Below are positions 1-33,518 of a DNA stretch of 33,518 nucleotides, in pieces (position 1 is the stretch's first letter; every line of letters begins with the position of its first letter). The notes beneath the pieces are model-generated. The model was not told the origin of the DNA. It did no database searches and worked only from the letters and a program-made list of their open reading frames with translations. The stretch is from a virus. A program made the translations under genes and the position numbers. Location of the stretch: the IMG/VR virus record IMGVR_UViG_3300025151_000153, positions 1 to 33,518 of that record. One strand, written 5' to 3'.

Positions 1-139
1 CCCCGTCCGTCGTTGTGATTTTCATAAACTGCTCGCCCGCAGTGTCTTGAATTACGAGGGCCGTAGCGTTGTTGTCTGGGATAGCTGTAGTGCCTGCGCT
101 GATTTGCTGGCCGTAGTTAATAATTTTTGCATCCGCCAT
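1..139 (-). CDS. Virion protein, possible tail fibre/spike N-terminus (partial)
   Basis: This is an open frame that starts with ATG at 139 and runs off the left edge, giving about 46 residues beginning MADAKIINYG. The start is 3 bases after the stop of the 111-aa gene, so it is the next gene in the leftward virion operon. The visible part is rich in Thr, Ala and Asp, like the beta-rich N-terminus of fibre or other surface proteins. No catalytic motif is visible. Its position after the internal virion genes fits a fibre, but that is inference because the rest is missing. Confidence 0.6.
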   Translation of the reverse strand, partial: MADAKIINYGQQISAGTTAIPDNNATALVIQDTAGEQFMKITTTDG

Positions 140-142
140 GAC

Positions 143-478
143 TTACCCCTTTGCCGTTGTTGCTTTGATGTGAAGGTCGCCAGCCATTGAGCCGGTACCG
201 TCGTCGTCGTAAGTGCATCGAACGTGTTCAAGCTTCATGTCAAAGTTGACAATCGTCAGTGTCTCGTCTGTTAAATCAATCGTTTGGATTGTCGGAGTGG
301 CTACCTCGGTACCGGTACTGTCAGTAAAAACAGACTTAAGCCGAATGCGAATATTGGCCGAGCTGTTGTCTGAGTAAAACTCCCACGTTTGCCGACCATG
401 CTCTTGGACTTTTAAATCCATGGCGGTGGCTTCCGTGGTGCCGGATAGTCCGGTAAATACTTTGGTAATGGTCTTCAT
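143..478 (-). CDS. Small beta-rich virion protein, unknown
   Basis: The 111-aa protein is rich in Thr, Ser and Asp, with alternating hydrophobic residues suggesting a beta sandwich, and has no membrane segment. Its ATG follows a near-perfect Shine-Dalgarno sequence (AGGAGG about 8 bases upstream), the best on this arm, so strong expression is likely. It sits between the giant internal virion protein and a partial fibre-like gene. A minor capsid, spike or tail-appendage protein is plausible. I recognise no family. Confidence 0.7.
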   Translation of the reverse strand: MKTITKVFTGLSGTTEATAMDLKVQEHGRQTWEFYSDNSSANIRIRLKSVFTDSTGTEVATPTIQTIDLTDETLTIVNFDMKLEHVRCTYDDDGTGSMAGDLHIKATTAKG

Positions 479-536
479 CTCAAAATCCTCCTAGGGCACA
501 AGGCCGAGTCATATCTTCAACTCAAGTGGTTATGTC

Positions 537-3500
537 TTAGCCATACATGGCTTGTTCTACTAAAGTTGTACTTGCTTCACCGGTTTTCCTCAACGTATTT
601 CCGCCTTTTCTTCCGCTTGCATTCTTTGTTGCAGCTTCGTGAACACTCTGCATTGCCCCGATGAACATTGGAGTCAGAGTGTTTGTCATCGCAATCCCTG
701 AGAGATTGGTTAACAATGCGCGGTCGTCCCATGAAATTCGTTTTCCTTGATTAGATAGCTTAACTTGAATGGTCTCTATAAGCTCTTGAGACTCTATGGG
801 GTAAAACTCTCTGTATGCATTGCCTTCTGCTTTTGTCAGCGTACCGGCTATCATTTTGTCCGCCACTACGTTGGTTCCACCAATTCCAATTTCTGCAATA
901 CTCATAAACTTAGAGACATCCGCATCAGACCGGGTGATTTCATTTTGACCTGTTATTGGGTCGTAGTTCATTGCACCGTCCGTTGAGGCTGCATCGGCAA
1001 GAATACCCGCGTGTTTTGCTACTCCTAAAAACAGCTCTTCTCTTAGCTTAGGAGCTTCGGCCAGCTCCCTGGTTGATGACTCTAATCGAGAATGAAGAAA
1101 GTCAGGGTCAGCCAACTGGCCCATCTGATTCATTGCAGCTCTAGCATCATCTCTAGGGTTGCCTGTTGCCTTAACTCCAAGCAAGGCCAAGAGAACAGGT
1201 AGCGCTCTTGCTTTTTGCGGAGCCCCTGGTTTTGTGTTTTTTACTATGCGATTAACAACCTGCGTGGCTCTCTTGTTGAGATTAGAGGCAACCAATGACT
1301 TAACGCCATGAATCGCTGCTCTTCTTTTGAATCCGGCTGCAGGTGTTACAAGTGCAGAAGTTGCCCCGGAAGCCAGATAGCCAAGTGGTCCTCCTGCCAT
1401 TAATCCGCCAAGAGGCAAAGCTGCCAGCATTGTATTCATTGGAGAATGAACAGAATAAATTTCTCTGTATGCCCTCTGAACATCTCCAAGCTCATCGGTT
1501 TTTGTTTTTAATGCCTTGTAGCTTTTTGACAAGCTGTCTACAGTTTGAGTCTTGCTTGCAGACAAAAGAGTATTTTTTCCGTACTCTTTTTCAATTGTTT
1601 TTAGGAATCCATCGTAGTTATTTACAAACTCCTGAAAAACTCTAAACGAGTCACTTTGTTCTGGCCTATATGCATCTTTAAGAAAAGACCTAATCCCAGA
1701 CCATTTTGCAACACGTCCTTTTCGCTGCTCTTCTCCAAAATCTCTTGTTACTTTGTAATCTTTTTCAAGTGGCGGAGTTCTGTCATGCTTAACAGAGCGG
1801 TCAATTAAGTCTTCAAGTTTTTTATTAAGCTCATTTAAGGTCTCAGCTTCGGGGTCTGTTATTTTTGATTTCTTAGCCTTTTCTACTGCTTTTCTTGCCT
1901 TATCTACTTCTTTCTTAAAAGCTCTGCCCATTTCCTCATGGTCAGCAACAGCTTTTCTAAAAGTTTCTCTGTTGGCAGCCTCATCTAAACCAAGGCCGGG
2001 TCTTGCGTTGGTAAGCTCAATTGACTCTTCAACAACCTCGTTAAGCTCTTTGCGTATGGCTTCCATTTTGGCTGTTCTGGCAGCGTCAGGAAAAAACTTA
2101 TCTTTGACAGGCTCCTGAAGAACATCTTTTTGAGACTTTAAGTTTTTTATAGTCTCAGTTAATTCGTCAAGTTTTTCGGCAACCTCTTGGCTTGTAGTGC
2201 CTTCGGGCCAATTCCAGTTATCATAATACCCTTGATATTTCTTAAGGGATTCTTCAGCATCAAGAAGCTTGGACTCAATTAGCTCAATTTCTTTGCTTTT
2301 TTTAGCGGCACCAGGGGATGCGGCTTGCTTCATTCTTCCAAGGTTGCCTCTTAGTGAGCCTGCCTTTTTATCGAGAACCTCTAGCTTTTTGCGGTAATCA
2401 ACAACGCTCTCGATTCCATCATCAAGAGTGTTTGCGTGATTTTTTGCTGCCAAAAGAGATGCATCTAATTGCTGAAAAGCGCCCTCAAGTTCATCTGCGT
2501 CATATGTCCTACTGGCTCTAAGTCTTTTTCTGAAATCAACAAGAATATCAATTTGGTCATCAAGGGCCTTGGATTCCGCTGTGGCCATAACAGTGGCTTC
2601 ACCCTCAGTGGCTGCCCTGCTGGCCATACCAAGACCTTCTCTTTCGCCTTCCCCTGTAAACTTTTTTAGAAACCGATGGTACGACGGGAGAAGCTGAGTA
2701 AAGGCTCTGTTTGTTTCTCTTTGCCTTGTGGCTGCCTTTGTCCCAAAAAGAGAACCGTCTTCAAGAGTGTTTTTAAGAGAATGGTAAACATCGACCAGGG
2801 GGTTACCTGACTCCATGATGTTATCAACACCGGAGCCAGACCTTTTATAAATAACCTTCCCTATTCCTCTCTTAAAGGAGTCAAGGGTTATAAATAATTC
2901 CGGCAAAACACCGTCAACCATGTTTTGGCTTAGCAGGTCGCTGGTCTTGTACGTGTCTTTAAAGCTAAAATTTGGAAGCTCTACGTCTTTTGCAAATGCG
3001 GCTCGAAGCTGTGGGCCATACACGGCAATAGCAACATCGCCCTCAGCTGCGTTTTTTGCAACCATTGAAGCAATTTGGTCTATTTGTTTTTCTAGGCCTT
3101 TTTCAATTTTATTGAGAGCCGTTAGCTCTCCTCCGTCCGCAACAAGCTTATCTTTTTTTGCTGACTTTACTTTTCTTAAAGCTGCGTGAAGCATAGCAAT
3201 GGATTCATCAATTGCGCCCAGTGGGTCCTCTGATTCAACAACATCACGCATCAGTCGTTTTTTCTCAGAGCCACTAACCGAGCGAGTAGCAAGCTCAAGG
3301 CCATCTATTGCATCATCAATAAACAGAGCCACTTGGTCAGCTGTTTCTTCTGCAATTTTTCCATGCCCAAAGATTACTTTATGGGCATACTCTGAATTTA
3401 AAAGCTTTCTGTATGTCTCTTTGTCTCCGCCATGCATGGCAGACAAGATGCTGGATTCCCAGTCCTTGGCTTTTTCTGCTACAGCTTTGCCATACTTGCT

Positions 3501-4298
3501 TTGATTGACAGCGCTCAAGCCCTTGCCGATTAGTGGAGAGGCAAGACCAAGAACGCCGCCGAGACCGCCAGACAGAGCCATAATCCCTCCGACATGGGAA
3601 AGCATTTGCTCCGCTGTTCTGTCAGCTCTTCCCAGCATTTGCTCAGAAAATCCGTCAACAGCCCCAAACAAGGCACCCTCTACGGTTGCAGCACCCGTGA
3701 GAGCTGCGCCGCCTTGAATCATTTTATCGGCAGTTTTAGCCAGCTCAAATCCTGCTACGGATTCTCCTGCGCCCAGTCTTTTTGCAATGGCTTTTTCTGC
3801 CGCAATACCTGCCTTTGCGCTTAGTCCCGCAACCGTCCCTTTTGATAGACCCTGAGCCAAGAGACTGGTTCCGCCGGAGGCCAGTGCAGGAGCAACAGCA
3901 CCAGTAAGCTCACCTGCCAAAGAAATGTTTGGGTTGTACTTCTCTAGCTTTGCAAGCTCTTCTTCTGAATAAAGGTCAAGCCTATCAAGAAGAACATCGC
4001 TTAATCCAAAAGACAAACCACGGGCCACGGCTAAGCCCCCAGCCTCCAGGTTCCTCTCGTCATACTCAGCAGATTCAATTCGCTCTTGTCGAACGTCTGC
4101 TTGGTCATACGTAGCGCCAGCTCTAAAGGCATCCTGAAGATGCTCAGAAGATATGGTTCCGTAGCGCCCATCTGGCAGCTGAATATTTACTTCAGTATTA
4201 GACGGAAAGGCATACAGTCCGCTCATATAGGCTTCTTGGACCTGCTCCTCTGGAATATCTACCCAGCCGCCTTGTCTCTTTGAAAATAAACGCGCCAT
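537..4298 (-). CDS. Giant internal virion / DNA-ejection type protein
   Basis: This 1253-aa protein is the longest product in the window. After a short N-terminal region (about residues 1-95) come Gly/Ala-rich hydrophobic stretches around 125-260, such as SLLAQGLSKGTVAGLSAKAG. Long charged coiled-coil segments follow (about 340-400, 580-870), then a second hydrophobic Gly/Ala/Leu stretch around 985-1020. Hydrophobic patches amid coiled coils are typical of podovirus internal proteins that leave the capsid before the DNA and span the cell envelope. I see no lytic transglycosylase or peptidase motif. It starts 3 bases after the 519-aa gene. The ejection role is inferred from size, composition and position. 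Confidence 0.75.
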   Translation of the reverse strand: MARLFSKRQGGWVDIPEEQVQEAYMSGLYAFPSNTEVNIQLPDGRYGTISSEHLQDAFRAGATYDQADVRQERIESAEYDERNLEAGGLAVARGLSFGLSDVLLDRLDLYSEEELAKLEKYNPNISLAGELTGAVAPALASGGTSLLAQGLSKGTVAGLSAKAGIAAEKAIAKRLGAGESVAGFELAKTADKMIQGGAALTGAATVEGALFGAVDGFSEQMLGRADRTAEQMLSHVGGIMALSGGLGGVLGLASPLIGKGLSAVNQSKYGKAVAEKAKDWESSILSAMHGGDKETYRKLLNSEYAHKVIFGHGKIAEETADQVALFIDDAIDGLELATRSVSGSEKKRLMRDVVESEDPLGAIDESIAMLHAALRKVKSAKKDKLVADGGELTALNKIEKGLEKQIDQIASMVAKNAAEGDVAIAVYGPQLRAAFAKDVELPNFSFKDTYKTSDLLSQNMVDGVLPELFITLDSFKRGIGKVIYKRSGSGVDNIMESGNPLVDVYHSLKNTLEDGSLFGTKAATRQRETNRAFTQLLPSYHRFLKKFTGEGEREGLGMASRAATEGEATVMATAESKALDDQIDILVDFRKRLRASRTYDADELEGAFQQLDASLLAAKNHANTLDDGIESVVDYRKKLEVLDKKAGSLRGNLGRMKQAASPGAAKKSKEIELIESKLLDAEESLKKYQGYYDNWNWPEGTTSQEVAEKLDELTETIKNLKSQKDVLQEPVKDKFFPDAARTAKMEAIRKELNEVVEESIELTNARPGLGLDEAANRETFRKAVADHEEMGRAFKKEVDKARKAVEKAKKSKITDPEAETLNELNKKLEDLIDRSVKHDRTPPLEKDYKVTRDFGEEQRKGRVAKWSGIRSFLKDAYRPEQSDSFRVFQEFVNNYDGFLKTIEKEYGKNTLLSASKTQTVDSLSKSYKALKTKTDELGDVQRAYREIYSVHSPMNTMLAALPLGGLMAGGPLGYLASGATSALVTPAAGFKRRAAIHGVKSLVASNLNKRATQVVNRIVKNTKPGAPQKARALPVLLALLGVKATGNPRDDARAAMNQMGQLADPDFLHSRLESSTRELAEAPKLREELFLGVAKHAGILADAASTDGAMNYDPITGQNEITRSDADVSKFMSIAEIGIGGTNVVADKMIAGTLTKAEGNAYREFYPIESQELIETIQVKLSNQGKRISWDDRALLTNLSGIAMTNTLTPMFIGAMQSVHEAATKNASGRKGGNTLRKTGEASTTLVEQAMYG

Positions 4299-4301
4299 TG
4301 G

Positions 4302-5861
4302 TTAGTTGCCTTGCTTAAAGTCCCAGTTTTCTGCTTCTGCCCTATCAGATAACGCTTTTGCCTCTTTCGTGACCACTACTTCTCCGTGCTGGGCTTCCCA
4401 TGCCTTGGTCAAAAATCCGGGCCTTAAAGCTCCTGCCCTGGCAACCATAAGAGTCAGGTTATCTTTAATGGCCTTAAACTGGGCCATCCCAACATCTTGG
4501 TCAGCAGAGGATTCAGGAAACATTTGAACAAAAATTTGAAAATCTTTTTCTGTTGGCCGCCCACCATCAAATGCTTTTGTAAGTGCCTTTGCGTTAAGAT
4601 TTTTGCCGTTCTCGTATTCTATTTCTTCTGACATTCCAGCAAACCATGACTTAATGGTCCTAGGCAAAACCAAGCCCCAGGCTCCCTGTATTGCGCTAAC
4701 CTTTAAAAAGTCTTTTTGAAGCTCAGGAAGCAAGTTAATGGTCTTGAGTGCTAATTCAGTAGACTGGTCCCGCTTAGCCCGCGCCGCCCCGCTCCTAGCC
4801 TGGAACTGAGCTTCTTTAACCGTGATTTCTGCCAGCAGCTTTCTGTTGCCAAGATGCAGTTCTTTTTGCTTAGAGTCCATTTTTGCCAAGCCCGCATTTA
4901 TTACCAGCTGAGCGTTTGCGCCTTTATGTTTTCTTAAAAGACCCTGCATTTTCATGCCTGCATGTTTAAATGCTAAAGCCATGGTTGCATTGTAAGCAAC
5001 TTCTTCATTGTTAAACCTTGCCATCATGCGAGCATAGATGTTGTTTCTGTTTAAAAGAACATCTTTCTTTTTCTGCATCTCTGTTTTTTGAGCATCAATA
5101 TCTCTTTTGATTGCTCCTTCAATTATCTGCAAGGCAGAGTTTGGCATCTGCCCCCTGGACATGCCTTGAGCAAATGACCCAAGAGCAATAGCAATTGCCG
5201 CCGCCACCTTTGAGCCAGTAGAAGAAAAAGCTCTATTGGGGTCAATTTTACTATTGTTGTAGTCATCCTCTAGCTCAGCTGTGCCCTTGTCGTAATCATC
5301 CAGTTTGGCCCTGTTGATTTTCTGCATGGTTTCAAGAGCTTTGACCTGTCTGCCGTACTCTCTTTCTTGCTTATCAGCCAACTCATTCTCTTCAGAAAGC
5401 TGCCCCGCCTTTGCTTCTGCCAGTCTTTTCTCTGCTAGTCGCTGCGCATCATAAGCCGCATCCAGCTCTCGTTGACCGGCGTAAATTTGCCCCCTTGCTC
5501 TGTCCCAATCAGACATTGGCTCTTCTTGAGGGGTGGCTTCTTCGGGTGTGGTTGCAAAGGTAACGTCAGGAGTTTGCTCTTGGGGCTTTTCTTTGCTTTC
5601 GCCCATAGCAGCATATTTTTTTACAGCTTCTGTTGCAGAAATATTTTGTTCTTTTGCAATTTTTAAAATTGCCTCAGCTCTTTGTTTGTCGGCTAGCTGT
5701 TTGTCAGATCTTTTTTGAGCCGCCTCTTTTCGCTTTTGCTCTTTTTGTTTTGCCTGTCTTTCTTCTTCTTCTTTGATAAGCGCTCTTCTTAGCTGATTTT
5801 GAGGCAATTCAGCCTCTCGGCGCTGCGCCTCTATTGCGGCCATTTCTCCCACTAATGCCAT
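4302..5861 (-). CDS. Coiled-coil internal virion protein
   Basis: The 519-aa protein is highly charged. Residues about 10-90 and 120-205 are rich in Glu, Lys, Arg, Gln and Ala and should form long coiled coils. A small hydrophobic Ala/Ile patch (KVAAAIAIALGSFAQGMSRG, about 220-240) follows, then more helical sequence. The same mixture is seen in internal core proteins of short-tailed phages. It lies between the 248-aa and 1253-aa proteins, and the four probably form one ejection complex. No enzyme motif is visible. Confidence 0.7.
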   Translation of the reverse strand: MALVGEMAAIEAQRREAELPQNQLRRALIKEEEERQAKQKEQKRKEAAQKRSDKQLADKQRAEAILKIAKEQNISATEAVKKYAAMGESKEKPQEQTPDVTFATTPEEATPQEEPMSDWDRARGQIYAGQRELDAAYDAQRLAEKRLAEAKAGQLSEENELADKQEREYGRQVKALETMQKINRAKLDDYDKGTAELEDDYNNSKIDPNRAFSSTGSKVAAAIAIALGSFAQGMSRGQMPNSALQIIEGAIKRDIDAQKTEMQKKKDVLLNRNNIYARMMARFNNEEVAYNATMALAFKHAGMKMQGLLRKHKGANAQLVINAGLAKMDSKQKELHLGNRKLLAEITVKEAQFQARSGAARAKRDQSTELALKTINLLPELQKDFLKVSAIQGAWGLVLPRTIKSWFAGMSEEIEYENGKNLNAKALTKAFDGGRPTEKDFQIFVQMFPESSADQDVGMAQFKAIKDNLTLMVARAGALRPGFLTKAWEAQHGEVVVTKEAKALSDRAEAENWDFKQGN

Positions 5862-5873
5862 AACTCTTCTCCC

Positions 5874-6620
5874 TTACCCGAAAGTTCTACCCGTAGCCTT
5901 GCCAGCTCCGCCCATAACTGAAGCCCCAAGAACAACCCCCGCAGGATTGCCGCCAGTTAGGAGAAATCCACCTACTGCCCCAACCGCGCCAAGAACTCCG
6001 CTCAAAACATCTCCCCAAAAACCCTTGTTTGCCTGCGAGCGCTGATAAGCCAGCTCCTGCATACGAAGCTTTTTGTTTTCAGCCCGTGCTCTTCCTTGAA
6101 TAAGAAGGTCTCTGAGGCTGTCCTCTGCCGCTTCACGCTCAAGTTCGGTTGCCTCTGATAGCTTGGCTCCACCAATCAGTTGAGTCGCTTGTGCGGCAGT
6201 CTCGCCGCTTCTGAGCCGTGCAGCCGAACGAAGCCCTGTGCCGCTCTGAGCCAAGCCTCTTTGGCCTGACGCGAGGGTCTCAATAGACTCTCTTGTTCGT
6301 CGTCTTTCGTCTGATTCAATTTCGCCGCGAGCAATACCAGAAAGCTCTGTGGCTATTTCAAATAAGCCTTCATCTTCAAGACCAGCTTCTCGGCGCTGTC
6401 TTACGCCTTCTCTTGCATCAAGAGTTCTTTGATAAGCAGCTTGTCTGTATTCGTCTGCATCACTGTAAAAAGTTGAAGCTGTTCCGCCCTCATCCTGCTG
6501 AAAGTCCCTGGCGGTTAGCTCTGTTGCTTTTTCCTCAGCGCTTTCATAATCCTCTTCAGTTTTTTCTGATTCCGGAAGAGTATCCAAAAAGCTCTGTTCT
6601 TCTTCGGTGTATTCTGCCAT
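5874..6620 (-). CDS. Internal virion protein with Gly-rich hydrophobic C-terminus
   Basis: The 248-aa protein has an acidic N-terminus (residues 1-45), a helical Arg/Glu/Ala-rich middle, and a glycine-rich hydrophobic C-terminus (about 200-245, including SGVLGAVGAVGGFLLTGG). An acidic helical body with a glycine-zipper-like tail resembles small internal or ejection proteins of podoviruses such as the T7 gp14 class; this is resemblance in design, not a proven homology. Its ATG overlaps the stop of the 270-aa gene as TAATG, so translation is probably coupled. Confidence 0.65.
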   Translation of the reverse strand: MAEYTEEEQSFLDTLPESEKTEEDYESAEEKATELTARDFQQDEGGTASTFYSDADEYRQAAYQRTLDAREGVRQRREAGLEDEGLFEIATELSGIARGEIESDERRRTRESIETLASGQRGLAQSGTGLRSAARLRSGETAAQATQLIGGAKLSEATELEREAAEDSLRDLLIQGRARAENKKLRMQELAYQRSQANKGFWGDVLSGVLGAVGAVGGFLLTGGNPAGVVLGASVMGGAGKATGRTFG

Positions 6621-7432
6621 TACGTCTCGCCTCCCATGTCCAGGGCGCCCATATCATAAAGCGACGCTCTTCCTCGTTTTCTGTTTTGAGCCTCAACTTC
6701 TCTTCTTGAGCGAGTTTTTTCTAATTCTTTTTCTTTAATTAACTCGTCCAAAAAAGAGTTTTCATCTTCATCTTCAACCAGCTCATCAAGCAGAGACTCG
6801 GTGGCTTTTTCAGCCCTATATGCATCTCTCGCTGACTTGAACTCAGTAGCAGTCATTCCTGTGCCACGGTAGCCTTGCGGTATTTGTCCGCCCTGGGGGA
6901 AATATCCATCAGGAGAGCCCTCTGGGTCAAACACTTGTCCGCCTTGTGGAAAGGAGTCGTCAGGACCAATAGCGCCAGGGTCTCTTAACATCGAAGGAGA
7001 ATACTCTTCTCCAGGCTTTCGGTAATCGGTTAATATGGCAGCCTCTTCGCTGGCCTGAGCTTCCTTAAGAGCGTTTGCTTCAGCTTCTTTTTTTGCAGCA
7101 TCGTCAGCCTGAGTTGCAGCAAAGGCAGTTACGTCTCCAATTATTTTTGCTCCTGTTGCGATTGCAAGCGAAAGCTCAGACTGCTTTGCAATGTCTTTTT
7201 GAAGCTCAAGCCGAGTTTTTCCAAACTCAATATTATCCATAGCGCTGGCCCCTGCGCTTCTTGATGCCGCTTCTCTTCCTCGACGCGCTCCGCCTCTTTG
7301 CATTTGAGATTGAGCTACCATTTGGGCAAGCCTAGATGCTGTGTCTTCAGCAAACATCTTGCTCAATGCTTTTTGCTTCTCTTCTGCTGAAGCTTGACTT
7401 CTTAGCGCCTCTGCAACAAATGATAATGACAT
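6620..7432 (-). CDS. Helical virion protein, probable internal/core protein
   Basis: This 270-aa protein is rich in Ala, Glu, Arg and Gln. The N-terminal 130 residues look continuously helical. A Pro/Gly-rich middle (about 145-195) contains a repeat: FPQGGQVFDPEGSPDGY is followed by FPQGGQIPQGY. An acidic Glu/Asp/Leu-rich helix follows (about 205-245). Its start codon overlaps the stop of the 1113-aa tail gene and its stop overlaps the next start, so it belongs to one tightly coupled block. Function beyond a structural role is not visible. Confidence 0.65.
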   Translation of the reverse strand: MSLSFVAEALRSQASAEEKQKALSKMFAEDTASRLAQMVAQSQMQRGGARRGREAASRSAGASAMDNIEFGKTRLELQKDIAKQSELSLAIATGAKIIGDVTAFAATQADDAAKKEAEANALKEAQASEEAAILTDYRKPGEEYSPSMLRDPGAIGPDDSFPQGGQVFDPEGSPDGYFPQGGQIPQGYRGTGMTATEFKSARDAYRAEKATESLLDELVEDEDENSFLDELIKEKELEKTRSRREVEAQNRKRGRASLYDMGALDMGGET

Positions 7433-10400
7433 TATAGTGTCCTCGCTGATTCAAGCTTGAAGGATGATTCTCTGCGTCCAACTTCAAGAGAAATAGCATC
7501 AAGCTTAGCGCATTCTCCCGAGCCGGTTAAGCCAATTTTAAAACTTACTGAGCGACATTTCTGCTTGTCTAAATGCAGTCTAACAAGCATAGGGTTATCG
7601 TTTGAGCTTGTTATTGATTTTGAGTACGCGGTCCCTGATGTTAGGTCGTAATCATAAAAAGCCGAAATCGAAAGAGTATGGTCGCTAACGTAGTCTCCAA
7701 TAAGCATTCCCCGGTAAACTCTTTGAGCGTGAAGAAGCCCTGCCGCTGCAATAAAGCCAGTCTGAAGAATTACATTGTAATCTACCGGCGTTCCGCTTGA
7801 GTTGTCGTCCTGAAAAACACCCGATGCTTGCTTGTAGATTTTCCCGTCAGCTGTTGCCCTTAGAAAAACTGTTCCATCATAGACTTCGCCAACCTGCCAA
7901 GCAGAAGAGGCGTATGCTACAGTCCACAGTGCCCATTTTTGGAAGTAGTAATTATAGATTAAATAGTAATCTGAGCCCGATGCTGTGCCTGAGTTAGAAA
8001 GCAAAAATCTAACTTCGTTTGTAGAATCTACAAGCGTTGCACCGACAAGCAATCTTGTGGAGCTGTCCTCAACAGGGGCGCCGTGATAAACAACAGACAA
8101 ATCTCTTCTGACCAGATATATCCCGCGCTCAGTCTGATAAAATACTCCAATTGGAGTGTCCACATGGGCAGAGCCTCTTCTTGCTCCTTGGCCAGCTGCA
8201 AACATTCTGATGTTTGTAAACGGTCCTTCGCCCAAGGCAGTTGGACCTTCGCCTGAAACAAAGTAGGCGTTTTCTTCTGAGAATATAAGAAGGTGGTCTA
8301 GGTTTGATTCAATGCCTACAACCTTAGAGTTATCTGCCGGAAGAACAAAAGAGAACGCATCATTGAAACCTATCTCTTCACCGTCTACAATTGGCTTAGA
8401 GTAAGCAACTACGTCATCAGAGCGAACAACTGCAGCTCTTCCCCTGTGGGCAATAATATCACTGCATGAGCCCATGAAATCGTTTTCGCGAGCAATGACA
8501 GTATAGAGCTGTTCATTGGCTGTAATGTCTAAGTTTTTGCCATCGTCCTCAAATGGCTCTGCACTGTACTCTGCCGGGTAGCTTACAGACTTAGAGCCTA
8601 TGCGGTAATAGACTCCACCACCGGGCTCTGTCCTATAAAGAACTATTTTAATTCTTCCGCTTTCTGGCTTTCTTGAAAAGCTGGGAGGGTAAACAAATAT
8701 AGTTGCTTTTTTGTTTGCAGCAGAAGGGATAAAGCTTTCATGGAGAGATGGCCTAGAGCGATGCACGTTTCCGTTTGCGTCAGCCCATTCATAAATTGCC
8801 ACATATTTATAATCATCGCCAGATGAAGGTTCGGCCAATCCATCTCCAGTTGCAGCTGCTTCAACTATTTGCTGGATTGCAGGGTAAACAACATAGCCTT
8901 GCTCGAATATGCTCGATTTATCGTAACCGCTTAAAAACCCACCAGTAAAAGCAAATGAGCGTCCTGCTTCAATTGAGGCCAGTGGTCTGTCAGGGTCAAA
9001 GTCTAGTTCGCAAAGTGAGATTCCAAAAATATTATCTTTATAGTTTGCTCGTCCGCCAACCCCTGGGTCGTATTCTTCGTAACCAACAAACTTGGACGCC
9101 CCAAAGATGTATTTTGTATTGGTGTTCTTCCTGGTAATTCTTTGAACACCGTAAAGGTTTCTTCTGATTTGATACAGGTCTACCCCTCCCACGTTTTCTG
9201 TAACGGGCGCTCTTTGTATCCACTCCGAAGTAAGGCACGTTGCGCAGCTTCCGGTTGGAGTTGCTGCCATTAACTGGTCATCAGAGCTTATAATTACAAT
9301 GTTATTGTTTAGCCCTCTTGATGAGTTATCTATAAGGTTGGCAGCAGATGCAGCTTTTGACCTTCTTGTGAGGCTAATGTCGTTTACCTGAGAGACAGCT
9401 AAATAAAGCTTTCCGCCTGTCGATGGGTACCTGAAAGCATCGGACGTAATACTTGAATTCCATGCTGTTGGATTGCTTACTGTTGTTATGGCTCCACCGG
9501 TAGCCGCTCGCTCTCTTGTTACGTGAGAGATTCTATGCTGAACAACTGTGTCACCAACGGCACCGCCTCCAAGATTAGAGGTTTCGACCCATACATGAAC
9601 TGAGCCGCCATCAGTTAACGTCCCTGCTGTTCCGGAAAGAAGATGTTGATTTGTCAGAAACCCATTAGAAAGAAGATAAGCGCTAAGGTTTGCTTTAATG
9701 GTTATTATTCGCAATTCTTTGGCTGAACCGTTGTCATGTGTTGTACCAAAAACAATATTGTAATCACTTGCGCTTGTGGAGTCATTTAGGCATTTTAGAA
9801 AAATATCATTTCCAATTGCTTGGTCTTTTTTCCATGCTTCAAAGTGCGGCGTTATTTCACCTACCCCTGTACCATAAGCAATTTGAAGCGTGGTGCTTCC
9901 GAGCATTATTAGGTCCGCTGTAGATCTTTTAAAATACTTAAAAGAATAAGCGTTGGTTGTGCCAGTGTTTCTCCATGCAACCAAAATAGAACCATCGTCC
10001 TGGTCTTCATCGTCGGTATATCCGTTCACCGCTTTGTCAGCCATAAACACCGGGTAACTTGTATGAAGGTCCGTTACAATTGTCCTTGTCGCATCAACAG
10101 TGTAGCTATTGATTGTTGTGTGATTAAGACAGTTAATTGAGTCATAATAAATATTGCCGTTATCCTGCCAAAGAATAAATACGTAATCATCTATAGCGAA
10201 ACACTGGACTCTTGGGGTATCGTAAAGCTGCTGATTATTGCTTCCCGTTCCAGGGAAAGCGTATTCGGCAATCGTAACATTGTCTCGAAGAACCACTCCT
10301 GTGGTGGCATCCTCAACGCGCATTTTTACATAGTATTTTCCACCAGGAGCAGAGGGTCCAAATAAGTATTCCTGCCAAGCATACACGCGAGCAACCCGCG

Positions 10401-10773
10401 CCTCTTGAACGTGTGCGTTCCCTTGTCTTCGGTCTCTTTGCTGCTGAATTATTTTATTACTAAACTCGCTGGGAACATGAACGCCTTTGTCGAACCACTC
10501 ATCTCCGCTTGTTCTTGAGTAAACATTTGAGCCGTCAAACAGCAAGGTCTCATCATCGTACTGAGCAACGGCCACAGCAGCAGAAAGAGAACCTCCGCCA
10601 ACCTTTGACACGCCTTGCAGGTCAAAGCCTTCTCGTTTTTTAATCTGGCCTGTTTTCTCATATTGAACATTTTGAGCAGACAAGAGAGCCCCTGGCTTAA
10701 TTGTCTTGCCTGAGCTTTTTTCGTCAATTCCATCTAAGAAAGGAAGAGAGACTACATTTTTTTCAAGAGCCAT
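7432..10773 (-). CDS. Large tail hub / stabilisation-type structural protein
   Basis: The 1113-aa protein begins MALEKNVVSLPFLDGIDEKSS and has an early segment reading like 'genes under a list of bound values': SAQNVQYEKTGQIKKREGF (about 32-50). That opening is typical of phage stabilisation and tail-tube-type proteins in short-tailed phages, where it leads into a beta-propeller-like body. The remainder is beta-rich, with repeated YxxxxG and aromatic-strand patterns and no membrane segment. It follows the adaptor and the 102-aa protein, where the tail nozzle is expected. Assignment as a tail nozzle/hub protein rests on size, N-terminal pattern and order. Confidence 0.7.
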   Translation of the reverse strand: MALEKNVVSLPFLDGIDEKSSGKTIKPGALLSAQNVQYEKTGQIKKREGFDLQGVSKVGGGSLSAAVAVAQYDDETLLFDGSNVYSRTSGDEWFDKGVHVPSEFSNKIIQQQRDRRQGNAHVQEARVARVYAWQEYLFGPSAPGGKYYVKMRVEDATTGVVLRDNVTIAEYAFPGTGSNNQQLYDTPRVQCFAIDDYVFILWQDNGNIYYDSINCLNHTTINSYTVDATRTIVTDLHTSYPVFMADKAVNGYTDDEDQDDGSILVAWRNTGTTNAYSFKYFKRSTADLIMLGSTTLQIAYGTGVGEITPHFEAWKKDQAIGNDIFLKCLNDSTSASDYNIVFGTTHDNGSAKELRIITIKANLSAYLLSNGFLTNQHLLSGTAGTLTDGGSVHVWVETSNLGGGAVGDTVVQHRISHVTRERAATGGAITTVSNPTAWNSSITSDAFRYPSTGGKLYLAVSQVNDISLTRRSKAASAANLIDNSSRGLNNNIVIISSDDQLMAATPTGSCATCLTSEWIQRAPVTENVGGVDLYQIRRNLYGVQRITRKNTNTKYIFGASKFVGYEEYDPGVGGRANYKDNIFGISLCELDFDPDRPLASIEAGRSFAFTGGFLSGYDKSSIFEQGYVVYPAIQQIVEAAATGDGLAEPSSGDDYKYVAIYEWADANGNVHRSRPSLHESFIPSAANKKATIFVYPPSFSRKPESGRIKIVLYRTEPGGGVYYRIGSKSVSYPAEYSAEPFEDDGKNLDITANEQLYTVIARENDFMGSCSDIIAHRGRAAVVRSDDVVAYSKPIVDGEEIGFNDAFSFVLPADNSKVVGIESNLDHLLIFSEENAYFVSGEGPTALGEGPFTNIRMFAAGQGARRGSAHVDTPIGVFYQTERGIYLVRRDLSVVYHGAPVEDSSTRLLVGATLVDSTNEVRFLLSNSGTASGSDYYLIYNYYFQKWALWTVAYASSAWQVGEVYDGTVFLRATADGKIYKQASGVFQDDNSSGTPVDYNVILQTGFIAAAGLLHAQRVYRGMLIGDYVSDHTLSISAFYDYDLTSGTAYSKSITSSNDNPMLVRLHLDKQKCRSVSFKIGLTGSGECAKLDAISLEVGRRESSFKLESARTL

Positions 10774-11082
10774 TTAAAACACCCACAAACTTACTTCTAC
10801 ATCAGCAGAAGCCAAAAGAGGAATGTATCGCAAAGGTGCAACGTTGTCTGACTTGTCTACCTTGACTGTCGCATGGGCATCTTTCGAAACAACGATATAG
10901 CCTGAATAGTTCCTGTTTAATCCATGAAACACTCGATGCTTTGTTGTGCTTAGCTTTACGTTTTTTATTAATCTGCCAGGAGGCATTATTTCAGAGCGAA
11001 GAGCAACCGTGTATGATTCAATTTGGTCTTGAATCTTTGCCAAGTCAGCATCATTTACTCTATGCCTAATAAACTCAGCCAT
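10774..11082 (-). CDS. Small tail-associated protein
   Basis: This 102-aa protein lies between the adaptor gene and the large tail gene, with 2-base and zero-base gaps. The C-terminal half (about 50-102) is beta-strand-like and ends in VEVSLWVF. A segment around 47-64 (KHRVFHGLNRNYSGYIVV) resembles small proteins found at this place in other short-tailed phages. It could be part of the tail nozzle or a plug. No enzymatic motif is visible, so the function is unknown. Confidence 0.6.
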   Translation of the reverse strand: MAEFIRHRVNDADLAKIQDQIESYTVALRSEIMPPGRLIKNVKLSTTKHRVFHGLNRNYSGYIVVSKDAHATVKVDKSDNVAPLRYIPLLASADVEVSLWVF

Positions 11083-11084
11083 AA

Positions 11085-11792
11085 TTAAACCCGGTTAATG
11101 TAATTCCTGCCAAATGTTCCTGCTCTTGAGTCTGTTATCGCTGTCGGTTCGCCCTGGTCTCTATTGGAAGCAGCGTTTTCAATTCGCTCTTTTAGCTGCT
11201 GTTTTTGCACCATTAGCATCTGAACGTCCGACTCTTCTTTTTGTAGACATTTGATTGCGGCGTCTACGACCACATATTCTTCGTATCCAAATGCGACTGC
11301 ACGAGCCTTGCTCACAATCGTGGCACTGTCGTCACTTCCGCCAGTTGCAAACTGCTGAGCTTCTGGCACATAGTAAAGAGTGGCGGTCCCGGAAACCGTT
11401 GGAGACGGAATAAATTTAATCTCATTGCCCTGAATAGCGTACAGTGTATTGGTTACTCTACCCGCCACCACAGCCGGTGAGTTATACACGTTGCGCTCTT
11501 GGAATGAGAATCTACGAAGACGATATGTTGTTCCCCCAGTATCAAAGTCAACTCCCAGGGCTTTGTAAAATGCGCTCGGAAGAGTGCCGGGGTTGTCCGC
11601 GGGGAGCGTGAATGATTGCGTGCTAACATAGTAATCTTCATACCTGTCCACCAAGACATCATGTATCTCAGCCATTGCGACGTTAATATAACCTATCACT
11701 TCAGCATCAGTAACAAATGTAGACCCCTCCATGTCCGCTCTTTGACGGACTCGGTCGATAAGGTTTTGGAGCGTTGTGGTGTTGTTTGGCAT
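11085..11792 (-). CDS. Head-tail adaptor (portal-bound ring protein)
   Basis: The 235-aa protein opens with TLQNLIDRVRQRADMEGSTF followed by a helical DAEVIGYINVAMAEIHDVL segment. This pattern is common to phage adaptors and tail-tube A-type proteins that bind beneath the portal. A beta-rich centre (about 50-125) and a C-terminal helical region ending in an Arg-rich tail follow. The start is set by a G-rich ribosome-binding stretch that lies directly beyond the intrinsic terminator at 11804-11840, so read-through or another promoter must supply transcription. Confidence 0.7.
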   Translation of the reverse strand: MPNNTTTLQNLIDRVRQRADMEGSTFVTDAEVIGYINVAMAEIHDVLVDRYEDYYVSTQSFTLPADNPGTLPSAFYKALGVDFDTGGTTYRLRRFSFQERNVYNSPAVVAGRVTNTLYAIQGNEIKFIPSPTVSGTATLYYVPEAQQFATGGSDDSATIVSKARAVAFGYEEYVVVDAAIKCLQKEESDVQMLMVQKQQLKERIENAASNRDQGEPTAITDSRAGTFGRNYINRV

Positions 11793-11803
11793 GACGCCCC
11801 CCT

Positions 11804-11840
11804 AAAAAGAGAGGGGGCAAAGCCCCCATCTCAATTTTTT
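11804..11840 (-). terminator. Intrinsic terminator after the capsid gene block
   Basis: Read leftward, a GGGGGC stem with a 3-base loop pairs with GCCCCC, extended by GAGA/TCTC with one bulged base, and is followed at once by a run of five T. Rightward the same hairpin is followed by AATTTTTT, so it may act both ways. It lies between the 64-aa gene and the adaptor gene. It would reduce transcription beyond the highly needed capsid genes and so set protein ratios. Confidence 0.75.
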
Positions 11841-12033
11841 AATCTGCCGTGACTTGGTAGATGTCATGAATTGCCTGAGCAATCATTTCTCCATCGCCAC
11901 TCTCCATGGCTTTCAGGAAAGCATTACCTGCTGCCCGTCTTGCCATGCCTGTATCCTCTTCTTCGCCTCCGGCCTTAGCCTCGTGCGCTTTCTCAAGGAT
12001 TGCGAGAGCCAATGCTGGCTTACTTGCTGCCAT
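11839..12033 (-). CDS. Small helical protein of the capsid block, unknown
   Basis: The 64-aa protein starts at ATG 12033, which has GGAGG 7 bases upstream; a GTG one codon earlier is less likely. The protein is Ala/Glu-rich and helical, with NAFLKAMESGDGEMIAQAIH near the C-terminus. Its end overlaps the U-run side of the terminator. It probably belongs with the capsid genes, but I recognise no function. Confidence 0.6.
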   Translation of the reverse strand: MAASKPALALAILEKAHEAKAGGEEEDTGMARRAAGNAFLKAMESGDGEMIAQAIHDIYQVTAD

Positions 12034-12048
12034 CACTGGCCTCCTTTA

Positions 12049-12417
12049 TTATGTTACGCTGCTGTTTTTCAAAAGCAGCATAAAGGTAAACTCACCATCC
12101 GCGGGGGTCGCATCCGCTGTTCCTGCGGTGTCATGAGCTGCAAAGGTTACTGTTTTTGCGCTGGTAACATCATGCGCCTTTAAACGCATAAAGTCGTCGT
12201 CGTCAGCAGCCGCTATATTAAGAGTAGCGCTTGCGTGAAGCAGTCCTGAATATTTGTCATCCAGGGTAACGACAACCACGCCAGTTGAAAAGTCTCCGAC
12301 AGTAAAACCAATACCGTCGGTAACAGTGCAGGCTCCGCTGGCCACATCAACCCGGCCAGCAACAATCTTAAGCTCACGCTCAATTGCCTGCACATCTTTA
12401 AAATCTCTATTCGCCAT
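12049..12417 (-). CDS. Probable capsid decoration / minor head protein
   Basis: This 122-aa protein begins MANRDFKDVQAIERELKIVAG and continues with a beta-rich, Val/Thr/Asp-rich body (FTVGDFSTGVVVVTLDDKYS, residues about 37-56). Proteins with this opening and this type of body are frequent next to the major capsid gene in marine tailed phages and are usually described as virion proteins. It lies 26 bases beyond the major capsid gene, before the block terminator. Decoration of the capsid surface is inferred from size and order. Confidence 0.65.
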   Translation of the reverse strand: MANRDFKDVQAIERELKIVAGRVDVASGACTVTDGIGFTVGDFSTGVVVVTLDDKYSGLLHASATLNIAAADDDDFMRLKAHDVTSAKTVTFAAHDTAGTADATPADGEFTFMLLLKNSSVT

Positions 12418-12443
12418 AACTCAATCTCCCTTCTGAGTCTGAA

Positions 12444-13709
12444 TTATAGTGCAATACGAACGTTCCAGCCCGGAGCTGAACAGGCTACGTTGCCGTAAAA
12501 ACCGCAGCGTACCTCGTATGCATCTGCCGTGCTTTCGCGCAACATGTTGCTGCCATCAAGGTCAAGAATCTGTGGAGCAGCACCCAAAGAGTTGAGGCTC
12601 CATGTATCAAGCTGAAGACCCCATGCAACGTCTGGCTGGCAGTTTACATCTGGAATAACGTCAACTGTTCCAGCTGGTCCGTGAATCTTCATTGAAGAAA
12701 ATCCAACTGACGCATCAGAAGAGCTTACCTTGTCATACTGCACCTTAGAGCCCAGGGCTTTTTCAAGCTGTGAGTAATTCTTATAGTGCATCATTACGTG
12801 ACTAGGTGTTCCGCCGTTACGTGCTGCAAGGCTAAGACCTTCAATCAATGCTTCCTCAATTGGAAGAGCAGAGCCGTCGTAACGGTTACCGGCCAATCGG
12901 CTGGTATCAGTTGTTCGGGTTACGCCAAAAAGATCAGCGTTGTTTGAGTCAACAACTCGTGGACACCATGCTTCAAGGCCAGAAATCTTTGCGTTAAGGT
13001 CGCCCTTTTGAACAAAAACATCGCCTGCGTCCATGTTGGTCACTGTGCCGGTTACAGTAATTGTTCCAGCAGAACGATCAACTGAAGAAACCGTAATGTC
13101 TCCACTTTCCTGGTCAGAAGAATCAGGCTTTCCAAAACGTGAATCCGTTGAGGTGTCGGTTAATCCATCAAAGCAGTTTAAAACCATCCCAACTTCAAAG
13201 TTTGAAGTGTCTTCTGGGTTTGTCAGAGTAAAAGTTTGACTGCTCACTGAGCTGATTGTGCCAATTGCGCCGGTTCCATCGCGGTACATTGCAACAGCCA
13301 TAGAACGCTTCAGCGCGTGAATTGCACCGTCAACTTCCATGGTTGCGTAACGAACAAATGCGTCAGCGTTGCCCTGTGAGGCACGAATTGCTTCGTGGGT
13401 AATACTTGCGAAAGAATAATCACGAACACGGGTCAGCAAAAATTGCTTAACGCTTGAAGCGTTTGAGTTATCTTGGCCGTTTGCAAAAACAGCACTTCGG
13501 CGCTGTGGGCCGCTTACGATGATTGGAATCGGCATATTCTCGCCGCCAAAGCTTTCATACTTAGGCATGAGTGCCAAGAGAGGGTTGTTCTTGTAGACCA
13601 TCTCTTTGATTCGTTGTGGTTTATAATGCTCTTTTAGAGCTTCGGTAACCAGCGTTTCGCCGCTGTTTCCTGTGCCTGCCGCTGTTGTTGAAAATACACC
13701 AATAGCCAT
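12444..13709 (-). CDS. Major capsid protein
   Basis: The 421-aa protein follows the scaffold gene directly. The N-terminal arm is flexible and Gly/Thr-rich, followed by a helix with YKPQRIKEMVYKNNPLLALM, a common N-terminal pattern in HK97-fold capsid proteins. A helical spine region (about 95-145) leads into a beta-rich stretch at about 150-235 (SSVSSQTFTLTNPEDTSNF onward), which looks like an inserted surface domain. The C-terminus ends GWNVRIAL. The HK97 fold is inferred from position, length and pattern. Confidence 0.85.
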   Translation of the reverse strand: MAIGVFSTTAAGTGNSGETLVTEALKEHYKPQRIKEMVYKNNPLLALMPKYESFGGENMPIPIIVSGPQRRSAVFANGQDNSNASSVKQFLLTRVRDYSFASITHEAIRASQGNADAFVRYATMEVDGAIHALKRSMAVAMYRDGTGAIGTISSVSSQTFTLTNPEDTSNFEVGMVLNCFDGLTDTSTDSRFGKPDSSDQESGDITVSSVDRSAGTITVTGTVTNMDAGDVFVQKGDLNAKISGLEAWCPRVVDSNNADLFGVTRTTDTSRLAGNRYDGSALPIEEALIEGLSLAARNGGTPSHVMMHYKNYSQLEKALGSKVQYDKVSSSDASVGFSSMKIHGPAGTVDVIPDVNCQPDVAWGLQLDTWSLNSLGAAPQILDLDGSNMLRESTADAYEVRCGFYGNVACSAPGWNVRIAL

Positions 13710-13737
13710 TGTCTTCGCCTCGTATAGTTACAGCCCG

Positions 13738-14604
13738 TCAATTCCCATTCAGAATTTGCGCCATGCGCTTCAAGGATTCTGCTCGTGAGAGCATACCTCC
13801 ATCGCGCTCGGTCGTTTGGGCCGAGTTTTTGTTACTTAAAGTTTTTGGCCCGCCGTTGTTCGCTGGAGCCGCTGCTTCTTGAGACGCTTCTTGTTCGGCA
13901 GGAACTAATTTAGCTTTCCACCGCTCTTGTAGCTTTTGTGCACCAAAATAGTGTTCGGCCTCTTGTTCGTAATGGTCCTCAACTATTCTAGCGGCGTCGG
14001 AGTATTCCATGATTTCTTTGGTCTTAATGTAATGCTGCTGCATTACTTCCGCGACCAAATCATATGCCCCCCGATGCTTAACTAAAGCATACTGTTCATC
14101 ATTATCAACAAAGTTCTTTATGTTGTCAACAAGTGTTGCTCTGGCCCTATCAAGCCGTTTTGTCTCGGCGTCTTTTTGCTGCGCCTCATACGCGCTCTCG
14201 ATTTTCTCAAGACGCGCTTGCAGTTTTTCATTCTGCAAACGAAGCTGCTGCTCCTCTGTTGGGTTGCCTTCGTTAATGACTTGCTGCGTCAATTCATCAT
14301 AGCTGATTCCAAGCTGCGAAAGCAGTGCTGCTGGATTCTCTTTTGCCAGTCGCTGGATTTCTCCAAACTGGCCTTGAGAATTTTCAAGCTCCGCAATTCT
14401 TGCCTCCATCTGCTTAACAGCTGATTCTCTTTTTCGCAGTGCGCGTTCTTTTTTTGCAATTGCAGCAAATTGCCGGGAGGCAAGCGGCTCTTCTTTTGCC
14501 TGAACCTGCTCTTCTGCTTGCTCTTCTGCTGCTGACTCTTCTACTGCCTGCTCCACAACTTCTTGTGATGGAGCCTCTTCTGCTTGTACCGCTTCTTCTG
14601 TCAT
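13738..14604 (-). CDS. Head scaffolding protein
   Basis: This 288-aa protein is placed between portal and major capsid, the standard scaffold position. The first 45 residues are almost all Glu, Ala, Gln and Val. Coiled-coil segments follow (about 55-85 and 120-160), and the C-terminus is helical and basic-patched (SRAESLKRMAQILNGN). Lack of structured core, acidic N-terminus and a basic C-terminal capsid-binding helix are typical of phage scaffolds. I see no protease motif that would suggest a fused maturation protease. Confidence 0.8.
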   Translation of the reverse strand: MTEEAVQAEEAPSQEVVEQAVEESAAEEQAEEQVQAKEEPLASRQFAAIAKKERALRKRESAVKQMEARIAELENSQGQFGEIQRLAKENPAALLSQLGISYDELTQQVINEGNPTEEQQLRLQNEKLQARLEKIESAYEAQQKDAETKRLDRARATLVDNIKNFVDNDEQYALVKHRGAYDLVAEVMQQHYIKTKEIMEYSDAARIVEDHYEQEAEHYFGAQKLQERWKAKLVPAEQEASQEAAAPANNGGPKTLSNKNSAQTTERDGGMLSRAESLKRMAQILNGN

Positions 14605-14627
14605 ATTCGCTTAACCCCTTTAAGTTT

Positions 14628-16442
14628 TTATTGGATAGGAGCAGCCATTTGCTCGGCTGCAACTTCATCCGGTCCCAAGTTTGCTGGTGGAGCACCCATT
14701 TCGGGTCCTCCCATTGCTGGCGCTGGCGCAGTTGCCCCCTGTGCCATCGTCGAAAGCATATCGATAGCCTCCTGCATAAATCTTCGCAGAAGGTCCAAAT
14801 TCTCTTCAGGTGCATTGTTGATTTTCGCTCTCAAGTAAGCACTTTGAATCATTGCAATTGCCATCGAAAGGTTCATGAATGGCTCTGGCGGATGATATCG
14901 ACCGTGCTCAACCATATCTTCAATCATAAGCTTAATTCCGTCTGAAGATGCTGTTGCCAACTGGTTTACCGCCTCTAAATCTGGGTAATCCAGGAGCCCA
15001 CGAGCTTCTTGATTGTCAATCATCCCGGCCTGCACCATTTCAATGACTTTTTGAAGCTTCGCCGCTGGAGTTGTAGGCAAAAGTGAGGTGGGGTAGATCT
15101 TCATCACATATTGGTCCTTTTTTAGGTCAATATCGGACCATTTTATGGCCTGTATCTCTTTATCCCCATGACTAAGCACCTCGTAGGCGTCTCCTTCTTT
15201 GGAAATCTCCCTAGCAAGCTCAATCATCTGCTCAGCAGCCTCTAAAAACAGCTTTTCGTAATGCTGAGCCACAATCATAAAGCGCTCGGTCTCAATGTCT
15301 TGAAATTCACGCAATGCAACACCGGAATCCAGTCCAGAAGGCTTTTTAGACTGAGCAGCAAGCTGAGAAATGCCTGCAATTTCATATGCACGCGAATACA
15401 GCCTGTCCAGGTGAGCAAAAACCTCCGGAGAGGTTGTTCTCGGTGCCACCATTTGCGGAGGCGTTCCATTGTACTTAACAATGCCCCAAATTTCATTATT
15501 TAGGTGCCCTGGAACAATCTCAGACCCATTTTCAATGAAGACCTTTGGGGTGGCGAGGTGCATCTGCTCCTGAATCATAGATAGCAAATTATTGATTTCT
15601 AGTTGTAATCCTGTGAGCTGCTCAGCAAGCCCCTGCCCCCAAAAGCCCATTAATCGGTTCGACCAGCGAATAAATACGAAAGGAAAATCGCTTCTTTCCC
15701 ATGGCTCGTCTAAAAGTGTGCAATTTTCGATTGCAATGACTCTTCGGCCATCTCCTGCGCCCTCATAACAAGGCAAATGCCATGCTTCGATGCATTCAAC
15801 TTGCTCAGAAGCCTTATATTCAGAATGGCCTTCTCCGTAGCTTACTGCTTCGTTGATTTTCTTCTCTGCCTCGGGAAACATGCCAACCAAAACGTCTTTG
15901 GCCATAATCTTGCGCCGAAACATCTGGCGAGGCTTCGCATACCGAGATTCATGGTCATCAACCAAGATTTCACCCGGAAATACGCGCTCTACTTCAATTT
16001 TTCCGTCGCCCTGGTAAATATACATGCAGCCAGTGCCAAAAACACATGCATCCATGAAAACTTGCGGAGCAATCGAGTAAATGTCGGTTGCATAAAACTG
16101 ACCATCAGTAAAACGCTCCAAAAGCTTAGCTTTCTTCTGCATAGACCAATTTCCGCCATGAGTAAGGTATGTAGCTCTTGGCCGAGCCTTGGCAACCTTG
16201 GCCGTTACGGTGTCACACATGCTTTGAATGATGTTGAGCGTAACTCGGTGATTTGTGTTTGGTGTATTGCTCATGTCACCAAAGGAGGCCATGTCGGTAT
16301 AGTGAGCGTTGCCATAAAGGGACATGTGAGCAACATTGTCTTGCTCTCTTCCGCCTTGGACACCAACAATTCCAGCAACAGCCGAAAACAGCTCCTCATG
16401 AGGGTCTGATTTTTCGTTCCACCAGTAATTTACAATCTTCAT
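14628..16442 (-). CDS. Portal protein
   Basis: The 604-aa protein lies between terminase and scaffold. Portal-like features include the N-terminal NIIQSMCDTVTAKVAKARP segment (about 71-89), a wing region, FVFIRWSNRLMGFWGQGLAE (about 257-276) leading into a helix that contacts DNA, and a long alpha-helical C-terminal part. The last 45 residues are Pro/Ala/Met-rich and probably disordered. Length is in the usual range for short-tailed phages. It forms the dodecameric ring through which the terminase pumps DNA. Confidence 0.85.
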   Translation of the reverse strand: MKIVNYWWNEKSDPHEELFSAVAGIVGVQGGREQDNVAHMSLYGNAHYTDMASFGDMSNTPNTNHRVTLNIIQSMCDTVTAKVAKARPRATYLTHGGNWSMQKKAKLLERFTDGQFYATDIYSIAPQVFMDACVFGTGCMYIYQGDGKIEVERVFPGEILVDDHESRYAKPRQMFRRKIMAKDVLVGMFPEAEKKINEAVSYGEGHSEYKASEQVECIEAWHLPCYEGAGDGRRVIAIENCTLLDEPWERSDFPFVFIRWSNRLMGFWGQGLAEQLTGLQLEINNLLSMIQEQMHLATPKVFIENGSEIVPGHLNNEIWGIVKYNGTPPQMVAPRTTSPEVFAHLDRLYSRAYEIAGISQLAAQSKKPSGLDSGVALREFQDIETERFMIVAQHYEKLFLEAAEQMIELAREISKEGDAYEVLSHGDKEIQAIKWSDIDLKKDQYVMKIYPTSLLPTTPAAKLQKVIEMVQAGMIDNQEARGLLDYPDLEAVNQLATASSDGIKLMIEDMVEHGRYHPPEPFMNLSMAIAMIQSAYLRAKINNAPEENLDLLRRFMQEAIDMLSTMAQGATAPAPAMGGPEMGAPPANLGPDEVAAEQMAAPIQ

Positions 16443-16455
16443 TGTCTCGCACCTT

Positions 16456-17877
16456 TTAGTTTAGTGTCCATCTGTCCTGCCACCATGGTCCATCAACAGC
16501 ACTGTTTTTTGCCAAGGTTGATTCCCACATGCGTCGCTCTTCTTTGCTCCAGCCTTCTGGAGTCGTGTCGATTTCTTCTTGAAAGGTATAGTGCCGACTT
16601 TCGCGCCACATATAAAGCGCAGCATCACTTAAGTGGTTGTCAAAGCGAGCATCTTCGCGCTTTCCTGAGTCATCCCATTGCAAAATATCCCACTCTTTCA
16701 GGATTTCTCTGTCGATGATTTTAAGCTTACCTGTCGCAAGGTCATCATTCATCATCTCGATGTAGGTGACCTTGTTTCGCTTCTCGGCAGCCTTGAGCGG
16801 AAGCCCGTGCCTTTTTCTAAATTCCTCAACAATCGATTTACCCAGACCGCCCGTATCAGCCACCATGCCAATGAAGTGGTAGGTGTTTTCCATGGAGCGT
16901 ATTTCTTCAGCAATCTCTGTTGGTAGCATGTGGCTTTTCTTAAAAGAATCCACAATGTACAAATCTGGCAAGTCTCGGCAAAACGCACCCACCACAAAGG
17001 CCGTGGCATCTTCATAGCCTAAATCCACCCCCAGCACGTATTCCCAATCATGGTCATGACTCAGTGTGTCAGCTAGGTTTTTCTCGCCATACTTATAAAT
17101 CAGGCTATCGTCAGATTTGACCCACTGGCCTCGCCACTCACGCATATAAACCGGGCTAGTATCTGACCAGCCGCGTTTTTTCCTTCTGTCTGCAAGCCAC
17201 TTAGATGCATGAGGAACATGCGGGTTTTCCAGAATGGTCCAAGAATGATTCGAGTATTCATCCCTAAGCCCAGTTGTGGCTTCAAAGAAAATCCCCGAGC
17301 AATGACTTGCCGGGGTCCCAATCATTGCCAATGTGCCATCGTAATCGATTAGGGCAGGTTCTAAAACTTCCTCAATAAGAGAAGTTAAGTGAGGACCAAA
17401 AGATGCGGCCTCATCAATAACAACCAGCTGGTACGCAGAGCCCCGGAGCTTATCAATCTCAGCCTCATCATCTGCACCAGACATAATGATTTGAGAACCG
17501 TTGGGAAGAATTGCAATAAGCTCCGAGGCGTTGAATTTAATGCCCAGCATGTATTTCTTATCAGCCATCTTTAGCTCTCGCCACATCAGCCGTTTGGCCG
17601 ACCGACGAGTCAGAGCAATATATGCACAAATGGTGTGGGGAGATTGGTGCGCTGCCTCCAGCAAGTAATAGCACGAGGCATATGTCTTGCCCGCACGTCT
17701 GGAACACAGCGCGGTCTTGGTTTTACATGGATCGTCGATGAAGTCCAACTGATAATTGAATAAATCATCTCGCCACTTGTAGACGCGCTCGCCACTGACT
17801 TCTTCCTCTGTCAGGGCAGAGGTATCCGCTTTTCTTTTGACCAGTTCGCGGATTATGTCGTGGCGTTCGTACTTCAT
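16456..17877 (-). CDS. terL: Terminase large subunit (packaging ATPase and nuclease)
   Basis: This 473-aa protein drives DNA into the procapsid and cuts the concatemer. The N-terminal ATPase has a Walker A variant SRRAGKT (59-65) and Walker B VVIDEA (152-157), with the catalytic Glu at 156. The C-terminal RNase H-like nuclease shows the usual acidic residues: D285 in GVDLGYED, D341 in VADTGG, and D418 in NHLSDAA. Length is normal for the family. The ATG overlaps the TGA of the preceding 74-aa gene. No intein or break is seen. Confidence 0.95.
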   Translation of the reverse strand: MKYERHDIIRELVKRKADTSALTEEEVSGERVYKWRDDLFNYQLDFIDDPCKTKTALCSRRAGKTYASCYYLLEAAHQSPHTICAYIALTRRSAKRLMWRELKMADKKYMLGIKFNASELIAILPNGSQIIMSGADDEAEIDKLRGSAYQLVVIDEAASFGPHLTSLIEEVLEPALIDYDGTLAMIGTPASHCSGIFFEATTGLRDEYSNHSWTILENPHVPHASKWLADRRKKRGWSDTSPVYMREWRGQWVKSDDSLIYKYGEKNLADTLSHDHDWEYVLGVDLGYEDATAFVVGAFCRDLPDLYIVDSFKKSHMLPTEIAEEIRSMENTYHFIGMVADTGGLGKSIVEEFRKRHGLPLKAAEKRNKVTYIEMMNDDLATGKLKIIDREILKEWDILQWDDSGKREDARFDNHLSDAALYMWRESRHYTFQEEIDTTPEGWSKEERRMWESTLAKNSAVDGPWWQDRWTLN

Positions 17878-18098
17878 GCTACTTTCTTGGGACGACCCCG
17901 TGCAACCTTCTCAATCTTCATCCAGCTAATAGCTGTCAAAGGAATGACAAACGTTCCTTTGGTTTTGTGGCTAACAGTCACAAAGTCCTTCTCCAGTTTC
18001 AAATCATAATCAGCATAATTTGGATTCTCAACGCTTATATAATTGTTGTTAAGAAGTGGTTGTGATGTGCTGTTTAACTGTATCGCTAAAACCTTCAT
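17874..18098 (-). CDS. Small protein with AT-hook-like basic tail
   Basis: The 74-aa protein has a beta-rich body and ends in KVARGRPKKVA. GRP flanked by basic residues is the core of an AT-hook, a minor-groove DNA-binding motif. It overlaps the large terminase start by 4 bases and abuts the acetyltransferase-like gene. Involvement in packaging or DNA binding is a guess from this context. I recognise no family. Confidence 0.55.
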   Translation of the reverse strand: MKVLAIQLNSTSQPLLNNNYISVENPNYADYDLKLEKDFVTVSHKTKGTFVIPLTAISWMKIEKVARGRPKKVA

Positions 18099-18506
18099 TT
18101 AGGTGTCCTCCATAAACGCTTTTAAAACATCAGCATGTTGCAGCTGAGGGCTATAAATTATTCTATCTGTCATCCACGGGGCCATATAAGCAGCCATTAC
18201 AGGCTCGCGCAAACCGGCCTTCTCAATCAGCCGCTTACCAACCCCGAACCCCCGAAAGGGCTTTTTCACATACATAAACTGAGCAACTGGCCCAACGTGG
18301 CAAATCCACCCGGCAATCGTATCATCATCGCCCTCTGGTGTGGCAACCCAAACACTGCCCATCTCCATCGCGCCTTTTATAATCTGAGTCTGTAATTTAA
18401 ACACAGCCCACTTTGGCTGCTGCCGATTCAGCCCAGCATAAGCCCTTGTCCACGATGAGAGTATAAAGTTGGTGTCCGCCTCACCAGCCTGCCTAATATC
18501 TATCAC
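18099..18506 (-). CDS. GNAT-type N-acetyltransferase-like protein
   Basis: The 135-aa protein carries the acetyl-CoA-binding motif A of the GNAT fold as RGFGVGKRL (85-93), preceded by a beta strand (AQFMYVKKPF), with an N-terminal IRQAGEADTNFI pattern typical of GNAT beta1-alpha1. It is somewhat short for the family (usually about 150 residues), and the C-terminal strand pair is not obvious. It sits in the packaging operon with ATGA overlap to the 100-aa gene. The substrate is unknown; modification of a host or virion protein is possible. Confidence 0.65.
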   Translation of the reverse strand: MIDIRQAGEADTNFILSSWTRAYAGLNRQQPKWAVFKLQTQIIKGAMEMGSVWVATPEGDDDTIAGWICHVGPVAQFMYVKKPFRGFGVGKRLIEKAGLREPVMAAYMAPWMTDRIIYSPQLQHADVLKAFMEDT

Positions 18507-18805
18507 TTGCCCAAAGTCTCCCGCGCCAGCTTCTCCAGCTCCTCATCAGACAATTGACTCAGCGCATCATCCTTTTGCATATCATCAATCGTCTTCAGCG
18601 CCCTGACCAAGTCGCCAACCACCTTGATGTCATTGGGCTCCATGTCCCGAGCCTCGGCGGTAAAGATTGCACCCTCTAGTCCCATGGCCAGGAGAGCCAT
18701 GAGCTTATGACGCACCTCGGCAAGAGAGGCGGTTTCAACCACCTCGTGCTCTGGCTCTTTGGCAGCAACCTCTTCATCGAGCAGGTCATTTGCCCAGTCA
18801 CTCAT
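18503..18805 (-). CDS. Small acidic helical protein, candidate small-terminase part
   Basis: This 100-aa protein is acidic and entirely helical in appearance, with SLAEVRHKLMALLAMGLEGA in the first half and an acidic C-terminus around QLSDEELEKLARETLGK. It overlaps the genes on both sides. No helix-turn-helix is seen. Small terminases of tailed phages commonly join an N-terminal DNA-binding domain to a helical ring-forming region. Here the 82-aa gene could supply the first and this gene the second. That split is inference. Confidence 0.5.
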   Translation of the reverse strand: MSDWANDLLDEEVAAKEPEHEVVETASLAEVRHKLMALLAMGLEGAIFTAEARDMEPNDIKVVGDLVRALKTIDDMQKDDALSQLSDEELEKLARETLGK

Positions 18806-19046
18806 CGCTAAGCTTCTCCAGGAATTTCATCTTCAGCTCTTTGAGCCGGTTAAGTGAATGCTCATAGCCGTGGGAGTAGTGGGCCTTGTTGTGGATAATT
18901 TTGCCAACCATGGAGCGAGAAACCCCGAGGGCATTGGCCAGCAGCTGCAACGACGGAAGTGTGTTGGTGAGATAAGCTTGGCGTATCATCTCTACTTTTT
19001 GTTTGGAGACCAGCTCCTCTATGGGCCTTCCCGGTGCGCGTGACAT
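18798..19046 (-). CDS. Helix-turn-helix DNA-binding protein, small terminase or regulator candidate
   Basis: The 82-aa protein begins MSRAPGRPIEE with an AT-hook-like GRP, and has a clear helix-turn-helix at about 31-52 (PSLQLLANALGVSRSMVGKI), of the kind seen in small terminase N-domains and in regulators. It is the first gene of the leftward arm and the nearest gene to the palindrome array. A role in recognising that array, for packaging or for transcription control, is plausible but unproven. The start is the only good ATG in frame. Confidence 0.65.
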   Translation of the reverse strand: MSRAPGRPIEELVSKQKVEMIRQAYLTNTLPSLQLLANALGVSRSMVGKIIHNKAHYSHGYEHSLNRLKELKMKFLEKLSDE

Positions 19047-19084
19047 GAAAAAGCCTATATAAAAAATGGTTGTGACATACAGAC

Positions 19085-19134
19085 AGAATATTGGTTATCT
19101 GGGAATTGTCAACTAAAATTGAAAATCTGGGAAT
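19085..19134 (-). promoter_or_regulatory. Leftward promoter with operator-like repeats
   Basis: On the minus strand a perfect -35 TTGACA (19107-19112) is followed after 16 bases by TATTCT (19085-19090), 39 bases before the start of the HTH gene. A 10-bp direct repeat reading ATCTGGGAAT on the plus strand stands at 19097-19106 and 19125-19134, flanking the -35 box 28 bp apart, and a looser copy lies near 19153. These are placed where a regulator would control leftward late transcription. Confidence 0.5.
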
Positions 19135-19140
19135 AAAAAT

Positions 19141-19165
19141 TCTAATTGCAGAAACGGGAATTAGA
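19141..19165. repeat. Inverted repeat upstream of the leftward promoter
   Basis: TCTAATT (19141-19147) pairs perfectly with AATTAGA (19159-19165) across an 11-base spacer. It lies just outside the direct repeats of the leftward promoter. It could be another operator or a small DNA hairpin. There is no T-run to make it a terminator. Confidence 0.4.
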
Positions 19166-19252
19166 GGCGCCGGAGAGTTGGGAGGGTGGCATTTAAGGTA
19201 AGTACCGGGTATCGCGACCGGGGATAGGTACCCCCTTGCGATATCCTGCGTG

Positions 19253-19448
19253 TTGCATTTTGCGACATTCTCATGTTGCGACATTGTTGCAAAATGAGAC
19301 AATCTCAAATTGCGAATTCGCAGAACGAGAATTCTCAAATTGCGACATTTTTTCATAATGAGAATTCGCATAATGCGACAACATCTCATTATGGGATTTG
19401 TTGCATATTGAGACAACGTCTCAAATTGCGAATTGTTGCATATTGCGA
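19253..19448. repeat. Array of twelve 13-bp inverted-repeat elements
   Basis: Twelve elements of the form TNNCA-N3-TGNGA follow one another, starting at 19253, 19269, 19287, 19303, 19318, 19333, 19351, 19366, 19384, 19401, 19419 and 19436. One (19318) begins its right arm with C instead of T. The central three bases are almost all A/T. Only 2-5 bp separate neighbours, so start-to-start distances are 15-18 bp. TCTCA-AAT-TGCGA occurs exactly three times. Arms vary only at the third and second-from-end positions (TGCGA, TGAGA, TGGGA). This is not a CRISPR array: units differ, and there are no spacers. It looks like a multi-site protein-binding region such as origin iterons, a packaging site or a centromere. 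Confidence 0.85.
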
Positions 19449-19479
19449 CAACAGCACCCGTGACGCACTGCATTGCAGA

Positions 19480-19502
19480 TTGGTCCTATAAAATAGGACC
19501 AA
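19480..19502. repeat. Perfect 23-bp palindrome (copy 1)
   Basis: Ten-base arms TTGGTCCTAT and ATAGGACCAA surround AAA, giving a perfect inverted repeat. A diverged copy lies at 19530-19552, and the arm core (AGTCCTATTTT, inverted orientation) recurs at 19514-19524 between them. There is no terminal T-run, so a protein-binding palindrome or hairpin is more likely than a terminator. Confidence 0.75.
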
Positions 19503-19529
19503 TTTTAGAGTCCAGTCCTATTTTGAGAT

Positions 19530-19552
19530 TTGGTATTAAAAAATAGGGCCAA
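19530..19552. repeat. Diverged second copy of the 23-bp palindrome
   Basis: This 23-bp segment begins TTGGT and ends TAGGGCCAA. It matches the perfect palindrome 50 bp to the left at 18 or more of 23 positions but has lost symmetry in its left arm. The equal length and 50-bp spacing argue for duplication of an operator or initiator site. Confidence 0.6.
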
Positions 19553-19948
19553 TAGAAGTAAATGCATTCTTTCAAATCACTGTAAGTTATTGAAATAATT
19601 GAAGAAAATCGACTTATTTCAGCACTTATATTGAGGGAAAATAGTGGTAAGTCGGGGTAAAAAGCCTAATAAAATCAGGTAGTTAGGGTGGATTTAGGAT
19701 GTATAGTATATATATCCTTTTATTATATATATAGTATTCTACTAACCTACCTCTCTCTACTCCTCCCTACCTCTCTCTCTACCTATAGAAATAAAAGAAA
19801 CAATGAAACAACCCAATTTCCTTAACAATTCCAACCACTTACAACTGTTTTTTATCACTTTATCCTCAAGTAATAACTCAGTATTAAATAAATTCCCTAA
19901 TGATTACAGTATGTTAACAAAAAAAGTACTTTTAACAAAACAAAAGAC

Positions 19949-19976
19949 TTGTATACCTGTTAACATCCTGTATACT
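19949..19976 (+). promoter_or_regulatory. Rightward early promoter candidate
   Basis: A -10 box TATACT (19971-19976) lies 30 bases before the ATG of the first rightward gene, with a weaker -35 TTGTAT at 19949-19954 and a 16-base spacer. GTATAC occurs in both boxes, with palindromic GTTAAC between them, so a regulator could bind here. The -35 match is poor, hence moderate confidence. Confidence 0.4.
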
Positions 19977-20005
19977 AAACACATAACAGCCTGAGGAGAG
20001 AAAAC

Positions 20006-20449
20006 ATGCTCAAGAGCATCCACAGAAACTTAAATCTTGCACGGAAAAACCCGTCAAAATTCGTTTGGATTGTATCCGCTCCAAAGAACAAAGCAGGCAC
20101 ATTCTCAGCGTCCGACAAGGGCAAAAAAGAGTCAGAAGTACATGAGGGTGCATTCATCCTTAAAAACGCTTGGTTCGACGTCTCAGAGGCCGGTGCAGCG
20201 CGTATCAGAAAAACCAATCGCGAGGTTTGCGCGTTCGCCCGTGGTGACTTCGAGATGACCACCAAAAAGCTTCCAAAAAAGGCGCGGCGCGTCACAATCA
20301 ACATGCTCGCCAAAGGCAAAGCCGACAAGATGACAGGCGGTGTCGGGCAGGGCGAAACATGCTTTGTGTATGCCGACACCCGCGAACCATGCCCGACGAA
20401 ATCCGGGCTCACAATTTATGCAAATCAGGAAGGGATGTTTATCATATGA
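20006..20449 (+). CDS. First early gene, basic protein of unknown function
   Basis: The 147-aa protein starts at an ATG preceded by GGAGAG 6-7 bases upstream. It is strongly basic (Lys/Arg-rich throughout, with TTKKLPKKARRVTINMLAKG about 85-104) and has no membrane segment or enzyme motif that I know. As the first gene after the rightward promoter it is probably among the earliest expressed, a position often used for host-takeover or counter-defence proteins. Its stop overlaps the next start (ATGA). Confidence 0.7.
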   Translation: MLKSIHRNLNLARKNPSKFVWIVSAPKNKAGTFSASDKGKKESEVHEGAFILKNAWFDVSEAGAARIRKTNREVCAFARGDFEMTTKKLPKKARRVTINMLAKGKADKMTGGVGQGETCFVYADTREPCPTKSGLTIYANQEGMFII

Positions 20450-20586
20450 ACCCGAACCAATTCATTTATTCTGTAAACTACATCGACGGGCGCTACTGCG
20501 TTTTGTGCCGGGATGAAATCGTATCACGCCACAAGAGCCACATTGAGGCTCACAAGGCCTTAGCAGCATTGGAGGCGAGCCTATGA
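20446..20586 (+). CDS. 46-aa protein with possible Cys2-His2 zinc site
   Basis: The start is set by the ATGA overlap with the gene before; an in-frame upstream start at 20359 would lie inside that gene and is unlikely. The 46-residue product contains CVLC followed 8 residues later by His, then His spaced by 2 and 3 residues (CVLCRDEIVSRHKSHIEAHK). That could bind one zinc ion. The function is unknown. The stop overlaps the next ATG. Confidence 0.55.
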   Translation: MNPNQFIYSVNYIDGRYCVLCRDEIVSRHKSHIEAHKALAALEASL

Positions 20587-20984
20587 GAATCACAATCAAC
20601 CACAAGCTTTCGAGCGAACGCATAGCCCGACACAAGGAGCTGTGCGCCATTGAAGCCACTATTGCCGCATGTCACCCGGGATTCATTGTGCATGAATCTT
20701 GGGGTGTGGATGGTGGAATTATTTATGAACTACGAAAAGAAGGAGGCAGGGCAATGATTGGAATCAGTAAAGCCGAGTACGAGGCTATTCAGGAGAATGT
20801 CAACCTAACAGCTCAAACTGACTCAAAGGTTTACAAGGCTATTCAGTCCGGAGACCTTTGGACGGCAAGGATTCGGATCACTGCTTTGATTGAAAACCAA
20901 TACCAAAACAGGTTTGACCATATGGAGCTAGATTCTTACGCCGGTTCGGCGATGCATTATCTCTTAAACTATTGGAGCTTATAA
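20583..20984 (+). CDS. Hypothetical early protein, 133 aa
   Basis: The ATG overlaps the preceding stop as ATGA. The protein has a mixed alpha/beta pattern, with GGAMIGISKAEYEAIQ-like helical sequence in the middle and a C-terminal helix ending in LLNYWSL. Two cysteines and several histidines are scattered without a clear metal motif. No family is recognised. It is part of the coupled early cassette. Confidence 0.6.
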   Translation: MRITINHKLSSERIARHKELCAIEATIAACHPGFIVHESWGVDGGIIYELRKEGGRAMIGISKAEYEAIQENVNLTAQTDSKVYKAIQSGDLWTARIRITALIENQYQNRFDHMELDSYAGSAMHYLLNYWSL

Positions 20985-20985
20985 A

Positions 20986-21189
20986 ATGTTTCAAATCATG
21001 TGCACCATATCGGGCGGCATCCTAGGGAGCCGTCAATCAATTCTCAAGAGCAATGGGAAGCCGATGCTTTTCAGTAGTAGGGAAGATGCGCGCGCTATGT
21101 GTAAACAATTGAACGCGCGCCGGATGAAATGCCGCCACAAGGCCTACATAATTGATACCGATAATAAACCTGCCTGGACGCAAAAATAA
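20986..21189 (+). CDS. Small basic early protein, 67 aa
   Basis: It begins one base after the previous stop. The product is basic, with MFSSREDARAMCKQLNARRM-like helical centre and a C-terminal beta segment (KAYIIDTDNKPAW). The layout, strand-strand-helix-strand, resembles small phage proteins of unknown role. No motif is recognised. Confidence 0.55.
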   Translation: MFQIMCTISGGILGSRQSILKSNGKPMLFSSREDARAMCKQLNARRMKCRHKAYIIDTDNKPAWTQK

Positions 21190-21224
21190 TCCAGGCGATA
21201 GATATTTGAAGAAAGGGATAGATA

Positions 21225-21395
21225 ATGATTGACGCAATCTTAAAAGATAACCCGGTTCTATTGGAGCGCGATTTCAAATCACGCGTTGATATGTGGGAGA
21301 AAATCAGAGACGCGGTTGAGCGTAAACACCCTGATATGGATACGGAAAAACAAGCCGCTATTATTGGCGGTATCATTGAAAGGCTGAAATCATGA
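21225..21395 (+). CDS. Small helical early protein, 56 aa
   Basis: ATG at 21225 follows GAAAGGGATAGATA, a usable ribosome-binding stretch. The product MIDAILKDNPVLLERDFKSR... is helical and charged, ending IIERLKS. It overlaps the next ATG by four bases (ATGA), which supports the reading frame. It has no recognised function. Confidence 0.6.
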   Translation: MIDAILKDNPVLLERDFKSRVDMWEKIRDAVERKHPDMDTEKQAAIIGGIIERLKS

Positions 21396-21667
21396 ACGCT
21401 ATAGAATACTGGCAAAAACTAACAGACAACCCGGCAGCCCGTCCGCTCTTAACTGGACGCAAAATCATAGATGTTCGGTATCAGTCTGATTCAGAGGTGG
21501 ATACTTATGGCTGGATATGCCGAGCGCTTGTACTTGTCTTGGATAATGGTGCAGAGCTTGTACTCTCTACTGATAGCGAGGGAAACGGACCCGGCGCCAT
21601 GTTCTATTTCGAGGGAGACAAGAGGGAAGTTTTTTCTTCAATGCCAAGGATTGAAACCAATGCCTAA
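21392..21667 (+). CDS. Small early protein with beta-rich body, 91 aa
   Basis: The ATG overlaps the preceding TGA. The product has an N-terminal helix (NAIEYWQKLTDN), then alternating strands (KIIDVRYQ, ALVLVLDNGAELVLST, AMFYFEGDKREVF), a pattern typical of small single-domain phage inhibitors or binding proteins. No catalytic residues can be named. The next gene starts 8 bases before its end. Confidence 0.6.
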   Translation: MNAIEYWQKLTDNPAARPLLTGRKIIDVRYQSDSEVDTYGWICRALVLVLDNGAELVLSTDSEGNGPGAMFYFEGDKREVFSSMPRIETNA

Positions 21668-21908
21668 TTACCGCTGGAAAATAACTAAGGACCGAATAGA
21701 TACAGGGGCAGAAGGTACAGAAGGACCTCGCAACTTGGACCCGACTATCAAGGACAATCCCGCCCGGTTCTCGATGTATGACGACGATGGAGAGTGTTAT
21801 TACGAAGGAATGATTTATGGTGACTATAACGGCTTTGAGCCGCTAGACGGTTTCGGCACGCCTAACGCCGGATGCACTGAAATCAGAATTGACGGGGTGG
21901 CGCTATGA
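21660..21908 (+). CDS. Small acidic early protein, 82 aa
   Basis: I chose ATG 21660, which gives 82 residues beginning MPNYRWKITKDRIDTG and overlaps the 91-aa gene by 8 bases; an earlier in-frame ATG lies deep inside that gene. The protein is acidic and Gly/Tyr-rich in its second half (YYEGMIYGDYNGFEPLDGFG). No family is recognised. Its stop overlaps the next start. Confidence 0.6.
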   Translation: MPNYRWKITKDRIDTGAEGTEGPRNLDPTIKDNPARFSMYDDDGECYYEGMIYGDYNGFEPLDGFGTPNAGCTEIRIDGVAL

Positions 21909-22174
21909 GTGATTCGGAAAAAAGAACATGGAACCCACTGATTAAAGAGGAGGTGGTCGTTGCCATGCTTGCAAGTACCGGCTTAAAGGGCAGTGAAATT
22001 AACCGATGTCTTGAAGACATGGGACCAATGAAGCTAATCAATCCGGCACACGAGCAGGATGGCATGGGCTGCTACGAGACAATGGTCTCTGAGTTTTTCC
22101 AGATGTCTTGCGCGGAAGTCCAAGAATGGGTCAAAGAAATAAAAGAAAGGTCTGGATGGGATATAGGACGATGA
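21905..22174 (+). CDS. Small early helical protein, 89 aa
   Basis: The ATG overlaps the preceding TGA, and the TGA overlaps the following ATG. The product is helical and amphipathic, with a segment TGLKGSEINRCLEDMGPMKL that could form a helix-turn-helix-like unit. That is weak evidence. No function is assigned. Confidence 0.55.
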   Translation: MSDSEKRTWNPLIKEEVVVAMLASTGLKGSEINRCLEDMGPMKLINPAHEQDGMGCYETMVSEFFQMSCAEVQEWVKEIKERSGWDIGR

Positions 22175-22269
22175 TTAAAACAATACTCATAAAAATATGG
22201 GAAGCTGCGCAAGTGGCATATGCGATTGTGGCTACCTATGTTTTGATATGCATCGCGCTTAGTTGGTAA
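22171..22269 (+). CDS. Single-pass membrane micro-protein, 32 aa
   Basis: ATG overlaps the stop of the 89-aa gene (ATGA). The 32-residue product has a short basic N-terminus (MIKTILIKIW) and one hydrophobic stretch, VAYAIVATYVLICIALSW (15-32), reaching the C-terminus. It is expected to be inserted in the inner membrane with the N-terminus in the cytoplasm. The perfect overlap is the main reason to believe it. It could act on the host membrane early in infection. Confidence 0.5.
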   Translation: MIKTILIKIWEAAQVAYAIVATYVLICIALSW

Positions 22270-22323
22270 TTAAAAAACGTCTGTCTTAAGCTGGCAGGCT
22301 AGAACAAAAAGTAGGGTGAACAA

Positions 22324-23244
22324 ATGAACCATTTATTATGGCAAGGCCGTAGTGCGCTCAATAATGAGCCGATTGCGCTTATATCTAAGACTTCTGGCAA
22401 CAAAAAGGTAAAGGGCAAGCGCTCCAACATCTTGGCGTTTGCTGTAATTCCCATGGCGACAATTGACGCCATCAAAAGGGATGAAGCTAAGCGTCCAGGC
22501 GCTACTCCTATTCAACGGTCTAAGGTTTACTTGGCTTCTATGAAATCAGGCGCAATCGATAGCGCGTGCGATGATGCGTGCGAGCATAAAGGAACACTCA
22601 AATGCTATGCGCAATTCAATGCGCAATCTGTGACAGAACCCGTCTCTATGATTTTGGGCGTCAATGATTTTGGTAGAGGCCGTCATCATTTTATGGGTCG
22701 CAATGGTTGGAAGCTATCGCCCAAAAAACTAGCAAGCGCTTTAGGGTATGGAGCCGGGGACAAGTTCCGCCTAATGATTGTAGGCTCTACCGGTGCATTG
22801 CCTGAGCATATCTCAACACGTCTAATCAATGACCTTGAATCGCTTGGCATGCGTTCGCTTGCATACGTCGAAAATTGGCGGGCCCGCCAAGACTTGCGCG
22901 GTTCTCATATGGCAAGCTGTTATTCACTGGACGATGTGAGGGAAGCCGAGTCAATGGGATGGCGTGCGTTTTGGTCTCCAGCTGCCGAGGATATCGGCAA
23001 CACTATACCGGATGGGATGTTACTTTGCCCGGGCTCTAAATACTATGAGAACCTAAAAGGCAAGCGCATAGGGTGTGGCGATTGCGGACTATGTGACGGC
23101 GCCTCAAACAAGTCATCCATCATTAATATCAGGCATGGCAACGGGGATTTATCCCGGGTATCCGGGCTGGTCCGACGTGGTGCATTATCAAGTATGATTC
23201 TAAACAATTCTGGACGCGCTATGGGTGCGTATGTGGGGGCATAA
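22324..23244 (+). CDS. Cysteine-rich conserved phage protein, unknown enzyme candidate
   Basis: The 306-aa protein follows GTAGGGTGAACAAATG, with a good ribosome-binding stretch. It has two cysteine groups: C82-x3-C86-x7-C94 followed by YA, and near the C-terminus C235 with C251-x2-C254-x2-C257. A central region (MIVGSTGALPEHISTRLIND, about 151-170) looks like a beta-alpha unit. Cys groups with a CYA-type ending are seen in phage radical-SAM-fold families such as DUF5131, but the spacing here is not the CxxxCxxC of classical radical-SAM enzymes. A metal- or iron-sulfur-binding protein is likely. The reaction is unknown. Confidence 0.65.
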   Translation: MNHLLWQGRSALNNEPIALISKTSGNKKVKGKRSNILAFAVIPMATIDAIKRDEAKRPGATPIQRSKVYLASMKSGAIDSACDDACEHKGTLKCYAQFNAQSVTEPVSMILGVNDFGRGRHHFMGRNGWKLSPKKLASALGYGAGDKFRLMIVGSTGALPEHISTRLINDLESLGMRSLAYVENWRARQDLRGSHMASCYSLDDVREAESMGWRAFWSPAAEDIGNTIPDGMLLCPGSKYYENLKGKRIGCGDCGLCDGASNKSSIINIRHGNGDLSRVSGLVRRGALSSMILNNSGRAMGAYVGA

Positions 23245-23245
23245 A

Positions 23246-23623
23246 ATGAGTTTAACAAGATATGAGGATTGTTGGGTGAGTAGCGGTGAGGTCTTGTTTG
23301 AAGACAAGTGCCTTTCGTTTTCTGCGTTTAGCATTGATGACGCAAGGTTCAATCTAGATGCGGCTTTTAAAATCGTAATAGACATAGAGGAAGCGCCGGG
23401 GGAGGATTTTTGCATGGGTCCTTTTCCTGTGGATATGTGCAACAAAAAAATAAGAAAAGGCATTGATTGTGCCCAGGGCAAAAGACACAGCGAGTTCTAT
23501 AAAATTGTACTCTTGTCAGCCTATGGTCAGGAAACATGGGAAACCATAAAATCGATTATGCATCAAATAGAACTAAAGGATGGGTATTCAACCCCTGAAA
23601 GGATTAGTTGGATTAATGAATAA
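23246..23623 (+). CDS. Hypothetical early protein, 125 aa
   Basis: I use ATG 23246, one base after the preceding stop, with GGGGGC upstream; the frame can be read 7 codons further, but only by overlapping the upstream gene. The product has four to five cysteines (C9, C22, C56, C64, C74 approximately) and a C-terminal helix (ETWETIKSIMHQIELKDG). No known domain is recognised. Confidence 0.55.
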   Translation: MSLTRYEDCWVSSGEVLFEDKCLSFSAFSIDDARFNLDAAFKIVIDIEEAPGEDFCMGPFPVDMCNKKIRKGIDCAQGKRHSEFYKIVLLSAYGQETWETIKSIMHQIELKDGYSTPERISWINE

Positions 23624-23822
23624 AAAACAACTAAAATACGCTCAATCGCTTATTGGTAAACTAGTAGACACGCCAACGCACCATAATGACACGCCGTGTC
23701 GAGTAGAGTTAACAAGTGATGAATGCGGACCTATTGTCATGGTTCACTTTTCAGGGGGTGAGAGCTTTCCTCTGGGCGATGTACAGCTGGCAAAAAAACA
23801 ATATTATCTTTGCAATTATTAA
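23616..23822 (+). CDS. Small early protein, 68 aa
   Basis: ATG 23616 overlaps the end of the previous gene by 8 bases; it is chosen over an earlier in-frame start inside that gene. The product starts MNKKQLKYAQSLIGKLVDTP and continues with beta-strand-like segments (CRVELTSDECGPIVMVHFSG). A small barrel-like protein is possible. The function is unknown. Confidence 0.5.
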   Translation: MNKKQLKYAQSLIGKLVDTPTHHNDTPCRVELTSDECGPIVMVHFSGGESFPLGDVQLAKKQYYLCNY

Positions 23823-23841
23823 AACATAGGGACCTTACGCT

Positions 23842-24000
23842 ATGACTTATAAAGAATGGGACAAGCTCGTCGAGCGCGAACAATCCAAACAAAAAAAAGA
23901 AAAGTGTTGTTTCTGTGGTCATGTAGGGCCAAGGGTGTGGGAATACCCACTAACACCTAATGAGCATTATGGTTTTTGTTCAAATTGCAAGGGAGCATAA
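23842..24000 (+). CDS. 52-aa zinc-ribbon protein
   Basis: ATG at 23842 follows ATAGGGACC 8-9 bases upstream. The N-terminal half is a charged helix (KEWDKLVEREQSKQKKEK), then CCFCG and, 23 residues later, CSNCKG. Two CxxC pairs at that spacing make a zinc ribbon. Such small ribbons bind nucleic acid or protein partners. It is the last clear gene of the early cassette before the 24.0-24.26 kb structured stretch. Confidence 0.6.
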   Translation: MTYKEWDKLVEREQSKQKKEKCCFCGHVGPRVWEYPLTPNEHYGFCSNCKGA

Positions 24001-24045
24001 GAACGATAGTCCACGCCCAACTAACAAGGGGCTAGTGAGTCACAC

Positions 24046-24123
24046 ATGATGAATGGGGGTTGTTCCCCTAGTGAATATACCTTTAAGCAGGGAGAAAAAA
24101 ATAGCCAGCCGAAGACGCGATAG
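24046..24123 (+). CDS. Possible 25-aa micro-ORF
   Basis: ATG-ATG at 24046/24049 opens a short frame containing GGCSPSEYTFKQGE and ending at TAG 24121. That TAG overlaps the ribosome-binding site of the next micro-ORF, as in translationally coupled pairs. No good Shine-Dalgarno sequence precedes it. The region may instead be non-coding RNA, so confidence is low. Confidence 0.3.
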   Translation: MMNGGCSPSEYTFKQGEKNSQPKTR

Positions 24124-24222
24124 GAGAGTGATGGAGAGTTCGGTCCCGTGCCCTTGCAAGGCAGTAAGTGGAACTAAAGATGAACGGAGCCCCACTGCCC
24201 TGGTTTACCAGGGCTCTTCGGC
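24108..24222 (+). ncRNA. Structured RNA candidate
   Basis: GCCGAAGA (24108-24115) is perfectly complementary to TCTTCGGC (24215-24222) and would close a 115-nt domain. Inside are AGTTC/GAACT (24137-24141 with 24171-24175) enclosing TGCC/GGCA (24149-24152 with 24160-24163), and GCCCTGG/CCAGGGC (24197-24203 with 24208-24214) with a TTTA loop. An alternative pairing, GAGCCC (24187-24192) with GGGCTC (24211-24216), competes with the last hairpin. The domain is followed by the terminator. I match it to no known RNA class. Confidence 0.4.
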
Positions 24223-24232
24223 AAATCAATAG
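24131..24232 (+). CDS. Possible 33-aa micro-ORF before the terminator
   Basis: ATG 24131 is preceded by TAGGAG about 4-5 bases upstream, a fair ribosome-binding site, and the frame (MESSVPCPCKAVSG...) ends at TAG 24230, inside the foot of the terminator. Two cysteines (CPC) are present. The same bases form hairpins, so the frame may be accidental. Confidence 0.35.
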   Translation: MESSVPCPCKAVSGTKDERSPTALVYQGSSANQ

Positions 24233-24257
24233 GGACCAAACGGTCCCTATTTTTTTT
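24228..24257 (+). terminator. Intrinsic terminator of the early cassette
   Basis: A perfect 10-bp stem, AATAGGGACC with GGTCCCTATT, has the loop AAAC and is followed by a T-run reaching 24257. It ends rightward transcription of the early genes. The leftward VRR-NUC gene stops in the same T-run, so the two transcription units converge here. The stem core ATAGGGACC also occurs at 23826-23834, upstream of the zinc-ribbon gene. Confidence 0.85.
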
Positions 24258-24606
24258 ATCTGCTCTCCAACCAATCAATAGCGGCTTGGCTTCCCCTGGC
24301 CACAAAATAAATCCAGCCGTTGCTCTCTAAAATATCTCTCCATTGTTTCTGACTCTTGGATAGCGTGCCGCCCTTGGTTCGTTTCAGCTCGATAGCTATC
24401 ATGGGTTGGCCTATTAGGATGCAATCTGGCACGCCCGGCGATACGCCAAATGACTTGAGACGACTAGCAACGGCTTTGTGCCTATGCTCCCCATTAGGAA
24501 CGTGAAACCAGTGATAGCCCTTGGAGTTAAGATAGGCGGCGAGCCTTGTTTGCTCCCATGCCTCACTCTTAACTGGCTCTTTCTTATTTCGTCCGATTGT
24601 AGACAA
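24256..24606 (-). CDS. VRR-NUC family nuclease
   Basis: This small PD-(D/E)xK nuclease is of the virus-type replication-repair (VRR-NUC) family, found alone in phages and fused in FAN1. Using TTG 24606 as start (AAGGA about 10 bases upstream) it has 116 residues. The order is typical: an N-terminal Glu-rich helix (SEAWEQTRLAAYLNSKG), HVPNGEHR, GVSPGVPD with D61, IAIELKR with E73 and K75, and a C-terminal VARGSQAAIDWLE. There is no ATG in frame; TTG at 24663 would give a longer overlap with the primase gene. It probably cuts branched or nicked DNA during replication. Confidence 0.85.
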   Translation of the reverse strand: MSTIGRNKKEPVKSEAWEQTRLAAYLNSKGYHWFHVPNGEHRHKAVASRLKSFGVSPGVPDCILIGQPMIAIELKRTKGGTLSKSQKQWRDILESNGWIYFVARGSQAAIDWLESR

Positions 24607-26668
24607 TTGATGGCCGTCCTTTCTTGGGTCGCACTTGCTTTTGTTCAATGCGTCGTGAATCAATCAAGTCTTTAATGATTCTGTTTCGCTCGTCTCTGCT
24701 TATTGCCTGGGTTTTACGTGTCAGGTCACTGGACTTGATACCTCTCTTAGGAATGAACTGTAGAACGGTTTTAAGTTTTCTCTCATAGTCTGTATCTGCC
24801 ACGCGCTCGACAACGTCCGCGATACTCACGTTGATAAGATACTCGATAAGCTCACAGCCCCACGTGATATCGTCTAGAGATATCTTGGGCTGGCGATAAT
24901 CTAAACCAATAGCACGCACCATCGATATCTTAACCGCATGCTCATAAGCCCGTGACCACATGGGGTCCATGCCTGCTTGCCTGCTGTCTACCATTTTAGT
25001 ACGCATTCGTTTGGCATATGCTGTCAGATATTCCTGGGCGTCATCATCGATATCTAACGTATGTAGTTCGATATCTTTAACACCGCTCGATACCGTTACG
25101 CCTTGCTTGGTTCTGATATATTCTGTGACCTGCTCAAAATATTTTAAGAGGCCAGCCGGTGGACTCAGGTCATCCGGGACATTCATCTCAGGCATGTGGC
25201 CACCGATATCAAAAATGATAAGCCGGTTTAAAAATCCATCCATAACCTGTGTGGACTTCAAGCTCTCATAGAAGTGACTTGGGGTTGTGGTCCCATACAC
25301 TGATACACATGGCTGATAGATATCAATCCTTGGCCGATTGCCATCGGTATCGGCATATTGCATCCCTCGAAACATTCCCTTAGACCGTCCGAATAATTCC
25401 ATTAGAGTTGTCATAATATCTTTACGATACGTGGCAGCCCTGCCATCGGTCACAGATTTAAGAAACAATCCAAACTCATCGATGGACATCATGGTGGCTG
25501 GATTCTTTTGCACATGCTTAAGCAAGCCCTGAGCGCTCGACATGCGGCCAGTTCCTATTCGGTCACCTTGCCCAATGTCTGTAAAGATTTGGTCCGCACA
25601 ATGCATAGGATGCTCTTTGCCTGAGCCTGAGTAGCCGATACCCACTGTATAGATATTGGTTCTAAGGTTTGTTTTAGAGCGATAGTATCTACCGTAAAGC
25701 GTGCCCAGGACAGGAAGAGCAGCTGCCAATGCTAGGATGGGCTGAGGATAAATAGCCGTGCTATTGATAAAATGGCAGACAGCGCCAAGGGCACCGGGCA
25801 CATTTAAAAACTTACTAGGAAATACCCGCTCATCCAGGTCCGTGTCTGGTACGTCAAACTCAGGGATAGCCACTTCCTCGATAGCAACCGGAATTGCTTC
25901 ACTCGGATTATTCTCAATATGTGACTTAAGAATACTTGCAACCGTTGCGTCCACTTCTGCTTGCATAAGCGGATTGTCGTTTTGATTGTTCCATTCGTTG
26001 GCCTGCTTAACCACAGACAGGATATCATCACCCTTAGCAACGTATTGTCCAACCATAGAGGCCAGTGCATTGTTGCGTCCACCTTCTGCCACAGGGCTTC
26101 CGTCGTGTGGCTCTCTTACTTGCTCGGTATCAAAGATGTATTCCCCAGAGGAGTCAGTCCCATTATAAGAATAGATGGTGCTAAGGTTTTCTTGAGGCAA
26201 TGGAGGAAGCTCATCTGCCATCGTAATCATGCAGCCGCTATCAATCTTCCACTGATACAGTTTGCCGCTAGGGTGTACACTGGGCGGCGCCACTACATAA
26301 CCGCCACGTCCCCTTATATCTACCTTGCCCTTTTCATTTACAGAGTTAGGCACCACGCCATTAATCCCATAATAGAAATGAGCGCCACGGGCAGTCTTAA
26401 CTTTCCATGGTGTGGGCGGTAGGTTGTCACCTATCCAGCGAATTGTATCGTTGGTATCAGCGTCCACCACAATACAGTTGACACCAGTCACAACACCCAC
26501 GTTTGCATCTGGCCACTTTGTCCACCAGCTTTCTATCTCTTCCTCTGTTGGCTCTCTCTCCTGAAATTCCTTCCAAGCAATTAAAGGTTTTTTCCCTCTT
26601 GGTTTTAACGGTATCACGCGCAATCCGTTGTCCCACATTGAACGGGCAGCTTCCCCCAATTCTGACAT
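24584..26668 (-). CDS. Primase-polymerase fused to helicase-like domain
   Basis: ATG 26668 has GGAGGGTGAT upstream and is preferred over a TTG five codons earlier that lies in that sequence. The 694-aa product starts with a primase-polymerase (Prim-Pol) domain: the conserved Asp pair at D69/D71 in VVDAD, H97 in GAHFYYG, and D117 before GRGGYVVAPPS. GGRNNALASMVGQ (about 196-208) is a primase C-terminal-type motif. The C-terminal half resembles the DUF3987 helicase-like domain, with GYSGSGKE (345-352) as Walker A and MSIDEFG (394-400) as Walker B. The usual Ser/Thr after the Walker Lys is Glu. It should prime and drive phage DNA replication. Confidence 0.85.
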   Translation of the reverse strand: MSELGEAARSMWDNGLRVIPLKPRGKKPLIAWKEFQEREPTEEEIESWWTKWPDANVGVVTGVNCIVVDADTNDTIRWIGDNLPPTPWKVKTARGAHFYYGINGVVPNSVNEKGKVDIRGRGGYVVAPPSVHPSGKLYQWKIDSGCMITMADELPPLPQENLSTIYSYNGTDSSGEYIFDTEQVREPHDGSPVAEGGRNNALASMVGQYVAKGDDILSVVKQANEWNNQNDNPLMQAEVDATVASILKSHIENNPSEAIPVAIEEVAIPEFDVPDTDLDERVFPSKFLNVPGALGAVCHFINSTAIYPQPILALAAALPVLGTLYGRYYRSKTNLRTNIYTVGIGYSGSGKEHPMHCADQIFTDIGQGDRIGTGRMSSAQGLLKHVQKNPATMMSIDEFGLFLKSVTDGRAATYRKDIMTTLMELFGRSKGMFRGMQYADTDGNRPRIDIYQPCVSVYGTTTPSHFYESLKSTQVMDGFLNRLIIFDIGGHMPEMNVPDDLSPPAGLLKYFEQVTEYIRTKQGVTVSSGVKDIELHTLDIDDDAQEYLTAYAKRMRTKMVDSRQAGMDPMWSRAYEHAVKISMVRAIGLDYRQPKISLDDITWGCELIEYLINVSIADVVERVADTDYERKLKTVLQFIPKRGIKSSDLTRKTQAISRDERNRIIKDLIDSRRIEQKQVRPKKGRPSIVYNRTK

Positions 26669-26711
26669 TATATCACCCTCCAAGGTTTATCAGATTATAT
26701 TTTGATTATTC

Positions 26712-26885
26712 TTATTTCTCAGATTCAATGAGCTTTAATCCCTTGACTAAAGCCTCCCTAAGAACCTGAGACCTGGATGGCATACCCGCCGGGTACTTCT
26801 CGATGTCCTTACCTACCTTTGCTCGCAAACTTTCTGCAAGGTCCAAAATATTCTCATTCAATCTTAACCCAGTTACCTTTGACAT
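26712..26885 (-). CDS. Ribbon-helix-helix DNA-binding protein
   Basis: ATG 26885 follows AAGGAG 7 bases upstream; an earlier in-frame start is not needed. The 57-aa protein has a strand (KVTGLRL), a helix (NENILDLAESLRAKVG), and SRSQVLREALVKGLKLIE, the second helix of an Arc/CopG ribbon-helix-helix. Such proteins bind as dimers of dimers to inverted sites and usually repress their own promoter. It is divergent from the recombination operon, with CAACAA/TTGTTG sites between them. Confidence 0.75.
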   Translation of the reverse strand: MSKVTGLRLNENILDLAESLRAKVGKDIEKYPAGMPSRSQVLREALVKGLKLIESEK

Positions 26886-26975
26886 GACCCGTCTCCTTGT
26901 TGTTAAATGGTCTCCCTCCACAATAATCTTTGATGTACATATTTACAACAAAAAAAACAATAATAAATAAAATAT

Positions 26976-27007
26976 TTGTTGACAGACAAAACAACAAAGT
27001 GTACAAA
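26976..27007 (+). promoter_or_regulatory. Rightward promoter of the recombination operon with operator
   Basis: A perfect TTGACA (26979-26984), a 17-base spacer and TACAAA (27002-27007) form a good sigma70-type promoter 34 bases before the first gene. TTTGTTG (26976-26982) and CAACAAA (26992-26998) form an inverted repeat overlapping the -35 box. Similar TTGTTG or CAACAA sequences occur nearby at about 26897 and 26945. They are likely binding sites for the adjacent ribbon-helix-helix protein. Confidence 0.65.
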
Positions 27008-27040
27008 TGGGAATAAGCTATTTTTTTTAGGAGAGTGAAC

Positions 27041-27439
27041 ATGCAAGAAGTAGAAAACAAAAAACCACAACCAATTGACCTGCTGGCCTTTGAGCTTAAG
27101 AAAGCCAAAGAGCTAGAGGCGTCTGCCCGTGAAAAGCGAGTGCAGATTGAAAACCAGATTATTGAGGCGGCTGGAATCAAAGAAGAGGGCAGCACCACAA
27201 CCAACGGTAACTTCTTTAAGATTACCACCACTGGCAAGCTCACACGTAAGTTAGATGAGAAGGCATGGCGCACCATTTCTTCTCAGTTCGGCGATGATGC
27301 TCCTGTCCGTACCAAGGTGGACGTTGACACCCGCAAACTCAAGAAGCTAGCTGTAGACAATCCTGAGCTTTTCCAGCTGGCCTTGTCTGCCATCACAACC
27401 AAGCCTGCCAAGGGCGCGGTGAAAGTTGAGGAGGTATAA
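27041..27439 (+). CDS. Conserved phage protein in recombination operon, unknown
   Basis: I use ATG 27041 with AGGAG 7-8 bases upstream; a GTG two codons earlier overlaps that site. The 132-aa product has an N-terminal helix rich in Lys and Glu (AFELKKAKELEASAREKRVQ), a beta-hairpin (NFFKITTTGKLTRKLD), and a C-terminal helix. Proteins of this design usually accompany phage Sak4-like ATPase genes. Its role is not known to me. Confidence 0.7.
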   Translation: MQEVENKKPQPIDLLAFELKKAKELEASAREKRVQIENQIIEAAGIKEEGSTTTNGNFFKITTTGKLTRKLDEKAWRTISSQFGDDAPVRTKVDVDTRKLKKLAVDNPELFQLALSAITTKPAKGAVKVEEV

Positions 27440-27442
27440 GTT

Positions 27443-27811
27443 ATGGCAAAAGAACCACCCTTAGACCCACCAGATTATGATGATGAGAGAGAGCCTACTG
27501 ATGAGGAGTTCGCTCAATGGAAGCTGAGGGACATGGATTATCTTATACAAGATGATGATGTTGTCGAGGCATGTGACAAGGTGTTGCGGCGAATTGGTCA
27601 GGACATTCTTGATGGAAAAGAAACACCCAAAGATGAGATTGCTCAAATACTTATTGATGCCGTTGAGTTCTTTTCTCAGGAGGGTGACATGTGCGAGGTG
27701 GGGGAATGGCGGCAAGCCATGAAAGAAAAAGCCGATGAGGATTTCATTGAGCCTGACCCACCAGATGATGATGACTATCCAGAGTACTATGATGGAACGG
27801 GGAAATACTAA
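27443..27811 (+). CDS. Very acidic protein of unknown function
   Basis: The 122-aa protein is extremely acidic at both ends (PPLDPPDYDDEREPTDEE at the start, DPPDDDDYPEYYDG near the end), with a helical centre (KVLRRIGQDILDGKETPKDE). Repeated Asp/Glu with Tyr and Pro resembles DNA-mimic or partner-binding tails, but that is only composition. It starts 3 bases after the previous stop. Confidence 0.6.
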   Translation: MAKEPPLDPPDYDDEREPTDEEFAQWKLRDMDYLIQDDDVVEACDKVLRRIGQDILDGKETPKDEIAQILIDAVEFFSQEGDMCEVGEWRQAMKEKADEDFIEPDPPDDDDYPEYYDGTGKY

Positions 27812-27884
27812 TGAACTGGGACCACGCTGGCTCAACGACGAGCTGGCCAATGGTCCTACGGTCGGGGAAGTCCTTATTAAGTGA
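27792..27884 (+). CDS. Possible 30-aa ORF overlapping in another frame
   Basis: This short frame starts at ATG 27792, inside the end of the acidic gene, and reads MERGNTNELGPRWLNDELANG and on to VGEVLIK. The segment 'WLxxxLxxGPxxxxEVL' resembles a small helical unit known from phage replication proteins. The other frame, ATG 27811, gives only 26 unremarkable residues. No ribosome-binding site is clear. Confidence 0.35.
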   Translation: MERGNTNELGPRWLNDELANGPTVGEVLIK

Positions 27885-27904
27885 CAAGTAAAGGAAGGTG
27901 AAAG

Positions 27905-28585
27905 ATGAAATTTACAAACACAAAAAATGCAAACGCAAATGCTGGCATCAAGTTCCTAGGCTACGGCCTAGCCGGTGCCGGTAAGACCTATGCAATCCGT
28001 ACATGTGATGAGCCTGCTCTAATTATCAGTGCAGAGTCTGGCCTATTGTCATTATCGGATGTGTCGGTTGATGCTGTTACTATTGAGAGCTTTGATGATG
28101 TGGACAAGGTGTATGACTACCTTGCCAAGTCAGAAGAGAGTCAGAAGTACAAGTGGATTTGCATCGACTCATTATCAGAGGTTGCTGAGACCCTGTTGGT
28201 ATCTGAGCTTGCAAGAAACAAGGATGGACGTAAGGCATACATGGAAGTGTCTGCTAGAACCCAGGCTATGGTTCGCAAGTTTAGGGACCTACCACGCAAC
28301 ATCTATATGACGTGCAAGATGGAGCGCCAGAAAGATGAGTTTAGCGGGGGTATCCTGTGCTACCCAAGCCTGCCCGGTTCAAAGCTGGGCCAGCAGATTC
28401 CTTACCTGTTTGATATCGTGGCAGCGATGCGAGTGGAGAAGGATGCCGAGGGTGTGCTCAAGCGCATGCTGCAAACAAGTAGCGATGCAAAGTATTATGC
28501 AAAAGATAGAAGCGGCAAGTTGTCGCAATTTGAACAACCAAACCTAGCAGCAATTCGCGCTAAGGTTTTAGGATTAGGAGAGTGA
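27905..28585 (+). CDS. Sak4-like RecA-fold recombinase ATPase
   Basis: The 226-aa protein is a single RecA-type ATPase domain with Walker A GLAGAGKT (21-28) and Walker B WICIDSLSE (84-92). Size, the opening (IKFLGYGLAGAGKT) and the following single-strand-binding gene match Sak4-type phage single-strand annealing proteins (AAA_24). It would promote phage recombination with the neighbouring nuclease and helicase. It begins 20 bases after the possible micro-ORF, with GGAAGGTGAAAG as ribosome-binding site. Confidence 0.85.
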   Translation: MKFTNTKNANANAGIKFLGYGLAGAGKTYAIRTCDEPALIISAESGLLSLSDVSVDAVTIESFDDVDKVYDYLAKSEESQKYKWICIDSLSEVAETLLVSELARNKDGRKAYMEVSARTQAMVRKFRDLPRNIYMTCKMERQKDEFSGGILCYPSLPGSKLGQQIPYLFDIVAAMRVEKDAEGVLKRMLQTSSDAKYYAKDRSGKLSQFEQPNLAAIRAKVLGLGE

Positions 28586-28586
28586 A

Positions 28587-29042
28587 ATGGCTGGATACAG
28601 TTTTGACAGCAACGAAGTAAGTGATGAGGTTGCCCTTATTCCAAAGGGCACTGAGGTAAAGGCAGTGGTCATCGAGTCCGACATTCAGGACCGTGACTGG
28701 GGCGTACGTATGCCACTGGTACTTGAGGTTACCGAGGGCAAATATCAAGGCGCTCGAATCTTTGATGGATTCAATCTTGAGCACACCAACCCAAAAGTTG
28801 GAGCCATTGGCCAGAAACAGCTTAAGCGTTTGTGTGTGGCTGTGGGCGTGCCACGGTTCAAGAACACCGATGAGCTACACGGTAAACCGTTTATGCTTAC
28901 CGTTGGAGTACAGGAAGCTCAGGGCGGATATGATGCCAAGAATCAGATTGGCAAAATGAAACCATGTGAAGCTCCTGCTGGCTTTGAGGGCGAGCCAAAG
29001 GCTCAAGAGGTTGGCAAAGAAAAGGCACCTTGGGAGTCATAA
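28587..29042 (+). CDS. DUF669-type single-strand-binding protein candidate
   Basis: This 151-aa protein starts one base after the recombinase stop. Its central section (VLEVTEGKYQGARIFDGFNLEHTN) and the GQKQLKRLCVAVGV helix are characteristic of the DUF669 family that accompanies Sak4-like recombinases, for which a single-strand-binding function has been proposed. The C-terminus ends in PWES, like the partner-binding tail of single-strand-binding proteins, though less acidic. Confidence 0.75.
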   Translation: MAGYSFDSNEVSDEVALIPKGTEVKAVVIESDIQDRDWGVRMPLVLEVTEGKYQGARIFDGFNLEHTNPKVGAIGQKQLKRLCVAVGVPRFKNTDELHGKPFMLTVGVQEAQGGYDAKNQIGKMKPCEAPAGFEGEPKAQEVGKEKAPWES

Positions 29043-29879
29043 GTGGCTAGCTTTCAATATGATTCTAATAGCGACATTGTCCGTCTAATATATGAGCAGG
29101 GCGAAAAGACACAGGGCGATTCACGTCGCCCACATCTTGGATGCTCTGCCATAGGTCGCGAATGCTCAAGAGAAATTTGGTACAGCTTTAGATGGGCTGG
29201 CCAAGTCATGTGGTCAGGCAGAATGCTGAGACTTTTTGACCGAGGTCAAAGAGAAGAGATTGTTCTGGTTGATGCGCTCAAGAGCATAGGGTGTGAGGTG
29301 TGGGAGGAGGACCCGCGGACGGGTAAGCAGTTTAGAGTTGAGTTTGAAAGCGGACACATAAAAGGTTCTGCTGACGGGGTTTGCCGGGGATTACCCGGCG
29401 ACCCTAAGACCCCACACCTGCTAGAGTTTAAGACCCATAACGATAAGTCGTTCAAGCATCTGGTAACGAACGGGGTGGCAGAATCAAAGCCACAGCATTT
29501 GGTTCAAATGTTTCTGTACATGAAAGGGCTTAAGCTGCCCAAGGCATTGTATGTGGCCGTGAATAAAAATAACGATGAGTTATACACTGAGGTGATTGAG
29601 TACAATGCAAGGCTTGCGGATGAATATCTTGAGAAGGCAAAAGACATTGTTGCTTCTGAGGTTGAACCCGAAAAGATAAGCCACAGACCAGACTGGTACA
29701 AGTGCAAGTTTTGCAGCTTTAAGGGCCAGTGTCATTTCGGTGTGCCACTAAGCATGAACTGTAGGACCTGCAACAAGGTAGAGGTTCATGATGAGGGCGA
29801 ATGGTTTTGCAGTCTATACGGGGATAAGCTCCCGTTGGATAAACAAAAAAAAGGGTGTGAAAGATGGCAGTCAGTTTAA
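29043..29879 (+). CDS. Cas4/RecB-like PD-(D/E)xK nuclease with Fe-S cysteines
   Basis: Translation starts at GTG 29043, with GGGAG upstream, immediately after the preceding stop. Nuclease residues are D111 in KGSADGV, E128 and K130 in LLEFKT, and Q151/Q155 in QHLVQMFLYM. C41 or C34 with C221-x2-C224-x5-C230 matches the four-cysteine iron-sulfur site of Cas4, AddB and related exonucleases. After it lies an additional group, C240-x2-C243, C256 and C272, that may hold zinc. It is probably the exonuclease that makes single strands for the Sak4-like protein. There are no Cas genes, so it is not a CRISPR component here. Confidence 0.85.
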   Translation: MASFQYDSNSDIVRLIYEQGEKTQGDSRRPHLGCSAIGRECSREIWYSFRWAGQVMWSGRMLRLFDRGQREEIVLVDALKSIGCEVWEEDPRTGKQFRVEFESGHIKGSADGVCRGLPGDPKTPHLLEFKTHNDKSFKHLVTNGVAESKPQHLVQMFLYMKGLKLPKALYVAVNKNNDELYTEVIEYNARLADEYLEKAKDIVASEVEPEKISHRPDWYKCKFCSFKGQCHFGVPLSMNCRTCNKVEVHDEGEWFCSLYGDKLPLDKQKKGCERWQSV

Positions 29880-31456
29880 GAGGTTATCAGCAAGAGTCGG
29901 TAGATGCTCTCACGAATTACCTACACAGAAAATCAGGGAACCCGTTGTTGGTGCTGCCAACTGGTAGCGGCAAAAGCCACTGCCAAGCGGGGTTCATTCA
30001 GCAAACATTGAAGCGGTATCCCAATACCAGAATACTCTGTCTAACTCACGTTAAGGAGCTTATTGAGCAGAATGTTGAGAAGGCGCGGCTCTATATGCCG
30101 GATGCCGACATAGGCATTTACTCGGCTGGCCTGGGCAAGAGAGAGCTGGGTAAGCCACTAACGTTTGCTGGCATACAATCGATTTATAATAAGGAGTTCG
30201 AAGCTCCACACCTAGTCATGATTGATGAGTGTCACTTGGTGCCTAAGAAGGGCGATGGCATGTACCTCAAATTGCTTAACAGGCTTATTGAGGACAATCC
30301 CAAGTTAAAGGTCATCGGCATGACGGCCACACCCTTTCGTCTGCGCGGGGGAGTTCTTACTGGGGGAAAAGGTAAGATGTTTGATTCGGTGGTTTATGAC
30401 CTACCGATTCAAAGGTTGATAGACGAGGGGGTGTTGGCCACTGTGGTATCTGCTGAGGCAGGGGCCACCATCGACACGTCAGAAGTAAAAGTGACCGCCG
30501 GGGAATACAACCTAAAGCAGCTGGGGGTAGCAGCTGACCAGGACCACGTTACCGCGGCGGCGGTCACAGACTTACTTAAGCATGGCAAAGGGAGAAAGTC
30601 ATGGCTTATCTTCTGCGTATCCGTGAGCCATGCAGAGCATGTGAGAGACGCCCTAAGAAAGAAGGGCGTGTCAGTTGAGTGCATCACAGGGGAGACCCCA
30701 AAGGACAAGCGCAAGGAGATTCTCGCGGCTTACAAGGCAGGTAAGATTAAAGCTCTTACCAACTGTAATGTATTGACCACAGGGTTTGATGCTCCTGAGA
30801 CTGACTTGATTGCATTGCTTAGGCCTACCGTGTCACCAGGGCTATATGTACAAATGGTAGGCAGGGGTATGCGGCCAGCCAAAGGAAAGGACAATTGCTT
30901 GGTCCTGGATTATGGCGGCAACATTTCAAGGCATGGCCCGGTTGATAACGTGAACATGCCTGAGCCACAGGGCGATGGAAAAGGCGAGGCTCCTGTTAAG
31001 TTTTGCCCACAATGCTTAGCCGAGTGCCACTTGGCGACCAAGGTGTGTGAGCAATGCGGACACGAGTTTGAGATGGAGGAAAAGGCACTGGGCAAAAGAG
31101 CCAGTCAGTTATCTATCCTTTCCTCTCAGAAAGAATTAATAGAATATGATGTAAGCCGGGTTAAGTATGTCAGGCACCAAAGCCGGGGGAGCGGAAAAGT
31201 ATCTATGCGCGTAGATTACTATGACGGTCCACTTAAGGCTTGTAGTGAATGGATATGCTTAGAGCATAGAGGATTCTCTAAGCACAAGGCTGAATCATGG
31301 TGGCTCAGAAGAGACAAGTACATCGATGATGTTCATGGCGTGCCACCAACAGTTGAGGAAGCTATCAAGCTAACACCTAGCCTTCTGGAGCCCGTAAAGG
31401 TGTACACCAAGAAGGAAGGCAAGTACGAAAGAATCGTGAGGTATGATTTTGAATAG
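29864..31456 (+). CDS. SF2 DNA helicase
   Basis: The 530-aa protein has the superfamily 2 set: PTGSGKS (32-38), DECH (121-124), TATP (154-157) and QMVGRGMR (330-337). A zinc-ribbon-like group, CPQC (381-384) and CEQC (395-398), follows the helicase core, then a C-terminal domain with basic and aromatic residues. The layout resembles phage and restriction-type DEAD/DEAH helicases of RAD3/RecG-unrelated type, probably acting in replication restart or recombination. It overlaps the nuclease gene by 16 bases. Confidence 0.9.
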   Translation: MAVSLRGYQQESVDALTNYLHRKSGNPLLVLPTGSGKSHCQAGFIQQTLKRYPNTRILCLTHVKELIEQNVEKARLYMPDADIGIYSAGLGKRELGKPLTFAGIQSIYNKEFEAPHLVMIDECHLVPKKGDGMYLKLLNRLIEDNPKLKVIGMTATPFRLRGGVLTGGKGKMFDSVVYDLPIQRLIDEGVLATVVSAEAGATIDTSEVKVTAGEYNLKQLGVAADQDHVTAAAVTDLLKHGKGRKSWLIFCVSVSHAEHVRDALRKKGVSVECITGETPKDKRKEILAAYKAGKIKALTNCNVLTTGFDAPETDLIALLRPTVSPGLYVQMVGRGMRPAKGKDNCLVLDYGGNISRHGPVDNVNMPEPQGDGKGEAPVKFCPQCLAECHLATKVCEQCGHEFEMEEKALGKRASQLSILSSQKELIEYDVSRVKYVRHQSRGSGKVSMRVDYYDGPLKACSEWICLEHRGFSKHKAESWWLRRDKYIDDVHGVPPTVEEAIKLTPSLLEPVKVYTKKEGKYERIVRYDFE

Positions 31457-31535
31457 CATGGTTTAGCTTGCCATGCTGCGGCGGTCACGGGTTTTTGTTC
31501 ACCCTCCTTCCTGTGGCCGTCGCTCCTTTAAAGGA
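31456..31535 (+). promoter_or_regulatory. Chain of hairpins in the leader of the zinc-ribbon/PP-loop genes
   Basis: In 105 non-coding bases there are several inverted repeats in a row. GCATGG/CCATGC (31456-31461, 31471-31476). GCGGCGGTCAC with GTGGCCGTCGC (31478-31488, 31513-31523; 9 of 11 pair) with GGGT/ACCC (31489-31492, 31501-31504) nested inside. The perfect palindrome TCCTTTAAAGGA (31524-31535) follows directly. A G-run ribosome-binding site then precedes ATG 31561. It could be a regulatory leader or a processing signal. Confidence 0.5.
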
Positions 31536-31560
31536 ACGGGTGGTTTTGTCGGGGGGCAAT

Positions 31561-31758
31561 ATGACTAAAGTTAAGACAAGTTATTGTCAGGGGTGCATTC
31601 GAACGGAAGTAACGCTTAAGCTTACAATGGCAAATGGGCGACCATACTGGTTGTGCAAAAAATGCCTGAACCCTCTGCCGAGGGAATCTTACAAAAAAAA
31701 TGATGAGTCTGAGTCCAGAAGAGCCTGGGGAGATTCTAAGTATGAAAACAAAGGGTGA
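31561..31758 (+). CDS. 65-aa zinc-ribbon protein
   Basis: ATG 31561 with GGGGGGC upstream is preferred over an earlier in-frame start that would translate the hairpin region. The product has CQGC (about residues 9-12) and CKKC (about 33-36), a two-CxxC zinc ribbon separated by a beta-hairpin-like stretch, then a charged tail ending in ENKG. It precedes the PP-loop gene by 4 bases and may act with it. Confidence 0.6.
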   Translation: MTKVKTSYCQGCIRTEVTLKLTMANGRPYWLCKKCLNPLPRESYKKNDESESRRAWGDSKYENKG

Positions 31759-31760
31759 AC
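31742..31760 (+). repeat. 19-bp direct repeat, copy 1
   Basis: ATGAAAACAAAGGGTGAAC is present exactly at 31742-31760 and again at 32538-32556. Each copy encodes the C-terminal residues NKG of the gene before it, its stop, and the ribosome-binding site of the gene after it. The two copies thus bracket the PP-loop gene. A similar ribosome-binding section (GTAGGGTGAACAAATG) precedes the 306-aa gene. Confidence 0.8.
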
Positions 31761-31762
31761 CA

Positions 31763-32554
31763 ATGCAGCACATAGTTATGTACAGCGGAGGGCTAGGTAG
31801 CTGGGCTACCGCAAAAATTGTTATTGAAAGGCATGGGACAGAAAACACAACTCTTCTCTTTGCCGACACGCTCATAGAAGATGAGGACCTTTATCGCTTT
31901 CTGGACGAAGGGGCCAAGTATCTCGGCGTAGAGTTTACTCATATTGCCGAAGGCAGAACGCCGTGGGAGGTATTTTACGATACGAGGTTTCTCGGCAATA
32001 GCCGAGTAGGCAACTGTTCAAAGATTCTCAAAAGAGAATTTATTCATAAGTGGATAAAGAAAAGATACAAGCCAGACGAATGCATTATGTATCTAGGCAT
32101 AGATGCGACAGAAGAGCAGAGATTAATAAGGGCGCAAAAATGGTGGGACCCTTACATTGTGGAGTCACCACTAACAGAGCCGCCTTTTTATGATTATGCA
32201 ACCCTGAAAAAATGGCTAGAGGATGCAGGCATCGAGCTGCCATCTCTTTATAAGCTTGGGTTTGCGCATAACAACTGCGGCGGCTTTTGTGTCCGTTCTG
32301 GCCAAGGGCAGTTTGCTCACCTGCTTAAAGTTTTTCCAGAAAGATATGCTTACCATGAAAAGAAGGAGGAGGAGATAAGAGAATACCTTGATGCCAATGT
32401 GGCAATACTCAGGGACAGGAGAGGAGGGAAGTCTAAGCCAATGACACTTAAAGCTTTTAGGACAAGGCTTTCTGAGAAAGATAAAAATTTAAATCTATTA
32501 GAATGGGGCGGGTGCGATTGCTTTGCCCCGGTCAATAATGAAAACAAAGGGTGA
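31763..32554 (+). CDS. PP-loop ATP pyrophosphatase (PAPS-reductase-like)
   Basis: I use ATG 31763, with GGGTGA about 6 bases upstream; an in-frame ATG at 31742 would overlap the previous gene. The 263-aa protein belongs to the adenine-nucleotide alpha-hydrolase superfamily: the PP-loop is SGGLGS (8-13), with Gly where many members have Asp. C85 (NCSKILKRE), LGID (111-114), HNNCGGFC (169-176) and CDC (251-253) could form a redox or metal site. Relatives include PAPS reductase, tRNA-thiolation and DNA-phosphorothioation enzymes. Which reaction it performs is not visible. Confidence 0.8.
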   Translation: MQHIVMYSGGLGSWATAKIVIERHGTENTTLLFADTLIEDEDLYRFLDEGAKYLGVEFTHIAEGRTPWEVFYDTRFLGNSRVGNCSKILKREFIHKWIKKRYKPDECIMYLGIDATEEQRLIRAQKWWDPYIVESPLTEPPFYDYATLKKWLEDAGIELPSLYKLGFAHNNCGGFCVRSGQGQFAHLLKVFPERYAYHEKKEEEIREYLDANVAILRDRRGGKSKPMTLKAFRTRLSEKDKNLNLLEWGGCDCFAPVNNENKG

Positions 32555-32556
32555 AC
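32538..32556 (+). repeat. 19-bp direct repeat, copy 2
   Basis: This is the second exact copy, spanning the end of the PP-loop gene and the ribosome-binding site of the membrane-protein gene. The distance of 796 bp between copies means homologous recombination would delete exactly one gene and keep both neighbours correctly joined. Confidence 0.8.
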
Positions 32557-32560
32557 TATT

Positions 32561-32866
32561 ATGAGAGATATTGGTGAAAGAAGATTTCAATTTGAAACAC
32601 AAGAGAAAGAAAGTGATGGCATGTGGTGGATACAGGGTGCATTCCTTGTTGCCATTGTTTGCTTGGTCGCTGCTTATTTTCTTACACAAAGAAGCTACAA
32701 GCTTGAATACGCCATAGTTGGCAAGCCAGCCCTGGGTGATTTAGTGCAAAGAGATATGGAGCTGGAAAAGCAAAAGCTCGAAGATCACTATCGCTACAAC
32801 TCCTATGAGACATACAGCGATGAGGACCGAGAAGGTTTAACTGCAATTATTTTGGGAGGTGAGTAA
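32561..32866 (+). CDS. Single-pass membrane protein
   Basis: The 101-aa protein has a charged N-terminus (about 20 residues), one hydrophobic segment at 21-42 (MWWIQGAFLVAIVCLVAAYF), and a charged helical C-terminal part. Because the peptidase at the right edge is near, a spanin or holin-like role is possible, but the protein is on the other strand and lacks a clear coiled coil of the spanin type. Function is left open. Its stop overlaps the next start as TAATG. Confidence 0.6.
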   Translation: MRDIGERRFQFETQEKESDGMWWIQGAFLVAIVCLVAAYFLTQRSYKLEYAIVGKPALGDLVQRDMELEKQKLEDHYRYNSYETYSDEDREGLTAIILGGE

Positions 32867-33144
32867 TGCCTATTCAAGATTACGAAGCATGTAAGTCAAT
32901 CATGGATATGATTGAAATGGCGACACGAAAGTCTGCTGACTTTGGTTCTGAGTTCGCTGGCCGTAACTGGCTCATGGATGGCGAGGAGGATGCAAGGGTG
33001 GCTGACGTATGCAAGCAAACAGTTGTAAAGCTCAGGGAAGCATACAGGACGCTTAGCGAGGTTGAAGAGCTTCTGGAGGAAAGAGCCAAACAGGTCGAGC
33101 CTGAGACTCCTGGGATTCTCCGAAGACTGCTCCTTGCCAATTAA
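32866..33144 (+). CDS. Helical hypothetical protein, 92 aa
   Basis: ATG overlaps the stop of the membrane-protein gene. The product is helical and charged, with a long amphipathic segment at about 50-75 (KLREAYRTLSEVEELLEERA). It is the last rightward gene before the convergent peptidase gene. I recognise no domain. Confidence 0.55.
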   Translation: MPIQDYEACKSIMDMIEMATRKSADFGSEFAGRNWLMDGEEDARVADVCKQTVVKLREAYRTLSEVEELLEERAKQVEPETPGILRRLLLAN

Positions 33145-33190
33145 ACAATAGCACAAACATATCCGCCACAGATAAAATAGCTAGCATATA

Positions 33191-33518
33191 TTAGCGCGGC
33201 CAGTTGTACTTGAACCATCTGGCCGCCTTTGCTTTTTCTGGGGAAGCTCCCCGCGTGTCGAAATGTACAAAGTTCTCGTACAGCCCCAGCCCAAAACCAG
33301 TGCCTAGTCTGCGAGCTGCGTTTTCTAGTTCGATATACAGCCGCAACATATAAGCACCGTGGCGCTTAGTCGCGTCTACATAAGTAACATCGGCAGCGTA
33401 GCAAGTACCATCTCGCGGGAGATGCCAGCTCTTCGATGCACCGCCTACCGCTTTATTGTGTTGCTCGCACCGGTACGATGAGTTGATTCTTAACGGGCCT
33501 AATTGCTTGCGCACGCTA
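33191..33518 (-). CDS. M15 family peptidase / endolysin (partial at right edge)
   Basis: The frame runs off the right edge, so the N-terminus is missing; a GTG at 33514 is probably internal, because the domain has already begun upstream. The visible part shows the M15A pattern: LRINSSYRCEQHNKAVGG, the zinc ligand His in KSWH, Asp in YAADV, and His in FVHFDTRG. Peptidases of this family cut peptide cross-bridges or stem peptides of peptidoglycan, so lysis is the likely job. It faces the rightward genes, with a 46-bp gap that holds no clear terminator. Confidence 0.75.
   Translation of the reverse strand, partial: SVRKQLGPLRINSSYRCEQHNKAVGGASKSWHLPRDGTCYAADVTYVDATKRHGAYMLRLYIELENAARRLGTGFGLGLYENFVHFDTRGASPEKAKAARWFKYNWPR

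Follow-up and report, generated by a model that had tools for sequence, protein, structure and literature searches.

A tandem dyad array between the divergent early and late genes of an uncultured marine phage, a candidate replication origin

What is the role of a dozen closely packed dyads in the non-coding DNA between the late and early genes of an uncultured marine phage? Replication origins are hardly ever located in uncultured phages, and an iteron grammar at the early/late divergence would make candidate origins predictable from sequence. The stretch of DNA analyzed here (the window) is a 33,518-bp IMG/VR record of an uncultured marine podovirus-like phage; the record is probably incomplete, since a circular permutation of it, G003 (33,769 bp), holds about 4 kb of additional content. 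Its leftward late genes include those for a helix-turn-helix (HTH) protein, a small-terminase-like (TerS-like) protein, a GNAT-like protein, a 74-aa protein, the large terminase (TerL), the portal and the major head protein. On the rightward arm lie small early genes and a replication module encoded by the window itself, with a Prim-Pol gene on the opposite strand. As the sequence-only reading had it, the array lies where these two arms diverge, in the 959-bp intergenic region that separates them. Relatives are grouped below by TerL identity to the window, at least 92% in clade A and 67–69% in clade B. The features that bear on the question are the following.

16456–17877, minus strand: large terminase (TerL)
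18503–18805, minus strand: 100-aa protein with a helical hairpin, probable small-terminase core; homologues at the equivalent place in all lineages
18798–19046, minus strand: 82-aa HTH protein, encoded at the head of the late operon; array binding not supported
19085–19134, minus strand: putative HTH/late-operon promoter (TTGACA 19113–19108, 17-bp spacer, TATTCT 19090–19085)
19162–19242, no strand: GC-rich block with core GCGACCGGGGATAGGTACCCCCT, separating the array from the late operon; also beside the G024 array
19253–19448, no strand: dyad array of 12 tandem 13-bp units, T[C/T][G/T]CA-(A/T-rich N3)-TG[C/A]GA, period 15–18 bp; conserved in L007, L008, L010 and L011
19461–19477, no strand: TGACGCACTGCATTGCA, a partial dyad in the sequence
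19480–19502, no strand: perfect palindrome in the sequence, TTGGTCCTAT-AAA-ATAGGACCAA
19526–20005, no strand: A/T-rich stretch adjoining the array, about 70% AT (intergenic DNA is AT-rich in general), candidate unwinding region; parts kept in clade B
24584–26683, minus strand: Prim-Pol / PriCT / DUF3987 replication protein, C-terminus (residues ~635–699) winged-helix-like; candidate initiator

Composition of the array and its surroundings

Eleven units match TNNCA-N3-TGNGA exactly (starts at 19253, 19269, 19287, 19303, 19333, 19351, 19366, 19384, 19401, 19419 and 19436), and the unit at 19318, TCGCA-GAA-CGAGA, completes the twelve with one mismatch. Arms and 3-bp centre are in register in 12 of 12 units at a mean period of 16.6 bp, and the gaps between units are, in order, 3, 5, 3, 2, 2, 5, 2, 5, 4, 5 and 4 bp; the fixed centre and the 2–5 bp gaps described by the sequence-only reading are thus correct. 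Its unit formula needs one restriction, in that the centre is not freely variable but is pure A/T in 10 of the 12 units. The alternation of TGCGA and TGAGA arms that it reported is not borne out, as there are six arm types (TGCGA, TGAGA, TGCAA, TGAAA, TGGGA and CGAGA) in no strict order. Over the whole window and both strands TNNCA-N3-TGNGA occurs 24 times against 5.5 expected, a count attained by none of 100 shuffles; the densest 200-bp cluster holds 11 units, and no shuffle (200 of the whole window and 2000 local) gave more than two. The array is real.

Words resembling TGACRCANTGCGT reappear close to the arrays of relatives, and the A/T-rich stretch contains TATA repeats (19703–19737) and a polypyrimidine run (19746–19784). 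The putative late-operon promoter overlaps a pair of ATTCCC repeats (19087–19106 and 19115–19134), which clade B retains.

Tandem dyads in non-coding DNA might also be expected of the partition centromere of a plasmid-like prophage. However, a scan of about 35 proteins found no ParA, ParM, TubZ or centromere-binding gene, and we consider this role very improbable.

Exchange of the repeat word and candidate binding proteins

The array is present in every clade A contig that reaches the region, with unit numbers of roughly 9–12; the units beside the GC block are nearly invariant and the variation lies at the far end. The two ends of one 35,705-bp contig, G037 (IMGVR_UViG_3300030097_000532; loci L247/L248), overlap through the array and carry two different array variants, and array length therefore varies inside one population. 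Clade B retains the gene order, the HTH gene and the promoter-side ATTCCC repeats, but 10-bp TTGCCATACG repeats take the place of the array. Farther lineages carry other words (TACAT-N5, GATATCATTA, CCTGAA and CGGAAAT), some of them without any HTH gene. A word that is exchanged among close relatives, next to a GC block that persists, is a natural experiment on whatever reads the array.

No match to TerL of at least 60% identity turned up in 50,697 phage records, and a search with the portal gave no match of any kind; Prim-Pol relatives of at least 93% identity are clade A contigs only, three of which stop short of the array site. A BLAST search for similar arrays in annotated phages and plasmids returned nothing of substance, and the search for integrated relatives or hosts gave a single distant MAG contig. 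One 68-kb contig (G008) carries two TerL genes, 68% and 46% identical to that of the window, and is likely two joined phages or a chimera.

Which protein would bind the array? The sequence-only reading tied the array to the adjacent HTH gene, and it had named related phages with the same genes and no such array as evidence that would speak against it. Clade B phages are of exactly this kind: their HTH orthologue (49–52% identical, with the recognition helix SRSMxGKII kept) sits beside a different 10-bp repeat. In addition, L029, L031 and L032 have no HTH gene and nonetheless carry arrays. We therefore reject the HTH protein as array binder; the ATTCCC pair, which is conserved together with it, is a possible and better operator for it than the array. 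The phrog_2554 protein (22324–23244) is missing from G003, which bears the array, and was likewise discarded.

The most likely binder, by analogy with the P4 alpha protein and pRN1 ORF904, in which primase, helicase and a C-terminal winged helix are combined in one origin-recognizing protein (PMC4234260), would be the C-terminal domain of Prim-Pol. The analogy is incomplete, in that pRN1 has a stem-loop rather than iterons and the winged helix of the window protein is itself a prediction. Since Pfam does not recognize a winged helix in this C-terminus, we treat it as a lead only. Prim-Pol is 99% identical in the window and G003, and its probable winged helix diverges between clades A and B more than the rest of the protein does. 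No phage protein tested co-varies with the repeat word: clades A and B have Prim-Pol proteins that are 57% identical and different words, and clade B and L032/G014 have the word in common but not the replication module.

The array as a proposed iteron-type origin

We favor the reading of the array as a replication origin of the iteron type, placed where early and late genes diverge, and give it a probability of about 0.45. The main reason is that the dyad grammar recurs in genes for O-like initiators and that the lambda iterons share its half-site distance. A scan of viral contigs that required two adjacent dyads gave, besides clade A, 17 independent groups (by our own grouping). In five of these (L174, L183, L172, L191 and L170) the dyads lie within a gene, just past a winged-helix domain, which is HTH_36 in four and a weak match in the frame of L170; the chance of five such cases is about 2e-5, if such genes take up 2% of a phage genome. 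Four of the five dyad-bearing proteins match PHROG "replication initiation protein / O-like" families, and annotated relatives found by tblastn are named replication initiation or O-like proteins and have repeats of their own at the equivalent position in the gene. The annotated lambda iterons, TCCCTC-AAAAC-GAGGGA, can be written CTC-N5-GAG and the window units CTC-ANNNT-GMG, with the same distance between half-sites. The sequence-only statement that no phage array with this grammar had been described was thus too strong, given the lambda geometry and the near-identical word in O-like initiator genes; the dyad form is already known, and what is new is the intergenic composite with its swapped words.

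The window array and the in-gene iterons of lambda ori and O-like genes are alike in being tandem hyphenated dyads of equal half-site distance with adjoining A/T-rich DNA, a richness common in intergenic DNA. They differ in that the window has 12 units (4–6 in the known systems) at a spacing of 15–18 bp (20–24 bp there) and that its array is intergenic. A search of the window for an HTH_36 or O-like gene found none, the best HTH_36 match being one of 12 bits on the 82-aa HTH protein. The dyad grammar alone is insufficient as proof of an origin, since similar dyads also occur at non-origin places, namely as coding repeats in L184 and L199 and in a baseplate gene in L179/L182. The L199 contig, G023 (IMGVR_UViG_3300030109_004670; marine, 24 kb), has TCKCANNNTGMGA 36 times, scattered within coding genes, and an additional coding array at 4287–4578 (SQSAN repeats); for 10.9 kb of the contig, 30 dyad sites are found against 0.04 expected.

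The origin is favored also because the mapped origin of the lactococcal phage c2 lies at a similar early/late divergence. In Ceduovirus phages (c2, bIL67 and 923) the mapped origins lie in non-coding DNA where the early and late modules diverge and fall into three sequence types (PMC7150918). The gene map puts the window array in such a place, and the sequence types are exchanged between related phages, as are the repeat words among relatives of the window. On the other hand, the Ceduovirus origins need no other phage protein to function in plasmids, and the host and genes of these phages are unrelated to those of the window phage. Thus a real and conserved array, a place and word swaps like those of Ceduovirus, and a replication module of its own support an origin; the lack of an O-type initiator gene in the window and the failure of the word to follow the replication protein count against it, as do the base-composition data and the phage G024 described below.

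For the window array we infer binding, DNA opening, origin activity and the identity of the binder. A dimeric initiator would occupy each 13-bp dyad through its two 5-bp half-sites on either side of the 3-bp A/T centre, as fits the earlier suggestion, a sensible one, of a protein that binds dyads at a strictly fixed half-site distance; of the three roles proposed with it (origin iterons, a pac site and a partition centromere), origin iterons are the best. The crowded dimers could then form a single nucleoprotein complex over about 200 bp, whose strain would open the adjoining A/T-rich DNA (19526–20005), and the opened DNA would be loaded with Prim-Pol/helicase, an SSB-like protein and a helicase.

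A GC-skew minimum at 19 kb was considered as evidence for an origin and rejected, as it tracks gene direction and vanishes at fourfold sites; fourfold sites in the window gave no replication signal. Two relatives, G011 and G015 (L147–L150), have a strong excess of T over A at fourfold sites on one strand, whatever the gene direction and with no switch at the array, a bias that fits one-directional copying.

Packaging and host-factor readings

The array always adjoins the terS-terL operon, with the identity of TerS itself probable, and the intervening GC block is the intergenic element with the widest conservation among relatives. Packaging might therefore initiate here, with the GC block being cut or recognized by the terminase and the array serving as a cosB- or pac-like assembly site for the small terminase (the 100-aa core, perhaps with the 82-aa HTH protein). 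Phage SPP1 likewise has its pac repeats next to the terS promoter, where SF6 carries another pair of repeats (PMC4737164); in these systems, as in the window, the repeats beside this promoter differ from one related phage to the next, although SPP1 pac consists of three small sets of direct repeats and the window has a long dyad array. Two contigs (L115 and L126) start within the GC block, but contig ends are ambiguous as evidence of packaging. However, the HTH and TerS-like proteins of clades A and B are related (the HTH recognition helix is nearly identical) and their words differ, so that the word does not co-vary with either protein. Furthermore, many contigs cross the site, the window and G003 are mutual circular permutations, G037 overlaps itself through the site, and the L041-type block is spanned by six of the eight contigs that have it. 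A Foldseek search with a model of the 100-aa protein found no significant match. We regard packaging as unlikely, and place it behind control by a host factor (below).

Two neighbors of the TerS-like gene deserve mention. The GNAT-like protein (18099–18506), between that gene and TerL, is retained in all lineages, down to 26–33% identity, and the small protein right before TerL (17874–18098 and homologues) has an AT-hook-like RGRPKK end in several lineages.

The contig G024 (L171/L226), from the same source metagenome as G003, bears on all of these readings. Apart from a decoration-like protein of the clade C/G008 type, no late-gene homology to the window family was detected in it, TerL and portal included, and its O-like initiator has in-gene TGTCA-N3-TGACA iterons. 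At a separate locus TCTCA-N3-TGCGA/TGGGA units come after a block that resembles the window GC block; no other match in the entire locus scores as high as this block, and 1 of 1000 shuffles attains its score. The gene to the left of the block has terminase-like motifs by eye, but profile and database searches gave no confirmation of a large terminase, which weighs against packaging. To judge from its sequence, G024 indicates that the composite of GC block and array can exist beside a different origin, and the packaging and host-factor readings therefore stay alive.

In the latter, a host or widely shared DNA-binding protein would regulate the diverging promoters of the early and late genes, or organize the DNA, and the word would track the host. 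This is consistent with a word common to window-type phages and the apparently unrelated G024, with TTGCCATACG arrays common to clade B, L029/L031/L032 and contigs without a detected family gene such as G034, with the lack of co-variation among the phage proteins tested, and with the 36 dyads in 24 kb of G023. Against it, a dozen sites packed this closely is a large number for an operator, the motif was not traced to any host genome, and the samples have only the metagenome in common. It is possible but improbable, and we rank it next after the origin. In a broader form, which we find more doubtful than either packaging or control by a host factor, the GC block and array would be one composite cis element at the early/late divergence of marine phages, its word swapped as a cassette that tracks host or sample rather than any phage protein, and its reader a host DNA-binding protein serving origin, packaging or late control. 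If the word does follow the host, it would give a sequence-based clue to host identity.

G034 (L230; 54.7 kb) has nine TTGCCATACG-type 10-bp repeats, the clade B word, at 3411–3516, and no window-family gene was detected in it. Elsewhere in the window, a PAPS-reductase-like auxiliary gene lies at 31700–32554. A 107-aa ORF (33191–33514) is 93–96% identical in the otherwise distant lineages G003, G012 and G018, which suggests its recent exchange between lineages.

Follow-up and report, generated by a model that had tools for sequence, protein, structure and literature searches.

A phage PP-loop gene bounded by exact 19-bp copies of a gene joint is present or precisely absent among close relatives

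Our analysis supports the view that a PP-loop gene in IMG/VR record IMGVR_UViG_3300025151_000153, from a virus of bacteria, is a precise and removable insert, but does not support a cargo-swapping cassette system. The whole record, positions 1 to 33,518, was analysed and is referred to here as the window (33,518 bases). We propose, with a probability of roughly 0.77, that this moron-like gene was gained once at a joint between early genes and that recombination between the two copies of a short repeat removes it. The gene would have entered the lineage a single time, between two adjacent early genes, leaving a filled site in which a 19-bp joint, made of the preceding gene's end and stop and the next gene's ribosome-binding site, is duplicated. 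Because the inserted PP-loop gene lies in frame, the right copy supplies its stop and final four codons, and the left copy supplies its ribosome-binding site. Recombination of the copies, by single-strand annealing or replication slippage, would delete 796 bp, that is, one gene and one repeat copy, and would restore the ancestral joint. The PP-loop gene is thus polymorphic in nature.

The 19-bp sequence ATGAAAACAAAGGGTGAAC occurs in the window as two exact direct copies, at 31742-31760 and 32538-32556 on the plus strand, and a third copy was not found when up to three mismatches were allowed. The window has no longer exact direct repeat than this pair; the runners-up are 16, 16 and 15 bp long. 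By a composition estimate 0.0023 exact pairs of 19 bp are expected; dinucleotide shuffles are expected to hold 0.02 matches to the 19-mer, and none of 100 shuffles held two. The two copies lie in the same reading register. The left copy covers the final four codons of the upstream gene (31561..31758, plus strand), its stop, and the ribosome-binding site of the PP-loop gene (31763..32554, plus strand; 263 aa, PAPS_reduct-like, phrog_424). The right copy does the same one gene farther on: it closes the PP-loop gene, with its final four codons and its stop, and provides the ribosome-binding site for the downstream gene (32561..32866, plus strand; 101 aa, with one hydrophobic stretch), which in empty relatives adjoins the upstream gene directly. 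The upstream gene is an open reading frame for a small Cys-rich protein of 65 aa, with relatives in nine loci of viral_contigs and no match in Pfam, PHROG or NCBIfam. Its protein ends in ...SKYENKG* and that of the PP-loop gene in ...VNNENKG*. The ribosome-binding site common to both copies is AAAGGGTGA, followed by starts at 31763 and 32561, and each of the two stops overlaps the AAAGGGTGA of the next gene. An alternative in-frame PP-loop start is the ATG at 31742 in the left copy (...MKTKGEPMQHIV); we prefer 31763 because homologues begin M(K/Q)HIV. Among the 22 gene joints compared in the window, the two ends of a gene match over 8 bp at most in the other 21. The preliminary description, which had reported exact 19-bp repeats framing the gene, each combining the end of one gene with the ribosome-binding site of the next, is thus confirmed. 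The insert between the copies, delimited by BLAST joints, is 777 bp long (31761..32537, plus strand), and what is missing from empty relatives is exactly this insert plus one repeat copy, 796 bp in total.

A scan of viral_contigs with the PP-loop protein, the helicase, both neighbours and the 19-mer added nine records to the lineage of the window (G001-G004 and G006-G010). The PP-loop gene is present with both joints visible in the window, G009 and G002, and with only the left joint visible in G010 and in G006, a contig that stops inside the gene. Four records (G001, G004, G007 and G008) are empty, with a single exact copy of the 19-mer and the neighbours joined exactly; G003 stops before the joint, and hence its state is not readable. 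Both forms recur across several independent contigs, and the two neighbouring genes are intact in filled and empty forms alike, which bears out the earlier proposal that a single gene could be removed here without damage. It had been suggested that related phages might have either no gene or other genes between the repeats. The first part stands on the four empty records, which also show that relatives do not all carry the gene between unrelated flanks, while other genes between two copies were not seen in viral_contigs. Farther away, in the distant contig L031, homologues of the neighbours are adjacent and both the PP-loop gene and the 19-mer are lacking, and in the more distant L173-L176, found via the exonuclease gene, the helicase is present and the three genes of the locus are absent. 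The PP-loop gene, like a moron, is an extra gene between genes that are adjacent in relatives. Morons are defined by having their own promoter and terminator; a simple scan of the plus strand of the insert (31761-32537) gave no sigma-70-like promoter or terminator-like match, and we therefore call the gene only moron-like. The contigs of G001 and G002 run on for about 4.2 kb between the window end (33518) and window base 475, and the window is therefore probably an incomplete, permuted genome.

G001, which is empty, can be compared with G002, which is filled. The two come from different assemblies and were compared as contigs. They are 99.95% identical over 3,892 bp upstream, with two SNPs, and 99.70% identical over 21,395 bp downstream, where the first 9.6 kb contain no base differences except a run of N and a second cluster of SNPs lies at about 9.7-10.1 kb. 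At the locus itself they differ by 777 bp and one repeat copy. The gene is nearly all that sets the filled phage apart from the empty one, so the joints can be read exactly and the turnover is recent. To judge from these contigs, clean loss of the PP-loop gene is evidently possible. Over the 210 bp leading up to the joint G001 has three differences from filled G002 and one from filled G010; three SNPs in 210 bp at the joint, as against two in the 3,892 bp farther upstream, hint at recombination or at mixed strains at a contig end. G010 is a scaffold with the upstream gene and the PP-loop gene in its left part and, after 10 N, an empty junction, in which a single repeat copy links the end of the upstream gene to the downstream gene. 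The simplest reading is that both forms coexisted in the sample of G010, although a scaffold join is weaker than reads and could be an assembly artefact.

The pattern of SNPs also bears on a different, possible but distinctly less probable history, in which empty and filled forms are maintained by homologous recombination through long shared flanks and the repeats are now inert. The flanks are nearly identical over many kb and so offer ample homology, the SNPs near the joint are shuffled among G001, G002, G010 and the window, and the additional G001/G002 cluster about 9.7-10.1 kb downstream would fit such exchange as well. However, exchange requires a co-circulating empty donor of the same lineage, and the empty G008, G007 and G004 are 9-14% divergent over the 210 bp next to the joint, which excludes them as direct donors of G001. 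In the contigs of G001 and G002, a deletion and an exchange with an unseen empty phage would look alike.

Gain of the gene followed by loss between the repeats can be placed on a tree of the helicase flank (1,320 columns, ten rows, nine of them with a labelled state). In this tree G004 and G007 are outermost and G008 is next, and two changes of state are needed, which we read as one gain after G008 had branched and one probable loss in G001; the branching order rests on distances, since the root is a midpoint root. We infer the direction of the G001 event, as well as the enzymes that would act on the 19-mer, from sequence comparison. Between the window and G002 the PP-loop gene is 97.3% identical, as against 96.0% for the upstream flank and 89.3% for the downstream flank, and between the window and G006 it is 92.2% identical as against 93.0% for the upstream flank. 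The divergence of the PP-loop gene thus tracks that of the upstream flank, as vertical inheritance after a single gain predicts. Where present the gene is conserved: dN is 0.010 and dS 0.096 relative to G002 (dN/dS about 0.10), and dN is 0.015 and dS 0.40 relative to G006 over 330 bases (dN/dS about 0.04). This purifying selection indicates that the gene is used and is not junk.

The gene product matches the Pfam model PF01507 (PAPS_reduct) with 23.0 bits against a cut-off of 22.5, half a bit above it, and the best Foldseek matches are PAPS reductases, with TM-scores of about 0.46-0.55, a moderate likeness. The predicted model has a mean pLDDT of 89.9 and a predicted disordered tail (residues 251-263, pLDDT under 50). 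PAPS reductases of the CysH type have a C-terminal redox motif, ECG(I/L)H, and this motif is absent from the 263-aa protein; across the PP-loop homologues it is CGGxC and GGCxC that are invariant or near-invariant. The best matches to characterised or solved proteins are SspD in PADLOC (1.8e-14) and PptA in the PDB (21fy_C, 4.6e-26). Sulfur transfer to nucleic acid would be a better guess for the role of the protein than sulfate assimilation; a literature search on PptA and phosphorothioation returned nothing relevant. The gene is likely to be labelled a "PAPS reductase / cysH auxiliary metabolic gene", and such virome annotations may mislead. Homologues end soon after GGCxCF, and in the window protein the residues after GGCDCF are APVN and then NENKG; the right repeat copy supplies the last four of these, ENKG, and the stop.

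This tail is relevant to a further explanation, which we regard as unlikely, that a mobile element or casual end-joining inserted the gene and in doing so duplicated 19 bp of target. The native tail of the family ends near GGCxCF and the ENKG tail derives from the repeat, as such a duplication would have it, and the repeat is in one copy in empty phages, in two in filled ones and single in the outgroups; target duplication would, moreover, be compatible with later loss mediated by the repeats. Against it, the insert has no transposase, its sole open reading frame being the PP-loop protein rather than any gene of a transposon or IS, and no terminal inverted repeat over 4 bp was found within 40 bp of its ends. 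The homologous gene of Cluster J has different, imperfect boundary repeats, and at 76 of 81 homologous loci the boundary repeat is under 13 bp. The nearest viral relatives outside the lineage, L064 and L065, have 71-72% identity, and only L064 has a related upstream gene, which is not adjacent. A donor search of genome_contigs with strict patterns gave no relative of the PP-loop protein, and neither viral_contigs nor genome_contigs yielded a donor phage.

The preliminary description had gone further and taken the repeats for a gene-cassette mechanism that swaps accessory genes. A dedicated system of this kind, in which the 19-mer is the site where a recombinase brings in and exchanges different genes, we consider very improbable. 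A site-specific system would be expected to leave such direct repeats, with exact joints whether the site is empty or filled. However, in an exact scan of viral_contigs the 19-mer occurs in nine stretches, and all nine are the PP-loop locus, with the PP-loop gene or empty, so that no other gene is seen between two copies. In genome_contigs, which covers 84,980 species of bacteria and archaea by one genome each, there is one isolated match. A recombinase gene was found neither in the 777-bp insert nor among the tested neighbours, in a phage in which not all functions are annotated.

Other variable sites of the phage group also lack the 19-mer. Because the five other gain/loss sites that we identified (A-E) use other joints, we reject the 19-mer as a general cassette site, and because their joints match over only a few bp, 19-bp homology is not required for gene turnover in these phages. 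Site A, near 21225 in the window (21189-21395; 25740-26420 in G001 and 9150-9260 in G003), has no gene in G003 and G006, one small gene in the window and two in G001; this variable content, with start-codon joints, sits at one ribosome-binding site before a common next gene, making it a multi-content insertion point. The BLAST overlaps seen there, 14 and 19 bp long, were rejected as exact repeats, being loose extension over the likeness of ribosome-binding sites. At site B the gene at 23246-23623 is absent in G003 and G006, at site D, near 26632, a gene is absent in G001, and at site E the segment 4585-5322 of G004 is absent in G008. Sites A, B, D and E have joints at start codons with short matches, and site C, near 23803-24229, is not a clean start-codon joint. 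A different gene follows the downstream gene in G004 (about 9508, compared with window 32866), the switch lying exactly at GGAGGTGAGT(A/G)ATG, where stop, ribosome-binding site and start overlap.

That the two copies match by chance, or by functional convergence because each contains a ribosome-binding site under selection, has a negligible probability given that the other joints match over 8 bp at most and 0.0023 pairs are expected, and an assembly artefact is refuted by the finding of both forms in several independent contigs.

Repeats at gene boundaries are not confined to the window lineage. Boundary repeats of at least 16 bp flank 4 of 81 homologous PP-loop genes, as against 4 of 346 other ORFs at the same loci (Fisher p = 0.046); the 81 loci omit L061 and L062, which belong to the window lineage, and loci with incomplete genes or short flanks were dropped. 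Without two control ORFs, tandem paralogues in L007, p is 0.014, an exclusion decided after seeing the result. At L051, checked separately, the match is 6 bp and there is no boundary repeat. These counts may point, though weakly, to a cassette specific to the PP-loop gene. The four loci with repeats are L064 (17 bp, stop included), L055 (23 bp), L113 (16 bp) and L088 (16 bp). In L064, where the PP-loop protein is 72% identical, the exact 17-bp repeat lies at 2436-2452 and 3264-3280 on the two sides of the gene, and its copies hold the stop of the preceding gene, of the 6-pyruvoyl tetrahydropterin synthase family, and the PP-loop stop. L055 is Microcystis phage MaeS, with an exact 23-bp repeat at 1123-1145 and 2193-2215 either side of the PP-loop gene, the downstream copy sitting after a terminator-like hairpin. 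In L007 (5809-6746) the PP-loop gene is followed by three tandem paralogous small genes, whose starts and ends are repeated.

A further parallel is found in the Cluster J mycobacteriophages, which are unrelated to the window phage and have a homologous gene with 47% identity. This PAPS-reductase-like gene (Baka gp169, Squint gp156, Optimus gp160), like that of the window, is precisely present or absent when compared with Schatzie and LittleE, with overlapping joints of about 24 bp (Baka and Schatzie) and 28 bp (Squint and LittleE). As in the window, the boundary repeat, here composed of stop, spacer, ribosome-binding site and start, is in one copy in empty phages, but it is imperfect, 23-28 bp long and unrelated in sequence to the 19-mer. 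The sections of the Cluster J paper (PMC3706429) at hand contain neither "PAPS" nor "phosphosulfate", and so do not discuss these joints under those words. We surveyed clean indels of 120-3000 bp in three pairwise comparisons among Optimus, LittleE and Schatzie. A joint overlap of at least 13 bp was present in 15 of 36 indels, as against 3 of 400 simulated random deletions (five genome pairs); the Fisher p of 1.7e-15 overstates the difference, since the 36 include the PP-loop site and, with three pairwise comparisons, some events are counted twice. Ten of the 15 repeat-bearing indels lie in annotated right-arm regions and were inspected by hand: nine are at a gene joint, either inside it or touching it, and the tenth misses one by 18 bp. 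When joints were compared with joints in LittleE (69 gene pairs), matches were 8 bp or less in 65, and the longest, of 20 bp, belongs to a gene that Optimus lacks. The pattern is therefore special neither to the PP-loop gene nor to the window phage.

Similar arrangements have been described in other mycobacteriophages. In LRRHood, 29-bp direct repeats flank the segment of genes 43-46, and relatives without the segment have one copy; Pope et al. 2011 (PMC3029335) favour its acquisition from a second phage. As in the window, the repeat is at the extreme 3' end of a gene, but the LRRHood segment is 1.35 kb with four genes and the window insert is a single gene, and the passages on LRRHood in that paper describe no nearly isogenic pair of empty and filled phages such as G001 and G002. 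For Island3 gene 68, in comparison with Brujita, both intramolecular deletion and intermolecular gain were considered; there the repeat is about 50 bp (PMC3029335), whereas that of the window is 19 bp, exact, and contains a stop and a ribosome-binding site. The window lineage shares with LRRHood and Island3 repeats that flank the segment in carriers, a single copy otherwise, and inclusion of the 3' end of the preceding gene. In the same paper deletion or acquisition by general recombination is related to short conserved boundary sequences (Pope et al. 2011, PMC3029335). The 19-mer resembles these in being a short sequence at a module edge that lets general recombination exchange or delete modules; the boundary sequences, as presented there, are shared between phages at points of exchange, whereas the 19-mer in addition brackets a single gene within the same genome.

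The genes just upstream of the locus suggest how the PP-loop gene could be lost between its repeats. They encode, all on the plus strand, a Sak4-like single-strand annealing protein (27905..28585; phrog_124, 1.9e-51; Pfam AAA_24), which is a candidate mediator, an SSB-like/DUF669 protein (28587..29042; phrog_2300, phrog_6015; PF05037), a Cas4-domain/PD-(D/E)XK exonuclease (29043..29879; phrog_1990, 8.3e-98; PF12705) and the superfamily-2 DNA helicase used as the tree flank (29864..31456; phrog_16, 1.5e-99; ResIII, Helicase_C). Because Sak4-like, SSB-like and exonuclease genes are so placed, annealing between the repeats would be the likeliest route of loss, the presumed Sak4 activity in the window phage being assigned by homology. 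Deletions between short direct repeats occur in T7 and E. coli; a text search of the literature on such deletions in T7 gave nothing useful. A repeat of 19 bp is a short substrate for recombinases, which counts against this route. The Sak4 of phage HK620 is reported to be an annealase that tolerates oligonucleotides diverged by up to 20% and is stimulated by its SSB (PMC5928155).

Repeat-flanked accessory genes are already known (Pope et al. 2011); what is new here is a natural pair of phages that are almost isogenic and whose joints, 19 bp long, are exact. Old joints, already blurred, are the main evidence on how wild phages turn over their accessory and auxiliary metabolic genes, and this locus lets repeat-mediated gene loss be tested directly. 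The frequency of joint repeats in Cluster J suggests that they could be used as a signal in searches for mobile single genes. We speculate, tentatively and against the greater odds, that duplicated gene joints are a general signature, and perhaps an engine, of the gain and loss of phage genes one at a time. If this is true, any gene inserted with a repeated joint, holding a stop and a ribosome-binding site, would become reversible as a unit, with no need of a dedicated recombinase, and one recurrent cargo would be the PP-loop family (phrog_424).
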